Of a DNA stretch of 64,000 bases, positions 1 through 64,000 are shown piece after piece. Both the position numbers and the translations under genes were made by a program. Where the stretch lies: assembly GCA_026982335.1 (NCBI GenBank), contig JALSHH010000044.1, positions 64,085-128,084 of the forward strand. Reading direction: 5' to 3'. Source of the stretch: Phycisphaerales bacterium (lineage in GTDB: Bacteria > Planctomycetota > Phycisphaerae > Phycisphaerales > UBA1924). The notes beneath the pieces are model-generated. The model worked only from the letters and a program-made list of their open reading frames with translations. It did no database searches and was not told the DNA's origin. The number at the start of each line of letters is the position of its first letter. The stretch's first letter is position 1.

Positions 1-682
1 TCCACATCGAGATGATTGAATCCGCATGCAAGACTTTTCCATGAATATGCCCTGCGTTGGCAAGTTTGAAAAATGCAAAGGCCTGGTCATACTCACCCAT
101 CGCATCATAAAGATGGCCGAGCTCGAACCGCGCAGAACGCTTATGCCGATCGAGCGCTCGGGGATGTTCGAGCAGCGCCTTGGCAGCATCGATCCCAATG
201 GAATAGTCCTTCTTCGCCCGCGCAAGCTTGGCCTGTGAAAGCAAAATCAGTGGATGGGGGTCATCAATCGCCTGGGCCCGGTTGAGCACCTCTTGGGCCT
301 GGTCGAGTTGCCCCGCGTTCATGTATCCGACAACCTTGGCATGCAGGCACGCCCCATGCGTTGGGTCCCACGCCAGTGCTTTATCAAGCGTCCCGTGCAT
401 CGCGTCAATTTGACTCAGCCCCATATACGCCTGCGACAAGAGTAAGAGCGAATCGGGGTGGTTGGGTTTGCGTTTGACACACTTGCGTAAAATTTCCACT
501 GCCTCGTGCGTATACCCCGCAGCCACCAAAACCTGCCCGAGCTTGAGCATGATGTCGGGATTCTCCTTATCAAGTTCGTAGGCCTTGGTGAGCATGGATT
601 TGGCGACCCCGAAATTTTCGATCTTGATCGCTTCGACCCCTTTGCGATAACACTGGGCAGCTTTGTGTTTGTTCTTGGCCAT
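1..682 (-). CDS. TPR protein, probably TPR-sulfotransferase (3' end outside window)
   Basis: The visible 227 residues begin MAKNKHKAAQCYRKG and consist of tandem tetratricopeptide helices (about six repeats, for example around residues 28-60, 62-95 and 205-225). The C-terminal half lies beyond the window edge. The last visible stretch, VLHADSIISMW, aligns with VQVLEDSIMANW of the gene at 5705-7201, exactly where that protein passes from TPRs into its sulfotransferase domain. I therefore infer, without seeing it, that a sulfotransferase domain follows. The start is the ATG at 682, with GGAG 11 nt upstream. It is the first of three related genes within 7 kb. A plain TPR protein is the alternative. 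Confidence 0.75.
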   Translation of the reverse strand, partial: MAKNKHKAAQCYRKGVEAIKIENFGVAKSMLTKAYELDKENPDIMLKLGQVLVAAGYTHEAVEILRKCVKRKPNHPDSLLLLSQAYMGLSQIDAMHGTLDKALAWDPTHGACLHAKVVGYMNAGQLDQAQEVLNRAQAIDDPHPLILLSQAKLARAKKDYSIGIDAAKALLEHPRALDRHKRSARFELGHLYDAMGEYDQAFAFFKLANAGHIHGKVLHADSIISMW

Positions 683-863
683 CGGTCTTGATACTCCACA
701 CACCCGCACACACCCACCGGGACACAATCTCCATCGGCATCCTCTGCTCGAGACTCGAGACCGCCTGAGAATCGCGTCCAAACGCTCATGACCACCTATC
801 CTAGACGGTTTTGAAGGCAAAAATCCCACAAATACCGACCATATTCCGATCCCATTGCACGCG

Positions 864-869
864 TAGAAT
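864..869 (+). promoter_or_regulatory. Candidate -10 element TAGAAT upstream of nadB
   Basis: TAGAAT lies 51 nt before the preferred TTG start at 921 and would start transcription near 876. TAGAAT recurs as a -10-like hexamer before several genes in this window. I see no convincing -35 box. Confidence 0.35.
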
Positions 870-920
870 ACACAGATGCACCCCATGTGCCCGTTCGTCC
901 GGAAACCATCGGAGCCTCGA

Positions 921-2666
921 TTGAACACCATTTTCGACACACGACGATATTTGATCCCGTTCCGTACAGGGCTCCTTCCCCAAATTTTCTGCGATACCCT
1001 CGTACTGGGGTCAGGCGTCGCCGGGCTCAGATCGGCCATCGGGGCTGCCAAATCTGGACAGGTCATCGTCTGCGCCAAAGCGGAACTCGATCTCACCAAC
1101 ACCGCCTGGGCCCAAGGTGGAATCGCAAGCGTGCTCAATGCCAACGATTCAATCGAAGCCCACATCAACGACACCATGACCGCCGGGGCAGGACTCTGCG
1201 ATCCCGATGTGGTCAAGCTCATCTGCGAGCAAGGCCCAGATCGCATCGAAGAGATCATCAACTGGGGTATGAACTTTGATCGCAACGCTGATAACACACT
1301 TCGTGCCGGGCGCGAAGGTGGACATAGCGCTTCGCGGATTTACCACGCTGGAGGCGATGCAACAGGCCTCGAGCTCCAACGCACACTGATCGATAAGGCA
1401 ACTTCCCACGAGCACATTCGACTCTTCGATCATTGCTTTGTCATCGACCTGCTTACCCATTCCAACGAACCTGGATCCCCAGTGCTGGGCGCAATGACCT
1501 GGCATCCAAAGTACGGCTTGCAAGTCATCTGGGCACGCACCACGATCTTGGCGATGGGCGGAGCGGGGCAAGTCTACCGTGAGACAAGCAACCCGCGCGT
1601 CGCCACCGCTGACGGCATCGCCATGGCGTATCGCGCCGGTGCCCAAATCGCCGACATGGAGTTCATCCAGTTCCATCCGACCACGCTCTATATTCCCGGT
1701 GCGGCACGAGCCCTGATCTCCGAAGCTGTGCGAGGCGAAGGGGCGTATTTGCTCAATCATGCGGGGCATCGGTTCATGCCTGCGATTCATGAGCTCGCGG
1801 AACTGGCCCCGCGCGATGTCGTCGCCAGCGCCATCGTCCGTCAACTCGCCATCCAAGGGGGCAAGCATGTCTGGCTCGATTGCCGACACATCGAAGGGTT
1901 CAAAGCCCGTTTCCCGGGAATCCACAGCACCCTCGATTCCTTTGGGCTCGATCCATTCAAAGACCTCATCCCTGTCCACCCTGCTGCCCACTACACCATC
2001 GGAGGCGTCCGTACCGACCTCGGCGCCCGCACCAATTTGCCCAATCTCTTGGCCATCGGCGAAGTCTCATGCACCGGACTCCACGGGGCCAATCGACTCG
2101 CATCGAACTCCCTGCTCGAAGGGCTCGTCATGGGCGCCATCGCAGGCGACGAGGCAGCCAACCGATCCGATGCATCCCCGGTCTCGCCTGGTTCGGTCAT
2201 CTCGATGATCGAGCACTCAAACCACGCCGAGCTTGACCTCGATGATGTTCGATCGTCATTGCGCTCAACGATGTGGTACAACACCGGGATCCAACGAACG
2301 CTCACCAAGCTCGACGATGCCTGCGCGATGTTTGATCTCTGGGGACGCTACACCCTCGATAAAATCTTTGAAGCCCCCGAGGGGTGGGAGGTGCAAAACA
2401 TGCTCACCGTCGGCGCGCTCATTGCCCGGGCAGCGCTCACCCGCGAACACTCCATCGGCACCCACACACTGACCAATGGCCCCAAGCCAGATCCGATCGC
2501 CCAACACTCCAAACAACCAACCCCCCACCAGCACACCGTCTGGACCAGGGGGACATCAGCCCCCGCCTTCACCCGCACCCTTGCCCAGCTTGATCCGACA
2601 AATCCAGACCCAATCACGATTCACATCGAACCGGGCACCACGCTAGGCGTATCGAACAACCGATGA
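921..2666 (+). CDS. nadB: L-aspartate oxidase
   Basis: NadB oxidises L-aspartate to iminoaspartate with FAD, the first step of de novo NAD synthesis in the cytoplasm. The 581-residue product has the N-terminal dinucleotide-binding glycines (LGSGVAGLRSA), the AQGGIA flavin loop, HSASRIYHAGGDATG, and the C-terminal-half signature GEVSCTGLHGANRLASNSLLEG. An ATG at 876 is in frame, but the TTG at 921 is preferred. It has GGAG six bases upstream and gives the family-like start NTIFDTRRYLIPF, whereas 876 coincides with the predicted transcription start. The stop overlaps the next gene by 4 bp (ATGA), so the two are probably translated together. The partner nadC is in the window but 45 kb away; nadA is not seen. 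Confidence 0.95.
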   Translation: MNTIFDTRRYLIPFRTGLLPQIFCDTLVLGSGVAGLRSAIGAAKSGQVIVCAKAELDLTNTAWAQGGIASVLNANDSIEAHINDTMTAGAGLCDPDVVKLICEQGPDRIEEIINWGMNFDRNADNTLRAGREGGHSASRIYHAGGDATGLELQRTLIDKATSHEHIRLFDHCFVIDLLTHSNEPGSPVLGAMTWHPKYGLQVIWARTTILAMGGAGQVYRETSNPRVATADGIAMAYRAGAQIADMEFIQFHPTTLYIPGAARALISEAVRGEGAYLLNHAGHRFMPAIHELAELAPRDVVASAIVRQLAIQGGKHVWLDCRHIEGFKARFPGIHSTLDSFGLDPFKDLIPVHPAAHYTIGGVRTDLGARTNLPNLLAIGEVSCTGLHGANRLASNSLLEGLVMGAIAGDEAANRSDASPVSPGSVISMIEHSNHAELDLDDVRSSLRSTMWYNTGIQRTLTKLDDACAMFDLWGRYTLDKIFEAPEGWEVQNMLTVGALIARAALTREHSIGTHTLTNGPKPDPIAQHSKQPTPHQHTVWTRGTSAPAFTRTLAQLDPTNPDPITIHIEPGTTLGVSNNR

Positions 2667-3277
2667 TTCTGCCCAAAATACAACCCGGCTCCACGCACGC
2701 GATCGTGCAGGTGCTCCTTCGATGCACCCTCCTCCTCATCGCCACCATACCCATCGGCGGGTGCCGATACGAACGGATCATCTCCAGAACAAGCATCCTC
2801 TCGGAACTCGATGGCTCAGAATCCGCCATCCCCGCCAAACGCCCGACCCAAGCACTCCCTGATTTCCTGCGCACACCCGACGAAGGTATCCGCATCGAGC
2901 ATGACGACGGCACAATCACCCTCTACTCCAAGTCCGTTCGTCAGCTCATGGCCCACATCACCACCACCATCGAGAATGGCGAACGAGACCTCTTTGTCGA
3001 TCAAGTCTTGTCATCGATCACCAAAGAGGAGTTTCGTGAGCGAGGGTTCGATCCAGGGATTGCTTTCGATGAGCTCACCAATCGACAACGCGATATCTTT
3101 CGGATGTTCTACTACATGCCCATGGGTGAATACACCCCTGGGCTCTTCCTCGAAACCATCGGCCGAAATGTGTTTCGGCTCAAACTTCCCCGGGCGAACA
3201 ACCAATCGCTCTACTGGATCGGACTCGATGTGGTCTTTGAAAAGGGCAACTATCGGCTCCGCTGGTTCATCGACTGA
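2663..3277 (+). CDS. Hypothetical lipoprotein coupled to nadB
   Basis: The 204-residue product has a hydrophobic signal (LLRCTLLLIATIPIGGC) ending in a lipobox whose Cys is about residue 33, so it should be a lipidated, membrane-anchored extracytoplasmic protein. The mature part is hydrophilic, with mixed alpha/beta character and no motif I recognise. It starts with an ATG overlapping the nadB stop (ATGA), implying co-translation. Shared transcription with nadB says nothing definite about function. I would annotate it only as a lipoprotein of unknown function. Confidence 0.8.
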   Translation: MILPKIQPGSTHAIVQVLLRCTLLLIATIPIGGCRYERIISRTSILSELDGSESAIPAKRPTQALPDFLRTPDEGIRIEHDDGTITLYSKSVRQLMAHITTTIENGERDLFVDQVLSSITKEEFRERGFDPGIAFDELTNRQRDIFRMFYYMPMGEYTPGLFLETIGRNVFRLKLPRANNQSLYWIGLDVVFEKGNYRLRWFID

Positions 3278-3312
3278 ATCATCTTCTCCTCCCTTTCTCC
3301 TCCCCAAGATGC

Positions 3313-3318
3313 TAAACT
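3313..3318 (+). promoter_or_regulatory. Leaderless-type -10 element TAAACT (DinB-like gene)
   Basis: TAAACT ends 6 nt before the ATG at 3325 and no Shine-Dalgarno sequence lies between, so transcription would begin at or next to the start codon. Confidence 0.4.
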
Positions 3319-3324
3319 CTCTCC

Positions 3325-4035
3325 ATGAGCACCCAAAGCCCCCCCCCCCACACACACGCCACGACCGATTCAATGGATTCATCAGCCCCCCCGCTGTGCC
3401 CGCGCCCATCGATGAAAAAAATCAAAACGCTTGACGGCGCATCGCTCGCTGCACGAATGCACATCGGGCTCGGGCTCTTTGATCCACGCGTTGCCGAGCT
3501 CGATAATGAGCAGGTCTCGCAAGCATGGCTCAAAGACGCAGGCGTAGGGACCTGGCCTATCCGAATCCTCATCGGACATCTCGCTGATGCTGAAATGGTC
3601 ATTGCCCATCGCATCCGCAGAATCATCGCAGAAGAAAACCCGACGATCAACCTCTGGGACGAGCACGCCTTTATCGACGGCGGAATCTATGGATGCACCG
3701 AAGGATCGAACCTTCTCCCCCCAATGGGAGGCGACTTGGCAATGATCCACACCACCCGATCTTGGCTCGTCGCCCTACTCATGCAACTCGATGAGACCCA
3801 ATGGAACAGGCAAGGGATTCATCCAACCAATGGCCCCATCAGTGTCCGGGAAATCGCCAATCACCTCTGCTGGCACCTTGAACACCACGCGTGGTACCTC
3901 AATGCCAAGGTTGAAAAACTCCTCGGCCCAATCCCCGAAAAATCAGGATGCTGCGATGGACACGGCGGATGTGGCAGCGGCGGCGGATGCGGTGGCAGTG
4001 GCGGGTGCAACCACGACCATACCCATGATCACTAA
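3325..4035 (+). CDS. DinB-like fold protein with Cys/His/Gly-rich metal-binding tail
   Basis: This 236-residue protein resembles the DinB/YfiT-like four-helix bundle family of putative metal-dependent enzymes. The supporting motifs are IGHLADAE near residue 90 and HLCWHLEHHAWYL near residue 185, which could supply the metal-binding histidines. The C-terminal 30 residues are an unusual tail: CC, then C and H spaced by glycines, ending HDHTHDH. This resembles nickel- or zinc-binding tails such as that of SlyD. The ATG at 3325 fits the adjacent -10 element, but the first codons contain an 11-bp C run, and in-frame ATGs at 3373 and 3412 are alternative starts. The tail is visible in sequence; metal storage or delivery is inference. 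Confidence 0.8.
   Translation: MSTQSPPPHTHATTDSMDSSAPPLCPRPSMKKIKTLDGASLAARMHIGLGLFDPRVAELDNEQVSQAWLKDAGVGTWPIRILIGHLADAEMVIAHRIRRIIAEENPTINLWDEHAFIDGGIYGCTEGSNLLPPMGGDLAMIHTTRSWLVALLMQLDETQWNRQGIHPTNGPISVREIANHLCWHLEHHAWYLNAKVEKLLGPIPEKSGCCDGHGGCGSGGGCGGSGGCNHDHTHDH
3339..3349 (+). repeat. Poly(C)11 tract in the 5' coding end of the DinB-like gene
   Basis: Eleven consecutive C bases cover codons 5-9 (Ser-Pro-Pro-Pro-His). A one-base slip would shift the frame before the conserved domain, unless translation started at the later ATGs (3373 or 3412). Confidence 0.85.
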
Positions 4036-4047
4036 GCGATAAGCGAG

Positions 4048-4067
4048 CCTACCCATCATTTGGTAGG
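4048..4067. terminator. Possible bidirectional hairpin between convergent genes
   Basis: CCTACC and GGTAGG form a 6-bp stem around an 8-nt loop between the converging DinB-like gene and the sulfotransferase gene. There is no U tract on either side, so it is a weak terminator candidate. Confidence 0.3.
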
Positions 4068-4083
4068 GTCAAATGGGGCAGGA

Positions 4084-5610
4084 TCAAACGGAAGGATCAA
4101 AAAACCCTTCGATCGGCCTGGTAAACTGTGCGTAGAGTTCACAGTGCGCCCCTGGACCATGGTCAAAGCTCGGAGTGTGCTTGATCGAAGTCGCCCGTGC
4201 ATCGAGCCCGATCTCACGCGCCACCTTGGCAGCAATCTTCTTGGGATCATTGGCCAAATCGGCATAGTTCACACGCACCACATTGGCTCCAAATCCCTCC
4301 TCGCTCAGCACCGCGCCCCAGTGCTCAAGCATCCGGTTGCAATCGGCAACAAAGCTTGCAGCATCGATCAAATCGCCCGCGTAGGGATGATTCCCGACCA
4401 TCGCATCACAGAAACAGGCCAGTGTTGATTCCATCGGATCACGCTGACAAATCACCACATGAAGCCCCGGTAACATGGCTGCAGCTGCACCGGCCAATGG
4501 AATATTGAGCGGATGTGTATCAACAAATCGAACCGCATCGTCTTCACACAATGCGGCGACCTGCTTGGCGTACTCGCTGGCCCCGTCCTTGAGCTGGATA
4601 CCACGAAGCTTGGTGGGCTCGAAGGGCACCGGACGAAGCACGCCTTGGCGAGCGCCCAGATGGCGCACACCCACCGACGACAGGGTTTCCAAAGGACCAA
4701 TGACCGTCACACCCTCGAACTGCCCGAGCAAATCCGCCAACTCATCCACCCCCGACTTGGGTGCCCCGAGCACGAGCACGAATCGCTCACCTGATTCGCC
4801 GGGCTTCTTGAGTTTGGCAACCTTCTCACTGCTCCAGTCATGGATGACCTTGGTGCTCATCATCGCGTGCGCTTTGGCGTCGTATGAACCTCGCCGAAGC
4901 TTGCTCGCCCGGCGAAAAGCATTGAATGCCTGCTCATGCTCGCCGAGCCGATCGTGAACCATCCCCAAAGTCCGAAGCAGATCGCCAAGATCCAACGCAC
5001 TGAGCCCCGAAACCTGCGATTCGGTTTCGAGTGCCTTCTTCACCGCTTCGAGGGCATCATCACTTGGCGAATCCGATTCAAAAAGAATCCGCCCTTTGCT
5101 CAGTACCAGAGGCATCGAATCGAGCTTGTCGGCAAGCCCCTGCTCGATCAGCTCCAGCGCCTGCGCACAATCACCCTGATACGCCATCAACTCAGCCTTG
5201 GCAGCAACGGCATCGCCCCGATCGGGATCCCACTTGATTGCCTGCTCGATTGCTTCGTCCGCTGCTTTGAGCTCCCCGATTGCCAAGGACGATCGGCAAA
5301 TCTGTACACACAGCCGAATCAACTGATCCACAATCCGCGGACGCGATGGGTTTTCATCTTCTTCGTTGGCCAACGCGCTTTCGGTAAGTTGGGCTGCCTT
5401 GATCAGATCGCTCAATGCCTGAGGATGAACGCCCATCCGAGCAAGGACCAGTCCGTGGAGGGTCAGAACGGGGATGTCCTCAGGGAAGTGGGCTCTGAGC
5501 TTTCCCGCCCGTTTGGCTGCTTCAAAGACATCGCCCACACGAAGCAGGCGGTATGCCTCGTCGAAGACCTGCTGGGGGGTAGGCTGGGTTGATTGTGCTT
5601 GTGGCTGCAT
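4084..5610 (-). CDS. TPR-sulfotransferase-like protein with degenerate PAPS loop
   Basis: The 508-residue protein has an N-terminal TPR array (about residues 15-250) and a C-terminal sulfotransferase-like domain. The 5'-phosphosulfate loop, PRSGTTL in the paralogue at 5705-7201, is here PKSGVDEL (about residues 280-288). It keeps the basic residue but loses both threonines. The 3'-phosphate-binding region is better kept (CQRDPMESTLACF against CQRDPRDNCLSCF). The preferred start is the ATG at 5610, which has GGGAG six bases upstream; an in-frame ATG exists at 5637. The paralogue ends 94 nt upstream on the same strand, so they may share a transcript. Reduced or altered sulfotransferase activity is inference. 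Confidence 0.85.
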   Translation of the reverse strand: MQPQAQSTQPTPQQVFDEAYRLLRVGDVFEAAKRAGKLRAHFPEDIPVLTLHGLVLARMGVHPQALSDLIKAAQLTESALANEEDENPSRPRIVDQLIRLCVQICRSSLAIGELKAADEAIEQAIKWDPDRGDAVAAKAELMAYQGDCAQALELIEQGLADKLDSMPLVLSKGRILFESDSPSDDALEAVKKALETESQVSGLSALDLGDLLRTLGMVHDRLGEHEQAFNAFRRASKLRRGSYDAKAHAMMSTKVIHDWSSEKVAKLKKPGESGERFVLVLGAPKSGVDELADLLGQFEGVTVIGPLETLSSVGVRHLGARQGVLRPVPFEPTKLRGIQLKDGASEYAKQVAALCEDDAVRFVDTHPLNIPLAGAAAAMLPGLHVVICQRDPMESTLACFCDAMVGNHPYAGDLIDAASFVADCNRMLEHWGAVLSEEGFGANVVRVNYADLANDPKKIAAKVAREIGLDARATSIKHTPSFDHGPGAHCELYAQFTRPIEGFFDPSV

Positions 5611-5704
5611 GGATACTCCCGTCGTAGACAAGGTCATGGTCAAATCAGGTGCGTACTGGTCATCGCAGTGTATGCGATCTGGATTTGGATATCGTGTGCT
5701 TGTT

Positions 5705-7201
5705 CTAATCCTGAATCACATCTCCGAGCGCTTCGATCATCGGGCCGAGATGCCTCTTATACCGCTCGTAGCGTTTGGTTGATGATTGATAAATTGGTTG
5801 ACGGACTTGCTCGTTACTCAAGGTGATCGCCACCCGTCCGGTGCTGTGGAAATCCAGGCAGGCCGAATCAAACTCGAGTCCGATGAAATCGAGCAATTCC
5901 TTCGTCCGTTTCTCCTGATCGGCAACCATGTCCTCGTACACATTCTCAAAGACCGGCATGTTGATCGGTTCCTGCGCGAGCACCTCGGTATAGTGCCTGA
6001 TAATTTTGTGATAATGACGATAAAAAAGCCCGCAATTTTTCAAATCAAAACTGTACGCATGCCCTGCATTAAGCAGCTGGAAAAAACATGACAGACAGTT
6101 ATCCCGAGGATCACGCTGACAATGGATAATCCGGGCATCAGGAAATGCCAAAGCGATCATTCCGAGGTAGTTAAAGTTCATCGGTGCCTTGTCGACGATT
6201 ACTTCGACCGAATCATCGTTGGCCATCGCAGCAGTCTCTTGGCGATAGATCGCTGCTGCCTCGGCGAGCTTTTCGGAGTCATACTCATCGGGGCTTGTGT
6301 CGTATGGATTCACCTCCGACTTGGCCAACCCGCGGAATAACTCGGAGATCAACCCCAACTCCCCAGCCCCATATCCCTTGGGATGTGCATCAATAATCTG
6401 TTCGGTCAGCGTCGTTCCCGACCGGGGCATCCCAACAATAAAGACCGGACGAGCTCCCGAAGGCTCGGGGCGTTTGACCCCACGGAACCGATCACTGGTC
6501 CAGTTGGCCATGATCGAATCTTCGAGTACCTGCACACGCTGATCCACATAGTCGGCATCGTGCAACGCATTGGAACGCTTAAAAGCCTCCATCGCTTCGT
6601 CATAGCGTTTGGCCCGATCCAACAAATGCCCCAGCGAGTTCAAGGCCTGAAGCTTGCGTGCATCGGGCGCATCGGGTTGATTTTCGAGCAACTTGGTCAA
6701 CCATTCGATTGCTTCGTCGCGCCGATCCGTTCGCAGAACCGCTCGTCCAAAGACCGCTGCGATTCCAAGCCCCTCGACCCCACGAGCGCGGAGCCCATCA
6801 ATATACTCAATCGCCTCTTCACGCTGATTATTGACCACCAGCAAATGGGTATAAGCCCCGATCAACGATCGGTGGTCTGGCTGGGCATCGAGCTCCTTGC
6901 GCACCAACTCGATGGCACCATCGAGCTGACCAGCCTGTGTCATTCCCTCAGTAAGCTGGGTGATAATCGCGATCCGGTGCTCTTTATGCGTAATATGGCG
7001 CAACGCCCGTGACGCAATTCGCACGCCCTCTTCATAGCGCTGAATACGCAGCAATGACCCCACATACAACGCCACAATTGGCGGATGATGTGGCATCTGC
7101 TTATAAAGCACCTTCGACGCATGCACCGAAGCCCGATAAAATCCTTTATCATACAATGCCTTGGCATTTGCATACGCATCTTTCAGGCTCAACATGGGCA
7201 T
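5705..7201 (-). CDS. TPR repeat-containing sulfotransferase
   Basis: The 498-residue protein pairs an N-terminal TPR array (residues 1-235) with a C-terminal sulfotransferase domain that would move a sulfuryl group from PAPS to an acceptor. The PAPS loop VFIVGMPRSGTTLTEQII lies near residues 252-269, and CQRDPRDNCLSCFF supplies the Arg and Ser that normally hold the 3'-phosphate. The TPRs probably bind the acceptor protein or glycan, which the sequence does not reveal. The ATG at 7201 has GGAG nine bases upstream; a second ATG two codons on is possible. Paralogues lie at 4084-5610 and, partly, 1-682. Confidence 0.9.
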   Translation of the reverse strand: MPMLSLKDAYANAKALYDKGFYRASVHASKVLYKQMPHHPPIVALYVGSLLRIQRYEEGVRIASRALRHITHKEHRIAIITQLTEGMTQAGQLDGAIELVRKELDAQPDHRSLIGAYTHLLVVNNQREEAIEYIDGLRARGVEGLGIAAVFGRAVLRTDRRDEAIEWLTKLLENQPDAPDARKLQALNSLGHLLDRAKRYDEAMEAFKRSNALHDADYVDQRVQVLEDSIMANWTSDRFRGVKRPEPSGARPVFIVGMPRSGTTLTEQIIDAHPKGYGAGELGLISELFRGLAKSEVNPYDTSPDEYDSEKLAEAAAIYRQETAAMANDDSVEVIVDKAPMNFNYLGMIALAFPDARIIHCQRDPRDNCLSCFFQLLNAGHAYSFDLKNCGLFYRHYHKIIRHYTEVLAQEPINMPVFENVYEDMVADQEKRTKELLDFIGLEFDSACLDFHSTGRVAITLSNEQVRQPIYQSSTKRYERYKRHLGPMIEALGDVIQD

Positions 7202-7267
7202 ACAAACAATCTCCTGACCGCAATACGGATATCATCCCCAACATCGTCGAGAACAGGGGAGAAGCTT

Positions 7268-7813
7268 ATGCCTATGCGACAGATCACGCTCATTTCAACC
7301 GGAGGCACCATCGAAAAAACCTACGATGAACACACTGGTACCCTCGCCAACCGCTCCTCGATCGTCCAAGAAATGCTCCGCCTGCTCCGCCTCGAAGACA
7401 CCCAGATCAATACCTTACAACTCATGTCCAAAGATTCGCTCGAATTCACCGATTCGGACCGAAAACGCATCGCCGGGGCTGTCGAACTCCTCACCGGTCC
7501 AAAGGACGATCCCACAGACTGCTCGGGCATTGTTATCCTCCACGGCACCGACACCCTCTGCGAAACCGGCGAATACCTCTATCAGCACCTCAAAGCCCCC
7601 GTCATCCCCATCATCCTCACCGGTGCGATGCGTCCATTTGAGATGAAGCGCTCCGACGCCTTGCAAAACCTCAACGAAGCAATCTTCGCCACCGCCACCC
7701 TCAAACCCGGCATCTATGTCGTCGCCCATGGCAATGCCCACCAGTTCCCCGGTCCAGTTAAAGACCGTGAGCGTGGCACATTCGTGCAAGGCAAAATACG
7801 CCATCATCGATGA
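7268..7813 (+). CDS. Single-domain asparaginase-like protein
   Basis: The 181-residue protein contains the N-terminal asparaginase signature ISTGGTIEK (residues 9-17) and the second active-site motif HGTDTL (residues 92-97), followed by ILTGAMRPFEMKRSDALQNL. These are the catalytic Thr-Asp elements of L-asparaginases. Normal type I/II enzymes are about 330 residues with a C-terminal domain closing the site; here the protein stops after the first domain. Such short proteins are known as asparaginase domain proteins, and their activity is uncertain. I chose the ATG at 7268, which has AGGGGAG upstream and leaves no signal peptide. The gene converges on hflX. Confidence 0.85.
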   Translation: MPMRQITLISTGGTIEKTYDEHTGTLANRSSIVQEMLRLLRLEDTQINTLQLMSKDSLEFTDSDRKRIAGAVELLTGPKDDPTDCSGIVILHGTDTLCETGEYLYQHLKAPVIPIILTGAMRPFEMKRSDALQNLNEAIFATATLKPGIYVVAHGNAHQFPGPVKDRERGTFVQGKIRHHR

Positions 7814-7855
7814 TCAAATGAAAAGGCGAAGGTTCTTTTCTTCGGTTCGTTTCTC

Positions 7856-7872
7856 GCCACAAGAAAAGTGGC
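7856..7872. terminator. Possible hairpin between convergent asparaginase and hflX genes
   Basis: GCCAC and GTGGC form a 5-bp stem around a 7-nt A-rich loop, immediately beyond the hflX stop. The U tract is absent, so support is weak. Confidence 0.25.
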
Positions 7873-7873
7873 C

Positions 7874-9376
7874 TTAGAAATCTGTATCCACAGCCTCGGG
7901 GTCATAGACCCACCCAGCTTTCTCGTTGTTGGCAAAGTAAGGCTCGCCTTCCATCGTCATCACCCACATCCGCGCCCCCGCCGATCGCAGCTTGGCCAGT
8001 TGGTTCTTGCCGATCTGAACCCGCAGGATCACAACCTGATTTTCATAGGTTCGGTCCAAAACATCAGCCCTGTTCTCAATCGTGTGAATCGTCTTTGAAT
8101 CCGATATCGGCACGGTAATATCAAGCTCTTCGATCTGTCCAATGGAAATGGATTTGACGCGCTCGATAAGCTGCGCCTGCCCCATCGGAAGTTCACCGTC
8201 TTCTTTGCCTGCAATTTTACCGGCGATTGAACAGATCGGAATCGCACCAGGTGCTCTTGACTGCCAATACAAAATGTCCTGCTCATCAACCGTCTCGACA
8301 TCGGCCTTGTTGAGCAGCACCAACAACTCGGGTCGTTTGTAGGCGATAAAATCTCCCGTACCATCGCGTTTGGCGCGCAGCGCATCCTTCTGCTGACGAT
8401 CCTCGACCTCTTCGAATAATTCATCGAGCGTCTTCATCACCGTCTCATAGTGCATCTCAACACTGGGATCTGAGATATCAAGCATCACCAACAACAAATC
8501 CGCGTGGGTCGCCTCTTCGAGTGTTGCACGAAACGAAGCGACCAAATGGTGAGGCAAATCACGAACAAACCCGACGGTATCGGACAACATGACTGTGTGT
8601 CCCCCCCCCATGTCCCATTCACGGGTGCGGGTCATCAGCGTCGCAAACACCCGGTCATCCGCATATGCTCCGCCCTCAGTCAGCGTATTGAACAGCGTGC
8701 TCTTGCCCGCATTGGTATATCCCACAAGTCCAACCGTAAAATAATCTGTGTTGCGTTTTTCAACCGCTCGTCGTTTGCGCACCTGAATCTCTTCGAGTTC
8801 ACGCTGGAGCACCAGTTTTCGGCGTTGAACCAGCCGACGGTCAACTTCAAGTTGTTGCTCACCAGGCCCGCGCGTACCCATCCCCCCCATGCTCCCGGCC
8901 CCGCCAGAGCTCCCAAGCCGTTCGAGGTGATTCCACATTGCACGCAATCTGGGGAAGGTATATTCAAGTTGGGCGATCTCAACTTGCAACTTGGCTTCAT
9001 GCGTCGCAGCCCGTGAAGCAAAAATATCAAGAATCAGCTCCGAACGATCGAGCACCTTGCGATTGGTGATCTCTTGGATATTACTGATCTGCTTGGGTGA
9101 AAGATCATGATCGAAAATAATCGAAGTCGCACCGGTCGCCTCGCATAAATCACGGAGCTCTTCGACCTTGCCCTTGCCCATATAGGTGCCCGGTTCAGGT
9201 CGGTCTTTGCGTTGTTCAATCTCTCCGACGATCACCGCCCCCGCTTGGACCGCCAATTCGCGAAGTTCGCCAAAGGGATCACGCTGGTCATAATTCGAAT
9301 CAGGCAGGCGCAAGGCAGCTAGAACGGTTTTCTCTGCCTGCATTTTGATGGATTCACGATCTTTGGATGGTGGCAT
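7874..9376 (-). CDS. hflX: GTPase HflX (ribosome-splitting)
   Basis: HflX is a ribosome-associated GTPase that splits stalled or hibernating 70S ribosomes after stress. The 500-residue product shows the HflX N-terminal domain (TYMGKGKVEEL, FDHDLSPKQ), the Gly-rich linker SGGAGSMGGMGTRGPGE with the conserved GPGE, and then the GTPase motifs: G1 GYTNAGKS, G3 DTVGFVRDLP and G4 NKAD. The C-terminal region is longer than in E. coli (426 residues). The ATG at 9376 is preceded by TACACT at 8 nt and no ribosome site, so the transcript is probably leaderless and separate from the upstream tsaD chain. Confidence 0.96.
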   Translation of the reverse strand: MPPSKDRESIKMQAEKTVLAALRLPDSNYDQRDPFGELRELAVQAGAVIVGEIEQRKDRPEPGTYMGKGKVEELRDLCEATGATSIIFDHDLSPKQISNIQEITNRKVLDRSELILDIFASRAATHEAKLQVEIAQLEYTFPRLRAMWNHLERLGSSGGAGSMGGMGTRGPGEQQLEVDRRLVQRRKLVLQRELEEIQVRKRRAVEKRNTDYFTVGLVGYTNAGKSTLFNTLTEGGAYADDRVFATLMTRTREWDMGGGHTVMLSDTVGFVRDLPHHLVASFRATLEEATHADLLLVMLDISDPSVEMHYETVMKTLDELFEEVEDRQQKDALRAKRDGTGDFIAYKRPELLVLLNKADVETVDEQDILYWQSRAPGAIPICSIAGKIAGKEDGELPMGQAQLIERVKSISIGQIEELDITVPISDSKTIHTIENRADVLDRTYENQVVILRVQIGKNQLAKLRSAGARMWVMTMEGEPYFANNEKAGWVYDPEAVDTDF

Positions 9377-9384
9377 AGATCAGT

Positions 9385-9390
9385 AGTGTA
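9385..9390 (-). promoter_or_regulatory. Leaderless-type -10 element TACACT (hflX)
   Basis: On the minus strand TACACT ends 8 nt before the hflX ATG, leaving at most a leader of 1-2 nt. No GGAG-like sequence is present. Confidence 0.4.
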
Positions 9391-9408
9391 CCCGCAAACC
9401 CGCCCGAA

Positions 9409-9951
9409 TCACACTTTGAGCCTGTGCAATCCACGATCTTCACGGGATTGATTGAGTTGTTCCAACGCTGGGCGATGTTCGCCGATCAACCGGACGAGCT
9501 GGGTCGTCGAACACTCAAGCCGGGCAGCCGCCTTCTTGACATCCAACCCACACGCCTCGATGACATCCAACGCCTCCGCGAGCAAGCCTGGATAATCTCT
9601 GTGCTTTGGATTGCACACGATTCGCTTCTTGACACACCGGGTTTTCCAAAGCGCCGACCGGATATCACCATTGGGCACCTCAACCCGAATCCGCATTGCC
9701 AGCTTGAGCCGAAGCCTGCGGATGACGACGGACTGATTCTCCTTGGCCAACCGGCGCTCGCCCGCCTGGGCATCAATTCCGCTCGGCTTGTGCAGCACGG
9801 TGATATGCGTCTCGACCTTGTTGCGATGTTGCCCGCCGGGGCCCGACGCTCGCCCGCGCGTGATCGTGCAATCCTTAAGCAGCGTTTGAATCTCAAGGGC
9901 CGCCGGGTGTACGGGACGATCGACGGGTTGATCGAGGAAGTCGAAATCCAT
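9409..9951 (-). CDS. Release-factor-like GGQ protein
   Basis: The 180-residue protein carries the GGQ peptidyl-tRNA hydrolysis motif (SGPGGQHRNKVE, near residues 39-50) of class I release factors, but lacks their codon-recognition domains. It is longer than ArfB (about 140 residues) and has a different tail: after the RF-1 domain, a helical segment (LDVKKAAARLECSTTQLVRLI) looks like a helix-turn-helix. It likely hydrolyses peptidyl-tRNA on stalled ribosomes or in the large subunit, but that is inferred from the motif. The ATG at 9951 overlaps the tsaD stop as TGATG, suggesting translational coupling; a GTG at 9957 is in frame. Confidence 0.85.
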   Translation of the reverse strand: MDFDFLDQPVDRPVHPAALEIQTLLKDCTITRGRASGPGGQHRNKVETHITVLHKPSGIDAQAGERRLAKENQSVVIRRLRLKLAMRIRVEVPNGDIRSALWKTRCVKKRIVCNPKHRDYPGLLAEALDVIEACGLDVKKAAARLECSTTQLVRLIGEHRPALEQLNQSREDRGLHRLKV

Positions 9952-11009
9952 CAGCACGCCGCCGTGGGAACAGCCGAGAGGGTGAAGTCATCACGATGTC
10001 CTGCTTGGAAAAGTTTGGTCCCCAATCCTGCAATCATCGCTGCATTATCAACACAATGCTCCATCTCGGGAATCAACAACTCGAGTCCATGTTCGCTGGC
10101 CAGCCGGGTCATTTCAGAACGAACGAGGGTATTGGCGCTCACACCGCCGCCTACGATCAGGGTTTGGCAATCCGTGATGTGTTCGAGTGCCCGTCCGATT
10201 TTGAGTGTCAATGCCCTGACTGCTGCGCGCTGAAAACTTGCTGCGATGTCTCGCTTGCGATCTTCGGTCAACTCCGGCACCTCAGGCCTGGGCAATGCCA
10301 GCTTGCCCTGAAGCGCCGGGGGCGCGGGGCGACCCTTGGCAGTATAGAGCACCGCTGTTTTGAGTCCTGAATAACTGAAATCGAGCGACTCTTTTCCAAG
10401 TCGAGACACCGGAAAATCAAATGCCCAATCGTCCGCTCCATCCTCGGTCGCGAGTGCATCGAGCTTTGGACCACCAGGATGCCCAAGTCCCAAAATCGCA
10501 GCGACCTTGTCGAAGGCTTCGCCAATCGCATCATCAATCGTCGCGCCCAATCGAATCAGTTTCATTTCTGAGTCCATGCGATAGAGCGAGGTGTGCCCGC
10601 CTGAGATCACGACACCGAGTGCGGGAAACTTGGGAATCTCCCTGCCAAGCATCCCCGCGTAGAGATGCGCATGGACATGGTCCACCCCAACCATCGGCAC
10701 CCCCAACGACCACGCCAATGCCTTGGCTGCACTCAACCCCACCAACAGCGACCCAATCAACCCCGGGCGATGCCCCACCGCAATCCCGTCGATATCGCGC
10801 AACTTGATCCCCGCCTGTTCGATCGCATCACGGAGCACCGGAATCATGTGTTGTTCGTGAGCGCGTGATGCGATTTCGGGGACAACGCCTCCGAATTCCT
10901 CGTGAAGCTCGTACTGGCTGGCGACAATCGACGAACGAACAACCTGCCCATCCTCGACCACCGAAGCTGCGGTTTCATCGCATGAAGATTCAATCCCCAA
11001 GACAATCAC
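9951..11009 (-). CDS. tsaD: tRNA N6-adenosine threonylcarbamoyltransferase
   Basis: TsaD transfers the threonylcarbamoyl group to A37 of ANN-decoding tRNAs, working with TsaB and TsaE. The 352-residue protein starts VLGIESSCDETAAS (encoded from a GTG), has the metal-binding HVHAH pair in GVDHVHAHLYAGML and the ASKH-fold Asp in CVDNAAMIAGLG. It overlaps the S41 protease stop by 4 bp (GTGA) and the release-factor-like gene by 1 bp, so all three are probably one translation-coupled unit. tsaB and tsaE are not in the window. Confidence 0.97.
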   Translation of the reverse strand: MIVLGIESSCDETAASVVEDGQVVRSSIVASQYELHEEFGGVVPEIASRAHEQHMIPVLRDAIEQAGIKLRDIDGIAVGHRPGLIGSLLVGLSAAKALAWSLGVPMVGVDHVHAHLYAGMLGREIPKFPALGVVISGGHTSLYRMDSEMKLIRLGATIDDAIGEAFDKVAAILGLGHPGGPKLDALATEDGADDWAFDFPVSRLGKESLDFSYSGLKTAVLYTAKGRPAPPALQGKLALPRPEVPELTEDRKRDIAASFQRAAVRALTLKIGRALEHITDCQTLIVGGGVSANTLVRSEMTRLASEHGLELLIPEMEHCVDNAAMIAGLGTKLFQAGHRDDFTLSAVPTAAC

Positions 11010-12682
11010 GAATTGGATTCCGTTTCTGTGTTCTCATCCTGTTCAATCTTCTCGACATCGGCATCAATAAGCCAGCGCTCAAGGTTGTCGCCTGTGATTT
11101 TGAGTGTGGTAACGATGTTGCCATCTTTATCGCGGACAATGAGTTCGCCATCTGTCAGATCGGTCTCATCGTCCCAAAAATCCCGTGGATTCTCCTCAGT
11201 CTTGGACTCGTCAACCCCTGATTCAACCGCTTCGACTCGTTTATACAGCCTTGTCAACTCACGAAGCATGCGCTCCTCTTGAGCACGCAAAGCATTCAAC
11301 TCCGCCAGTGCCACATCATCGGGCGTGTTGTCTTCGATCCCAACAGGTGCAAACTCGCCAGTATCGACTCGGTGTTGCATCACCCGAACCGCTGCAGCGA
11401 GCTGCGGGTCCTTCAATGCTTCGAGCACCGCATCGGTATCATGGATGTCGACAGTATCTTCCGAATCAACATGCGTAAGAATCTCCTGCGCCCGTCGAGC
11501 AGTGAGCATGTCGCCGAGCTCTTTATTACTCACTGGCACATAATACCCAGGCGTCGGATCAACCCCCCACACCGTCGAATCATCACGCCGATGGAGCAAT
11601 CGGCCTGAGGGCAAATAGTAATACTGCTCGGTGATCTTGAGCATCCCTACCCCGCTCTCAAGGGCACGGACCGTCTGTACCGATCCTTTTCCAAACGAAC
11701 GCGTACCAATCACAACCGCTCGACCATGATCGGACAATGCCCCTGAAAGCACCTCTGAAGCCGAAGCGCTCTGCCCGTTAATCAATACCACCAAAGGCAT
11801 ATCGATGATCGTATTTTTCTTGTGTGCCTTCTCGATACGCTCTTCAAACACGCGCCCTTTGGTCGAAACGATCGTCCCCTCATCAAGGAACATGTCTGCG
11901 ATTTTCACCGCTTCATCGAGCAATCCACCTGGATTAAACCGCAAATCAAGAATCAACCCACCGAGTTCTTCACCGCTGGCCTTTTCAGAATTGTTGATTG
12001 CGTTGATGATCTCCAGTGCCGCTTTAGGGGTGAACTGGGTCAAACGAATATACCCAATGTTGCGTTCATCATCAATCACATATTCCCATGCACCATCACC
12101 TTCGAGGCGCATGAACCCCTTGACCGCCTGAACTTTGATATGATCGCGAATAATCTCGATATCGAGTGTCTCGCCTCCTCGTTCGACAGTGATCACCACC
12201 TTGGTCTTGGGCTCGCCAATCAGACGGTCAATCGCATCGTCGACGGACTGTCCTTCGGTACTCTCGCCGTCGATCTTAATGACCCGATCGTCAGGCATCA
12301 CCCCCGCCTTCCACGCTGGTGATCCATCGAGGGGCGACGAAATCGTCAGCCAACCATCACGAATCTGCACCTCGGCCCCAATCCCAACATACTCGCCGGT
12401 AAGACTGCGCTCGAAATCATCGGTCTCTCGTTTGGGGACGAAAGCGGTATAGGGATCGTTGAGTTCTTCGATCATCCCGGTAATGGCGCCAAGTTGAAGT
12501 TGATCATCGTCGGGCTCTTCAACATACAGTCCCTCGATCAAAGTGCGAACATCGACAATAGGGTCAAAAAACTCATAGTCGTCAGCCGTCACGCGGATGG
12601 CGTTGGTGGCGACCGCGATGGTCGAGCCAATGACGGCAACACCCAAGATTCCGATAAGCGGCAACGAACTTCTCTGAACCAT
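11006..12682 (-). CDS. S41 family C-terminal processing peptidase
   Basis: The product is a periplasmic or membrane-anchored Tsp/CtpA-type serine protease of about 558 residues. After an N-terminal hydrophobic anchor (LPLIGILGVAVIGSTIAVA) come a PDZ domain (YVGIGAEVQ to VIKIDGEST, about residues 85-165) and the S41 catalytic core, with the nucleophile Ser in NGQSASASEVLSGAL and the general base Lys in SFGKGSVQT. A long acidic C-terminal extension of about 150 residues follows the core. I chose the ATG at 12682 because GGAG lies 8 nt upstream; an in-frame ATG at 12730 has none. Its stop overlaps the tsaD start. Confidence 0.93.
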   Translation of the reverse strand: MVQRSSLPLIGILGVAVIGSTIAVATNAIRVTADDYEFFDPIVDVRTLIEGLYVEEPDDDQLQLGAITGMIEELNDPYTAFVPKRETDDFERSLTGEYVGIGAEVQIRDGWLTISSPLDGSPAWKAGVMPDDRVIKIDGESTEGQSVDDAIDRLIGEPKTKVVITVERGGETLDIEIIRDHIKVQAVKGFMRLEGDGAWEYVIDDERNIGYIRLTQFTPKAALEIINAINNSEKASGEELGGLILDLRFNPGGLLDEAVKIADMFLDEGTIVSTKGRVFEERIEKAHKKNTIIDMPLVVLINGQSASASEVLSGALSDHGRAVVIGTRSFGKGSVQTVRALESGVGMLKITEQYYYLPSGRLLHRRDDSTVWGVDPTPGYYVPVSNKELGDMLTARRAQEILTHVDSEDTVDIHDTDAVLEALKDPQLAAAVRVMQHRVDTGEFAPVGIEDNTPDDVALAELNALRAQEERMLRELTRLYKRVEAVESGVDESKTEENPRDFWDDETDLTDGELIVRDKDGNIVTTLKITGDNLERWLIDADVEKIEQDENTETESNS

Positions 12683-12819
12683 GACATATCTCCATACCAA
12701 AACGGACAACCCCACAGAAACACGAGACATGCCGGGGATTGTTCTCGAAGTCTATACCCGGGCAATACCCACATGGTTCTGAAAGAATGGGGATTCAGAA
12801 AAGAAGATAGCGACAGCAA

Positions 12820-13269
12820 TTATGGCGTCACAGGTATCGCCGATCGAAGCTGGCTTATGAATGGGTTCGCCTTGATCGCCCCTTGCAAGGACACCAGCAC
12901 CTGACCATCCTGAATCAGCATCGTTGTTGGATATGCCCCTACGCCCAGCGAGCCGATTTCATCGCTATTTTCGCCGTCTTCAAGATACACCGGGATCGTG
13001 TTGCTCATGATCCATTCAACCACCGCCGAGTCCATCAGGGTTGTCCGCTTGAGTGTCTGGCACGGCGGGCACCAGTCGGCAGTGGCCAAAACCAGCATCG
13101 GTTTACCGGTTTCTTGAGAAAGCTCGGTCGCTTGGGTCAGGGTGTACCCGTTGGCAAAAACACCCGGCGTATCGGCGGGACCTTTGATCAGACTGATCAC
13201 GGTGGGAAGCACAAAAATGGCCGTTGCGACCATGAGCAGGAATGGAACGACCAATTTTGATTTCTGCAT
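12820..13269 (-). CDS. Membrane-anchored thioredoxin-like protein
   Basis: This 149-residue protein has one N-terminal hydrophobic segment (LVVPFLLMVATAIFVLPTVI), then a thioredoxin domain with the redox motif ADWCPPC (Cys 67 and 70) and the cis-Pro region GAYPTTMLI. Topology and the missing cytoplasmic partner suggest an extracytoplasmic disulfide reductase or protector, of the TlpA or single-domain thioredoxin kind. AAGGA lies 7 nt before the ATG at 13269. The S41 protease begins 137 nt downstream on the same strand, perhaps in the same transcript. Confidence 0.88.
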   Translation of the reverse strand: MQKSKLVVPFLLMVATAIFVLPTVISLIKGPADTPGVFANGYTLTQATELSQETGKPMLVLATADWCPPCQTLKRTTLMDSAVVEWIMSNTIPVYLEDGENSDEIGSLGVGAYPTTMLIQDGQVLVSLQGAIKANPFISQLRSAIPVTP

Positions 13270-13418
13270 CAGGAATCCTTAAATCAGGTCTTGGCTTTGA
13301 ATCAACGCCAAGAAGGGGCCCATTATTCACCAACTCACCAAAACTATATGGACTACTTTTTATACCAGTCGTTTATATCGCTTCATATCGACATCCACCC
13401 AATGCCCGCTCGATCGTT

Positions 13419-14417
13419 TTACCAATCTTCCAGCTCCCCCACCAATGGCTCGACCAAATCTTTGCGCGTCACAATCCCCACATCGCGCCCCCCAAGCACC
13501 ACAATCCCCAATCGCCCGCTCCCCCGGCTCAGTTTCCCCAACGCCTGACTCACCGAAAGCCCGCCCTCAACCCGAACGGGGGGATGTAGCAAATCTTGGA
13601 TTGTCTGATTTGGATTCATCTCTGATCGGATATAGAGATCAATGCTGCTCAGAATCCCAACCACCTGCCCTTTAGGCGAAAGAGCAGGGTAGCGGGTATA
13701 GGGGTAATTGCGGACATAAGCACGGGTCTTGGCAATTGACCAGTTGGTGCGCACAGACGCCGCGCTGCGCAGCGGGACCATCTCCGAACGCACCGTCGCA
13801 TGTTCAAGTTCAAGGGCCCGTTCGATCAACGAAACTTGGGCATCGCTCATTTGATCAGACCCAAATTTGAGCAAATCGGCCATTCGCTCGCGAGCGGTCG
13901 ATAATGATCCGAGTGTATCAACACCGACAAGCTTTGAAGCCCCATTGGCAATCCACATAAGCACCGGCACAATCGGGACCCAGATGAGTACTGTACGCAT
14001 AAAATAGATCACATAAGCAAACCGCTCCATCAGCATATTGGCATTGGAGCGAAAAACTTCCTTTGGTACCGATTCTGAAAACAATAAAAGCACCGGGGTC
14101 AATACCACCACCTGAATCATAATCATCTCAATATCGGCCAGTCCAAGTGTCGCGATCAGGGTCGTCATCGCGAAAGTACCTGCATAATTAAACATGTTAT
14201 TCCAAACCAACAGCGAGGTCAGTGTCGAAGAAGTATGCTCTATTTGAGATTCGAGTATCCGCGCTCGCTTGCTACGGGCACCATCACCGACAGCATGCAC
14301 ACGCACCAAAACTCGATTGACCGTATACAACCCAACTTCAAAACCAGAGCACATCGCGGCACCACCAAGCCCCATAAACATGACCGCCCACCAGAAAATC
14401 AGCTCAGAAGCGCTCAT
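13419..14417 (-). CDS. CNNM/HlyC-type membrane protein with CBS pair (short form)
   Basis: The 332-residue protein has a DUF21/CNNM transmembrane domain with about four hydrophobic segments in residues 1-150. A CBS-like pair follows (around residues 205-325: PLRSAASVRTNW, GIVTRKDLVEPLVGEL). It lacks the C-terminal CorC_HlyC domain found in its neighbour. Related proteins (CorB/CorC, CNNM) are tied to magnesium or cobalt efflux and regulation. Its ATG overlaps the stop of the 429-residue paralogue by 4 bp, so the two are co-translated and may form a heteromer. That last point is inference. Confidence 0.88.
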   Translation of the reverse strand: MSASELIFWWAVMFMGLGGAAMCSGFEVGLYTVNRVLVRVHAVGDGARSKRARILESQIEHTSSTLTSLLVWNNMFNYAGTFAMTTLIATLGLADIEMIMIQVVVLTPVLLLFSESVPKEVFRSNANMLMERFAYVIYFMRTVLIWVPIVPVLMWIANGASKLVGVDTLGSLSTARERMADLLKFGSDQMSDAQVSLIERALELEHATVRSEMVPLRSAASVRTNWSIAKTRAYVRNYPYTRYPALSPKGQVVGILSSIDLYIRSEMNPNQTIQDLLHPPVRVEGGLSVSQALGKLSRGSGRLGIVVLGGRDVGIVTRKDLVEPLVGELEDW

Positions 14418-15703
14418 TGAGCACCTCCATGCGATTCATCGCCTTTTCCATCATCTGCGAGAATCTCCACTTCAATGCGATGGATAGATCGTTCATCCAT
14501 CTCCACCACCGTAAGTTGAATCTCGCCGATCCGGACTTGATCCCCAACCGCAGGTAAACGATCAAGCAACACCATCACCAAACCACCAAGCGTATTCACT
14601 TTCTTGGCATGCTCAATCACTGATTGATCGGCAAACATCGTTGACCAATCTCGGATAGACAAACGCCCAGGCACAATCCATCTGCCCACACCAACGAGTT
14701 GGACCTCGTTGGTCAAATCATGGTGCGGATCAGTGACCTCTTCAATAAGTTCCTTTGTAACATCGGCAATGGTCACAATCCCCGATACCCCTCCATGCTC
14801 ATCGACACACACCGCAATGCTCTGCCCGGTTTTGCGAAACTGCTCAATAAGCATATCGAGCCGGCTCTGCTCAGGAACAAAGAGCACTTCGCTCAAAGCT
14901 TCTTCAATGCTCTGTCCTTCGAGTACTTTGCGGGCATTGATCATCCCACTGATGCCCGAATCGATGCCATTCTTGCACACCAAAAGCCTTGTCCGTCCAG
15001 TGGCTTTGCAGATGGTAATGATCTCATCGGTGCTCGTGTTAAAATCAATCCACGACATATCAACCCGAGGCGTCATCATCTGCTCAACACGCATCTGCCC
15101 CATCGAAACGATGGAAGTCAATAACTCCTGTTCCCCAAGATCAATCACACCATCGTGAACACTGAGCTCGATCAGCGTCCCCATTTGCTCGGGTGAAACT
15201 GTAAGTGGCTGCATCTTGAAATGGCTTGGTGCAAGCAATCTTGACAACGGCCCCACAATCCACGCATACATGAAACGGATTACAGGAGAAATCGGACGGC
15301 GAAACATCATGTGCATCGGTGATGCAAATCTTAAAAACAAAATTGTTGCAGACGATGCAAAGAGTTTGGCAAAAACCTCTCCAACAAGAATAATCGCTCC
15401 CAACGAACCCACCGAAATTGCAACTTGCACCGTCATCGATTCTGCACGAATTGTCAGGACACTGGTAACGATAAAGTAGGAAGCATTGACTGCCATATTG
15501 AGCAATAACACCTGCATCAAAAGCTCACGCGGACGCGAAAGCAAAGATTCAACCATACGTGAGAGCTTGGCATTGGTCCGCTTGAGCATTGCCCGTTGGC
15601 CATGGGTGATCCCAAAAAGGGCAGTCTCGGAAGCCGAAGTCAATGCAGAACACACCAACAACGCAACAAGCAGGATAATTAAAGGTGTATCTGATGCGTC
15701 CAT
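14414..15703 (-). CDS. CNNM/HlyC-type membrane protein with CBS pair and CorC_HlyC domain
   Basis: The 429-residue protein shows the DUF21 membrane domain (residues 1-175, beginning TPLIILLVALLVCSALTSASETALFG). A CBS pair follows (MTPRVDMSWID through GIVTIADVTKELIEEV), then a C-terminal CorC_HlyC domain (about residues 345-415, GRLSIRDWS and TLGGLVMVLL), i.e. the full family architecture. Such proteins are implicated in divalent cation (Mg2+/Co2+) transport; older haemolysin names are misleading. The start at 15703 has AGG 4 nt upstream. It is the first gene of a two-gene operon with the shorter paralogue. Confidence 0.9.
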   Translation of the reverse strand: MDASDTPLIILLVALLVCSALTSASETALFGITHGQRAMLKRTNAKLSRMVESLLSRPRELLMQVLLLNMAVNASYFIVTSVLTIRAESMTVQVAISVGSLGAIILVGEVFAKLFASSATILFLRFASPMHMMFRRPISPVIRFMYAWIVGPLSRLLAPSHFKMQPLTVSPEQMGTLIELSVHDGVIDLGEQELLTSIVSMGQMRVEQMMTPRVDMSWIDFNTSTDEIITICKATGRTRLLVCKNGIDSGISGMINARKVLEGQSIEEALSEVLFVPEQSRLDMLIEQFRKTGQSIAVCVDEHGGVSGIVTIADVTKELIEEVTDPHHDLTNEVQLVGVGRWIVPGRLSIRDWSTMFADQSVIEHAKKVNTLGGLVMVLLDRLPAVGDQVRIGEIQLTVVEMDERSIHRIEVEILADDGKGDESHGGAQ

Positions 15704-15743
15704 AAACCTGTGCCGGGGGATCCCGATTTCTCCTCATGATCTT

Positions 15744-16283
15744 TTATTGAAAATCTGCCTGTGCAGGATCATACTCAGGGTCAAGTTGCTCGATCAGGCG
15801 TTCAATATATCGCCAAGCATTGAGCAACATGCGGATTTCAATCAGTTTTTCAGGATTTGGCATCTGTTGGAATGCCTCAAAGAGCTCTGCAACCGACCGA
15901 GTATATCGGGTACGCTCATCGCATGCCCATGTTTCCCAATTGTTCCGCGATTGCTCGCCTGCCTCGGCGATCTGCTCTTCGATCTCTTGCCTGCGGGCCA
16001 TCATCTCCATCAGGAACCCATCGGGGAGATCTTTGCACTGCGATGCGCTCGGCCCGCCAAGCACTTCGAGCAGGGCAATCGCCCGTTGCTCCCCATCGAG
16101 CAAAACCGCCCGCGCCCGGTTCAACTCCGCAGCATCGGCCCCGGCATGACCCACTTCACCCACATCTGGGTGAGCCGATGCGAGCTTGGAGAGGTACGAT
16201 CGTTCGATGGCCGACGCATCCAGATCGAACCGGGCGGGTAAACCAAATACGACAAACGGGTTGGATTGTGGAGCGTTGGACAT
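15744..16283 (-). CDS. hscB: HscB-like J-domain co-chaperone
   Basis: The 179-residue protein has an N-terminal J domain (NPFVVFGLPARFDLD, then the HPD motif in LASAHPDVG) and a C-terminal helical HSCB oligomerisation region (FLMEMMARRQEIEEQIAEA). This is the layout of HscB, which brings the IscU scaffold to the Hsp70 HscA for Fe-S cluster release. The reading frame stays open a further 102 codons upstream, but homology begins at MSNAPQSNPF. The ATG at 16283 has TACACT 9 nt upstream on the minus strand, so that start is favoured. No iscU or hscA is visible nearby, so the partner is unknown. Confidence 0.8.
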   Translation of the reverse strand: MSNAPQSNPFVVFGLPARFDLDASAIERSYLSKLASAHPDVGEVGHAGADAAELNRARAVLLDGEQRAIALLEVLGGPSASQCKDLPDGFLMEMMARRQEIEEQIAEAGEQSRNNWETWACDERTRYTRSVAELFEAFQQMPNPEKLIEIRMLLNAWRYIERLIEQLDPEYDPAQADFQ

Positions 16284-16292
16284 AGAATGATG

Positions 16293-16298
16293 AGTGTA
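16293..16298 (-). promoter_or_regulatory. Leaderless-type -10 element TACACT (hscB-like gene)
   Basis: On the minus strand TACACT, preceded by TGTC (an extended -10 feel), ends 9 nt before the ATG with no ribosome site between. Confidence 0.35.
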
Positions 16299-16412
16299 GA
16301 CAAGATTCGTGCGTTTTTGGCATTCCTGTTTGACGAATGAGCCAGGATCATGGATGATGAAGTGTCGGGCTCTCACTTGGAACTCGATGGGGTGCGAGAA
16401 AGGCGATGGAAT

Positions 16413-17105
16413 ATGACCAAACAGATCGGGATTGTCGGTGTGAGTCCTGAAGGGGCATCGCTGTGCTATCAGCAGCTCTTCCGCCACGCTGCGGTAAATC
16501 TCGAGCCCCATATGCACCCGGCGGTATGTGTCCACAACATTCCTCTTGCCCAGTATGTCGAGGCCGTTCGACGCGATGACTGGAGGCAAGTTGCGATTCT
16601 TATGCGTGACTCAGCCGAACGACTCGCTTCAATCGGCGCGGAGTTCTGCTTCACCCCCGACAATGCCGTCCAGCATGCCGTTCAGCTTGCCGAAGTCTCG
16701 TGTCCGATTCCTTGGCTCAAGATGACCAGCGCCGTCGCCGACCGGATCGAAGCCGACAACCGCACCGTTATCGGCGTCATCGGGACCAAGTATGTCACTT
16801 CGGGATCGGCCTACCAGACTGATCTTGGAGTCAAAGGCATTAAACTCGTTCGCCCTGATGATGATGACTCGGCGATGCTTGATCGGATCATTTTCGATGA
16901 ACTCGTTTTCGGGATTGTCCGCGAAGAATCTCGCCAGTTGATTCTCGATGTCATCCGTCGACTTGGTGCCAAAGGATGCGAAGGGGTAATCCTTGGATGT
17001 TCTGAAGCTCCGCTGATGGTGACCTCGGATAACTGCGACCTGCCGATCTACAACGCCAGCGACATCATGGCCGAGCAGGCAATTCAGTTTGCAATGGCGG
17101 ACTGA
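16413..17105 (+). CDS. Aspartate/glutamate racemase family protein
   Basis: The 230-residue product starts TKQIGIVGVSPEGASLCYQQL and has the two-lobed Asp/Glu racemase pattern. The second catalytic Cys is present in LGCSEAPLM (Cys196). The first, usually the Cys of a CNT-H motif, is replaced by Asp83 in TPDNAVQH. Enzymes with a non-Cys residue at that site exist in the YgeA-like branch, so it need not be inactive, but the substrate and whether it racemises at all cannot be told. I chose the ATG at 16413, with GAAAGG upstream, over an in-frame ATG at 16350. Its 3' end overlaps the convergent hydrolase by 41 bp. Confidence 0.85.
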   Translation: MTKQIGIVGVSPEGASLCYQQLFRHAAVNLEPHMHPAVCVHNIPLAQYVEAVRRDDWRQVAILMRDSAERLASIGAEFCFTPDNAVQHAVQLAEVSCPIPWLKMTSAVADRIEADNRTVIGVIGTKYVTSGSAYQTDLGVKGIKLVRPDDDDSAMLDRIIFDELVFGIVREESRQLILDVIRRLGAKGCEGVILGCSEAPLMVTSDNCDLPIYNASDIMAEQAIQFAMAD

Positions 17106-18030
17106 TCGACCAATCGACGCCCCGGTTCGCTGTGCTTGTCAGAAACGATTCAATTGCCTTGCGCATCTGTTCGGCAAATACCTCGTCGGTCCAGAGATTG
17201 TTGTGCCCGCCGCCGGGTATCTGAACCAGTTTGGCATCTGGCGCACATGCTGCGATGCGCTGGGCATCGTCGATCGGGCAGACCGGGTCGGCGTCGCCGT
17301 GGAGGATCAGGATCGGAAGCTTGATCGATTTGGCAAGTTCATCGCGAGCGAACCCTCGCCATGATGGCCCGAGCCCAAATCGAATCCCGAGCAACCAAAT
17401 TGCAGGTTTAAGATTCAATCGATGAGGGATGCCTCGCAGGCGAATGACATTGCGAGCCGGAGTGGCGGGGTGGATATAAGGCGATTCGCAGATGAGCCCA
17501 ACAATCGAGTACTGATCTTCACAAGTGTTGACCAACATCAGCGAAATCCCGGCCCCCATTGACCAGCCATAAAGAATCGTTGGTGTTTCATCTTCGAGAT
17601 CGCCGAGGATGTGCCCCAAATCCGTGTGTTCTGTTGATCCCAGAAACACCTTCCCGGCCGAGTCGCCATGCCCGGGAAGATCCCAGAGGATGATCTGAGA
17701 CGCGTGCTCGAGAAACGGGGCGACTCGTTTGAGTCCACCGATTCGACTCGATCCCCACCCGTGAGTCATCACCATGCGCGGGCCTGTCGGATTCTTACCT
17801 TGGAGCACCCAAAGGCGCAACTCGCCATCGGCGCCTTGAAGAACGCGTTCTTCAAACGGGATCGGTGTATCGAGCTCGCCGGGATCGCCGGGGAGATTCC
17901 GGAATACCGCCAAGGCATAGGTCTGTCGGCGAGGATGGGTCAATCCCCACATGGTGTAAAAGATCAACAACACAAGATACAACCCGAAACCGATGCCCAG
18001 CAACTGAACCAATCCGATCATCGGCGGCAT
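17065..18030 (-). CDS. Membrane-anchored alpha/beta hydrolase
   Basis: The 321-residue protein has an N-terminal transmembrane segment (LLGIGFGLYLVLLIFYTMWGL), then an alpha/beta-hydrolase domain. The nucleophile Ser lies in YGWSMGAG, the acid in HGDADPVCP, and the His in PGGGHNNLW near the C-terminus. THGWGSS may form the oxyanion hole. The substrate is not evident; esterase or peptidase are both possible. AAGGGTG precedes the start, 16 bp after the rseP stop, so it is probably the second gene of an rseP operon. Confidence 0.88.
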   Translation of the reverse strand: MPPMIGLVQLLGIGFGLYLVLLIFYTMWGLTHPRRQTYALAVFRNLPGDPGELDTPIPFEERVLQGADGELRLWVLQGKNPTGPRMVMTHGWGSSRIGGLKRVAPFLEHASQIILWDLPGHGDSAGKVFLGSTEHTDLGHILGDLEDETPTILYGWSMGAGISLMLVNTCEDQYSIVGLICESPYIHPATPARNVIRLRGIPHRLNLKPAIWLLGIRFGLGPSWRGFARDELAKSIKLPILILHGDADPVCPIDDAQRIAACAPDAKLVQIPGGGHNNLWTDEVFAEQMRKAIESFLTSTANRGVDWSISPPLQTELPARP

Positions 18031-18046
18031 ACATCACACCCTTCCA

Positions 18047-20209
18047 TCAAAGTCCAAAGAGTGTTTTGACATCGTTGAAGGTGACATAGAGGAAAATCGT
18101 TCCGATCATTAAAAGACCGGCCATCGTCGCGACATTCTGCACCACGATCGGCACCGGCTTGCCTCGAATCCACTCATAAACGAGCATCAGGAACTGCCCG
18201 CCATCAACAATGGGTAAGGGCAAGAAGTTGATGACCGCGAGATTTACCGAAATCAACGCCATGAAGAAGAGCACCCAGACCCACCCCTGCGACGCAATTT
18301 GGGTCCCAATGTGGGCGATCCCGACGGGGCCTTTGAGGTGCTCGACTTTGACCGAGCCTTCAAAGAGGCGCAGAAAGGTAATATAAGTCTGGATCATCAC
18401 CCTGCGAGACTTGCTCATCCCTCGGGCAATCGCATCGACCGGACCGTCGGCTTTGACGATGACCTGGGCATACTGGAACATGTTGACCATCGCGACATCA
18501 CCAGGGAGTGTGGTACCCAAATCACGAATTGTCTGGATTTGGGCCTGGTCGATGGTAAGTTCAACAGTTGTTGTGGGGATCGAACCGTCAGGCTGGATGG
18601 GGAGCGGAAGCTCGAGTGTAATCGGAATGATGAATGTTTCTTCGCCCGCGTCATATGCGTCGTCGATTGTACGCAGAATCCCTTTGGGTACATCGCGCAA
18701 GGTGGTAATCGGGGAGTCTCCCACAGCGATCATGCGCGAGCCTGGATATTCGATCAGGTTGTAGGCTGGTGGTGTGACCAGCTGAGTTGCTTCACTGCCT
18801 TCAATTTCATCGTTCTCGGCCGGGCGAACAAACTTGGCCGGTTGAGAAACGAGGTTGGTATGGGTCGTGCTCATTGCCTGGTAGAACCCGATGGTGCCCG
18901 CAGGTGTCACCTCGACGGTGAGTTTGACCCGTTGATCCTCACGCAGCACGACCAAGTCCAATGATTGCCCTTTGTGTGCACGGATCGTGGTGATGCCTTC
19001 GCTGATGGATGGATACTCGACGGTACCGATGCGAGCGAAGATATCTCCGGGTTGTAACCCTTGCTTGGTATCTTCTGGAGCTGCATATGGATTGACCATC
19101 ATCACACCAGTCAACCCAAGGATATGGTGGACAGCTTGGACTTGCTCACCGACTTGGACAAGATCAGTTTGCAATGCGGGCACCTGTTCGATGGTGTGCT
19201 CAAAGTGTTCGCTGCCGCGTTGAATCTCTATGGTGACGGGTTGGTTTGGTTTCGCCTTGGCAGTATCGAGCACATCGAAAGGCGAGGTGATCGGCTGCCC
19301 GTTGACACTGACGAATCGGTCGTTCGGTTCAAGTCCGTCCATGCCGAACTCTTTGCTCGACATCGCCCAGAGCCTACGCTCGGCAGGGGTATTGACCGAT
19401 TTGAGCGTCGTGCTCAATGCAGGCGAGATGCCAATTTCCAAGAGCCCGTTGAACTCGCTCTTGGTCGGAATAGTCTCAAAGGTGATCGGCGTTTCAATAC
19501 CGGGGCGTTGGACAAGAATGGTGGCATGGGTGTCCTTGGATGCCATCGCGATTTCGGGGAGGATGTCCTCGAAGGAATAAACGGCTTTGTTGTTGATCGA
19601 AATGATCTCATCACCCCGTTGGAGACCGGGTGCGAGCTCGGGGTAATCGACCGCGACGGCTTTGGCAGCCGGTGAGCCTTCGCTGATGAACCCGACCTGA
19701 GCGGGGAGCGATTGGAGCCCAACCATGAACACAACGATGAAGAGGATTGCTGCCATGATCATGTTCATCACGACCCCGGCACAGATGACGACCATGCGTT
19801 TGCCGACCGGGCAGTTCTGATAGGAATCGGGTGCCTCGGATGTGGCGTCGGGGTTGAGGTCTTCTTGCCCGAGCATTTTGACATACCCACCCAATGGAAG
19901 CATCGAGAGGCGGTATTCGGTCGGGCTGATCTCTGGGCGATCAGATTCGTCAGATTGATCGGATTCGTCCGTGCCATAAGTGAGTTTGCGGTACTCGGCA
20001 TCGGAAGAGCCTTTGCGAAACCCGATGCCTTTGCGGTAGGAGACGAGGACATTACCGAACCCGATCGAAAAGGCCAAGACACGGATGCCGGCCCATTTGG
20101 CTGCGACAAAATGACCCAGTTCGTGAATAAAGATGATCGAGCCAAAGCCCAAGGCGATGACGAGGAAGTTAGCGAAGGTTCCCAGTGGTCCTGGAAGAAG
20201 ATCAAACAT
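18047..20209 (-). CDS. rseP: Site-2 type intramembrane metalloprotease (RseP family)
   Basis: This 720-residue M50 protease would cleave transmembrane anti-sigma factors or signal peptides within the membrane. The zinc site HELGH is at residues 29-33 in the first helix, and the third zinc ligand lies in NFLPLPIVDGGQF near residue 680. Between them are at least two and probably three PDZ-like domains (GLQRGDEIISINN, LEPNDRFVSVNGQP, LQPGDIFARIG). It is much longer than E. coli RseP (450 residues), partly from an acidic insert DESDQSDESD near residue 83. The ATG at 20209 has GGAG 7 nt upstream. Confidence 0.93.
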   Translation of the reverse strand: MFDLLPGPLGTFANFLVIALGFGSIIFIHELGHFVAAKWAGIRVLAFSIGFGNVLVSYRKGIGFRKGSSDAEYRKLTYGTDESDQSDESDRPEISPTEYRLSMLPLGGYVKMLGQEDLNPDATSEAPDSYQNCPVGKRMVVICAGVVMNMIMAAILFIVVFMVGLQSLPAQVGFISEGSPAAKAVAVDYPELAPGLQRGDEIISINNKAVYSFEDILPEIAMASKDTHATILVQRPGIETPITFETIPTKSEFNGLLEIGISPALSTTLKSVNTPAERRLWAMSSKEFGMDGLEPNDRFVSVNGQPITSPFDVLDTAKAKPNQPVTIEIQRGSEHFEHTIEQVPALQTDLVQVGEQVQAVHHILGLTGVMMVNPYAAPEDTKQGLQPGDIFARIGTVEYPSISEGITTIRAHKGQSLDLVVLREDQRVKLTVEVTPAGTIGFYQAMSTTHTNLVSQPAKFVRPAENDEIEGSEATQLVTPPAYNLIEYPGSRMIAVGDSPITTLRDVPKGILRTIDDAYDAGEETFIIPITLELPLPIQPDGSIPTTTVELTIDQAQIQTIRDLGTTLPGDVAMVNMFQYAQVIVKADGPVDAIARGMSKSRRVMIQTYITFLRLFEGSVKVEHLKGPVGIAHIGTQIASQGWVWVLFFMALISVNLAVINFLPLPIVDGGQFLMLVYEWIRGKPVPIVVQNVATMAGLLMIGTIFLYVTFNDVKTLFGL

Positions 20210-20326
20210 GCAGTGCTCCGAAGCGATGGTCACGGGTTCTGGTCTTTGGGCATTTTTCGGCTTGGAAGTCTATCGGCTCAAATGCCCGAAATACTCGCCT
20301 GATTCTCGAACCAACCCAGAAAGAAC

Positions 20327-20359
20327 AGGCACGCCCGATGGATGTTTCCGGGCGTGCCT
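20327..20359 (-). terminator. Rho-independent-like terminator after redoxin gene
   Basis: A perfect 11-bp stem (AGGCACGCCCG against its complement) with an 11-nt loop lies just downstream of the redoxin stop. On the minus strand it is followed by a T-rich stretch (GTTCTTTC). Confidence 0.6.
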
Positions 20360-20394
20360 CAAGAGGAGTGCGGATTGGTTGGCGCCGAACCAAG

Positions 20395-21024
20395 TTAGTA
20401 TTTGATCGTGCACCCATAGACCCTGGTCGAGGGTTTGGAGATTTCTTTGCCTGCGAGGAGTTCATCGAGCCCGTTGCGGACATAGTTGATCTCGCCTGGG
20501 CTCTGGGCATCAGCGCGATTGTCGATCGCGCCGTGGTAGACCAAGGTACCCGCCGCGTCGATGATGTACATCTCGGGGGTGCGCTTGGCCCCATAGATAC
20601 GCCCGGTTATGCCCTTTGGATCCATCAAAATCGGGGAAGTGATGTTCCATTTTTCTGCCATCTGCTTGTTGAGCTCAAGATCGGAAGCCCGGTGTCCGTC
20701 CCGCGACGAGTTGATGCGGAACCAAACGATGGATTGATCCTTAAAATCCTTTTCAATCGTCAGCATGGTACCGGTGTCCTCGCGATAGTGTTTTTTGACA
20801 AACGGGCACAACGGCGAGAACCATTCGAGCACCACGACCTGCCCCTTGGCGGTATAGTCCGAAAGGGTGTACTTCTTGCCATCGAGGTCCGTCAGGGTGA
20901 AGTCTGGAGCCGGTTGTCCAATCTGGACTTTGGGCTCGGCAACAACGCGCCCTGCCCCGAGCATGGCAATGCCGAGCCCGATCAGTACGAGGACTCCGGC
21001 AAAGCATCTTTTTTTTTGATTCAT
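20395..21024 (-). CDS. Secreted AhpC/TSA-like redoxin
   Basis: The 209-residue product has a signal sequence (residues 1-30, ending VVAEP) and a thioredoxin-fold redoxin domain (IGQPAPDFTLTDLDGKKYTLSDY). A single redox-type Cys lies in WFSPLCPFVKKHYRED, and YGAKRTPEMYIID is the cis-Pro region. The active site has one Cys followed by Pro rather than CxxC, closer to a peroxiredoxin-like or thiol-sensing redoxin than a classic thioredoxin. A second Cys is in the C-terminal VYGCTIKY. The ATG at 21024 with AAAGG upstream is preferred. It follows the DsbD-alpha-like gene by 47 nt, suggesting shared extracytoplasmic thiol chemistry. Confidence 0.87.
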   Translation of the reverse strand: MNQKKRCFAGVLVLIGLGIAMLGAGRVVAEPKVQIGQPAPDFTLTDLDGKKYTLSDYTAKGQVVVLEWFSPLCPFVKKHYREDTGTMLTIEKDFKDQSIVWFRINSSRDGHRASDLELNKQMAEKWNITSPILMDPKGITGRIYGAKRTPEMYIIDAAGTLVYHGAIDNRADAQSPGEINYVRNGLDELLAGKEISKPSTRVYGCTIKY

Positions 21025-21071
21025 GGTGACTACCTTTCTCAAAAGACGACTTTATTCTCAAAAGTAGTTCG

Positions 21072-21908
21072 TTAGTTGGCTGGGGTGATGTGGATATCGT
21101 AATCGACCGGGCCGATGCGTTCGTAGGAGCGAATGCGCCCGGCGATGACTTTGTTTTCGCTTGTGGCAAATTTGAGGATCAGCCGATTGGTTTCAGTCAC
21201 GGTACTGGTGATTGGATCCGCCAGTTCGGTACAGTCTCTCGATGGAAAAAACTCGATCTTGGTGGCGTCGCGGAACATGATCGCGGCCCGATAGGCAATC
21301 CACTGCACACGCACATGATCGGCTTTGGGATCAAAGGTTTCAGGTCTGGCATCATAGAGCTCGCGGATCGTATCGTGCGAAGCTGTTGGAGACTTGGTGC
21401 TCTGGGCATCAATCACAGCAATCGAGGCCAAGGCACTGGCATTTTCGGGAAGGCAGACTTCTTCGCAGACCAGATAATCGGCGTCGATGTCAAAGACCAA
21501 CAGCTCACCGACAGAAGCATCGCCAGCAATACGGAAGGGAACGAGAACGGTTGCGGTCTCTTCGTAGATGAAATCGAGGATTTCGCCGGGTTGGAGGTAC
21601 CGCTTGGGAGTGGGCCAGATCGGATCCTCGAGGGTGATGCTTTCGGAGGTGTCTATTTCGAGTTTGAATCCCATCCCCGAATCGGACACACCAGGCCAAT
21701 AGGTGTGCCAGCCTTCGTCGATCTCGAGGGTGATGGCGAGGATGCCCGAATCGCCGGGGTGAATTTCACTGAACTCGGTCGTCGCTGAGATTGAAAGGTG
21801 CTCACCGGCCTGGGCCAATCCCAGAAAAAGTACCCCGATGGCCAAAAGGGACGAAAAGCCGAGTTGTTTCATGCGTTGCTTCATGAGTTGCTTCATATGG
21901 ATCGCCAT
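21072..21908 (-). CDS. DsbD alpha-domain-like periplasmic protein
   Basis: The 278-residue protein has an N-terminal signal region (LGFSSLLAIGVLFLGLAQA) and then the pattern of the DsbD N-terminal domain: WHTYWPGVSDSGMGFKLE and the cysteine pair YLVCEEVCLPE near residue 150. In DsbD this domain passes electrons from the membrane domain to periplasmic targets such as DsbC or ScsB/CcmG-like proteins. The membrane and thioredoxin domains are absent, so it must work with a separate electron donor or be only structural. The start at 21908 has GGAG 8 nt upstream. The redoxin gene follows on the same strand. Confidence 0.85.
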   Translation of the reverse strand: MAIHMKQLMKQRMKQLGFSSLLAIGVLFLGLAQAGEHLSISATTEFSEIHPGDSGILAITLEIDEGWHTYWPGVSDSGMGFKLEIDTSESITLEDPIWPTPKRYLQPGEILDFIYEETATVLVPFRIAGDASVGELLVFDIDADYLVCEEVCLPENASALASIAVIDAQSTKSPTASHDTIRELYDARPETFDPKADHVRVQWIAYRAAIMFRDATKIEFFPSRDCTELADPITSTVTETNRLILKFATSENKVIAGRIRSYERIGPVDYDIHITPAN

Positions 21909-22027
21909 TGATGAGTCTCCGTCTTTCCTTAGCTCTTCCCCTTGCTCTTCCCTCGGATGACAAGGATTCTGTCATGTTCATCGGCTGACAAGGCAGAACG
22001 CACCACCCCACCTGCTTATTGTTGTTC

Positions 22028-22531
22028 ATGGTCAAAAAGATGCACATGATTTCACGAAACACCCTCACAGCCCTTTTTCTCATCGTTGGGGGGGGATTCC
22101 CGACGATGCTGATGCTCGGCGGTTGCGCCAAGTCGAACATTTCAGATCGCAAAATCGACTACATCGACCTCACCGAGGCAGTCAAACTCTACGAGAAACA
22201 GCAGAAAGAAAACGACACCGCCTTGTTCATCGACACACGCAAACCCGAGCGTTTCGCTCAAGGACATATCCCCGGCGCAGTCAATATGCGGACGCCTGAT
22301 ATTGATCTGCGCTATGGCGCCGACCCTGCAATCACACGGTACAAGAACCTGATTCTCTATGGCGAGAACCCCGGGCAGGCATCCACCCATGCCATGGCCA
22401 AGCGGATGATCGAAGCAGGATACAACGGGTTCGCCAAGAAACGGGTCAAGGTGTATCTCGGCGGATGGGTCGAATGGGAGATCACCGGGTTGCCCATCAC
22501 CGAGCCTCAACCAACTCCGGAAGATGAGTAA
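22028..22531 (+). CDS. Rhodanese-fold lipoprotein lacking the catalytic Cys
   Basis: The 167-residue product has a lipoprotein signal ending in LGGC near residue 32, then a rhodanese-like domain (ALFIDTRKPERFAQGHIPGAVNMRT). At the position where active rhodaneses have a Cys-centred loop, this protein has LILYGENPGQAS with no Cys, so it is probably a non-catalytic binding module. C-terminal YNGFAKKRVKVYLGGWVEWEITGLP matches the family end. Start choice is uncertain: the ATG at 22028 has TATTGT 5 nt upstream and no ribosome site, and ATGs at 22040 and 22046 are alternatives. deoC follows 5 nt after the stop. Confidence 0.83.
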   Translation: MVKKMHMISRNTLTALFLIVGGGFPTMLMLGGCAKSNISDRKIDYIDLTEAVKLYEKQQKENDTALFIDTRKPERFAQGHIPGAVNMRTPDIDLRYGADPAITRYKNLILYGENPGQASTHAMAKRMIEAGYNGFAKKRVKVYLGGWVEWEITGLPITEPQPTPEDE

Positions 22532-22536
22532 ACACC

Positions 22537-23469
22537 ATGACCATTCCCCCACGACCAATCTCGCCCACGGCATCTCCAAGCATCGACGCGATCATGACCG
22601 ATCGGCGGGCTGCCTCGTTCACCACGCGATCGATCAAGAAGGCTTCCAAGCTCGATGCCCTCGAACTTGCAGTCTCGATGATCGACCTGACGACGCTTGA
22701 AGGATCAGACTCGCCTGAGAAGGTGCGGAGTTTGTGCATCAAGGCGATTCGGCCTTGGGAGAAGGATGAGGAATATTTGGGGCGCCGGCTCGGAACTGTC
22801 GCAGCGGTGTGTGTGTATCCGTCAATGGTACCCTACGCCAAGGACCTGCTCGATGGCACCGGGGTCAAGGTGGCTTCGGTGGCGACGGGGTTCCCGAGTG
22901 GTCAGTATCCGCTTGATATCCGTGTGCGTGATGTGGAACAAGCGGTCAAGGATGGGGCCGACGAGATTGATATGGTCATCAATCGCGGGGCGTTCCTTTC
23001 GGGCAAATATGAGATCATCGCGAAGGAAATCCGTGCGGTCGTCGAGGCGTGTGGCAATGCTCATTTGAAGGTCATCCTCGAAACCGGGGAACTCGTCACC
23101 TACGACAATGTGCGCAAAGCGAGCGACATCGCAATTTCGTGTATCCGGGAGGGCGATTTCATCAAGACTTCCACCGGCAAAGTCTCGCCTGCGGCAACGA
23201 TGCCCGTTACGCTGGTGATGCTCGAAGCGATCCGCGATGCCTACAAAGACACCGGCAAGAAGATCGGCATGAAACCCGCAGGCGGGATCCGCACGGCCAA
23301 GCAATCGTGGCACTACCTCTGCATGGTCAACGAAACGCTCGGCGAGGGATGGCTCTCGCCTGAGTGGTTCCGGTTTGGGGCCAGTTCGTTGTTGAATGAT
23401 GTGCTTCGGAGTATGCAGAAGCTCAAGAGCGGGGAGTATGCGGCAGGGTATGACTTCTCGGATGCGTGA
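22537..23469 (+). CDS. deoC: Deoxyribose-phosphate aldolase
   Basis: DeoC cleaves 2-deoxyribose-5-phosphate to glyceraldehyde-3-phosphate and acetaldehyde in deoxynucleoside catabolism. The 310-residue protein has the class I aldolase signature: the Schiff-base Lys in DFIKTSTGK, the second Lys in GMKPAGGIRT, and the conserved DEIDMVINRGAFLSGKY. A roughly 50-residue N-terminal extension precedes the core, making it longer than E. coli DeoC (259). It begins 5 nt after the rhodanese-like gene, a likely operon. The acetaldehyde product could feed the aldehyde dehydrogenase at 24950, but no direct link is visible. Confidence 0.95.
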   Translation: MTIPPRPISPTASPSIDAIMTDRRAASFTTRSIKKASKLDALELAVSMIDLTTLEGSDSPEKVRSLCIKAIRPWEKDEEYLGRRLGTVAAVCVYPSMVPYAKDLLDGTGVKVASVATGFPSGQYPLDIRVRDVEQAVKDGADEIDMVINRGAFLSGKYEIIAKEIRAVVEACGNAHLKVILETGELVTYDNVRKASDIAISCIREGDFIKTSTGKVSPAATMPVTLVMLEAIRDAYKDTGKKIGMKPAGGIRTAKQSWHYLCMVNETLGEGWLSPEWFRFGASSLLNDVLRSMQKLKSGEYAAGYDFSDA

Positions 23470-23481
23470 GGCCGATTCAAT

Positions 23482-24200
23482 ATGAAGCATGCGAAACATT
23501 GCATTATACTCGTTGGCATCGGAACTCTGGCCACAGTGGCTTCTGCTTGGCTCAGTGCGTGGGTCACACCACCACTCACCAATACACTTCACCATGGCGA
23601 ATCGGTACTGATTCCATGGATCGACTCAACCCCATCTCATTGGCCGACCCTGCCTGCCAGAACAATCTATCAATCTTCTCGCCGAATTTCAAACAATGTC
23701 ACCTGGCCTCCACGATCATCACGATTGTGCACTCGACAGGGAATGCACGAAGACGTTGTCGCTGTATAGAACGGTGTTGGATTCAATTTCCAATTTACCG
23801 ACGACCAACCTGAGTTTGTACTCGATCAGTATCGATCAGGTTGGCCAATAAATTCGATGCAGTATCGTGGCCCGGATGATTTGAAACCTTCATCGTCTCA
23901 CTCGCTGGTTCGCCTCCACACCAATGGCATCCCTGTCTTTGCGTTTGAACCTTTGGGACTCCAAGCAAATCGCATTTTGCCCTTAAACCCCCTTACCCCC
24001 TTTGGAGAGCACGCGGTGTGAACATGATTGTCTTTGCGGCCTTTGCAGAGTTTATTTGACAACTCTGGAAACTGCCCCTGCGGATTCGACTCAGGAACAG
24101 GAAGCACAAAAGACTTTGTGTGGCGTGTGGGTATGCGGTGGAGGATTTGGAGATTTGTCAAGAGTGTGGATCAGATCACGCGGCTTGTTCGCCGGGTTGA
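23482..24200 (+). pseudogene. Decayed planctomycete-type zinc-ribbon membrane protein gene
   Basis: A 95-codon frame starts MKHAKHCIILVGIGTLATVASAW (a membrane anchor), stops at a TAG (23767-23769), and then stays open in the same frame to 24021, giving ...VFAFEPLGLQANRILPLNPLTPFG. From there homology-like content moves to another frame: LWRARGVNMIVFAAFAEFI, a TGA near 24055, then QLWKLPLRIRLRNRK and the ribbon CVACGYAVEDLEICQECG. This succession (signal/anchor, LPL-P-L-P motif, TM segment, basic stretch, CxxCGY...CxECG) is what I recall of a common Planctomycetes hypothetical family. One amber, one frameshift and one opal fit a pseudogene; sequencing error could explain at most one. Confidence 0.7.
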
Positions 24201-24838
24201 TCGTCTGGTTGATTGCCGAAGATGTTTTTGGGGCCGAGTTCGGGGCCGAAGAATCGGAGGTCATATTTGGTGCGGGCTTGTTCATCACTCAAAACGGCGT
24301 AGGCCTTTTGGATTTCTTCAAAGTATTGGGCAGCTTGCGGATGATCATTGATATCGGGGTGCCAGGCTTTGGCCTCTTTGCGGTAGCTTGCTTGGAGTTC
24401 TTCTTTGCTGGCATATCGATTTGAGCCGAGGACTTTGTAGAGGTTTGGGTAGGCGACTTGGATGTCTTTGTCTTTGGCAAGCCCCATCTCGCCATGGACT
24501 GCCAGGCGGATGATGGCTTCGCGGGTTTGGGGATCGAGTTTAACAAATTCAACCCCGACTTCGCCTCTTCGGGTAAAGAGGGTTGCTTTGCGAACCCATT
24601 TGACGGTACCTGTGATGGTGAGCTCGCGTTGTTCGTCCGTGAATGTGTAGGACTGGATATCACCGATCTCGGGAAGATCTTCGGGTTTGACGATCATGCG
24701 CATGCCCGAGCCAGTGATGTCGGCGATGCGTCCGAGTGAGCAATGGAGCCCATCAGTCCAGAATCGAGACTCTCGGCGTGTTTGATAACCTGATTGTTGA
24801 AGTTTGGGCGTTTTTCGATCTGATGGCGAGTCACTCAT
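24176..24838 (-). CDS. PilZ-J-domain fusion protein
   Basis: The 220-residue protein joins two domains. Residues about 15-110 look like a PilZ domain: RRESRFW at the start, then RIADITGSGMRM with the DxSxxG-like turn, and VKWVRKATLFTRRGEVGVEFVKLD. Residues about 125-195 form a J domain: NLYKVLGSNRYASKEELQASYRK, then the HPD motif in WHPDIND. PilZ domains bind cyclic di-GMP through an RxxxR and D/NxSxxG pair; the first (RRESR) is good, the second (DITGSG) is degenerate. The J domain should stimulate an Hsp70. I chose the ATG at 24838 over a TTG three codons upstream. Cyclic di-GMP control of a chaperone is inference. Confidence 0.8.
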   Translation of the reverse strand: MSDSPSDRKTPKLQQSGYQTRRESRFWTDGLHCSLGRIADITGSGMRMIVKPEDLPEIGDIQSYTFTDEQRELTITGTVKWVRKATLFTRRGEVGVEFVKLDPQTREAIIRLAVHGEMGLAKDKDIQVAYPNLYKVLGSNRYASKEELQASYRKEAKAWHPDINDHPQAAQYFEEIQKAYAVLSDEQARTKYDLRFFGPELGPKNIFGNQPDDQPGEQAA

Positions 24839-24937
24839 AAGGCCCAAAGCGACACAATCGGCACATGACTTTGCCTGAATCGGTCAAGAAAACCCAACAG
24901 GATGCGGGTTAGGACGGCAAGAGGCGTGCCAAGCTGT

Positions 24938-24943
24938 TAGAAT
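24938..24943 (+). promoter_or_regulatory. Leaderless-type -10 element TAGAAT (ALDH operon)
   Basis: TAGAAT ends 6 nt before the ALDH ATG at 24950, and the spacer GGGGGC leaves no separate leader, so transcription would begin at or next to the A of ATG. Confidence 0.45.
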
Positions 24944-24949
24944 GGGGGC

Positions 24950-26455
24950 ATGAGCATTGTGAGCAAACCATCCGCTTCAAAGATTGAAGCACCGAAAAGA
25001 CTTGATCTGCGGGCAGCAATCGGGGGCGGGATCTTTGAATATGCCCCAGCGCCCGAATCTGTCCGTCCGGAGATCGCCGATCAATATGGATTATTTATCG
25101 GAGGTGAGTTTATCGAACCGATTTCCGGCAATCACTTCGCAAGTATGAACCCGGCTACTGAGGATACGCTTGCGATGGTGGCGGATGCTTCGTCTGCCGA
25201 TGTTGATCGAGCAGTGCAGGCTGCTCGCGATGCCCTGCCGGCATGGGCAGGATTGAGCGGCAAGAATCGGGGAAAATATATGTACCGCATCGCGCGAAGA
25301 ATGCAAGAACGCGCCCGTGAACTGGCGGTGCTCGAAACACTCGATGGCGGCAAGCCAATCAAAGAATCACGCGATGTCGATGTGCCATTGGCAGCAGCCC
25401 ATTTTTTCTATCACGCAGGTTGGGCAGATAAACTCAAGTATGCCTTGCCCGGGCGCGATCCCAAACCTGTCGGTGTGTGCGGGCAGATTATTCCATGGAA
25501 TTTCCCGTTGATGATGCTCTCGTGGAAAATCGCCCCCGCCTTGGCGTGTGGGAATACGGTGGTGCTCAAACCCGCCGAGACGACTTCGCTCACAGCATTG
25601 CGGTTTGCACAGATTTGTCAAGAGATCGGGCTGCCAAAGGGTGTGGTGAACATCGTCACGGGCGCAGGCGAAACGGGCAAGGCGATGGTTGAGCACCGCG
25701 GCATTGACAAAATTGCCTTCACGGGCTCAACCGTGGTCGGCAAGGCGATCGCCAAGACGGTGGCTTCGACGAAAAAGAAACTCACGCTCGAACTCGGAGG
25801 CAAAAGCGCGAACATCATCTTCGAGGATGCTTCGCTCGATCAGGCGATCGAGGGGATTATCGAGGGTATCTACTTCAACCAGGGGCATGTGTGCTGCGCC
25901 GGATCGAGGCTGTTTGTGCAGGAGTCCATTCTCGATCGGGTGGTGGACAAACTGACCGATCGGATGAGCACGCTTCGGGTTGGTGATCCGATGGATAAGA
26001 ACACCGATGTGGGCGCGATCAACTCGAAAGAGCAACTCGACACGATCGAACGATTCTTGGCGACCGGTGAAAATGAAGGTGCGACGAAGCATGATGTATG
26101 CCCATCGACACTGCCCGAGAAGGGATATTGGTGCAAACCTTGTTTTTATACGGGGGTGCAGCCGAGCCACACGATCGCGCGAGAGGAAATCTTTGGTCCG
26201 GTCTTGGCGGTGTTGAGTTTCCGCACGCCAGATGAGGCGATTTCACGGGCGAATAACTCGCCGTATGGGTTGGCTGCCGGTGTGTGGACGGATAAGGGGT
26301 CGAAGATTTTCGATGTCGCCAAAAAACTCGACGCGGGGATTGTCTGGCTCAACACCTACAACAAATTCGATCCCACGAGTCCGTTTGGCGGGTATAAAGA
26401 ATCCGGATTCGGGCGCGAAGGCGGACGACACGGATTGCTGGCCTATTGCCAGTAA
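24950..26455 (+). CDS. NAD(P)+-dependent aldehyde dehydrogenase, catalytic half of an ALDH16-like locus
   Basis: The 501-residue enzyme oxidises an aldehyde to the acid. It has the cofactor and oxyanion Asn in IIPWNFPLMM, the FTGSTVVGK loop, the general base Glu in LELGGKSAN and the nucleophile Cys in GHVCCAGSR (Cys315/316). The C-terminal SPFGGYKESGFGREGG is the usual tetramer contact. The substrate is unknown. Three genes run head-to-tail: this one, a GNAT acetyltransferase, and a 282-residue ALDH-like protein without catalytic Cys. In ALDH16 proteins such a truncated domain is fused to the C-terminus of the catalytic domain, so the locus looks like a split ALDH16. Confidence 0.95.
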   Translation: MSIVSKPSASKIEAPKRLDLRAAIGGGIFEYAPAPESVRPEIADQYGLFIGGEFIEPISGNHFASMNPATEDTLAMVADASSADVDRAVQAARDALPAWAGLSGKNRGKYMYRIARRMQERARELAVLETLDGGKPIKESRDVDVPLAAAHFFYHAGWADKLKYALPGRDPKPVGVCGQIIPWNFPLMMLSWKIAPALACGNTVVLKPAETTSLTALRFAQICQEIGLPKGVVNIVTGAGETGKAMVEHRGIDKIAFTGSTVVGKAIAKTVASTKKKLTLELGGKSANIIFEDASLDQAIEGIIEGIYFNQGHVCCAGSRLFVQESILDRVVDKLTDRMSTLRVGDPMDKNTDVGAINSKEQLDTIERFLATGENEGATKHDVCPSTLPEKGYWCKPCFYTGVQPSHTIAREEIFGPVLAVLSFRTPDEAISRANNSPYGLAAGVWTDKGSKIFDVAKKLDAGIVWLNTYNKFDPTSPFGGYKESGFGREGGRHGLLAYCQ

Positions 26456-26484
26456 ATCAGTAAAAATCATATCAGGGGTACACC

Positions 26485-26985
26485 ATGACAACACAGACAG
26501 GCATCCATTCATTCGATATCCGCGACCTGACCGCTGAAGATAAGACCTGGGTCCAGCGAGTGCTGATTCAATATTGGGGTTCGACAGTACAAATCACCCG
26601 TGGACAACGGCTCCAAGCCGATGAGTTGCCTGGAATTGTCGCGGTACGCGACGGGTCCGAAGTCGGGCTCTTGACTTATCACATCACGAACGATGCGTGC
26701 GAAATCATCACACACAACTCGATGGCCGGTCACGGCGGAATCGGATCGTGCCTGCTCGATGCCGTGCGCGACAAGGCGCGTGCGCTCGAGTGCAAACGGC
26801 TTTGGCTCATTACAACCAACGACAACACACCTGCATTGCGGTTTTATCAACGCCGAGGGTTTGATTTGGTCGCGTTGTATCGTGATGCGGTGACGGAATC
26901 TCGAAAAATGAAACCTGAAATTCCCAATGCTGGATTTGACGGAATCGCGATTCGGCATGAACTCGAAATGGAATACTTGCTCTGA
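26485..26985 (+). CDS. GNAT family N-acetyltransferase
   Basis: The 166-residue protein has the GNAT acetyl-CoA signature: hydrophobic strand VAVRDGSEVGLLTYH, the P-loop-like HGGIGSCLLDAVRDKA (motif A) and a C-terminal FYQRRGFDLVALY (motif B). The acceptor is unknown. AGGGG lies 6 nt before the ATG. It sits between the catalytic ALDH gene and the pseudo-ALDH gene, with 29 and 27 nt gaps, so all three are likely co-transcribed and perhaps act on one substrate or on each other. Confidence 0.88.
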   Translation: MTTQTGIHSFDIRDLTAEDKTWVQRVLIQYWGSTVQITRGQRLQADELPGIVAVRDGSEVGLLTYHITNDACEIITHNSMAGHGGIGSCLLDAVRDKARALECKRLWLITTNDNTPALRFYQRRGFDLVALYRDAVTESRKMKPEIPNAGFDGIAIRHELEMEYLL

Positions 26986-27012
26986 AACGCGTCGACTGAA
27001 AACGAGAAACTT

Positions 27013-27861
27013 ATGAGTGAACGAATCCCCATCATCAAGACCTACAAACTCGCCATCGGCGGCAAGTTTCCACGCACCGAATCCGGACGAACGATCGAAG
27101 TCCATGACAGCGCACAAAATCTGATTGCCCATGTGTGCCGGGCATCGCGCAAGGATGTGCGCAATGCTGTCGAGGCAGCGAGCAAGGTGCAAGGCACCTG
27201 GGCCAATGCGACAGCCTACCTCCGAGGGCAAGTGCTCTATCGACTTGCCGAGATGATGGAAGGCAAGCGATTGGAACTCGCCCATGCGATCGGTGCCGGT
27301 GGAGAGCGAGAGGTCGATGCCGCAATTGACCGAGTGATCCACTTTGCCGGGTGGACAGACAAATATCCTCAGGTCATGGGCGGAACGAACCCCGTCGCGG
27401 GACCTTACCACAACTTTACGATCCCGTTTGCAATGGGGACAGTGGGCGTGATTGCCCCCGATGAGCCTGCCTTGTTAGGTTTGGTGTCGCTGATGGTCCC
27501 GATCATTGCTGCGGGCAATGCGTGTGTCGTGCTTGCCAGCGAGAAAAACCCGGTGCCTACGATGATTTTGAGCGAAGCAATCGCAACGAGTGATCTGCCC
27601 GGCGGAGTCGTCAACCTGCTCAGTGGATACCGCGATGAGCTCGTCGAGCATTTCAGTTTGCATCGCGAATTGATCGGAATTCATGCCAGTGGCGTCAGCG
27701 AGGCGCATCGCACGCTGCTGCGATTGGGATCGGCAGACAATCTCAAACGAGTGACAATCCACGAAGATATTGATTTCTTTGACGATGCCCAGTGCGAAGG
27801 GCCGGGATGGATGGATCCGTTTGTGGAGTTCAAGACAATCTGGCACCCCAGCGCGGTGTGA
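27013..27861 (+). CDS. Pseudo-aldehyde dehydrogenase domain (ALDH16 C-terminal-like)
   Basis: The 282-residue protein is ALDH-like over the cofactor-domain half (TYKLAIGGKFPRTESGRTIEV, KFAGWTDK-like VIHFAGWTDKYPQVMG) but has no catalytic Cys or Glu motif and stops where the catalytic domain would start. Its size and form match the non-catalytic C-terminal domain of ALDH16 (about 250-280 residues after a ~500-residue ALDH). With the neighbour of 501 residues the pair totals 783, close to the length of fused ALDH16 proteins. A structural or regulatory partner is likely. A decayed ordinary ALDH is less likely, since the frame is intact and bounded by good start and stop. Confidence 0.85.
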   Translation: MSERIPIIKTYKLAIGGKFPRTESGRTIEVHDSAQNLIAHVCRASRKDVRNAVEAASKVQGTWANATAYLRGQVLYRLAEMMEGKRLELAHAIGAGGEREVDAAIDRVIHFAGWTDKYPQVMGGTNPVAGPYHNFTIPFAMGTVGVIAPDEPALLGLVSLMVPIIAAGNACVVLASEKNPVPTMILSEAIATSDLPGGVVNLLSGYRDELVEHFSLHRELIGIHASGVSEAHRTLLRLGSADNLKRVTIHEDIDFFDDAQCEGPGWMDPFVEFKTIWHPSAV

Positions 27862-27866
27862 GCCTT

Positions 27867-28562
27867 TTAGGTGGATGTCATCATCGACCCAGTCTTGAGG
27901 GCTTCGTCCATGATAATGCGGGGTTGGATGCGCTCAACTTGTTCTCGCCAGTGGATTTCAAGTGAGCCATCAAAAAGCTTAGCAATCGAATGAAGCTGGC
28001 GTTCGATGGCATCGCGGGCTTGGGATTCGTAGCGCTCGTCGTTTTTCTCAAACAACTCGGCAGCTTGTGTCTGGGCGGTTTTCATCAAAAGTGATTGACG
28101 CTCAGCATTCATATTGATGACATCGACGAGCCCAAGGACGCGTCCTTGCTGAATGTCATAGGGTTCGACATCCATCAGGCGCAACGAGCCAACGATTGGG
28201 GGCAAGGTGATGCGAAAATGACCATCGCCGAGGTCTTCAATATCGGCGTCGGTGATGGCGCTGAGCTCGACAGCGTACTGCTTCTCGAACTGGAAGATCA
28301 TGGCAATTTTGGCTTGGCTGAGCAGAATCGGAGGCAGCCAGTTCCACCCACTCGTCGCAGTGGCGATCTCTTTGGCGTGAACTTCGAGTCCGACAAGTTT
28401 ACCCACAGCTCGGACGCGCTCGGTGAGCATACGAAGTGAGATTTTGTCGACTCCTCCCCCTTGGCGCCCGCGCTTGAGCGACGAGACAAGGAAGGAAACA
28501 ACCCCGGCACCGATGACGGCTGCGAAAAACAATGCAATGGCCAAAAGAATAAAATCACTCAT
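27867..28562 (-). CDS. DUF4230 family membrane-anchored protein
   Basis: The 231-residue protein has one N-terminal transmembrane segment (DFILLAIALFFAAVIGAGVVSFLV) and a DUF4230-type soluble domain: LRMLTERVRAVGKLVGLEV near residues 43-60 and later ITDADIEDLGDGHFRITLPP. Members of this family are of unknown function. The start is the ATG at 28562, twelve codons inside the longest possible frame. The stop lies 5 bp from the stop of the pseudo-ALDH gene, so the two converge with no room for a separate terminator. The next minus-strand gene upstream (28629) begins after a 66-bp gap. Confidence 0.75.
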   Translation of the reverse strand: MSDFILLAIALFFAAVIGAGVVSFLVSSLKRGRQGGGVDKISLRMLTERVRAVGKLVGLEVHAKEIATATSGWNWLPPILLSQAKIAMIFQFEKQYAVELSAITDADIEDLGDGHFRITLPPIVGSLRLMDVEPYDIQQGRVLGLVDVINMNAERQSLLMKTAQTQAAELFEKNDERYESQARDAIERQLHSIAKLFDGSLEIHWREQVERIQPRIIMDEALKTGSMMTST

Positions 28563-28628
28563 ACTCGATTGTTGGCAGGCGGATCGTGCCCATTTCAACC
28601 ACGGGCTCTTTTGGCGTAAAATCGACGA

Positions 28629-29312
28629 TCAGGCGGCCTTTTTGCCTGTTTTTTCGGGCTCTTCTTCAGGAATGGCAATTTCATATGAACGGATCAGGAA
28701 GTGCCCACCGATCGAGAAGAGGACGCCGAGAATCACCCCCCCCAGGAGAATCAGGATCATGCGGATTGGACTTGGCTCACCCGAGGCATCGGCGACTGTG
28801 GGCATACCTTTGAATTTCATCCAACCCAAAGCCGCCATCACTGGGGCGAAGAAGAGAATACTTCGCAGGGCCAGCGACCATGAGCGTGTGTCTCGGCGGT
28901 ACACATCGAGCGTCGCCAAGAAACTCAACACGCCGATGGCGCCGAATCGGAACAGGAGTGTGCGATTGATCCACGGGCCGATCTGAGGGTCATCGCCAAC
29001 AACTGCCCGTGCATCGACATGAATCCCGAAGACGGCCCCGACGAGGATGGTTCCGATGAGGCAAGCAACAGCCATGGGAAAAGCCTTCCCAACCCAAATC
29101 TTGCCCAGTGAAGCCAGGATCGTCATCAGACACCCGAGCAAAAGAATTGCCTCAAACCCGAACATACCCCATGCGAATCCGCCAAATTTCCCAAAGGCCA
29201 TCCAAATCCAAGGAAGCGTAGAAACAACGACCAGAACGCAAACGATCAATGTCGCCGAGCGCAACGGCACAGAAGAAGCATTCTTCAAACTAGACTGGTC
29301 ATGTATACTCAT
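28629..29312 (-). CDS. Polytopic membrane protein of unknown function
   Basis: This 227-residue protein has about six hydrophobic segments (for example LIVCVLVVVSTLPWIWMAF, EAILLLGCLMTILASLG, AVACLIGTILVGAVFGI, LLFRFGAIGVLSFLATL, ILFFAPVMAALGWM and MILILLGGVILGVLFSIGGHFLI). An EEEPEKTGKKAA tail follows. No family motif is obvious to me. The ATG at 29312 is used rather than a TTG one codon upstream. It probably shares a transcript with the DUF4230 gene downstream; divergent fliD begins 404 bp away. Confidence 0.75.
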   Translation of the reverse strand: MSIHDQSSLKNASSVPLRSATLIVCVLVVVSTLPWIWMAFGKFGGFAWGMFGFEAILLLGCLMTILASLGKIWVGKAFPMAVACLIGTILVGAVFGIHVDARAVVGDDPQIGPWINRTLLFRFGAIGVLSFLATLDVYRRDTRSWSLALRSILFFAPVMAALGWMKFKGMPTVADASGEPSPIRMILILLGGVILGVLFSIGGHFLIRSYEIAIPEEEPEKTGKKAA

Positions 29313-29716
29313 CAATGTATCCCAATCAAGAGAGTATGCCTCACTGCGTACGATCCACGCTGGGGAGTAATCGGCACCATGGAATGATTTGTGTGATGAT
29401 TTGTAGGCATGAGGTGGATATTAGCAGACCAACCGTGTGAATCAGGTACTTGATTTGTGTGTCGGCAATTTTTGCGCAATGACAAGGCAAATCCTTATCG
29501 GTCGGGCGCACAACACAACTTCTCTTCCCTCAACCCAAACCATAGCGACCATAGTTATCGATTCGGTGAATCTCAGTCGAGAATGCCCCGCTTCTTACCC
29601 GATAGAAACGATGGCATGAATTTTTCTGGGCATGGGCCCGGGGGTGGGCTGGCGACAAGCAATCGCCCCCAAAGAAACTTATTCAGTTGAGAGCACTGCT
29701 CAAAAGGAGTTGAGCT
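29313..29716. other. 404-bp intergenic region upstream of fliD
   Basis: I see no convincing gene here. It holds three copies of TGATTTGTG or a close variant (29385, 29397, 29451), and GGCGA/TCGCC that could pair near 29652-29668. AAGGAG lies 8 nt before fliD. I could not fit a sigma-28 or sigma-54 promoter to consensus. Confidence 0.6.
29385..29461. repeat. TGATTTGTG direct repeats in the fliD upstream region
   Basis: Copies lie at 29385-29395 (TGATTTGTGTG), 29397-29406 (TGATTTGTAG) and 29451-29461 (TGATTTGTGTG). They could be operator half-sites for fliD or the divergent membrane gene; this is speculative. Confidence 0.35.
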
Positions 29717-32596
29717 ATGGGTGGCATCACCACAGGCGTTGGAATATTCTCAGGAATTGACTCGGCATCGCTGATCGATCAGCTGATCTCGGTCCAATCA
29801 CGCCCCAAGGTTCTTGCCCAACAACGGGTCATCCAACTCAAATCACAGCAATCCGCCTTCTTGGATATCAACTCCAGGCTCAACAACTTCAAAACCGCAG
29901 CAGCATCTTTTCGAATCAACAACATCTTTGCATCGCGAAGTGTTGCATCAAGTAATGAATCCGTACTCACCGCAACAGCCAACTCTGCAGCAGTCCCGGG
30001 AAGTTACAACTTCATCGTCGATCGATTGGTCTCAACTCAACAGATGCTCACACGCGGATTCGCCGATCTTGATTCCTCAGCCATTGGGCTTTCGTCACTC
30101 TCTTTTGAATCCGATGCTGCACGACTCGACAAGAACACCGCTTTGGCGGATCTCAACGATGGCAATGGAATCACACGAGGAGTTATCACTGTCAATGGTA
30201 CCGAGGTTGATCTCTCGCGTGCCGGAACCGTGCAGGAAGTACTTGACGCAATCTCATCGGTCCCGAGTGTTACTGCCCGAGTCGAAAACGACAACTTCGT
30301 TATCAGCAGCACCGGCACCTTGAGTATCTCGGAAGAATCTGGAGCAGGTATCCTTGCATCGCTCGGGCTCGATCCCAACAACATCAGTGGAGGCACGCTC
30401 ACCGGTACTTCCGTTTTCAGTATGAATGCCAACACTTCGCTCCAATCACTCAATGATGGGCGAGGAGTTGCCATTCGCCAAGCATCCGGACAAGGCATTC
30501 AGGATTTTACCATCACCATCGATATCGACGGCGATGGAGTTGGAGTCGGTACTGATGACATCGTCGTCGATATCCGCATCGGCGAGATCGAAGGACCACT
30601 TACTGATGAAAACGGCGACCCAATCCTCGACGATGATGGAGATCCCGTCATCGGAATCGTAAGTGGAGCAGTTTCAACTGTCGGAGGCGTCATTGATCGC
30701 TTGAATACACAACTGAGCGAAGCAGGATTCCCCGAGTTCACCGCATCAATCAATGCCACAACCGGGGGGATCGATATCATCGATTCATCCGGACGCAATT
30801 TCGATATCACCAACTTCTCCAACAGTACCGGCATCGTCACAACCGCTCAAGACCTCGGACTCGCAGGCAGCTACACCGGAGGCACCGCCAATGGATCGCG
30901 CATCCTCGCAGGAATGAACACCAAACTTGTCTCAAGCCTCAACGGAGGAACCGGTCTGGGCACAACCGATGGAATACTCAACTTCGTAACACAAGACGGA
31001 GTCAGCGCCTTCACGAGCGATATCAGCGGACTCGGTGACATCAATGATATTATCAACAAGATCAATGCCGATTCGAACGGCGCGGTAACCGCTTCGGTCA
31101 ATGACAATGGTACTGGCATTCAAATCGTTGATAACACCGTCGGAAGTACGACCTTGAGCATCACTGGAACCGGAGGAAGTGACACCGCGGCAATTCTAGG
31201 GATTTCAGGATCATTCGCGGATGGGATTGCTACGGGATCGAATCTGCAACTGGCCTACATCGGCTCAGGTTCACTTCTTGACGAACTTAATAATGGCGAG
31301 GGAATCGGCACTGGAACATTTGAAATCGTCGACGCCAATGGTATTCGCGCAGAAATCACCATCAGCAACTCCGATAACACCATCGCCGATCTGCTCAAAA
31401 AAATCAACAACGCATCGCCTTCACTTGAAATCAATGCACGGATTAACGACAATGGCGATGGCATCACCATTGAAGACACAAGCGGGGCCGGTACAACAAT
31501 TTCCATTGCTGATGTTTCGGGATCTGTCGCAACCAAGCTCGGAATTGAGGGTGAGGCGACTGGTTCGGGCGCAGATAACTTCATCACAGGCTCATTTGAA
31601 AAGATCATTGACTTTGACGCCGACGCCACGCTTGAAGATGTCCGCAACGCGATCAATGCCGCCAATGTTGGGGTAAGCGCCTCGGTAATCAATACCGGAG
31701 TTGGATCAGCACCATTCAGGCTTAACCTTACCAGTGAGCGATCTGGTGAAGATGGACGATTCTTGATCAACACCAACGGGTTCGATCTCGGACTCACCGT
31801 ACTCGACGAAGGTAACGATGCTCGTGTATTCTTTGGATCTGACAACCCTGCCACTGCAGTATTCTTGACGAGCTCGACCAACCAGCTCGATGGTATTATC
31901 CAAGGCGTCACCATTGATCTACTCTCGAGCGCAGAAGACCCCGTTGAAGTCTCGGTAACGACAGATACTGCCGAAATTGAATCCAAAATCAGTGACTTCG
32001 TCGCATCATTCAACAATGTCATCGAGGGGATTGATTTCCAAACACGCTACGATGAAGAAACCGAAGAGCGCGGAATTCTTCTTGGTGATGGAACGCTTTT
32101 GAACTTGCGCAACTCCATGTATTCGGTTATCCGCCGAGAAAATGACGGATTCACTGATACCTTCAACTCACTAAACGAAGTAGGAATCCGGGTTGGATCA
32201 GGCGGAAAGCTTGAATTCGATGCCGAAGTCTTCCGAGAGGCCTATGCCCAAGACCCCGATGCGGTTGAAAATCTTTTTACCCAACAGACTCTTGACGCAG
32301 ACGACGATGGTGATCCAAACACCATTGATGAACCCTTCTTTACCGAATTGAGCGTGCTCGGCCAGCTTGAAGAATTTGCCAACTCATATGTCACAAGCAT
32401 CGGAGGTGTGCTCCAAAACCGATCCGATGCACTTGATGCGCAAATTAAGCTTCAGGAAGACCGAATCGAAGCAATTCAGCGCGGACTCGACAACAAACGC
32501 ATCGTCCTCCAACGGCAGTTCTTGGCAATGGAACAGGCAATCGGAGCCTTCCAAACCCAAGGATCATCTTTGGCACAACTGGCTTCACTTGGATAA
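29717..32596 (+). CDS. fliD: Flagellar filament cap protein FliD, expanded form
   Basis: FliD forms the cap on the flagellar tip, helping flagellin monomers fold into the filament. The 959-residue product has the FliD N-terminal region (GIFSGIDSASLIDQLISVQSRPK) and a C-terminal half (LDGIIQGVTIDLLSS near residue 723, ending QLASLG). Typical FliD proteins are 450-650 residues. The excess lies between about residues 140 and 650 and contains four repeats resembling flagellin/hook IN motifs: LNDGNGI near 143, LNDGRGV near 240, LNGGTGLG near 404 and LNNGEGIG near 519. AAGGAG is 8 nt before the ATG. fliS follows. No fliC is in the window. Confidence 0.95.
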   Translation: MGGITTGVGIFSGIDSASLIDQLISVQSRPKVLAQQRVIQLKSQQSAFLDINSRLNNFKTAAASFRINNIFASRSVASSNESVLTATANSAAVPGSYNFIVDRLVSTQQMLTRGFADLDSSAIGLSSLSFESDAARLDKNTALADLNDGNGITRGVITVNGTEVDLSRAGTVQEVLDAISSVPSVTARVENDNFVISSTGTLSISEESGAGILASLGLDPNNISGGTLTGTSVFSMNANTSLQSLNDGRGVAIRQASGQGIQDFTITIDIDGDGVGVGTDDIVVDIRIGEIEGPLTDENGDPILDDDGDPVIGIVSGAVSTVGGVIDRLNTQLSEAGFPEFTASINATTGGIDIIDSSGRNFDITNFSNSTGIVTTAQDLGLAGSYTGGTANGSRILAGMNTKLVSSLNGGTGLGTTDGILNFVTQDGVSAFTSDISGLGDINDIINKINADSNGAVTASVNDNGTGIQIVDNTVGSTTLSITGTGGSDTAAILGISGSFADGIATGSNLQLAYIGSGSLLDELNNGEGIGTGTFEIVDANGIRAEITISNSDNTIADLLKKINNASPSLEINARINDNGDGITIEDTSGAGTTISIADVSGSVATKLGIEGEATGSGADNFITGSFEKIIDFDADATLEDVRNAINAANVGVSASVINTGVGSAPFRLNLTSERSGEDGRFLINTNGFDLGLTVLDEGNDARVFFGSDNPATAVFLTSSTNQLDGIIQGVTIDLLSSAEDPVEVSVTTDTAEIESKISDFVASFNNVIEGIDFQTRYDEETEERGILLGDGTLLNLRNSMYSVIRRENDGFTDTFNSLNEVGIRVGSGGKLEFDAEVFREAYAQDPDAVENLFTQQTLDADDDGDPNTIDEPFFTELSVLGQLEEFANSYVTSIGGVLQNRSDALDAQIKLQEDRIEAIQRGLDNKRIVLQRQFLAMEQAIGAFQTQGSSLAQLASLG

Positions 32597-32642
32597 AACA
32601 GGACTCAAGAAAGCATCAGAACGAACCGATACCTCCTCTGCG

Positions 32643-33134
32643 ATGAATGAAAACACCACCGCCAATGCGTATCTGCGAACCAAGGTGATGACTGCGTCGC
32701 CCGAGGAACTTCGGCTGATGCTCCTCGATGGAGCACTCAAATTTGCCAACCAGGCCCGTGTAGGGCTTGAAAAGCAGCATCCTGAGATGATCTATGAAGG
32801 GTTTACCCAATGCAGGGATATCATCCTTGAACTAACCAATACAATCAAAACTGACCCCGCGCCAGAAATTGCCAAAGCGGTCCGTGAACTTTACACCTAT
32901 ATGTATGGCGAACTGGTCAAAGCCAGTATCGAGAAAGATATTGCAACTCTTGATGCCGTCATCGGTTTACTTGAATACGAACGCGAGACTTGGGTCCTGA
33001 CCATGGACCAACTCGCCCGTGAACGCGAATCAGAAATGCTCAACTCGGCTGCACAATCGGCACCCCATACCTCACCACCTGCCCCATCGAGTACTTCGGG
33101 CATGGCCCATCATCCGATCAGCTTCCAGGCCTAA
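32643..33134 (+). CDS. fliS: Flagellin export chaperone FliS
   Basis: FliS is a cytoplasmic chaperone that binds the flagellin C-terminus and stops it polymerising before export. The 163-residue product starts NENTTANAYLRTKVMTASPEELRLMLLDGALKF, the typical FliS N-terminus (Y followed by TASPEEL-LMLYDG), and continues with the helical bundle. The C-terminal 35 residues are a low-complexity Ser/Pro tail longer than usual. I chose the ATG at 32643. It begins 46 nt after the fliD stop and no good ribosome site is seen, so coupling to fliD is possible. holB converges from the other strand. Confidence 0.93.
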   Translation: MNENTTANAYLRTKVMTASPEELRLMLLDGALKFANQARVGLEKQHPEMIYEGFTQCRDIILELTNTIKTDPAPEIAKAVRELYTYMYGELVKASIEKDIATLDAVIGLLEYERETWVLTMDQLARERESEMLNSAAQSAPHTSPPAPSSTSGMAHHPISFQA

Positions 33135-33151
33135 AAGCCCTATCCGAAAAC

Positions 33152-34336
33152 TTATATTGGTTCGCTGAGCCCTGAGGCCAGATGTTCCATTACGAACTTG
33201 ACCTGCACATTGGTGTTGAGCTCGACCTTGGCACGCTCGACGCAATCAATCGCATGAAGCGCACGAGCAGTTGATGCAGACTCGCGCAATCCCTTGCGGG
33301 CGCGCTGAGCGATCAGAGCAAACATCTGATCGGCACCTTTTCTATTGGCAGCTTCTTTCGATCGGTTCTCACCGATCTTTTCACCCTCTTTAACCCACTT
33401 GGTCGCCCATTGATCGACCAACTCGCCCATCGTCGTACCCAGCGTGATCGAATGCACACCTCGCTCGGCCTCTCGGCACATCGGGTCGATCTGCTTGTGC
33501 CAGTGGTAGAGCCCACCATCGACCGCCCCGAGGAACCGCCCTGGTGACCCCCCGGCATAGTGCATCAGCCAATGGTGTTCGTCGGGATCGAGATTCAAAT
33601 CCTGCGTGTTGACCCATGCACGCATCGCGTCTTCATCGAGGGGCGTAAACGCCACGCGCTGGCATCGGGATCGGATGGTGGGCAAGAGCCGATCTTCGCT
33701 TGAGGTCACGAGGATAATCACCATCCCGGGGGCGGGCTCTTCGAGGGTTTTGAGGATCGCGTTCTGCACCGGGGCATTGGTCGGCGAGCGATCAAGCAGC
33801 TCGGCCTCATCGACAATAAAAACCTTGCCTGCGATCGAATCGCTCCTCATCGTTGGAGCAAGCGTCGCAGGAACAATCAGATGCTCTTCAACGATGGCTT
33901 TGGGAATGGTTGCGAGTTTGGCGTCGCGGACTTTTTTTTCCTCGTGATACCGCGCGAGTTCTTTCTTGATAACATGCAAATCCGGGTGCGTACCCGCCTT
34001 GAGCAGCTGTTGGACATGGCTCTGTGGATCGGGCGCGATCTGCCCACTCAAATCGGGAACCGAGCTCGGATCAAGGATCGTCGCGGCCCATGCGATGGCA
34101 GTCGTAAACTTGCCGACCCCTTCGGGACCATGGAATATCCAAGCGTGGTGTACCCGTCCGGATTGCATGGACTGCCCGAGAATTTCAGTTGCCCGTGCCT
34201 GCCCGAGCACCTGCCCGAGTACGATCGGCGGGTCATAGAGCCGAATCGCCGGGGCGGCATCTGTCACGACCCGCTTGCGAGGAGCTTTCTTGGTCGTTTT
34301 CTTGGTCGTTTTCTTTTTGGTGGGACATTTGGCCAT
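33152..34336 (-). CDS. holB: DNA polymerase III delta' subunit
   Basis: HolB is part of the clamp loader that places the beta clamp on primed DNA. The 394-residue protein has the AAA+ fold: VLGQVLGQARATEILGQ, a P-loop HGPEGVGKFT, Walker B VDEAELL, sensor-1 VTSSEDRLLPTIRSRCQ. The SRC arginine-finger motif (IRSRCQR) is present. The N-terminus carries a Lys-rich tract (KKKTTKKTTKKAPRKR) not usual in the family. The start at 34336 fits TACCCT 9 nt upstream; the frame is open 79 codons more, but without homology. Only one conserved Lys-Thr pair is visible in the P-loop, which may be non-catalytic, as in many delta' subunits. Confidence 0.92.
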   Translation of the reverse strand: MAKCPTKKKTTKKTTKKAPRKRVVTDAAPAIRLYDPPIVLGQVLGQARATEILGQSMQSGRVHHAWIFHGPEGVGKFTTAIAWAATILDPSSVPDLSGQIAPDPQSHVQQLLKAGTHPDLHVIKKELARYHEEKKVRDAKLATIPKAIVEEHLIVPATLAPTMRSDSIAGKVFIVDEAELLDRSPTNAPVQNAILKTLEEPAPGMVIILVTSSEDRLLPTIRSRCQRVAFTPLDEDAMRAWVNTQDLNLDPDEHHWLMHYAGGSPGRFLGAVDGGLYHWHKQIDPMCREAERGVHSITLGTTMGELVDQWATKWVKEGEKIGENRSKEAANRKGADQMFALIAQRARKGLRESASTARALHAIDCVERAKVELNTNVQVKFVMEHLASGLSEPI

Positions 34337-34345
34337 TGCAGTAGA

Positions 34346-34351
34346 AGGGTA
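34346..34351 (-). promoter_or_regulatory. Leaderless-type -10 element TACCCT (holB)
   Basis: On the minus strand TACCCT ends 9 nt before the holB ATG with no ribosome site between. Confidence 0.3.
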
Positions 34352-34370
34352 GCCGATCACCCCGACAAGA

Positions 34371-35255
34371 TCAGCCCATCCGTCGTCTTCGGGCACCGAA
34401 GAGCAATCCGCCAGCCAGCATTGGGAGGGTTCCCGGGGACGGGATGATCGAGTTGATCCAAGCTGAGTAATCCGAAACGCGGGTAAAACCGTTGGAGTCG
34501 CCGTAGTCGCTGTTGGGCGAGCCATCAGTGGAGTTGACAAATGAGCTAATTCCGGCAATCTGCCATCCTGCATCAGTCAAGATGAACATCGCGCCGCCTG
34601 AATCGCCGGGTGCAATGGAGTATTCGAGATCCAAAGGCGAGTTCGAGCCATAATTGGAATCTCCGGGGTTGAGCGGGTTGTCGAAATCGGTGAGCAAGAT
34701 GCGCTCGTCCCAGCCTCGCGCGGTGCCCAGAACATCCATGACATTGTTGCCTGCGCGGAGTGTACCTTGGGTTCCAGCCTGCGCCCCGGTCAGCCCGGTA
34801 CCGGTTTGTCCGAATCCGACGATGGTACCCTGGGCCCCGAGTTCATCGCGGCCAGTGTAGATTTCGGCAGGGTCGATGGTGGTGATCGGCGTGCTCAGGC
34901 GCAAGAGGGCCAGGTCTCCGCCGCCGAGGAAGTTATTGCGTTGCCAATCTGGATGAAGGATGACTTGGTCGATGAATCCGAAGTTGGTATCACGGAGAAA
35001 AGCTGCCGAATCGACCGGACGATCGACACAATGAGCAGCAGTGAGGATCCATTGATCCGCGATCAAAGTTCCCGAACAGCTTGTCCCCCCCCCGGTGGAG
35101 AACGAAACACTCAGCTGGCCAACTGCGCGAAACGGGTTCTGTTGCCCGAGTTCCTGATACAAGGCATCGTTGACATCGTGGCGAATGACCCCGGCCGAGG
35201 CGCCGCCGACCAATGTACAAACGAGCAGCGCATAGGGGGTAAACGGATAACACAT
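34371..35255 (-). CDS. Secreted trypsin-like serine protease with PEP-CTERM-like sorting tail
   Basis: The 294-residue product has a short signal peptide, then a chymotrypsin-fold domain: His in LTAAHC, Asp in GGGDLALLRL and Ser in APGDSGGAMF, with the C-terminal NSIIPSPGTLPMLAGGLLFGARRRR. The tail (Pro-rich motif, hydrophobic segment, Arg cluster) matches the PEP-CTERM/exosortase layout of planctomycete envelope proteins. It is presumably released or anchored by an exosortase, not seen in the window. GGAG is 6 nt before the ATG at 35255. The substrate is unknown. The gene lies directly upstream of holB on the same strand. Confidence 0.93.
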   Translation of the reverse strand: MCYPFTPYALLVCTLVGGASAGVIRHDVNDALYQELGQQNPFRAVGQLSVSFSTGGGTSCSGTLIADQWILTAAHCVDRPVDSAAFLRDTNFGFIDQVILHPDWQRNNFLGGGDLALLRLSTPITTIDPAEIYTGRDELGAQGTIVGFGQTGTGLTGAQAGTQGTLRAGNNVMDVLGTARGWDERILLTDFDNPLNPGDSNYGSNSPLDLEYSIAPGDSGGAMFILTDAGWQIAGISSFVNSTDGSPNSDYGDSNGFTRVSDYSAWINSIIPSPGTLPMLAGGLLFGARRRRMG

Positions 35256-35459
35256 GAATGCTCCTCGTGTCTTTTGTGATACTCACTGATGCGGATGAAC
35301 ACCCAAAGAGACCCCGAGAATCGCCTCACTGCCAATAAACTCGGTTATTTTGTGTGCTTTTGGGACCTTGGGAATCGGCACAATACGAATACAAAGCTCC
35401 TACCATCCCCCCGTGCGTCATTGAGTCGCCCTGCCCACTAAACAGAAACGGAACACCCC

Positions 35460-38345
35460 ATGCCCCCTTCTGCGATTGATACCAACTCGGCTGCTGCGGT
35501 TCGCAGCGCGTTTATCAATTTTTTTACCGATCGCGGGCACACCTTCGTGCCTTCATCGACGACCTGCCCGACGAACGATCCCTCCCTGCGCGATACCTTT
35601 GCCAATGCGGGCATGAATCAATATAAGCCGATCTTCCAAGGCACACTTGATCCCAACTCGCCTTTGCAGGGACTCAAGCGCGCGACCAATACACAAAAGT
35701 GCATCCGCGCGGGCGGCAAACACAACGATCTCGATGATGTCGGCAAGGATACCTATCACCATACTTTTTTCGAGATGCTCGGGAACTGGTCGTTCGGGGA
35801 TTATTTCAAAGCCGAGACGATTGCGTGGGCATGGGAGTTGATGACCGGGCCTCGTGAGCGTGGGTGCCTTGGGCTTGATCCATCACGGTTTTATGCATCG
35901 TACTTTGGAGGCGACGAGAAGGCTGGGCTCGAACCTGATCTCGAGGCCAAGAAAATCTGGGAGCAGTTTCTTCCTCCCGAGCGAGTGATGGCCTTTGGAA
36001 TGAAGGATAATTTTTGGGAAATGGGCGACACCGGACCTTGCGGGCCTTGCTCGGAGTTGCACTACGATCGTGTGGGCAATCGCGATGCGTCGCATCTGGT
36101 CAATGCCGACGACCCGGAGGTCATCGAACTTTGGAATCTGGTGTTCATCCAGTACGATCGGCTCGAAGGCGGCCAATTGAGCCAACTCCCTGCCAAACAT
36201 GTCGATACGGGGATGGGGCTTGAGCGGGTGGTGTCGGTCTTGCAGGAGAAGGACTCGAACTACGACACGGATGTGTTCACGCCGATCTTTGAGAAACTTC
36301 AATCGTTGACGGGTTGCCGGGCGTACACGGGTAAACTCGGAGCCGACGATACCGATGGCGTCGATGAGGCGTACCGTGTAATCGGCGATCATATCCGCAC
36401 GCTGGTCTTTGCGATCACCGACGGCGGGATGCCATCGAACGAAGGGCGCGGGTATGTGCTCCGGCGGATCTTGCGAAGGGCTGTTCGCTATGGGCGGCAG
36501 AAACTTGATGCGCCCGAAGGGTTCCTCGCGGCGCTGGCGCCCACGGTGATGGAGATGATGGGCGAGGCGTTCCCGGAACTGGTGCCGAATGGCGAGCGGG
36601 TGATTGGGATTATCGCCGAAGAAGAAACGAGCTTTGGGAAGACGCTGGATCGTGGGATCAAGATGTTTGAAGGATTGATCGACGATTCCAAATCAATCTC
36701 CGGCGAGGACGCCTTCAAACTCTACGACACCTACGGGTTCCCCATCGACCTCACCGATCTCATGGCCCAAGAACGCGGGCTGACGGTTGATCTTGACGGC
36801 TTTGAGAAAGCCATGGAAGAGGCGAAGGCTCGCTCTCGCCAAGGCGGGCGTAAAGACACCAGCGAGCAGAAGATTGAGCTTCGGGCGGAGCAGGTCGCCA
36901 AACTCGGGCATCTCCATGTCAAGCCTACGGATGATTCGTTCAAGTTCAACACACGCGATATCAAAGGCACCATCAAGGCCATTTGGAACGGGCACAACTT
37001 CGACGACCACGCCGACAACACCAACGCGGGGATGAAGCGGGTCGGGGTCGTGCTCAATAAGACCAACTTCTATAGTGAGATGGGCGGGCAGGTCGCGGAT
37101 GTTGGCGAGCTGCACTGCATCAAAACTGGGGCGCACTTCAGGGTCGAAGACACCCAATCCTTCGGCGGCTATGTCCTGCACATCGGACGCATCACCAAGG
37201 GCAAACTGAGCATCAATCACGATGTCATGTGTCATCTGGGGAATCATCATCGGGCAGCCGTATCGTCGAACCATACGGCAACGCACCTCTTGAACTTTGT
37301 GCTGCGCAAAGTTGTTGGAGGCAATGTCGATCAGCGGGGCTCATTGGTCAACAATGAAAAACTCCGGTTCGACTTCACGCACAATCAGCCTGTGAATGCA
37401 GATGAAATCGCCAAGATCGAAGAACTGGTCAATCATGAAATCGACCAGAATCTGACAGTCTATGCAGCTCTGGCGCCACTCGAACAAGCCAAAAAGATCA
37501 GTGGGTTGCGAGCGGTCTTCGGCGAAACCTATCCCGATCCGGTGCGGGTGGTGTCGATCGGGATCGAGGTCGATCAGTTGTTGGCCAATCCTGAAAATGA
37601 TATGTGGAAAAGTGCCTCGATCGAGTTCTGTGGCGGCACGCACATCGAAACGACCGGTATCGCCAAACGCTTCGCGCTGCTCAATGAAGAGGGCATCGCC
37701 AAGGGCATCCGGCGGATCACCGCGCTCACCGGACAGGCAGCGGTGGATGCCCATGCACGGGCCCAAGCGATTCTAGAGCAGGCCAATGCACTCGATATGC
37801 TTCCAATCGGTGAACTGACAGGTAAGCATCAAGAGATCACCGTGCTGCTCGAACAAGAGACACTCCCGGCAACGGGGAAACATGCGGTCCGTGCTCAGCT
37901 TGGCAAAATTCAGAAGAAACTCAAAGAAGCGAGCAAGGCGGCAGCTGCCCAGAAGACCAAAGCGGCACAAGGGTTGGCGACGGGGATTGCACAGGCGGCT
38001 GCGGGTTCGCCTGAGGAAATCGTGATCGCGTCGTTGGAACTCGGTTCCGACCGTGGCGCCCTCGAAGCGGCCCTCAAGACCATCACCAACGCCTGTCCTC
38101 ATAAGGCAGTGATGCTGATGAGTCCTGATACGAGCGCTGGGCGTGTCGCGTTAATGGCGACGGTGCCGACAGGGCTGGTCGCCAAGGGACTCAAGGCGGG
38201 AGACTGGATTCGCGAGGTTGCCGGAATCATGGGCGGCAAAGGTGGCGGACGACCCGATCATGCCCAGGGCTCGGGTTCGGATCTCTCGAAACTCAAAGAG
38301 GCCACCGGGCATGCGAGAACCTTCGCCTTTGGGAAGATTCATTGA
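35460..38345 (+). CDS. alaS: Alanyl-tRNA synthetase
   Basis: AlaS charges tRNA-Ala and edits mischarged Ser and Gly. The 961-residue protein has the class II core (RDTFANAGMNQYKPIFQG, GPCGPCSELHYDR, GRGYVLRRILRRAVRYG). The editing site follows, with HTATH at residue 605 and CGGTH at residue 724, then a C-terminal C-Ala/DHHA1 region (KGGGRPDHAQGSG). E. coli AlaS has 876 residues; the extra length is spread through the middle. GGAA precedes the ATG. The 204-bp space upstream has no recognisable T-box, which would be unexpected in this lineage anyway. Confidence 0.97.
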   Translation: MPPSAIDTNSAAAVRSAFINFFTDRGHTFVPSSTTCPTNDPSLRDTFANAGMNQYKPIFQGTLDPNSPLQGLKRATNTQKCIRAGGKHNDLDDVGKDTYHHTFFEMLGNWSFGDYFKAETIAWAWELMTGPRERGCLGLDPSRFYASYFGGDEKAGLEPDLEAKKIWEQFLPPERVMAFGMKDNFWEMGDTGPCGPCSELHYDRVGNRDASHLVNADDPEVIELWNLVFIQYDRLEGGQLSQLPAKHVDTGMGLERVVSVLQEKDSNYDTDVFTPIFEKLQSLTGCRAYTGKLGADDTDGVDEAYRVIGDHIRTLVFAITDGGMPSNEGRGYVLRRILRRAVRYGRQKLDAPEGFLAALAPTVMEMMGEAFPELVPNGERVIGIIAEEETSFGKTLDRGIKMFEGLIDDSKSISGEDAFKLYDTYGFPIDLTDLMAQERGLTVDLDGFEKAMEEAKARSRQGGRKDTSEQKIELRAEQVAKLGHLHVKPTDDSFKFNTRDIKGTIKAIWNGHNFDDHADNTNAGMKRVGVVLNKTNFYSEMGGQVADVGELHCIKTGAHFRVEDTQSFGGYVLHIGRITKGKLSINHDVMCHLGNHHRAAVSSNHTATHLLNFVLRKVVGGNVDQRGSLVNNEKLRFDFTHNQPVNADEIAKIEELVNHEIDQNLTVYAALAPLEQAKKISGLRAVFGETYPDPVRVVSIGIEVDQLLANPENDMWKSASIEFCGGTHIETTGIAKRFALLNEEGIAKGIRRITALTGQAAVDAHARAQAILEQANALDMLPIGELTGKHQEITVLLEQETLPATGKHAVRAQLGKIQKKLKEASKAAAAQKTKAAQGLATGIAQAAAGSPEEIVIASLELGSDRGALEAALKTITNACPHKAVMLMSPDTSAGRVALMATVPTGLVAKGLKAGDWIREVAGIMGGKGGGRPDHAQGSGSDLSKLKEATGHARTFAFGKIH

Positions 38346-38376
38346 ACCCAAGCCGAGTGTGGACGCCAGGTTCTGG

Positions 38377-38382
38377 TAGAAT
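38377..38382 (+). promoter_or_regulatory. Leaderless-type -10 element TAGAAT (atpZ, F0 operon)
   Basis: TAGAAT ends 7 nt before the atpZ ATG with spacer CTGAAAT, so the F0 operon mRNA may start at the atpZ start codon. Confidence 0.45.
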
Positions 38383-38389
38383 CTGAAAT

Positions 38390-38662
38390 ATGAGTACCAA
38401 AGACACGACATCGCGAGGCGATCGTACCCGTCAAGCCAAGGCGTGGAGCATCGCACTCGATCCCGTCTATGGGATGATCGGGCTGGGCGCGATCGGGTAC
38501 GCGATCGACTCGCTGATCACCAATACCGGGTTGCTCTGGACGATTATTTTGGCCATTACCGGGCTGATTGTCGGGTTTTACCGGTTTATCCGCGAGGCGA
38601 TGGACCTCAACAGGGAGCAGACCAAGTCCTCACCAAGAACCGATGGCGATCCGGAGACTTGA
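38390..38662 (+). CDS. atpZ: AtpZ/AtpI-like small membrane protein
   Basis: The 90-residue protein has a basic N-terminus and two transmembrane helices (YGMIGLGAIGYAIDSLI and LLWTIILAITGLIVGFYRFI), followed by a polar tail. This is the AtpZ/AtpI family, encoded at the head of many bacterial F0 operons and proposed to help assemble the c-ring or handle Mg2+/Ca2+. Its location, immediately before the other F0 genes and after its own -10 element, supports the call. Confidence 0.82.
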   Translation: MSTKDTTSRGDRTRQAKAWSIALDPVYGMIGLGAIGYAIDSLITNTGLLWTIILAITGLIVGFYRFIREAMDLNREQTKSSPRTDGDPET

Positions 38663-38835
38663 TCGGGCTTCGCTCGGATTCTTCCCCGGCGAAAACTTGT
38701 CAAGAAAGGGTGCAAAACTGTCTGTTATCGACTCGCCGATCCGGTTCGTGCCCCCTATCCTTCTCGCCCGGCAAGATGGGGTTCTTGACAATCCCCACCC
38801 TTTTCTTCGGTCTAGAGGCACATACGCACAGCATC

Positions 38836-39281
38836 ATGAGCACACAAATCACACCCAACGAGGTCAAGATGCCTTTGATCCGAACCGGATCAATCGGTTT
38901 GGGTGTGTGCATCGTTGTTGCCCTGCTCGGTGGTTTGATCGCCGTTCAACGCGATGGCGTGATGAGCGATGGGCTCTGGACACTCTTGGCGACCATCCCC
39001 GGGGTGCTGATCCCGATGGGCATTCTCTTGACGATGCCTCCCAAAGAAGCCCCCGCATGGAGTGTACCTGTGCTTGCTGGCACCATGATCCGCGCGTTGA
39101 CCGTGCTGACGATTGGGATCGCCACCTATGTGATCGCAGGCCCAGATCGGGTTGTTTTTTTCCTGACGATGCTGAGCGTATTGATGGTCACCCTGGTCGT
39201 CGATGTGGCAGCGGTTGTCTCACTGATCCAGAAGCACACGCTCGGCATGACGCCGATCATTGATGCGGAGGGTATTTCCTG

Positions 39282-39282
<1 letters not shown>
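38836..39282 (+). CDS. Four-helix F0-operon membrane protein (AtpI-like position)
   Basis: The 148-residue product has four hydrophobic helices (GLGVCIVVALLGGLIAV, GLWTLLATIPGVLIPMGILLTM, LAGTMIRALTVLTIGIATYVIA, FFLTMLSVLMVTLVVDVAAVVSL). It sits where atpI commonly lies between atpZ and atpB. I find no motif strong enough to say whether it is a true AtpI homologue; an ATP-synthase assembly factor is inferred from position and topology. Its stop overlaps the atpB ATG as TGATG, so the two are translation-coupled. The 173-bp gap before it has a TTGACA near 38788, but no matching -10. Confidence 0.7.
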
Positions 39283-40665
<1,383 letters not shown>

Positions 40666-40675
40666 TCGAACAACC

Positions 40676-40713
40676 ACCAACTCCGGGCTGAAACACGCTC
40701 GGGTTTGGTTTTT
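40676..40713 (+). terminator. Terminator-like hairpin between atpE and atpF
   Basis: A 13-position stem (40676-40688 with 40697-40709, one mismatch and two G-U pairs) has an 8-nt loop (TGAAACAC) and runs into TTTTT (40709-40713). Since atpF and atpH follow, it probably acts as a partial terminator or 3' stabiliser giving excess atpE mRNA, in line with the c-ring copy number. Confidence 0.6.
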
Positions 40714-40761
40714 ACACCGACTCAAGGCACCCGCAATGGGTTGCGTATTGGAGAACTTCTG

Positions 40762-41340
40762 ATGAAGCGTTACACATACATCACAATCCTTGCTCTCTCC
40801 GCGATGAGCTCCGCCGCCCTTGCTGCTGAGAAGGCTTCGGTCATTGAGAAACCAAGCGCTGGAATCATCCCAGGCGTGACTGCAATCGTGCTCTTCTTGA
40901 TTGTTTTTGGTATTTTGGCGGTCATGGTTTGGCCCAAGATTGTTGCAGGGCTCGATGAGCGCAACGAGAAAATCATTGGCGAAATCGCTGCGGCAGAAGA
41001 AGCACGCCAACAGGCAAAAGAAGCACTCGACGAATATGAGAAGAATCTCGCCAGTGCACGGGCCGAATCCCAAAAGATGCTTGAAGAAACTCGCGCCCAA
41101 CAAGGTGCCCTCGCGGCCCAGCTCAAGGCCACTGCCGACGCTGAGCTCGCAGTCATGCGGGAAAAAGCAATTGCTGACATTGACGCGGCCAAGAAACAGG
41201 CACTCAGCGAGTTGTACAATGAATCGGTCAATCTCGCCACCGTGATGGCAGGCAAAATTCTCGCCCGCGAAGTAACAGTCGACGATCAGCAAAAGCTGAT
41301 GGACGAATCACTCGCCGAGATGAAATCGGTCAACTGCTAA
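40762..41340 (+). CDS. atpF: ATP synthase F0 subunit b
   Basis: Subunit b is the peripheral stalk. The 192-residue protein has a signal-like N-terminus (MKRYTYITILALSAMSSAALA), one transmembrane helix (IPGVTAIVLFLIVFGILAVMVWP) and a long charged coiled coil (residues 70-180, EEARQQAKEALDEYEKN). The usual b subunit lacks the first part. GGAG is 8 nt before the ATG at 40762. It follows the atpE terminator-like hairpin and precedes atpH by 13 bp. Confidence 0.93.
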   Translation: MKRYTYITILALSAMSSAALAAEKASVIEKPSAGIIPGVTAIVLFLIVFGILAVMVWPKIVAGLDERNEKIIGEIAAAEEARQQAKEALDEYEKNLASARAESQKMLEETRAQQGALAAQLKATADAELAVMREKAIADIDAAKKQALSELYNESVNLATVMAGKILAREVTVDDQQKLMDESLAEMKSVNC

Positions 41341-41353
41341 ACGGAGCCTCACC

Positions 41354-41962
41354 ATGCCTTTGATCGAAGCACAACCCAGCGCCCTCGCCAATGTCTACGC
41401 CAAGAGTCTCTTCGAACTTGCCCAGCAAGCAGGCGGACAGGCCGAGGCTGAGTCCATCCTTGGCGAACTCGAAGATATCGTCGAACTCGCTCGTAACGAT
41501 AAAGCCTTCTCCGAGTTACTCGCTTCGCGCCTGATCGACTCAGGCAAGCGCGATGCTTCACTCGAGCGAATATTCAGCGATAAGGTCTCGGATTTGACCC
41601 TGAAGTTTCTCCGCCAACTCAACCGCAAAGGACGCTTGGCAAATCTCTCCCAGATTACTGTAGCGATGGACAGCCTCGTCCAAGACCAGTTCGGACGCAT
41701 CGAAGTCGATGTCTTCACCGCCACGCCCATCGGTACTGGCGAGCTTGAATCCGTCCGTGCTCAGTTGTCTGCATCTTTGGGGAAAGATGTCATTATGCAC
41801 CCCTACACCGATTCATCGATGCTCGGAGGCATCAAACTCCGCATGGGCGACCAACTCATCGATGCCTCGATCCAAGCCCAGCTCCGCAAGATGCGAGACG
41901 GACTACTCGACACAGGCAGCGCCCAAGTTCGCGGGCGATCGAACGAAATGCTCGAAGATTGA
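41354..41962 (+). CDS. atpH: ATP synthase F1 subunit delta
   Basis: Delta (OSCP) joins the stator to the F1 head. The 202-residue protein has the N-terminal helical domain (ANVYAKSLFELAQQAGG) and the C-terminal signature GGIKLRMGDQLIDASIQAQLRKMRD. GGAG lies 6 nt before its ATG. It is the last gene of the F0 operon and is followed by a strong terminator, so the F1 core genes (atpA, G, D, C) must be elsewhere. Confidence 0.95.
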   Translation: MPLIEAQPSALANVYAKSLFELAQQAGGQAEAESILGELEDIVELARNDKAFSELLASRLIDSGKRDASLERIFSDKVSDLTLKFLRQLNRKGRLANLSQITVAMDSLVQDQFGRIEVDVFTATPIGTGELESVRAQLSASLGKDVIMHPYTDSSMLGGIKLRMGDQLIDASIQAQLRKMRDGLLDTGSAQVRGRSNEMLED

Positions 41963-41986
41963 TTTGCTTCCAACTCTGTTCAACCA

Positions 41987-42008
41987 ACGGGCATTTCGCC
42001 CGTTTTTT
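41987..42008 (+). terminator. Rho-independent terminator of the F0 operon
   Basis: ACGGGC and GCCCGT form a 6-bp stem with a 5-nt loop (ATTTC) followed by six T bases (42003-42008). It lies 24 nt after the atpH stop. Confidence 0.85.
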
Positions 42009-42022
42009 CATGCGCCAGCGCA

Positions 42023-42028
42023 TAGAAT
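42023..42028 (+). promoter_or_regulatory. Candidate -10 element TAGAAT upstream of pgk
   Basis: TAGAAT would start transcription near 42035, leaving a leader of about 20 nt that contains GGGAG 8 nt before the pgk ATG. Confidence 0.4.
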
Positions 42029-42054
42029 AAAGAATCATACAGGGAGATCCAACC

Positions 42055-43260
42055 ATGCCAAAGCAGACAATTGCCAATATTGAAGTCGATGGAAAACGAG
42101 TCCTGATCCGGGTGGATTTCAATGTCCCACTCGATGGCTCAACCATCACCGATGACCGTCGAATCCAAGCTGCACTACCGACGATCAACTCGGTCATCGA
42201 GCGCGGCGGCAAGGCAATCCTGATGTCACACTTGGGACGCCCGGCGAGCAAAGGCTACGAAGAAGCCTACTCGATGGCGCCGATCGCCAAGCGGCTCGGC
42301 GAGTTGCTCGGCAAAGAAGTCAAGATTCCCGCCCAGAACTGCAAATCGCCTGAGATCGCCACTGCGGTCGATGCGATGAACGATGGCGATGTAATTCTGC
42401 TCGAAAATCTCCGGTTTCATGGGTGCGAAAAACGAGGCGATCCCGAGTTCGCATCTCAACTCGCTTCCTTAGGGGATATCTATGTCAACGACGCCTTTGG
42501 CACCTGCCACCGTGAACATACCTCGATGGTCGCCTTGCCTTTGGCGATGGGCAACAAGCCGAAGGTCGCAGGGTTCTTGGTCGAAAAAGAAATCGCCTAC
42601 CTCTCGCAGGCTCTCACCAATCCCAACCACCCCTTTACCGTGATCCTCGGCGGGGCCAAAGTCTCCGACAAGCTCCCGGCGATCGAACACCTCTTGCCCA
42701 AAGCCAGCCATATTCTTGTTGGCGGTGCGATGGCCTACACCTTCCTCAAAGCACTGGGGTACGCTGTCGGCACCTCAATCGTCGAAGAGAATATGATCGG
42801 CGAAGCCAAGCGGATCATCGAACTTGCTGCGGAGTCCAAGACCGATCTTCACTTCCCCGAAGATCACATCTGTTCGACGATCTTTGCAGAAAAAGCTGGT
42901 GATATTGAAGTCTTCGACGATCAAATCAAGGACGGATTCATGGGGCTCGATATCGGCCCCAAGACCACCGCCCGGTATTCGCAGATCATCAAAGCGTCCA
43001 AGACCATCGTTTGGAACGGACCGATGGGCGTGTTCGAGTGGATGCCCTTCAAGATGGGCACCAAGTTCATCGCCGAAGCGGTCGCCGATGCCACCGATAC
43101 CGGCGCGACCTCCATCGTTGGTGGCGGCGACTCGGCAGCGGCTGCCGAAACCTTTGGCGTCGCCGATCGCCTGTCTCATGTCTCGACCGGAGGTGGCGCG
43201 AGCTTAGAAATGCTCGAAGGCAAGCGATTCAAGGCGGTTGATTTGCTCGATGAAGCCTAA
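42055..43260 (+). CDS. pgk: Phosphoglycerate kinase
   Basis: Pgk moves the acyl phosphate from 1,3-bisphosphoglycerate to ADP, a glycolytic ATP-forming step. The 401-residue protein has RVDFNVPLDGSTITDDRRI at the start, the SHLGRPASKG loop, LRFHGCEKRGDPEF and the C-terminal GGGDSAAAAETFG with the helix-capping motif of the nucleotide site. GGGAG precedes the ATG and TAGAAT lies upstream. It converges on mutL with a 4-bp gap. Confidence 0.97.
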   Translation: MPKQTIANIEVDGKRVLIRVDFNVPLDGSTITDDRRIQAALPTINSVIERGGKAILMSHLGRPASKGYEEAYSMAPIAKRLGELLGKEVKIPAQNCKSPEIATAVDAMNDGDVILLENLRFHGCEKRGDPEFASQLASLGDIYVNDAFGTCHREHTSMVALPLAMGNKPKVAGFLVEKEIAYLSQALTNPNHPFTVILGGAKVSDKLPAIEHLLPKASHILVGGAMAYTFLKALGYAVGTSIVEENMIGEAKRIIELAAESKTDLHFPEDHICSTIFAEKAGDIEVFDDQIKDGFMGLDIGPKTTARYSQIIKASKTIVWNGPMGVFEWMPFKMGTKFIAEAVADATDTGATSIVGGGDSAAAAETFGVADRLSHVSTGGGASLEMLEGKRFKAVDLLDEA

Positions 43261-43264
43261 AAAC

Positions 43265-45139
43265 TTACCTTCGATCGAAGAGTTTTTCAAGCTCTTCAAT
43301 GGTCAGGCGGACCGTTGTTGGTCGGCCGTGCGGACAGGAGGCGGAGCGTTCGGTTTCGTTGCGCAGTTGCATGATCGCGTTGAGTTCTTCATCGCTGAGC
43401 ACATCGCCCGCCTTGATCGCCGCTTTGCAAGCCATCATGTCGAGCACTTCGTGCAAGGCCTCTTCCGAGGTCGGCACGAATCCGTCTTGATCAATCTTCT
43501 CGAACAACTCGGCAAGGAATGGCTCGGCTTGGACATTGCGCGAATGTAAAAAACTCGGTACCGCTTGAACACCAATGGATTTGGGGCCCATCGGAGTCGC
43601 CTCCACGCCGATGCGTTCGAGCAATGAAACAAGCTTGTCGAACTGGTCGATCACGGTGCCGGACACATCGAGCATGATGGGTATCAGGAGGGTTTGCTGT
43701 TCGAGTGAACCGTTGCCGGTGATGCGGGTGAGGAGCTTATTGAACATAACCCGCTCGTGGAGCGCGTGCTGGTCGATGATGAGCACGCCGTGCTCGTCTT
43801 GCGAGATCAGGTAACTCGAATGGACTTGCAGCACCTTGTCCACCCGTTGAACTGTAGGCATCGGCGTCGATGGCGCAAACGAAGGTGTCGGCATTGAAAT
43901 CGACGACTGGGCCAGGACCGCTTTGAGTTCTTGCTTGAAGCGTGGTCCACGCTCGCTCGAACCATCGGCTGGTCTTGGCTTGGCTTCGAGGTATTCGACG
44001 AGCTGTTCGACCTGCCGATCGAGTTGTAGGCTGACCTGCTCGTGTGAGGCACTGGGCATGATCGCGCTCGAGGCATCAACCCCAGCGCCAGGGAGGCGTT
44101 GAAGCAGTGTCGGCGTCACATCGGCGCGTCCCAGTGCCTCCTTGACACCATGATAGATCGCACGGTGGACCATTGATTGATCGCGGAACCGGACTTCGAG
44201 CTTGGCAGGGTGAACATTGACATCGACTGCAGCGGGCGACATCTCAATCATCAGCACCGCAGTCGGATGCTTGCCAGGATCGATCAACCCACGATAAGCC
44301 TCGCGGATGGCGTGTTGAATCGTCCGATCACGAATGGTTCGTCCATTGAGGAACACATGCTGGGCTTTGTTTGTCGCACGGGCGATGGCGGGGAGTCCGA
44401 CGAGCCCCCAAACGAGAATGCCTCGCGTGTCATCGAACTGATCGACCGAGACTTCAATGAGCTGCTCTTCGAGCTCCTTACCCAAGATCGACACGACCCG
44501 TTGACGAGGTGTCTGGTTGATTGGCAGGTCAAGCTTGACCTTACCATCACCGACGCAGCGCACGCCAATGCTTGGATTTGCCATCGCCAGATCACGAAGC
44601 CACTCTAAACACCGGGTCTGCTCGGTGGTTGAAGTCCGCAGGAACTTGCGCCTCGCGGGGGTATTGAAAAATAAGTTCTTGACCTCGATTGTCGTCCCCA
44701 CCGGGCATCCGATGGGCTTTGGCTCCCCCACCGTTTCACCCTCGGCTGCGATGACCCTGCCTTCATCGAAGTCGGCGGTTCGCGATCGAATACTCACGCG
44801 CGCGATCGATGCAATGGATGCCAATGCTTCGCCTCGGAATCCCATGGTCCCAATACGGTCCAAATCTTTGGACTCGATGATCTTGCTCGTCGCGTGAGGC
44901 GTCAGTGCCAGAATCATCTGATCGGGCGCAATCCCGTGTCCGTCGTCAGCGATACTGATCCGCTCGATCCCGCCTTGCTCGAGTTCAACGGTGATCCTCG
45001 TCGCCCCGGCATCAATCGAGTTCTCAACAAGTTCCTTGAGCACCGACGCCGGACGCTCGATCACCTCACCCGCTGCGATCTGGTTGATCAACAAAGGCGA
45101 GAGCTTGCGGATCTGGATGGTGGACTCGGTGGAAGACAT
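43265..45139 (-). CDS. mutL: DNA mismatch repair protein MutL
   Basis: MutL joins mismatch recognition by MutS to strand removal. The 624-residue protein has the GHKL ATPase motifs (ELVENSIDAGA, DDGHGIAP, MGFRGEALASIASI) and the C-terminal domain. The endonuclease motif is nearly complete: DQHALHERVMFN near residue 455, where the family pattern ends in Glu but this has Asn. The metal-site partners are present (ACKAAIKAGDVLSDEEL, CPHGRPTTVRL, ending FDRR). Only one Glu of the motif is replaced, so the nicking activity is plausible but uncertain. The ATG at 45139 has TACGAT 7 nt upstream and is probably leaderless. Confidence 0.96.
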   Translation of the reverse strand: MSSTESTIQIRKLSPLLINQIAAGEVIERPASVLKELVENSIDAGATRITVELEQGGIERISIADDGHGIAPDQMILALTPHATSKIIESKDLDRIGTMGFRGEALASIASIARVSIRSRTADFDEGRVIAAEGETVGEPKPIGCPVGTTIEVKNLFFNTPARRKFLRTSTTEQTRCLEWLRDLAMANPSIGVRCVGDGKVKLDLPINQTPRQRVVSILGKELEEQLIEVSVDQFDDTRGILVWGLVGLPAIARATNKAQHVFLNGRTIRDRTIQHAIREAYRGLIDPGKHPTAVLMIEMSPAAVDVNVHPAKLEVRFRDQSMVHRAIYHGVKEALGRADVTPTLLQRLPGAGVDASSAIMPSASHEQVSLQLDRQVEQLVEYLEAKPRPADGSSERGPRFKQELKAVLAQSSISMPTPSFAPSTPMPTVQRVDKVLQVHSSYLISQDEHGVLIIDQHALHERVMFNKLLTRITGNGSLEQQTLLIPIMLDVSGTVIDQFDKLVSLLERIGVEATPMGPKSIGVQAVPSFLHSRNVQAEPFLAELFEKIDQDGFVPTSEEALHEVLDMMACKAAIKAGDVLSDEELNAIMQLRNETERSASCPHGRPTTVRLTIEELEKLFDRR

Positions 45140-45146
45140 ACCCTCA

Positions 45147-45152
45147 ATCGTA
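45147..45152 (-). promoter_or_regulatory. Leaderless-type -10 element TACGAT (mutL)
   Basis: On the minus strand TACGAT ends 7 nt before the mutL ATG. The spacer TGAGGGT contains a GGG too near the ATG to act as a normal ribosome site. Confidence 0.45.
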
Positions 45153-45245
45153 CGCCCAAAACCGAACTCGAATGGAGCAATCTCCCTCAATCAAGATCAT
45201 TGTGAAAAACAAGGCCCCGCGAGCACATTGGACGCTGCCAAACGC

Positions 45246-45251
45246 TACGAT
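45246..45251 (+). promoter_or_regulatory. Leaderless-type -10 element TACGAT (HIT gene)
   Basis: TACGAT ends 6 nt before the ATG at 45258, with spacer CCGAGT. The same hexamer precedes mutL and nadC on the other strand. Confidence 0.45.
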
Positions 45252-45257
45252 CCGAGT

Positions 45258-45710
45258 ATGACAGACTCCATCTTTTCCAAAATCATCCGAGGCGAAGTCG
45301 ATTCACACAAAATCTACGAAGATGATTTCGTCATCGCCATCCTCGATATCGGTCCACTCTCTGAAGGGCACGCCTTGGTCATCCCCAAGGAACCGGCCGT
45401 CACGATTGACGAGCTCTCCGATGAGCACGCTGCAGCGGTCGGTCGGGTACTCCCTCGGATCACCCGGGCAATCAAAAAGGTCACGGGTGCCCGCGCCATC
45501 AACATCCTCCAGAACAATGGTGCCGATGCTGGGCAAGCCGTCGAACATGTCCACTTCCATATCATCCCGAGGTTCAAAGACCGAGGCGACAATGTCGCGG
45601 GCAAACCCGATATCAAAAACGGGCCGGGGTTACAGATGAAATGGAATGCGGGCACACTGACTCAGGAAGAGGCCCTCGAACTGGGCAAGCATATCAAGCG
45701 TCTGCTCTGA
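45258..45710 (+). CDS. HIT family nucleotide-binding protein
   Basis: The 150-residue protein has the histidine triad HVHFHIIPR near residues 95-103, with the active His in the middle. Its N-terminal DSIFSKIIRGEVDSHKIYEDDF and the ILQNNGADAGQAVEH loop are typical of the HinT/Hit branch. These proteins hydrolyse AMP-lysine or AMP-amidates, so a nucleoside phosphoramidase is likely; the physiological substrate is unknown. The end overlaps the convergent birA gene by 17 bp. Confidence 0.95.
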   Translation: MTDSIFSKIIRGEVDSHKIYEDDFVIAILDIGPLSEGHALVIPKEPAVTIDELSDEHAAAVGRVLPRITRAIKKVTGARAINILQNNGADAGQAVEHVHFHIIPRFKDRGDNVAGKPDIKNGPGLQMKWNAGTLTQEEALELGKHIKRLL

Positions 45711-46509
45711 GATGCGTCGTTTGTGCGATAGGCAACCGATGCGTGCCCGTCTGGGTGTGCACGGTAATACACGCGAGCGGGTCAAGGCACTCAACCATCC
45801 CGTCGAATCGGCGATTATCATATTGGAATGATCGGCGCGTGTGGACCATCGCGTCATGGGCTCGGTAATAGCTTCGGATTGCTGCGCGGTCTTGGGCTGC
45901 GAGCCAATGGCTCAAATGCTCAACGAGGGTACAGACCAAATCAAGCCGCGAGATTTGAGCACCGATCTGGGAGAGTGAAATTGCGCGATCTATGATGTCC
46001 GACTCCCAATCGGCGTCGCCTTGCACACAGTTGATCCCGATACCGATATAGGCATACCTTCCCCGCTGCTCGATCAAAATTCCCGCAATTTTCCGGTCAT
46101 GGAGCCCACCATCACCTTCGCTGCGGATCACGATATCGTTGGGCCATTTGATCATCACGGCACTCGAAGACGGTGCAGAGGCTTGAATCGTTTCGTGCAC
46201 AGCGCATCCGACAAGCGCACTGAGCATGGCCGAATCCATCCCGGTCCCATCGATGGCCAAAGTACAAGGCAGCGTCCGCCCAGTCGCATCTTGCCACGAT
46301 CGTCCGCGTTGTCCACGCCCGTTGGTCTGCTCTGATGCAACCACCAGCACTCCGCATTGATTGCCTGCAAGCGAAACCGCAGCATCCATCGTACTCGGAG
46401 TGGATTCAATCACTACAACCCGGTTCACACAGCACGAATCCGTATTGGCGATCACGGTATCAATCCGCGATGCCCATTTTGAGATATCCTCTTGCCCCTT
46501 CGAAATCAT
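45694..46509 (-). CDS. birA: Biotin-[acetyl-CoA-carboxylase] ligase
   Basis: BirA activates biotin with ATP and attaches it to the biotin carboxyl carrier protein. The 271-residue product has the biotinyl-AMP loop GRGQRGRSW, the catalytic KWPNDIVI and the C-terminal beta region. There is no N-terminal helix-turn-helix, so this is the monofunctional type without repressor function. It begins 20 nt after the nadC stop and so probably shares the nadC transcript. Confidence 0.95.
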   Translation of the reverse strand: MISKGQEDISKWASRIDTVIANTDSCCVNRVVVIESTPSTMDAAVSLAGNQCGVLVVASEQTNGRGQRGRSWQDATGRTLPCTLAIDGTGMDSAMLSALVGCAVHETIQASAPSSSAVMIKWPNDIVIRSEGDGGLHDRKIAGILIEQRGRYAYIGIGINCVQGDADWESDIIDRAISLSQIGAQISRLDLVCTLVEHLSHWLAAQDRAAIRSYYRAHDAMVHTRRSFQYDNRRFDGMVECLDPLACITVHTQTGTHRLPIAQTTHLRADA

Positions 46510-46529
46510 CCTGCCCCTATTCCCATATT

Positions 46530-47471
46530 TTAAATCGCATCAAGACCGATATCGAGGCTCTGCGCCTGGTGTGTCAACCCACCGACGCTGATCCGATCGA
46601 CACCACTTTGTGCGATGTTTCGGCAAGTTTCCATCGACACGCCACCGGATGCTTCGAGCAAAACACCCGATCCCATCTCATCGCGCAGCCGCACTGCCTG
46701 GACGAGTTGATCCCCCGTCATATTGTCAAGCAGCACAATGTCCACAACGCCTGCTTGTATTGTCAGCACCCGGCGGAGTTGTTCGAGCGTATCGACCTCG
46801 ACTTGCACAAACCACACCCGAAAACCTTCGCTTTGGGTCTTGTACGCACCCACTTCGATCCGGGTTGCGAGGTCTTGGAGATCAACTTGCGCAAGGTGAT
46901 TATCTTTAATGAGTACCGCATCGTACAAACCCATCCGATGGGTCGTTCCCCCACCACAACGCACCGCGTATTTCTCGAACGCACGAAGCCCAGGTGTGGT
47001 TTTGCGCGTATCGCAAATTTTTGCTTTGGTGCCCTCAATCAACGAGACGAACTCCGCGGTGCGCGTAGCGATGCCGCTGAGTCGGGAGACAAGATTGAGC
47101 ATGGTGCGCTCGAGGGCGACGATTACTCTTGCATTGCCTGAGAACTCGGCGAAAACGGTGCCTGGGACGATGCGTTGGCCATCGTTGATCTTGGTTTGCC
47201 ATTGAATCTGACCCGATGGATCAAAGACCTTCATCAGATCATCCAGAAAAACCATCCCGGAGACAATCCCTGATTCCCTCGCTCGCATCTGCACTCGAGC
47301 CTGCTCATCGGAAGCAAACATGATCTCCCCGGTCAAATCACGAGGTGATTCCCCAAGGTCTTCGTCGTAGGCAAGTTGGATCAGCCTACGGGTGAGCCCC
47401 GATTGACGGAGAAAATTGGCCAACTCGGACAAAGTGAGCTCGTTGGGATCATGCGTTTGCGTCGGTTCCAT
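46530..47471 (-). CDS. nadC: Nicotinate-nucleotide pyrophosphorylase (carboxylating)
   Basis: NadC makes nicotinate mononucleotide from quinolinate and PRPP in de novo NAD synthesis, downstream of NadB. The 313-residue protein has DEDLGESPRDLTGEIM, ALERTMLNLVSRLSGIATRT, KICDTRKTTPGLRAFEKYAVRCGGG and VDIVLLDNMTGDQLVQAV, all characteristic of the quinolinate-binding core. The ATG at 47471 has TACGAT 5 nt upstream and no ribosome site. birA follows. Confidence 0.97.
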   Translation of the reverse strand: MEPTQTHDPNELTLSELANFLRQSGLTRRLIQLAYDEDLGESPRDLTGEIMFASDEQARVQMRARESGIVSGMVFLDDLMKVFDPSGQIQWQTKINDGQRIVPGTVFAEFSGNARVIVALERTMLNLVSRLSGIATRTAEFVSLIEGTKAKICDTRKTTPGLRAFEKYAVRCGGGTTHRMGLYDAVLIKDNHLAQVDLQDLATRIEVGAYKTQSEGFRVWFVQVEVDTLEQLRRVLTIQAGVVDIVLLDNMTGDQLVQAVRLRDEMGSGVLLEASGGVSMETCRNIAQSGVDRISVGGLTHQAQSLDIGLDAI

Positions 47472-47476
47472 GCTCA

Positions 47477-47482
47477 ATCGTA
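47477..47482 (-). promoter_or_regulatory. Leaderless-type -10 element TACGAT (nadC)
   Basis: On the minus strand TACGAT ends 5 nt before the nadC ATG. It lies 24 bp from the divergent fabI -10, so the two polymerases would overlap back to back. Confidence 0.4.
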
Positions 47483-47506
47483 CACCGCTCGAGAGTTTGG
47501 TCCTAC

Positions 47507-47512
47507 TATACT
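47507..47512 (+). promoter_or_regulatory. Candidate -10 element TATACT (fabI)
   Basis: TATACT would start transcription near 47519, leaving about a 32-nt leader before the fabI ATG, with AAAGG near the start codon. Confidence 0.4.
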
Positions 47513-47550
47513 TGCGAGAGATTCGGGTTCCATAATTGAAAGGTTTGCAC

Positions 47551-48333
47551 ATGAGTCTGTTGGCTGGCAAAGTTGGTCTTGTGGTTGGTGTCGCCAATGA
47601 CCGTTCTTACGCATGGCACATCGCCAAGGCACTCACTGAGCACGGGGCTCAGTGCGCCTATGCCCACATCCCAGGCGAGAAAAGTGCTCGTCGCACCGAA
47701 CGGGCAGTATCCAAAATTCAGGACCACGCCAAACTCTATCAATGTGACGCTGCTTCGGACGACTCCATCGAACGGCTTTTCAAAGATTACGCCAAGGATC
47801 ACGAACGAATGGACTTTCTGATTCACTCCATCGCCTATGCCGACCGTGAATGGCTCAAAATTGGAAATTTCTCAAAAACACCGAGAAAAGCCTACCTCGA
47901 AGCGATCGACATTTCCGCCTACTCCTTCGCGGCTATGGCAAGATACGCCCAAGAGATCATGATGACCCACGGTGGTGGATCCATCATGGCCATGTCATAC
48001 TATGGCTCCGAAAAAGTCATCCCCGGATACAACATCATGGGTGTTGCCAAAGCCTGTCTCGAAACCACCACGCGATACCTCTCTTACGAACTCGGTGAGC
48101 ACAACATCCGCATCAACACCATCTCCGGAGGGTTCCTGCGTACACTGGCAAGCTCAGCCGTCGGCGGAATCAATCGGATCGAAGATGCGATTGAACAAGT
48201 TGCCCCGCTCCGCCGAAATGTTGATGGCTCAGAAGTCGGTAAAACGGCAGTCTACCTCGCTTCGGATCTCGCCAGTGGCGTGACAGGGGAAAACATCTAT
48301 GTCGATTGCGGCGTCAATGTCATGGGGACCTGA
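47551..48333 (+). CDS. fabI: Enoyl-[acyl-carrier-protein] reductase (FabI type)
   Basis: FabI reduces the trans-2-enoyl-ACP double bond with NADH, the last step of each fatty-acid elongation round. The 260-residue short-chain dehydrogenase has the cofactor loop VVGVANDRSYAWHIA and the active-site pattern with Tyr in MSYYGSEKVIPGYNIMGVAKA, where Lys lies seven residues after the second Tyr. The ATG at 47551 is used. It is divergent from nadC. Confidence 0.95.
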   Translation: MSLLAGKVGLVVGVANDRSYAWHIAKALTEHGAQCAYAHIPGEKSARRTERAVSKIQDHAKLYQCDAASDDSIERLFKDYAKDHERMDFLIHSIAYADREWLKIGNFSKTPRKAYLEAIDISAYSFAAMARYAQEIMMTHGGGSIMAMSYYGSEKVIPGYNIMGVAKACLETTTRYLSYELGEHNIRINTISGGFLRTLASSAVGGINRIEDAIEQVAPLRRNVDGSEVGKTAVYLASDLASGVTGENIYVDCGVNVMGT

Positions 48334-48441
48334 GCCTCGAATCGTCCTCAACCGTTTCACACCTGACCAAACCACAAACAAATCGGGTTTTTCTTGCGCA
48401 TCGGGTGGCGAGCAGTGCATGTTCTATCCGATATATTGGGT

Positions 48442-48735
48442 ATGACTGGCGCAATAAATAACTTGGCATCAAGCCTTTCTGGCGCACCGATGTCCTCGGC
48501 TGCCTCATCAAGGGCCAAGGCGGAAGAAACCTTCAAAGCCGCCTACAAGCGTAGACTCATCAAGGATGAATACAACACCCAAGTTGAGAAGGTCGAGCAC
48601 CTTGATGCTGTTCGATCGCTTGCCGACGCGGATCAGGAGGATGCCAAAGACGATCGCCAAGAGCACCAAACCGGATACCCGGCCTACCAACGCTCGCTCC
48701 CATCTCCCCCAAAGAGGCTCGATCTCAACGCCTGA
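48442..48735 (+). CDS. Small conserved-looking hypothetical protein
   Basis: This 97-residue protein starts TGAINNLASSLSGAPMSSAASSRAKAEETFKAAYKRR and ends in a charged DAKDDRQEHQ region and a PKRLDLNA tail. The composition (Ala/Ser-rich start, charged middle, short hydrophobic-ending tail) resembles small planctomycete hypotheticals, but I cannot name a family. TATATT precedes the ATG by only 4 nt. A minus-strand ORF across the same bases has a less protein-like composition. The gene could be spurious. Confidence 0.45.
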   Translation: MTGAINNLASSLSGAPMSSAASSRAKAEETFKAAYKRRLIKDEYNTQVEKVEHLDAVRSLADADQEDAKDDRQEHQTGYPAYQRSLPSPPKRLDLNA

Positions 48736-48792
48736 GTTGCACCGGTGCCCCGGCTCGCCGATTCGGGTTCTTCTTGAAAGCCAGATGCCCAT

Positions 48793-48818
48793 AAAAAAAC
48801 CCGGTTCGGCGAACCGGG
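48793..48818 (-). terminator. Rho-independent terminator of sdhCAB
   Basis: CCCGGTTC and GAACCGGG form an 8-bp stem with a 3-nt loop (GGC), followed on the minus strand by seven T bases. It lies 24 nt after the sdhB stop. Confidence 0.88.
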
Positions 48819-48842
48819 CCCCCGAGAATTTCGATCTGCCTT

Positions 48843-49694
48843 CTACTTCTTGCCTTGAAAGAACTGCTTAATTGCGTGGATCGTCGCACTGCGTCCAATG
48901 GCTCCGATACTCTCGGTCAGGGGGATGCCCTTGGGGCAGACCTTGACGCAGTTTTGAGCATTACCACAGTCGTTGATGCCCCCTGCGCCTGAAAGGGCAT
49001 CCATACGATCGGCTTTGAGTTGTTTCCCTGTTTCATGTTCATTGAAATATCGGGCTTGGGAAATCGCGTGGGCGCCGATGAAGCTGCTGTCCCATTTGGA
49101 CTCATCTTCTTCTTTGATAAACTGCGGGCAAGCATCAAGGCAGCACCCACAACTCATGCACTCGGAAAGTGCGTAGCGCATCTGTTGATGATCGTGCGAT
49201 TCTTTGGGGCCTGGGCCCATGTTGTAGGTGCCGTCGATCGGCACCCAAGCTTTGACACGGGTAAGGTTATTGAACAAACGAGCGCGATCGACCCAAAGGT
49301 CCCGAATGACTGGAAATTTACTCATCGGCTCGAGGGTCATCACATCGCCTTCACACGGGGCGTATTCATTGATGAGACACGAGCATGACTGGCGGACTCG
49401 TCCATTGATGACCATCGTACATGCACCGCAGACCTCTTCAAGACAGTTGGATTCCCAGACAACAGGTGTGGTCTTCTTGCCTTCGATGGTAACGGGGTTG
49501 GCAGCAATCCAGTTGAGCGAGGAGATGACATTGGCCCCCTCTTCGATGGGTACTTTGAAGGATTCCCACCGAGCGGGTTTGCCCGGGCCATCGCATCTTT
49601 TGATTTTGAAGATGACACTTCGCCCCGCAACGGCTTTGGCGCGGTTGGCTTTGCGCATCTCTGCGTCGTAGCTGTAGGCTTCTGCTTCACTCAT
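48843..49694 (-). CDS. sdhB: Succinate dehydrogenase/fumarate reductase iron-sulfur subunit
   Basis: SdhB passes electrons from the flavoprotein to the membrane anchor. The 283-residue protein has the [2Fe-2S] motif NCLEEVCGACTMVINGRVRQSC, the [4Fe-4S] motif CMSCGCCLDACP and the C-terminal CVKVCPKGIP of the third cluster. The start at 49694 has AAAGGA upstream. It is the last gene of sdhCAB, 48 nt after sdhA, and is followed by a strong terminator. Confidence 0.96.
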   Translation of the reverse strand: MSEAEAYSYDAEMRKANRAKAVAGRSVIFKIKRCDGPGKPARWESFKVPIEEGANVISSLNWIAANPVTIEGKKTTPVVWESNCLEEVCGACTMVINGRVRQSCSCLINEYAPCEGDVMTLEPMSKFPVIRDLWVDRARLFNNLTRVKAWVPIDGTYNMGPGPKESHDHQQMRYALSECMSCGCCLDACPQFIKEEDESKWDSSFIGAHAISQARYFNEHETGKQLKADRMDALSGAGGINDCGNAQNCVKVCPKGIPLTESIGAIGRSATIHAIKQFFQGKK

Positions 49695-49742
49695 TGGTCG
49701 TATCCTTTTACAGTCCTGTGATTCACAGACAATCACATACTC

Positions 49743-51716
49743 TCATGATGCCCCGATAGGTTCTTTGGAAGCCGAGGAAGCATTGGATTCAGTCTTACCA
49801 TAATCTCGTGGACGAAGTTTGACCAACCCGGCTTTGACATCGACAAACTCGATATCACTCTTTCCTGTTTCCTTGTTGAACTTGGCAACCGAAGTCTTCC
49901 AGAACCGGTCGTCATCGCGCTCTGGGAAGTCTGTCCGATAGTGACTTCCACGCGACTCCTCACGCAAAAGTCCAGCCTTGGCGATCGCCTCCCCGATGAT
50001 AATCATGTCGCCCACTGCGCGGGTGAAGCTCAATGATTGATTCGTCCACATTGCACCATCGCCAAGTTCAACTTTGGCGTAGCGTTCTTTGAGTTCTTCA
50101 AGCTTGATCAGGCACTTCTCAAGTCCCGCCCCAGTCTTAACGACGGTGGATGCTGCGTTCATCTCTTCGCCGAGCTCAAACGCAATCTGGTATGGATTGA
50201 GTTGCTGATCGCCGGTGCCGGTACTTGTCGAATCGAGTAGCTTGTCGTGCTTATCCTGCTCTTGCTTGGTTGCTGCATCAAACAGAGCTTGGTCGAGCTC
50301 GGACACAGGCTGCTGATCACCCTCGCGAACGAAGTTGACCACTGAAATACCATTGCACACACCATCAAAAATACAGCTCAATAGTGCATTGGCCCCGAGC
50401 CTTGTTGCACCGTGATAAGCAAAGTTGACCTCGCCAAAAGCATACAACCCCGTGATGTTGGTCATGGCATTGTTGTGAGCACCAATATCAAGTCCGTGCC
50501 CGGGTTCGTTACCTATGGGAATGGGATCGCCGGGTTTGAACGAACTTACTGGCGACTCAGGCTGATAATTGCCCGGGGTATAAGTCGTCCATAATCCCCC
50601 CATCGAATAGTGCACCGCCGGGAAGATTCGCATTGGGGTAAAGCGGGGATCATCGCCAACAAATTTCTCGTAGATATCGAGGATACCTCCGAGTTTTTCG
50701 GTGAGGTAATCGGGGTCCATGTGGGTCAGGTCGAGGTAGACCTGATTTGAGCCGTTGATTCCCATGCCCTCATTGACACAGACATCGAAGATTTCCCGCG
50801 TGGCGATATCGCGAGGCACCAAATTCCCATACTTGGGATACCGCTCTTCGAGGATGTAGTATCGCTCATTTTCAGGAATATCTTTGGGCTTTCTGGTATC
50901 GCCCTTTTTGGCGGGCACCCAGACTCGTCCCCCCTCGCCTCGGGCGGATTCGGACATCAATCGACATTTATCAGCGCCAGGGATCGCGGTCGGGTGGACC
51001 TGGATCATCTCGGCGTTGCCGTACCATGCACCAGCCTGGTAGCAGCGAGACGCAGCTCCACCAGTGCAGATGATTGAATTGGTGGATTTGCCAAAGACCA
51101 GCCCGCACCCGCCCGTCGCCATCACGACGGCATCGGCTCGGAAGGACTGGATCTGCATCGTGCGCATGTCTTGGGCAACGATCCCGACACATCGCGCATT
51201 TTCACCCTCGCCTTCGACGATCGGCCAGAGGAACTCCCAGAACTCTTTCTTATTGACCTTCCCCTCGGCCGCGAATCGGCGGGTTTGCTCATCGAGTGCG
51301 TAGAGAAGTTGTTGTCCGGTGGTTGCACCCGAGAAGTGGGTGCGTTTGAAGAGCGATCCTCCGAAAAGCCGCAAATCGCGGAACCCTTCGTTGGAACGGT
51401 TGAACGGCACGCCCATGCGATCGAGCAAGTCGATGATCTTGGGCGCCCAGTTGGTCATTTCGAGAACCGGATGCTGATCGTTAAGGAAGTCGCCTCCGAT
51501 CAGGGTCTCGTCGAAGTGCTGATATTCAGAGTAGCCTTGCTGGCGGGCGACATCGTTGCAGGCGTTGATCCCACCTTGTGCGCACACCGAATGCGATCGC
51601 TTGACAGGGACCATCGAGAACAGATCGACGGGCATCCCGGCTTCAGCGATGCGGATGGTTGCTGCAAGTCCTGCAAGCCCGCCTCCGACGACAATCACGC
51701 GTTTTTCATCAGCCAT
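49743..51716 (-). CDS. sdhA: Succinate dehydrogenase flavoprotein subunit
   Basis: SdhA oxidises succinate to fumarate using covalent FAD. The 657-residue protein has the dinucleotide loop VVGGGLAGLAATIRIA and the FAD-linking His in VKRSHSVCAQGGI. The later GEVNFAYHGATRLGANALLSCIFDG contains the substrate-binding region. GAAGA precedes the ATG at 51716. The 118-bp gap to sdhC holds a 7-bp hairpin. Confidence 0.97.
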   Translation of the reverse strand: MADEKRVIVVGGGLAGLAATIRIAEAGMPVDLFSMVPVKRSHSVCAQGGINACNDVARQQGYSEYQHFDETLIGGDFLNDQHPVLEMTNWAPKIIDLLDRMGVPFNRSNEGFRDLRLFGGSLFKRTHFSGATTGQQLLYALDEQTRRFAAEGKVNKKEFWEFLWPIVEGEGENARCVGIVAQDMRTMQIQSFRADAVVMATGGCGLVFGKSTNSIICTGGAASRCYQAGAWYGNAEMIQVHPTAIPGADKCRLMSESARGEGGRVWVPAKKGDTRKPKDIPENERYYILEERYPKYGNLVPRDIATREIFDVCVNEGMGINGSNQVYLDLTHMDPDYLTEKLGGILDIYEKFVGDDPRFTPMRIFPAVHYSMGGLWTTYTPGNYQPESPVSSFKPGDPIPIGNEPGHGLDIGAHNNAMTNITGLYAFGEVNFAYHGATRLGANALLSCIFDGVCNGISVVNFVREGDQQPVSELDQALFDAATKQEQDKHDKLLDSTSTGTGDQQLNPYQIAFELGEEMNAASTVVKTGAGLEKCLIKLEELKERYAKVELGDGAMWTNQSLSFTRAVGDMIIIGEAIAKAGLLREESRGSHYRTDFPERDDDRFWKTSVAKFNKETGKSDIEFVDVKAGLVKLRPRDYGKTESNASSASKEPIGAS

Positions 51717-51738
51717 TTGTAATCTTCTTCATCTCTGG

Positions 51739-51757
51739 GCGTCGTGTTTGACGACGC
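51739..51757. other. Hairpin in the sdhC-sdhA gap
   Basis: GCGTCGT and ACGACGC form a perfect 7-bp stem with a 5-nt loop (GTTTG). No U tract follows, so it is more likely an mRNA processing or stabilising element than a terminator. Confidence 0.4.
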
Positions 51758-51834
51758 TAAGGTTGATGGAGTTTATTTTCAGTGCTCGGCGGAATCAGCC
51801 GTCGATCTTCTCTTGAACAGTCAAAGTCACCGCC

Positions 51835-52638
51835 TCAGTTAGGTTCGTCGTTAAGGTGAATCTGCTCGCCATGAAGAATCTGCTCGACCCTGCTTGCCTG
51901 TTCATAATCGAGGGTGGCGAATCCGATGACGGACATCCACGCCATGAGCATCAGCCCGGCTCCAAGCCCAGCGCAAATCACGCCCCAGCGTTTCTGGGCA
52001 GGACGAGAGATGGTGATGCCCCAAGTGATCGCCGCCGTCCAGAGCCCATTGGCAAAGTGGAAGACCAAGGCACTAACACCGAGGAAATAGAAACAGGCGA
52101 CCAGAAATCCAACAGGAGTGAATCCATCGGTCGAGCCTTGGATCGCTGCTGCAAATGTGGACGAGGCCGCTTCGTGTGACCATTTCGTACCACCGGGGAC
52201 CAGCCAAGTCCATCCCCATCGCAAGGTGGCGACATGGTAGAAGATGAAGAAGATGCCAAAGTACCCGGTGATGCGTTGGAGGGCATAGCGGAAGTTGCTG
52301 CTGTATTTGTAGGCCCCGGTGTTGCTCTTGCCACTGATGGCGTAATAAACACCCAAAACCGAGTGGAACCCAAGAGCCGCCCAGAGTGTTATCTCGATGA
52401 GCAAAAGCAAAGGCATGTTGTTGATGAATTCGACCTCATGCTGAAAAGTGGCAATCGCCCGATCCATCCACCCAAATCCTTCGCTTTGAGCCCGGGTATT
52501 GAGCCCGCCCCACGCAATGGTAGAGTTGGTGGTAAGGTGAACGATCAGGAACACCCCGATGGGAACAATGCCCGTCAACGAGTGTAGCCGACGCAAGAGG
52601 AAGTGGCGTGTCTGCATGGAATCTGCGTTTTCACTCAC
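51835..52638 (-). CDS. sdhC: Succinate dehydrogenase cytochrome b subunit (diheme-type)
   Basis: This is the membrane anchor that holds b-type heme. The 267-residue protein has five hydrophobic helices and the Bacillus/Wolinella-type single-subunit pattern RRLHSLTGIVPIGVFLIVHL. Other helix histidines (GFHSVLGVYYAIS, FIFYHVATLRWGW, VFHFANGLWTAAI) could be heme ligands. No separate sdhD is seen, so this one subunit probably carries both hemes. I chose a GTG start at 52638, with GGAG 7 nt upstream; in-frame ATGs at 52617, 52668 and 52692 are alternatives. Confidence 0.9.
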   Translation of the reverse strand: MSENADSMQTRHFLLRRLHSLTGIVPIGVFLIVHLTTNSTIAWGGLNTRAQSEGFGWMDRAIATFQHEVEFINNMPLLLLIEITLWAALGFHSVLGVYYAISGKSNTGAYKYSSNFRYALQRITGYFGIFFIFYHVATLRWGWTWLVPGGTKWSHEAASSTFAAAIQGSTDGFTPVGFLVACFYFLGVSALVFHFANGLWTAAITWGITISRPAQKRWGVICAGLGAGLMLMAWMSVIGFATLDYEQASRVEQILHGEQIHLNDEPN

Positions 52639-52766
52639 CTGTATGCTCCGATGTGTTTTTCCGGCCATCGAATCAACCGATGACCTTGTCATATTTAAGC
52701 GGATCGCTCATCTGTTTTTGTATCGACATACAAGGGCATGTCGGTGTAGAACTTGGCGTTTCTCTG

Positions 52767-53237
52767 CTAGATATTCAGGCTCGGACCGGCACCCGCCTGC
52801 GGATTATTGGGGTCCATGGTCATCTGCTCGAGCGTCCCGTCCTCGGCTGCTTTAGCGACGGCTTTGGTCACTTCAACAAACTGCATCCGCAGTTCATTGA
52901 CCGTGCCATCGATCATTTCCTGCTCTTCTGGAGTCAGATTACCTTTGGTTTTCTCCTGAACAACACCGAGTAAGTCAATATTGAGCTTGGCGACCTCCAA
53001 CGAGACCATCGCTCGCCCGGATTGGTCGGGGATGGCACCGAGATACATCAGCGCCTGGGTGGCGAAAAGGGAGACAAGCTCTTTGAACCCGATATGCTCG
53101 GGGAGTCCGCCTGGACCTGCTTTGGCGGTCTGTTCTGCTTTTTCCTTTTCGAGGGCTGCGAGTTTTTCTTTCTCGGCTTGGGCAGAAGATTTCCAGTCAT
53201 CGTCGATAATCAGTTTCGGTGCATCTGGCTCGGACAT
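52767..53237 (-). CDS. DUF1844 family protein
   Basis: The 156-residue product starts SEPDAPKLIIDDDWKSSAQAEKEKLAALEKE, a Lys/Glu coiled-coil stretch, then a helical GFKELVSLFATQALMYLGAIPDQSG region, the DUF1844 signature, and an acidic C-terminus. The function is not known; the family is common in Planctomycetes. The ATG at 53237 has GGAG 8 nt upstream. An earlier in-frame ATG at 53249 has TATTCT exactly 7 nt upstream and would suit a leaderless transcript, adding four residues. The alternatives cannot be separated from sequence. Confidence 0.82.
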   Translation of the reverse strand: MSEPDAPKLIIDDDWKSSAQAEKEKLAALEKEKAEQTAKAGPGGLPEHIGFKELVSLFATQALMYLGAIPDQSGRAMVSLEVAKLNIDLLGVVQEKTKGNLTPEEQEMIDGTVNELRMQFVEVTKAVAKAAEDGTLEQMTMDPNNPQAGAGPSLNI

Positions 53238-53255
53238 ATTGGGCTCCATTTGGTG

Positions 53256-53262
53256 TAGAATA
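53256..53262. promoter_or_regulatory. Shared TAGAATA/TATTCTA -10 element, divergent genes
   Basis: The 7-bp site reads TAGAAT on the plus strand (toward the SurA-like gene, leader about 29 nt) and TATTCT on the minus strand (7 nt before the DUF1844 ATG at 53249). Only one of the two genes can use it at a time. Confidence 0.4.
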
Positions 53263-53296
53263 GATCGTAGCGCTGATTCCCCTGAGAGAACACACA

Positions 53297-54652
53297 ATGC
53301 CGACCAAACCACACCCAATCTTGTCCATTCCCCTCGGCATGACCGCTTCCACATGGGGTACAGTCCTGTGCGTCTCATTGCTATTCCCGGGCGTCGGTGG
53401 GTGCGCCAAGCACAAGGTCTCCGGGCCTCGGACACCACATCCCGATCAGGTCGAAATCGGCGATTTTGTGAATCCCAATGCGGCTTCCACTGATGGGGGC
53501 GATGAACTCCAAGCACAGGGCGATCACCATATGAACCAGCGTCCCCTTGCCAATACGCCCCGAAATCCAGGCAATCCAGGCGGTGGATTAATACTCACCG
53601 CGGATCGCAAGACTACCGATCACAAGACAACGGATACCCCTGTTGATTTACCCGCAGCATCTCCTGCCAGCGGGCAACTGGAATCACACACGCTCGAGTT
53701 GCTCGATGCCAAGGTTGGGGATGTCAATGGCAAACCAATCTTCACCAACTCGTTCTTTGCCCCGATCGAGCCTCGACTCATCGCCGAAGCCAAACGGCTT
53801 TCTATGACAGACTGGCGTGCTGCTGCGGGGAAAATCATCGCCAATCGGCTCAACGGGATCATTGCAGACGAGTTGCTCCGGGCCGAGGCGCTCACTGCTC
53901 TGACGCCAACCCAGCGTGTTGGGTTGCAGGCGTTTTTGAGTAACTTCCGTAATAACTTACTCTCGGAGAATTTGGGGAGTTCTCAACTCGCCAACCGACG
54001 GATTCAGCAGACCGAAGGTATCACCCTAGATGAAGCACTTGAGCAGAAGGAACTCGACACCCTGGTGCAACTCACACTCATCGCCGAGGTCAATCGGCGA
54101 GTCCATGTTTCTTGGCGAGATATCAAACAACGCTACGGGCGTGACATTGACCAGTTCTCCCCCCCACCGACAGCAGTCTTTCGCGTGATCCGCGCCTTCA
54201 AGAATGATGCCGAAAAGATCGAACAGATCACAACCCAACTTGCAGATGGAGTGGACTTTCTCAAGATTGCTGCCGGGCCACTCAACAACTACAATACGGA
54301 TGCTGACGGGTTGCACACCGTGTTCATCGAGGACACTTATGAGCAGACCAAGTTTTTCGGCGCTGATCAGCTCAATGAGCAGACCCAAAAGCTTGCAGTC
54401 GGGCAATGGGTGGGCCCGATCGAGCTTGGATCAACGATGTATTGGATCAAGCTGATGGACATCAAGCAGGAAACGATCTCGCTCTACGATGCCCAACTGA
54501 TGATTCAGCAAGACTTGACCGCTGAGCGTCGCCAAGAGGCTTACGAACAGTATCTTGAGGGGCTCAATGATCGGGCGCCGGTAACAAACCGCGATGAGGT
54601 GCTCATGCGCCTGCTTGAAATCGCTGAAAAACGCTATGCTCCGCAACACTAA
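53297..54652 (+). CDS. SurA/PPIase-like lipoprotein
   Basis: The 451-residue product has a lipoprotein signal (CVSLLFPGVGGC) and a low-complexity linker (residues 40-130). A SurA-like N-terminal helical region (NGKPIFTNSFFAPIEPRL...) precedes a parvulin/PpiC-like region (AVFRVIRAFKNDAEKIEQI, WVGPIELGSTMYWIKLMDI). It would act as a periplasmic or membrane-held folding chaperone or prolyl isomerase for outer-membrane or secreted proteins. I see the parvulin pattern but cannot confirm the catalytic residues. yraN follows, overlapping its end by 17 bp. Confidence 0.83.
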   Translation: MPTKPHPILSIPLGMTASTWGTVLCVSLLFPGVGGCAKHKVSGPRTPHPDQVEIGDFVNPNAASTDGGDELQAQGDHHMNQRPLANTPRNPGNPGGGLILTADRKTTDHKTTDTPVDLPAASPASGQLESHTLELLDAKVGDVNGKPIFTNSFFAPIEPRLIAEAKRLSMTDWRAAAGKIIANRLNGIIADELLRAEALTALTPTQRVGLQAFLSNFRNNLLSENLGSSQLANRRIQQTEGITLDEALEQKELDTLVQLTLIAEVNRRVHVSWRDIKQRYGRDIDQFSPPPTAVFRVIRAFKNDAEKIEQITTQLADGVDFLKIAAGPLNNYNTDADGLHTVFIEDTYEQTKFFGADQLNEQTQKLAVGQWVGPIELGSTMYWIKLMDIKQETISLYDAQLMIQQDLTAERRQEAYEQYLEGLNDRAPVTNRDEVLMRLLEIAEKRYAPQH

Positions 54653-55064
54653 GTGCAAATTGAATCCAAATCTGCTGATGCGCTTTGGACATCCCAAGTC
54701 CGTTTGGTCGCGAGGCGAAGATGTTGCAGCCAAATACATGAGAAAACAAGGATGCAAAGTTCTCGCCCGCAACCTTCGGTTGGGCATAGGCGAAATCGAC
54801 ATCCTTTGCTTTGACCAAGCAACCGATTACCTCGTGATCGTTGAAGTCAAAGCAAGAATCCGCAAGTCCAGCGCTACACCTGATCCTGAATCGAGCATCA
54901 CCGCTGCCAAAAAGCGCAAACTCCGCACACTGGCCAAGGCCATCTCCAAACGCGAAGAGTGCCAAGGCAAGCGAATCCGGATTGATGTGATCGCGGTTGA
55001 GTTTGCCATGGATCAAACCAAACCAATCGCCCTTCGGCATTATCAATCTGCAGTGGGGGCTTGA
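54636..55064 (+). CDS. YraN family endonuclease-like protein
   Basis: The 142-residue protein has the UPF0102/YraN core (RGEDVAAKYMRKQGCKVLARNLRLGIGEIDIL, then DYLVIVEVKAR), a PD-(D/E)xK nuclease fold. The cellular role is uncertain, and Holliday-junction or repair links are suggested for some members. The ATG at 54636 overlaps the previous gene by 17 bp; the later ATG at 54678 (MRFGHPKSV) is an alternative that sits nearer the usual family start. Confidence 0.8.
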   Translation: MLRNTKCKLNPNLLMRFGHPKSVWSRGEDVAAKYMRKQGCKVLARNLRLGIGEIDILCFDQATDYLVIVEVKARIRKSSATPDPESSITAAKKRKLRTLAKAISKREECQGKRIRIDVIAVEFAMDQTKPIALRHYQSAVGA

Positions 55065-55072
55065 CGAATGAT

Positions 55073-56758
55073 CTACCCAGTGAACTCTTGAGATGATTCA
55101 AACTCTGCATCATCGGATGCGATTTCATTGGACTTGGGCATGTGGAGTGCTCCTCGGAATTTGGCTTCGAGCTTGGATTCTTCAAAAGAAACCGCATCGA
55201 TCTTGGTAGGAATCATCACCGAAAACATCGACCCTGAACCGAGCTCGGAGACAAGTTGAATCTCGCCTTGGAGCAATCGGGTCAGTTCGAGAACGATCGC
55301 CAACCCGAGCCCGGTGCCGGTATGCGAACGGGTATGTGAAGCGTCAATCTGTTGAAACTTGTCAAAGATTCGCTTCTGATCTTCGGGCGCGATGCCCTCA
55401 CCATTGTCGATCACGGAGATGCGAATACGATCAACTCCAGAGCTATCGTCACTGATGGGCTCGACCCGCAGGATAATCTCGCCGGGGGATCCTTTGGGGT
55501 TGTTGCCGGTAAACTTAACGGCATTCGAGAGCAGGTTGAAGATGATCTGCTGAAACTTCTTTGGGTCGGTCTCGATGATCGGCAGATCGGGCGAAACATC
55601 GAGCTTGACCGTGATACCCTTCTTGCGGGCAAGGGGGTGGATCAACCCGACAAGGGCTTGGCAGTTCTCCGCAAGGTTCATCGCGGTGATGTCGAGCTCG
55701 ACGCGACCGGCCTCGATCTTGGCCATCTCTAAAAGGGACTCGATCATTTCGAGCAATGTTCGCCCAGCGGAGACGATGTTCACGAGGTAGCGCTCGCGTT
55801 TGCCTAGCTCGGTAGAATCGTACTTGGGTTCGCCATCGCACTCGGCATTGACCGCGACCTCTTTGCGGGCGATTTCGAGAAGCAGCTCGGCGAATCCGAT
55901 AATCGCATTGAGCGGCGTACGCAACTCATGCGAGACACTCGCAAGGAACTCACCCTTGAGCCGGGCCGATTCAAACAAAGCGGTGTTGGCCTGCGAGAGC
56001 TCGGCGAGTTTGATGTCCATTGCTTTGTTGGCATCACGGAGTTGATCCCGCTGGCGCTCGAGCTCGGCGAGCATCAGGTTGATTGTCTCGGAAAGCTCTT
56101 CAAACTCATCACCGGTTTCGATTTGCGATCGGGTTTCGAGATCGCCATCACGGACAAGCTCTGCGGTTCGCTGGAGGGATTCGACTGGACACAGAATTAG
56201 TCGGTTGATGATCGTGGCATAGACCACCAGCGCCACCGCGAGCACGACCGAACCGGCTGCGAGCACATAGAGCAGGTTCACCACCAACAACACCCCTGCT
56301 CCATCGGCCCGGTGCTCGAGGAGCACCACCGAGGTGATCTGTGCATTGGCATCGCGCGTGGCCCGGGCATAGCGATAGATACGGTTCCATCCCGACCAAT
56401 CCGCATCGAAAAACTCTACCCGGGTGGTTGATCGTTCGAATTTCTCCATTGCCCGGGCCAAGAACCGATCCTCGTGGACCATCGCCTCGATCTGATTGCG
56501 AGAAAGTGGACGGATCGTCGCGCCCCCAGCAGCAATCTCACCCTTGGGGGCTGGGTGATCCTCGAACGAATCCCAAGTTGCGTAGACCGTGCGGGCAAGT
56601 TCGAGCTCGCCAACCCCAACGAGCCCATTCATCCGCAACAACGGCAGCGAGAGGGCAATCGCAATGATAAAGGCCGACGCACCACCGAACAAAAGCAAAC
56701 ATTTCGTCGCCAGCGCAAGCTCATTAAACCAGGCCCGGATATCGTCGATGGTGGTCAC
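55073..56758 (-). CDS. Membrane-bound sensor histidine kinase
   Basis: The 561-residue protein has an N-terminal transmembrane segment (LLLFGGASAFIIAIALSLPLL), an extracytoplasmic sensor region of about 110 residues and a second segment (LLYVLAAGSVVLAVALVVYATII). HAMP-like helices, a HisKA domain with the phosphoacceptor in SHELRTPLN (His277) and an HATPase domain with DNGEGIAPEDQ and GTGLGLAI follow. No response regulator lies beside it. I chose a GTG start at 56758: TACACT ends 6 nt upstream, and no ATG with a ribosome site is nearby. Its signal is unknown. Confidence 0.9.
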   Translation of the reverse strand: MTTIDDIRAWFNELALATKCLLLFGGASAFIIAIALSLPLLRMNGLVGVGELELARTVYATWDSFEDHPAPKGEIAAGGATIRPLSRNQIEAMVHEDRFLARAMEKFERSTTRVEFFDADWSGWNRIYRYARATRDANAQITSVVLLEHRADGAGVLLVVNLLYVLAAGSVVLAVALVVYATIINRLILCPVESLQRTAELVRDGDLETRSQIETGDEFEELSETINLMLAELERQRDQLRDANKAMDIKLAELSQANTALFESARLKGEFLASVSHELRTPLNAIIGFAELLLEIARKEVAVNAECDGEPKYDSTELGKRERYLVNIVSAGRTLLEMIESLLEMAKIEAGRVELDITAMNLAENCQALVGLIHPLARKKGITVKLDVSPDLPIIETDPKKFQQIIFNLLSNAVKFTGNNPKGSPGEIILRVEPISDDSSGVDRIRISVIDNGEGIAPEDQKRIFDKFQQIDASHTRSHTGTGLGLAIVLELTRLLQGEIQLVSELGSGSMFSVMIPTKIDAVSFEESKLEAKFRGALHMPKSNEIASDDAEFESSQEFTG

Positions 56759-56764
56759 GCACAG

Positions 56765-56770
56765 AGTGTA
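56765..56770 (-). promoter_or_regulatory. Leaderless-type -10 element TACACT (histidine kinase)
   Basis: On the minus strand TACACT ends 6 nt before the GTG start of the kinase. It faces the miaB element across 44 bp. Confidence 0.4.
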
Positions 56771-56814
56771 TCCCAAGAGCAGCAAAGTTGTTGGGACTTT
56801 GGGGGCTCTTCGCG

Positions 56815-56820
56815 TACACT
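56815..56820 (+). promoter_or_regulatory. Leaderless-type -10 element TACACT (miaB)
   Basis: TACACT ends 8 nt before the miaB ATG at 56829 with no ribosome site between. It is divergent from the kinase promoter. Confidence 0.4.
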
Positions 56821-56828
56821 TGTTGCCC

Positions 56829-58511
56829 ATGCCTAAAAAGACGACAACCAACACGACCAAAACAATCTACCTCGAAACCTTCGGGTGCCAGATGAACGAG
56901 CTCGATTCTGAACTCGTCGCCGGGTCGCTTGGTACTCTTGGATACCGGTTCACCGCCGATGCCGACCAAGCCGACATTGTGCTCTACAACACCTGTTCGG
57001 TCCGCGAACGGGCCGAGCAGAAGGTCTGGTCGCGTCTGGGTGATATGAAAAAACGAAAACGCGATCATCAACCTGATCTCATCGTCGGGGTCCTCGGATG
57101 CATGGCTGAGCGTGATGGTGAGGACCTCATCGCCCGGATGCCTGTCGTCGACCTGATGTGCGGGCCTTCCGAACTCGATAAACTTCCCGAACTGCTCGAC
57201 AATGCGGTCCGCACCAAATCATCGTTGGCCATCAGCGACCCCGCAATCGCCATTCGTCGTTCGGCCAAACAGGTGGCCTTGCAAGGCAATGCCTCGCGTC
57301 GCTCATCGACCTTGGCGGCAGCGGGTGACTCGCTCGAATCGCTCGATCTTGGCCGGATGATCTCGCCGGTGGATTTCGATGGGCGAAGATCGGCCTATGT
57401 CCGCATCACCCGCGGATGCAACAAGTTCTGCACCTATTGCGTTGTACCTCACACGCGCGGAGCCGAGATTCATCGCCCACCTGAGCACATCATCGACGAA
57501 ATCAAAGCGCTGGCCGACACGGGGATCATCGAAATTACGCTGCTGGGGCAGACGGTGAATCATTATCGTTTCGAGCATGACTCGGCGGTGAGCGTGGATG
57601 GGATCGTTCAGCCTCAGAAAGGGCGGACCTATAAAGGATCGCACAACCGCGATGCGTTTGCGGGCAAGAACACGACGACCTTCGCGGATTTGCTCTATCG
57701 CATCCACGAAGAGGTGCCGACGATCAAGAGGCTGCGATTCTTGACGAGTTATCCACGCGACTTCGGCGACGATGTCCTCCAAGTCATCCGCGATTGCCCT
57801 CGCATCTGCCGGTTCATCCATGTGCCCGCCCAGACGGGATCAAACCGGATGCTCAAGATGATGAATCGTGGGCACGATATCGAGGAATATGTCGAGTTCA
57901 TCGCACGATGCAACGAATTTTTGCATCAGCCTGAGATCGGTCGTCCGCTGATGCTCGGCGGCGACATCATCGTCGGATTCCCCACCGAAACCGACGAAGA
58001 CCACGAACTCACCAAGCAACTTCTCACGCGCACCCGCTATAAAAATTGCTTCATCTTCAAATACTCACCACGCCCGGGCACGGTGGCCTATGACAAGATT
58101 CCTGATGACATTCCTGACGATATCAAGAAACGACGAAACAATGAGTTGTTGATGATCCAGACGGATATTTCCGATTCGATTGCCCAAGAACAAGTCGGAG
58201 GCGAGTTTGATATCTTCGTCGAAGGACTCTCCCGTCACGAACACAAAAAGCGAGGCACCGATGTCAAACCGGGTTCGGGTATGGTCGGTATCACCATCGG
58301 CGGCTCGGCAATGCAAGCACAAACCGCCACGATCGACCGGGTCGACCAAGGACCCACGATCCAACTCTCCGGACGAACCGACGGCGATCTGATCGTGTTT
58401 TTCGATGTCCCAACAGTCGGGCTGCACTCGCCCAACGACTATATCGGCAAGATCGTACGGGCAAAGATCACCGATGCGGATAAGCTCACGCTGGCGGGAG
58501 AATTAATCTAG
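56829..58511 (+). CDS. miaB: tRNA-2-methylthio-N6-dimethylallyladenosine synthase
   Basis: MiaB adds a methylthio group to i6A37 of tRNAs. The 560-residue protein has the N-terminal MTTase cluster cysteines (Cys20 in TFGCQMN, NTCSVRERA, GCMAERDGEDL). The radical SAM motif CNKFCTYC follows (Cys197, 201, 204), with a TRAM-like C-terminus. E. coli MiaB is 474 residues; two inserts (around GNASRRSSTLAAAGD and DGIVQPQKGRTYKG) account for the excess. The ATG at 56829 is supported by the MTTase homology and TACACT. The end overlaps the convergent VWA gene by 4 bp. Confidence 0.96.
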   Translation: MPKKTTTNTTKTIYLETFGCQMNELDSELVAGSLGTLGYRFTADADQADIVLYNTCSVRERAEQKVWSRLGDMKKRKRDHQPDLIVGVLGCMAERDGEDLIARMPVVDLMCGPSELDKLPELLDNAVRTKSSLAISDPAIAIRRSAKQVALQGNASRRSSTLAAAGDSLESLDLGRMISPVDFDGRRSAYVRITRGCNKFCTYCVVPHTRGAEIHRPPEHIIDEIKALADTGIIEITLLGQTVNHYRFEHDSAVSVDGIVQPQKGRTYKGSHNRDAFAGKNTTTFADLLYRIHEEVPTIKRLRFLTSYPRDFGDDVLQVIRDCPRICRFIHVPAQTGSNRMLKMMNRGHDIEEYVEFIARCNEFLHQPEIGRPLMLGGDIIVGFPTETDEDHELTKQLLTRTRYKNCFIFKYSPRPGTVAYDKIPDDIPDDIKKRRNNELLMIQTDISDSIAQEQVGGEFDIFVEGLSRHEHKKRGTDVKPGSGMVGITIGGSAMQAQTATIDRVDQGPTIQLSGRTDGDLIVFFDVPTVGLHSPNDYIGKIVRAKITDADKLTLAGELI

Positions 58512-61432
58512 TCTTCATTCATCCGCTCGCGTGCCCGGCGTTTGGCTGCGAGCAGCGGGTTGGAATCTTCGCCAGACTTTGTTTCTATAGGTTTATCGAC
58601 CGTTTTCGTCGGCCTCTCTTTGACCACTCGCGTCGGGCTTCGATCCATCTCAGGCGTATCGGTTTTGTGCTCTTGGGCGGTGGTTCTTGAGGCTTTGAGT
58701 TGTTCGATCTGCTCGACTCGAACCGCGCGAGAGACCGCAATGGTTTCGTCACGAGCCTGGGCAATCCAGCGATCGAACGCCACACGCCGAGCAGCGAGAT
58801 CAAGCACGAAGATCGCGAAGGCGATCATCAACAACAGCGTCCAGATCGGCTGGAACGATTGGCGCTCGACAAGGCCTGTGCGATCGAACAGATTCACCGA
58901 AGCAGAATCACTCAAATCAAACACCCGCCCACCAGTACGATTGGCCAGGGCAATCAGTGCTTGTGGATCGGCGCTCAAGTGCTTGAACTCATCGACGCCT
59001 GTGATTTGTAAGCCTGCGATCGTCGGGTGCATCGGCTGACCAGATTGCTTGGGGCTTGCGATCACGACATGCACGCCCGCGCCAAGCTCATCGACCGATC
59101 CGGTATATCGGCCCGATCCAACCTGCACGAGATCGACCGTCCGTGCTTGCCCACCAGCATCAAAGACCTGCACCGAAACCTCAAGCCCGTCGATCGGCAT
59201 CCCGTCGGGGTCAATCGCGTTGTATTCGATCTGGGCCTGCGATCCATTGACCACCAGCGACATCTCACCGGGCTCCTTCTGATTGGTGCGCATGGTCCAG
59301 CCCGCCGCGTTCGTCCAAAATGATGCGAACACTTGAGATTCGATCCACTTGCGTGCCCACCGTTCGACATCAGAAGTAAACACCGCTACTCGTCCAAGTT
59401 CGACTTGATGAAACGCGAAGATTGGTTCGCCTTGCGATGAAACGATCGGCGTGGAGATGCGCGGGTCATTGGTGATCTGCTCGGTGATGACCAACCCACT
59501 CAGTTCGGGCAATCGAGTAAGAAATCCAGTCGCGGGGGTGTCATTTTCGAGAATGATCGGCGAAACCACTCCCTCACGAACCATCGGCGTGCGCACAATG
59601 CGAATGGCTTTGAGGAAAATCCTTGGCAACACACACGGATTCCGCACGCGGTAGTAGACGCCGCCGGAGGTTTTGGCGATCCGGCGCATGGTTTTCTCGT
59701 CCGCTCCGTCCCCCACGGCGATCGTCGAGACTTTGATGCCTTGTTCACCGAGTCGTTTGGCCAGTTCAGGAAGAAGTTCGGGCGTCTGCGATTCGCCGTC
59801 GGAAAGCAGCACGATGTGTTTGGTGCCCGCATCGACCGAAGTCAGCATTTCGCCTGCCATATTGAGGGCGGGACCGATGTTTGTTCCTCCATTGCTGGTA
59901 ATCGAAGCGATCTTCGAGCGTGTCGTCTGAGGCTGGTCGTTGGGCCCGATGGGCACAACCCTTCGAGCAGTGTTCGAGAACGAAACAACGCCGATGAGAT
60001 CTTTTTCGTCGAGGACATCAATCGCCCCGGCAGCTGCATCGTTGGCGACGGCCTGTTGAGTACGCGATGATCCCATCACCTTATATCGCATCGATCCTGA
60101 CGAATCGAGCACCAAAACCACCGCCACGGCCGGCACAATCAGATCATCGGCCACACCGAGATTCACCGGCAGGATATCCTCAATCGCTGAACCTTGCCAC
60201 CCGCCTGCCCCCAATGCATCGCGCCCGCCGACAAAGAGCACGCCACCGCCGAGGTCTTGGACATAGGCCTTGAGAAGTGTGTCGGCTTCGAGTTCAAGGG
60301 CATCACGCGGCGTATTGACCAACACGATCAGGTCGTAGGCTTCGAGTTCGAGCAAGTCGTTGGGGAAGGCACCGGGTAGGGTTGTATCGATGGCCCACTT
60401 GGATCGTTGTAAGATACGCTCGAGCGCATCGGCCCGCGATATGCCGGTGTCGTCACGATCGGCGACGATCAACACGCGTCCTTTGCCCGAGGTGAGCGTC
60501 ACCCCGCCAGCGTAGTTGTTGCCCAGACTCGTATCACCGGCATAGATTCCATCGCGTGTTTCGTCGGGGATGTACCGTGCTTCAAAGCGATGCACACGCC
60601 CCGAACTGAGCTGCACCGGGAATACGAGCACCCGCTGACCGGCATCGAGTTGGATTCGTTGCACAACCCCGGGAAGATCACCGTTGATATCCACCGGATC
60701 GGCGTTGTAGCTCAAGAGAATTTCACCCGTCGAAGTACCCAAACTCCCAAGCACCACACGGACATCGACAATCGAATCGGGGATCGCCCGTGCAGGCAGT
60801 TCGACCGATTGAACAATGACCTCGCGCTGTACCGCATACCGGATCGGCACGACATCAATAGGGATATCCGATGGAATTTGATCGAGCCCGCTGGTGGTTG
60901 ATCGACCATCAGAAAACACAATCAGTCGAGCGTTGGCATCAGGTGGCAGCAGCATCCGTGCTTGCTCAATTGCACCGACAAGATCAGACCCTTCGATCGG
61001 CGAGAGCTCGATTGCCCGATCAAGCACTTGCCCTTTACTTGGCAAAGCAATGGTCTGCACGCGCCCATCAAAGGCGATGATGCCGAACCGATCGTCAGGT
61101 TGGCGATCAGTGCTTGCGCCCGCGAGAAATCCACGGGCAGCCCGGTCAATCGTAATGGGTAGTCCAAGTTCGTCCTCCCCAAAGGATGCGAAGCTCTGCA
61201 CGGACATCGAAGTGTCGACCACCGCGATGAGGGCCAAATCCTCTGCGGTGTCGACGCGATACACCCCGCTCATCGCAATGGCGAGGATCGTAAAAAGCAT
61301 GACCCGAAACCCAATCGCCAGAACACGCCGGAATTTGGGAATTCCCTGCATCCATCGCCAACCGACAATGCCCGAGATCACCCCGACGAGGATCAGCATC
61401 AGCCACCATGGTTGGTCGATGGCGATCTTCAC
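58508..61432 (-). CDS. Large VWA-domain membrane protein (Bat-like)
   Basis: The 974-residue protein has N-terminal transmembrane helices (residues 7-25 and 40-57). A VWA-like domain with a degraded metal site (AVVDTSMSV) follows, then a glutamine-amidotransferase-like section (VLIVADRDD to LFVGGRDALGAGGWQGSA). A central VWA has an intact MIDAS (VLVLDSSGSM near residue 440) and a C-terminal transmembrane helix (PIWTLLLMIAFAIFVLDLAAR). A charged coil (TRVVKERPTKTVDKPIETK) ends it. Such proteins occur with MoxR ATPases and Gln-rich partners. The role is not known, though cell-envelope assembly or metal-dependent adhesion are often suggested. The start overlaps the upstream gene by 4 bp. Confidence 0.88.
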   Translation of the reverse strand: MKIAIDQPWWLMLILVGVISGIVGWRWMQGIPKFRRVLAIGFRVMLFTILAIAMSGVYRVDTAEDLALIAVVDTSMSVQSFASFGEDELGLPITIDRAARGFLAGASTDRQPDDRFGIIAFDGRVQTIALPSKGQVLDRAIELSPIEGSDLVGAIEQARMLLPPDANARLIVFSDGRSTTSGLDQIPSDIPIDVVPIRYAVQREVIVQSVELPARAIPDSIVDVRVVLGSLGTSTGEILLSYNADPVDINGDLPGVVQRIQLDAGQRVLVFPVQLSSGRVHRFEARYIPDETRDGIYAGDTSLGNNYAGGVTLTSGKGRVLIVADRDDTGISRADALERILQRSKWAIDTTLPGAFPNDLLELEAYDLIVLVNTPRDALELEADTLLKAYVQDLGGGVLFVGGRDALGAGGWQGSAIEDILPVNLGVADDLIVPAVAVVLVLDSSGSMRYKVMGSSRTQQAVANDAAAGAIDVLDEKDLIGVVSFSNTARRVVPIGPNDQPQTTRSKIASITSNGGTNIGPALNMAGEMLTSVDAGTKHIVLLSDGESQTPELLPELAKRLGEQGIKVSTIAVGDGADEKTMRRIAKTSGGVYYRVRNPCVLPRIFLKAIRIVRTPMVREGVVSPIILENDTPATGFLTRLPELSGLVITEQITNDPRISTPIVSSQGEPIFAFHQVELGRVAVFTSDVERWARKWIESQVFASFWTNAAGWTMRTNQKEPGEMSLVVNGSQAQIEYNAIDPDGMPIDGLEVSVQVFDAGGQARTVDLVQVGSGRYTGSVDELGAGVHVVIASPKQSGQPMHPTIAGLQITGVDEFKHLSADPQALIALANRTGGRVFDLSDSASVNLFDRTGLVERQSFQPIWTLLLMIAFAIFVLDLAARRVAFDRWIAQARDETIAVSRAVRVEQIEQLKASRTTAQEHKTDTPEMDRSPTRVVKERPTKTVDKPIETKSGEDSNPLLAAKRRARERMNED

Positions 61433-63597
61433 TCGTCGGCACCTGCTTTGGATGATGAGGATGACTTGGGTGTGGCGTCTTTGCCTTGGGGTGCGATCTT
61501 ACCGTCCGATTCAATCGCATCTGCCCGTTCCTGAATGCGCTTGAATGCTTCGCGCACGACGCGCCGATATTTGCGAGGCACTTGATGCTGTTCAATCGCC
61601 TGTTGAGCTTGTTTGGATGCTTCTTTGAATCGCTGGGCAACTTGCCTGGCGCGACCAGGATCGAGGGGGGCTCCATCGGACGCATACCATTTGCCCACGG
61701 GGTTGGTGTTCTCGGTTTGGTCGGGTCCCGAAGCATCAACGGGCACAAAATCGCTCACTGCGTTGGGATCATTCATGAGGGGCTCATTCTCGCCCATTCT
61801 GGACCCATCACCCGGAGAGCGGCGCTGTTCTGGTTGCTCTGGTTGGTTTTCCTCAGACAAAGCCCTGCCCCCCTGTCTCTCTTCACCCTGATCTTGGGGT
61901 TGGGATGGTTCTTGCTCGATCAACTCGCGTGCCTGCTGACGAATGTCGTCTGCCTGCTCCTGGGTTCGTTGAGCGCGTTCTTTTCGGCGTTCCAAATTTC
62001 GGAGCGTTTCATCAAGTGATCGTTGCCCTTGCTGATTTTGTTGCTGCTGTTTGGATTGGCCTTGGGTTTCTTGCTGTTCTTGCTGTTCTTCTCCATTTGA
62101 CTCGCTTGACTGATCCTGTCTCGGCTGGTTTTCTTGTTTGCCTTGCTCATCCTGTTCAGGACGCTGACCTTCTTGCGTTTGATTCTGCTGCTCTTGCTGG
62201 CCTTGCTGTTCGCCTTGTTTTTGTGTTGGTGTTGATTGATCCTCCTGCTTTCCTTGCTCCTCGGTCGATTCCTGTTGCTTAGTTGGTTGCTCGCTGGGCT
62301 GATCGGAGGGCTGGTGTTCTGACGATTGCTTCTGCCCGGATTGTTCTTTTCCTGACTCATCCGACTGACCTTGCTGCCCTTGCTGTCCCTCTTTTTCTTT
62401 CTGATCCTGTGCTGATTCGGTACTTTGTGGATCCGATTGCGGATCACTTTGCTGGCCGGACTGATTTTCAGGCTGCTGAGCGGATTCGGGCGGGGATTCC
62501 GACTCGGGCTCGGATTCACGAATCTGCTTGGCTTCTTCACGAAGCGAATCGGCCAAATCCTGTGCTGGTTCAGGCATCGGGTCCGCCTCCAGCGGATCGG
62601 GATCCACCGCGTCGGCAAGCTGTTCCAACTGACCAGCCAACGCTTCACGCTGAGCATCGCTCATCTGATCGAGTTGCTCGCGCAGTGCATCAAGCTCCTT
62701 TTGCGCATCAGCATATTCCTGCTCCTTGATCGCTTGGGCAAAATCTTTGAGTAAGTCATCCCCAAGTTGCTCCTCCAGATTCTGCGCTTGGGCGATCCGA
62801 TCGGCAAACTCGTTGGCATCGGCTTGGTCTTGCTGGGCCTGCTCATCGAGTGCCTCGGCGAGCTCTTCGAGCTTGGCAGCAGCACGCGCATTGGCCTGCT
62901 CAGGATCATCCACCCCCTGGGCCAGTTCCTCCTTGAGTGATTCGAGCTCCGCGATCGCTTCTTGCACCGCAGGCGATTCCTCCACTTCAATCTCGTCGAC
63001 AATCGAATCTCGGATCGAATCAATCTGCGCAATCGCCTGCTCAGGAACCACACGGACCGGCGTCGACACCGATTCCACCCGCACCGGCAACCAAATCCCT
63101 GCAACAATCGCCAACACGATCAGCACCCCGGCCTGCTTCCAGTACTTGGTGTCAATCGGGTCCATCGCCCGATGGACCTCAACTTGGCCAGCTGCCGACT
63201 GGGCCTGGGCAAGGGCAAGGGCGACAAAGCCCGGTGTTTGTTCTTTTGTTTCCCAATCTGCATCGAGCTCGATCGCCGATCGGAGCTGGCTCTTGAGCCC
63301 AAGCCGATCATCGAGCACCCCAGCCCCTTGAGCATCACTAAGCCGAGCACGCAGCGCATCGACCACACCCAGTACCAGCGCTCCTGTCGATGCGCCAGCA
63401 ATCCATCCCCACCACCAATTCGAACCTGTTGCCCAACCGATCGCTTTGGACAATCCAATCAGCACCAACGCCAAGCTCAGCAACCGAACCTGCCACACAC
63501 CCATCGCCCCGATCGCCCGATGTCGAAACACCACTCGAGCTGCCCGATGGGCCACACTTTTGGGGGATGGATCGGGATGATTGACAATCTTGCTCAT
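61429..63597 (-). CDS. Gln-rich coiled membrane protein, partner of the VWA protein
   Basis: The 722-residue protein has N-terminal transmembrane helices (residues about 33-75 and 155-175). Helical coiled regions follow, then a very Gln/Glu/Ser-rich low-complexity stretch (residues about 370-560: QQGQQGQ, QQEQQNQTQEGQ and similar). It ends in NLERRKERAQRTQEQADDIRQQARELIEQ and a C-terminal MoxR/Bat-operon-like region (KWYASDGAPLDPGRARQVAQRFKEAS). The Q tract could be polymerising or sticky. The stop overlaps the VWA gene by 4 bp, so the two are surely co-expressed. TAGAAT precedes the start by 6 nt. The function is unknown. Confidence 0.85.
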   Translation of the reverse strand: MSKIVNHPDPSPKSVAHRAARVVFRHRAIGAMGVWQVRLLSLALVLIGLSKAIGWATGSNWWWGWIAGASTGALVLGVVDALRARLSDAQGAGVLDDRLGLKSQLRSAIELDADWETKEQTPGFVALALAQAQSAAGQVEVHRAMDPIDTKYWKQAGVLIVLAIVAGIWLPVRVESVSTPVRVVPEQAIAQIDSIRDSIVDEIEVEESPAVQEAIAELESLKEELAQGVDDPEQANARAAAKLEELAEALDEQAQQDQADANEFADRIAQAQNLEEQLGDDLLKDFAQAIKEQEYADAQKELDALREQLDQMSDAQREALAGQLEQLADAVDPDPLEADPMPEPAQDLADSLREEAKQIRESEPESESPPESAQQPENQSGQQSDPQSDPQSTESAQDQKEKEGQQGQQGQSDESGKEQSGQKQSSEHQPSDQPSEQPTKQQESTEEQGKQEDQSTPTQKQGEQQGQQEQQNQTQEGQRPEQDEQGKQENQPRQDQSSESNGEEQQEQQETQGQSKQQQQNQQGQRSLDETLRNLERRKERAQRTQEQADDIRQQARELIEQEPSQPQDQGEERQGGRALSEENQPEQPEQRRSPGDGSRMGENEPLMNDPNAVSDFVPVDASGPDQTENTNPVGKWYASDGAPLDPGRARQVAQRFKEASKQAQQAIEQHQVPRKYRRVVREAFKRIQERADAIESDGKIAPQGKDATPKSSSSSKAGADE

Positions 63598-63603
63598 ATG
63601 CTG

Positions 63604-63609
63604 ATTCTA
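63604..63609 (-). promoter_or_regulatory. Leaderless-type -10 element TAGAAT (Gln-rich/VWA operon)
   Basis: On the minus strand TAGAAT ends 6 nt before the ATG at 63597 with spacer CAGCAT. It is divergent from trpD. Confidence 0.45.
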
Positions 63610-63672
63610 CAACTTCCATACGCCCCACGATGCGATTGCGTTCAAACCCACGCCCAATCGCCCAATCGCGGC

Positions 63673-63678
63673 TACCCT
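63673..63678 (+). promoter_or_regulatory. Leaderless-type -10 element TACCCT (trpD)
   Basis: TACCCT ends 8 nt before the trpD ATG with no ribosome site between. The match to the pattern is the weakest of the set. Confidence 0.3.
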
Positions 63679-63686
63679 CTCATCGT

Positions 63687-64000
63687 ATGGAACCAGACCA
63701 GATTCATCAGATTTTCGCTTCATTGCTCGCCTGCCAACCCCTCGATCAAACCCAAACGGAGCACACCTTCCTCGCCCTGCTCTCGGGGAAGCTCGATGAG
63801 GCACAAACCGGGGCGCTTCTGTCCCTGCTCGCAACACTGCCACCGAACGCCGACACCCTCACCGGGGCAGCGCGGGCGATGCGAGCCCATGTCGAACGCG
63901 TCCAATATACCATTCAACCCGGCGAAGCTCTCATCGACACCTGTGGCACAGGCGGGGCACCCAAATCCTTCAATGTCTCCACCGCTGCTGCCATTGTTGC
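63687..64000 (+). CDS. trpD: Anthranilate phosphoribosyltransferase (3' end outside window)
   Basis: TrpD attaches phosphoribosyl pyrophosphate to anthranilate in tryptophan synthesis. The visible 104 residues start EPDQIHQIFASLLACQPLDQTQTEHTF, continue GKLDEAQTGALLSLL, and reach the PRPP-binding motif IDTCGTGGAPKSFNVSTAAAIV, which fixes the identity. The rest lies beyond the window. Other trp genes are not seen. Confidence 0.93.
   Translation, partial: MEPDQIHQIFASLLACQPLDQTQTEHTFLALLSGKLDEAQTGALLSLLATLPPNADTLTGAARAMRAHVERVQYTIQPGEALIDTCGTGGAPKSFNVSTAAAIV

Follow-up and report, generated by a model that had tools for sequence, protein, structure and literature searches.

The minus strand of the window (the whole 64,000-nucleotide stretch of DNA analysed here) encodes a small protein in which a PilZ domain is followed by a J domain (Table 1). 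The host is a planctomycete of the order Phycisphaerales. A previous sequence-only reading had placed a PilZ-J fusion at this position, and its coordinates and motifs stand: the open reading frame starts with an ATG at 24838 and reads down to 24176 on the minus strand, and its 220-residue translation contains RRESR (residues 21-25), DITGSG (residues 40-45), VEFVKLD, NLYKVLG and HPD (residues 160-162). There is also an in-frame TTG 9 bases further upstream, at 24847. The ATG start is backed by an aligned Met in the nearest named relative, a Phycisphaerales metagenome-assembled genome (L035) whose protein is 86% identical to that of the window across its whole length. A promoter scan of positions 23900-25100 was uninformative and found none.

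On the plus strand, the end of a zinc-ribbon-like open reading frame (CVACGYAVEDLEICQECGS; window 24080-24200) converges on the fusion gene and overlaps its last 25 bases. No clear ATG start is seen for this reading frame. L035 carries about three copies related to it downstream of its own fusion.

Table 1. The fusion gene and its parts, in window positions
Feature	Position	Strand	Extent and basis
PilZ-J fusion gene	24176..24838	minus	220 residues plus stop; open reading frame, translation, Pfam PilZ and DnaJ matches
PilZ part	24491..24784	minus	Residues 19-116; Pfam PilZ match (36-112) plus conserved RxxxR upstream
RxxxR motif (R21 and R25)	24764..24778	minus	R21 is Arg in 82/88 and R25 in 88/88 aligned fusions
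D-x-T-x-x-G motif (DITGSG)	24704..24721	minus	Residues 40-45; aligned fusions
J domain	24260..24445	minus	Residues 132-193; Pfam DnaJ, whole profile
HPD motif	24353..24361	minus	Residues 160-162; sequence, intact in 83/88 fusions
C-terminal Ala-Ala	24179..24184	minus	Residues 219-220; candidate ClpX-type degron, tail ...GEQAA

Conservation of the fusion within the Phycisphaerales

Domain searches bear out the identity of both halves. The Pfam PilZ family (PF07238) matches residues 36-112 with an E-value of 2.4e-9 and a score of 37.9 bits (cut-off 22.5), and the DnaJ family (PF00226) matches residues 132-193 over its full profile, HPD included, with an E-value of 1.7e-19. The sequence-only reading had named the lack of any PilZ match as a ground for refutation, and this ground falls away. 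No other domain exceeds the Pfam cut-offs, and the 220-residue protein has neither a zinc-finger nor a DnaJ C-terminal domain. RxxxR itself lies outside the PilZ match, which begins only after it since the protein's first strand is shorter than that of the profile. As to the six-stranded barrel fold of PilZ domains, an AlphaFold model made from two sequences only was of low confidence (mean pLDDT 39, pTM 0.30).

The fusion also recurs in other genomes. It is present in 19 of the 21 same-genus genomes in a search of 60 relatives, and the two genomes without it are 56% and 61% complete. We then used a profile built from 27 members and counted as full-length only matches that span both halves: of 300 genomes sampled from the order, 84 carry the fusion, and these belong to five families (f1, f2, f3, f5 and f6). 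Among the matches listed from 392 genomes across the phylum, those spanning both domains all belong to the same order and those listed outside it cover the J-domain part only; this search scored up to seven candidates per genome and could miss a divergent fusion elsewhere.

The fusion proteins are compact, at about 200-230 residues. All 27 aligned homologues match both Pfam families, with 29-86% identity to the window protein. Because the fusion recurs in 84 of the 300 genomes of the order, and at these identities among the 27 aligned, it is not a chance event, and the PilZ-J fusion is confirmed as a genuine single protein. That it is an artefact of misassembly, a frameshift or a chance motif in another SH3-like fold is vanishingly improbable: the late start of the Pfam PilZ match and a PDB profile search that gave only a weak PilZ match (Alg44, E 0.2) speak for such an origin, but the frame is open in 84 genomes of five families, every one of the 27 scanned members matches both families, and the motif columns show little or no variation across 88 fusions.

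The surroundings of the gene are less constant. Within the window's genus, and in a few genera close to it, the fusion gene has a divergent aldehyde dehydrogenase gene upstream and convergent genes downstream; in other genera its neighbours are different. Since the neighbours are conserved among close relatives only, the fusion is kept as an independent unit. Reading the locus as an operon would point to deoxyribose or aldehyde metabolism; we rejected such a role because other genera have other neighbours.

Ligand-site and HPD motifs

We aligned 88 distinct fusions with MAFFT and ranked the columns of the PilZ part by relative entropy with sequence weights. G45 is Gly in all 88 fusions; D40 is Asp in 84 of them and Asn in 3, and at position 42 there are 68 fusions with Ser and 19 with Thr. 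R25, D40, G45 and S/T42 rank fourth to seventh of the 98 PilZ-part positions, and six of the 88 fusions lack the first Arg of RxxxR. The second PilZ motif had been called degraded in the sequence-only reading, a description that the alignment does not sustain because its columns are among the best conserved of the domain. Measured against the consensus [D/N]xSxxG, DITGSG replaces only Ser with Thr; Ser or Thr occupies this position in 87 of the 88 fusions, while D/N and G are essentially invariant. The DxTxxG form is that of the window protein and of its genus. PixB of Myxococcus xanthus offers a precedent for tolerance at the Ser position: its PilZ domains are without this Ser, yet the protein binds c-di-GMP in vitro (PMC8316039). 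From the conservation of these residues, we think it probable that the PilZ part of the window protein binds c-di-GMP.

In the J domain, H160 is the most conserved position across the 88 fusions, and the members that carry HPD very likely stimulate DnaK. Five fusions (G010, G015, G018, G444 and G450) have lost HPD and have kept RxxxR and D-x-S/T-x-x-G; therefore DnaK stimulation is not essential everywhere. Three of them belong to the window's genus (L012, L013 and L014, from G018, G010 and G015), with NGD, NGA or GGD in place of HPD and with the PilZ motifs and the C-terminal Ala-Ala retained.

Class C J-domain proteins combine an HPD-bearing J domain with a specificity domain and lack the G/F and zinc-finger regions of DnaJ. 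The window protein resembles them in pairing an HPD-bearing J domain with a specificity domain, and differs from other proteins of this class in that its specificity domain is of a second-messenger receptor type. GGDEF proteins occur in all 61 genomes searched, with five in the host, and in the host sample one protein reads as GGDEF-EAL and one as HD-GYP. The host has two strong Hsp70 matches for DnaK (3.5e-265 and 6.2e-164) and three further PilZ proteins. The coupling of c-di-GMP to the Hsp70 cycle that had been put forward for this gene is thus plausible.

Ala-Ala ends of c-di-GMP proteins

The window protein ends in Ala-Ala, as does the host's tmRNA tag, AEPQYALAA. This ending is a property of the family: 61 of the 88 fusions end in Ala-Ala and 11 in Ala-Gly, position -2 is Ala in 73, and position -1 is Ala or Gly in 82. 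From -3 to -12, no single residue exceeds 42%. Neighbouring genes conserved between loci end in Ala-Ala in 9 of 499 cases and in Ala-Ala or Ala-Gly in 14 of 499. Among predicted genes in about 470 kb of host sequence (a 390-kb sample plus the window, with genes called by a simple longest-ORF procedure), 13 of 391 end in Ala-Ala. These two backgrounds and the contrast with positions -3 to -12 rule out a chance origin of the Ala-Ala end; the p-values of the tail contrasts ignore kinship and are descriptive only.

Which other proteins carry this end? Seven of the 13 host genes read as signalling or sensory regulators: the PilZ-J fusion, a PilZ-receiver protein, a GGDEF-EAL protein, an HD-GYP protein, a receiver-HTH protein, a hybrid histidine kinase and a B12-binding protein. 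A globin is a possible eighth. For the order as a whole, sets of PilZ and GGDEF proteins were chosen by domain score before their tails were inspected. Of 60 non-fused PilZ proteins from the order, 44 have the Ala-Ala end; of 30 GGDEF proteins (L273-L302), 6 have it and another 7 end in Ala-Gly, which makes 13 of 30 with either. The loci concerned for the non-fused PilZ proteins are L001 (G000:C25:4127-4462), L003/L104 (G000:C44:56508-57653), L183-L212 and L233-L272.

About 4-8 kb before the window start, at G000:C44:56508-59684 (L104:6509-9685), the gene for a PilZ protein that carries a receiver-like part precedes, on the same strand, one for an apparent hybrid histidine kinase; both proteins end in Ala-Ala. 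Within the window, a predicted membrane protein of about 228 residues (28629-29315, minus strand) also ends in Ala-Ala, and it has no Pfam match.

E. coli ClpXP depends on the terminal Ala-Ala carboxylate more than on any other element of the ssrA tag (PMC7652416), and the tail of the fusion is like the ssrA tag in this respect. The distribution of these ends suggests that they may be built-in degrons of a ClpXP type in the c-di-GMP network of the Phycisphaerales. For the window protein itself, we regard ClpX-type turnover as an evenly balanced prospect. Of the 21 genomes searched, 19 have a ClpX that scores above the cut-off for the family. None was found in the host assembly, which is 92% complete; an assembly gap is the most likely reason for its absence. 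The sole zf-C4_ClpX match in the host is a small 116-residue protein beside a CheW-like gene. Single c-di-GMP enzymes are known ClpXP clients, namely PdeH of E. coli and PdeA of Caulobacter (PMC7652416, PMC12974527). In the Phycisphaerales, by comparison, the Ala-Ala end, a candidate degron, extends across a whole class, the PilZ effectors. A literature search, with few subscription papers in its reach, found no earlier report of the Ala-Ala feature at the C-terminus of the fusion.

Candidate functions and known relatives

What might the fusion do? Judged from its motifs and their conservation, the likeliest reading, at about even odds, is that the window protein is a class C J-domain protein which responds to c-di-GMP and directs DnaK to a client. 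The protein would be soluble, with the PilZ part acting as receptor and client-selecting domain and the J domain as the recruiter of DnaK. c-di-GMP made by the host's GGDEF enzymes would bind across RxxxR and DxTxxG, and binding would either alter the partner held by the PilZ part or free the J domain. The HPD-bearing J domain would then engage DnaK and hand over the PilZ partner, so that the folding, stability or assembly of the client would track the level of c-di-GMP. The amount of the adaptor would probably be set by proteolysis through the C-terminal Ala-Ala, as may be true of most PilZ proteins of the order. The part of this scheme in which c-di-GMP controls the J domain could go either way. 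That the fusion stays whole in 84 of the 300 genomes while its neighbours change speaks for the scheme. The case for ligand control is weakened, by analogy, by the finding in M. xanthus, the closest case studied, that the PilZ protein CdbS is a client of the chaperone CsdK2 independently of c-di-GMP binding (PMC10313047).

The main rival to a c-di-GMP-responsive co-chaperone is that the PilZ part serves as a localiser: it would dock on a fixed partner, such as the flagellar switch, another PilZ protein or a membrane site, and bring the J domain and DnaK there, with little or no role for c-di-GMP. The CdbS-CsdK2 interaction is equally a point in favour of such docking, and some PilZ domains, for example that of PlpA, do not bind c-di-GMP (PMC8316039). 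A flagellar partner would be compatible with the presence of FliG in 83 of the 84 genomes with the fusion versus 144 of the 216 others (p 4e-11, descriptive and with kinship ignored). However, this association disappears inside family f1 (p 0.37) and may reflect lineage only, and we have dropped the flagellar link as evidence. A pure docking role is also hard to square with ligand-site residues that outrank nearly all remaining PilZ-part positions in conservation, and we consider it unlikely.

A second rival keeps the c-di-GMP effector and makes the J domain an interaction module or a decoy, with DnaK stimulation dispensable. The five fusions that lack HPD and keep both PilZ motifs, three of them in the window's genus and with Ala-Ala ends, are what such a role would predict, but HPD is intact in the other 83, the window protein among them, and its His is the best conserved residue of the J domain. 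This alternative is therefore more improbable still than docking.

The nearest known counterparts of the fusion are in M. xanthus, where four of 24 PilZ proteins in a survey carry a DnaK or DnaJ domain (PMC8316039). CsdK1 and CsdK2, PilZ-DnaK chaperones that stabilise CdbS (PMC10313047), account for two of these; by subtraction, therefore, M. xanthus has two PilZ-DnaJ proteins, for which no deletion phenotype is reported (PMC8316039). The fusion is like these M. xanthus proteins in joining PilZ to one member of the Hsp70/J-protein pair, and thus is not new in kind. In a likeness drawn by description only, it differs from the M. xanthus PilZ-DnaJ proteins in its phylum, in forming a compact order-wide family and in its Ala-Ala end. 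It shares with CsdK1 and CsdK2 the placing of a PilZ domain on the Hsp70 machinery. However, those two are Hsp70 proteins themselves, whereas the window protein, in which Pfam matched no HSP70 domain and which is thus not of the CsdK type, is a co-chaperone with a J domain and would have to recruit DnaK as a separate protein. A literature search, with subscription papers largely outside its reach, found no study of a PilZ-DnaJ protein. What is new here is the conserved, order-wide PilZ-J family and its C-terminal Ala-Ala feature.

Why would a PilZ-J protein with such an end matter? If the co-chaperone reading is true, the choice of chaperone clients would be controlled by c-di-GMP through one small adaptor made of a receptor and a J domain, which would be the simplest route to such control and an easily testable one. 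So far, the c-di-GMP proteins known to be degraded are single enzymes only. A second idea open to test comes from the shared Ala-Ala ends: built-in degrons may keep an entire class of second-messenger effectors short-lived. The combined proposal, in which the c-di-GMP network of the Phycisphaerales is tied to proteolysis as a class and PilZ-J is its c-di-GMP-gated DnaK co-chaperone, is tentative and somewhat doubtful. If it is true, the Ala-Ala and Ala-Gly ends on most PilZ effectors and many GGDEF enzymes would mean that second-messenger output is limited by ClpXP turnover, and the PilZ-J protein would be the point at which a proteolysis-wired c-di-GMP network reaches the DnaK system.
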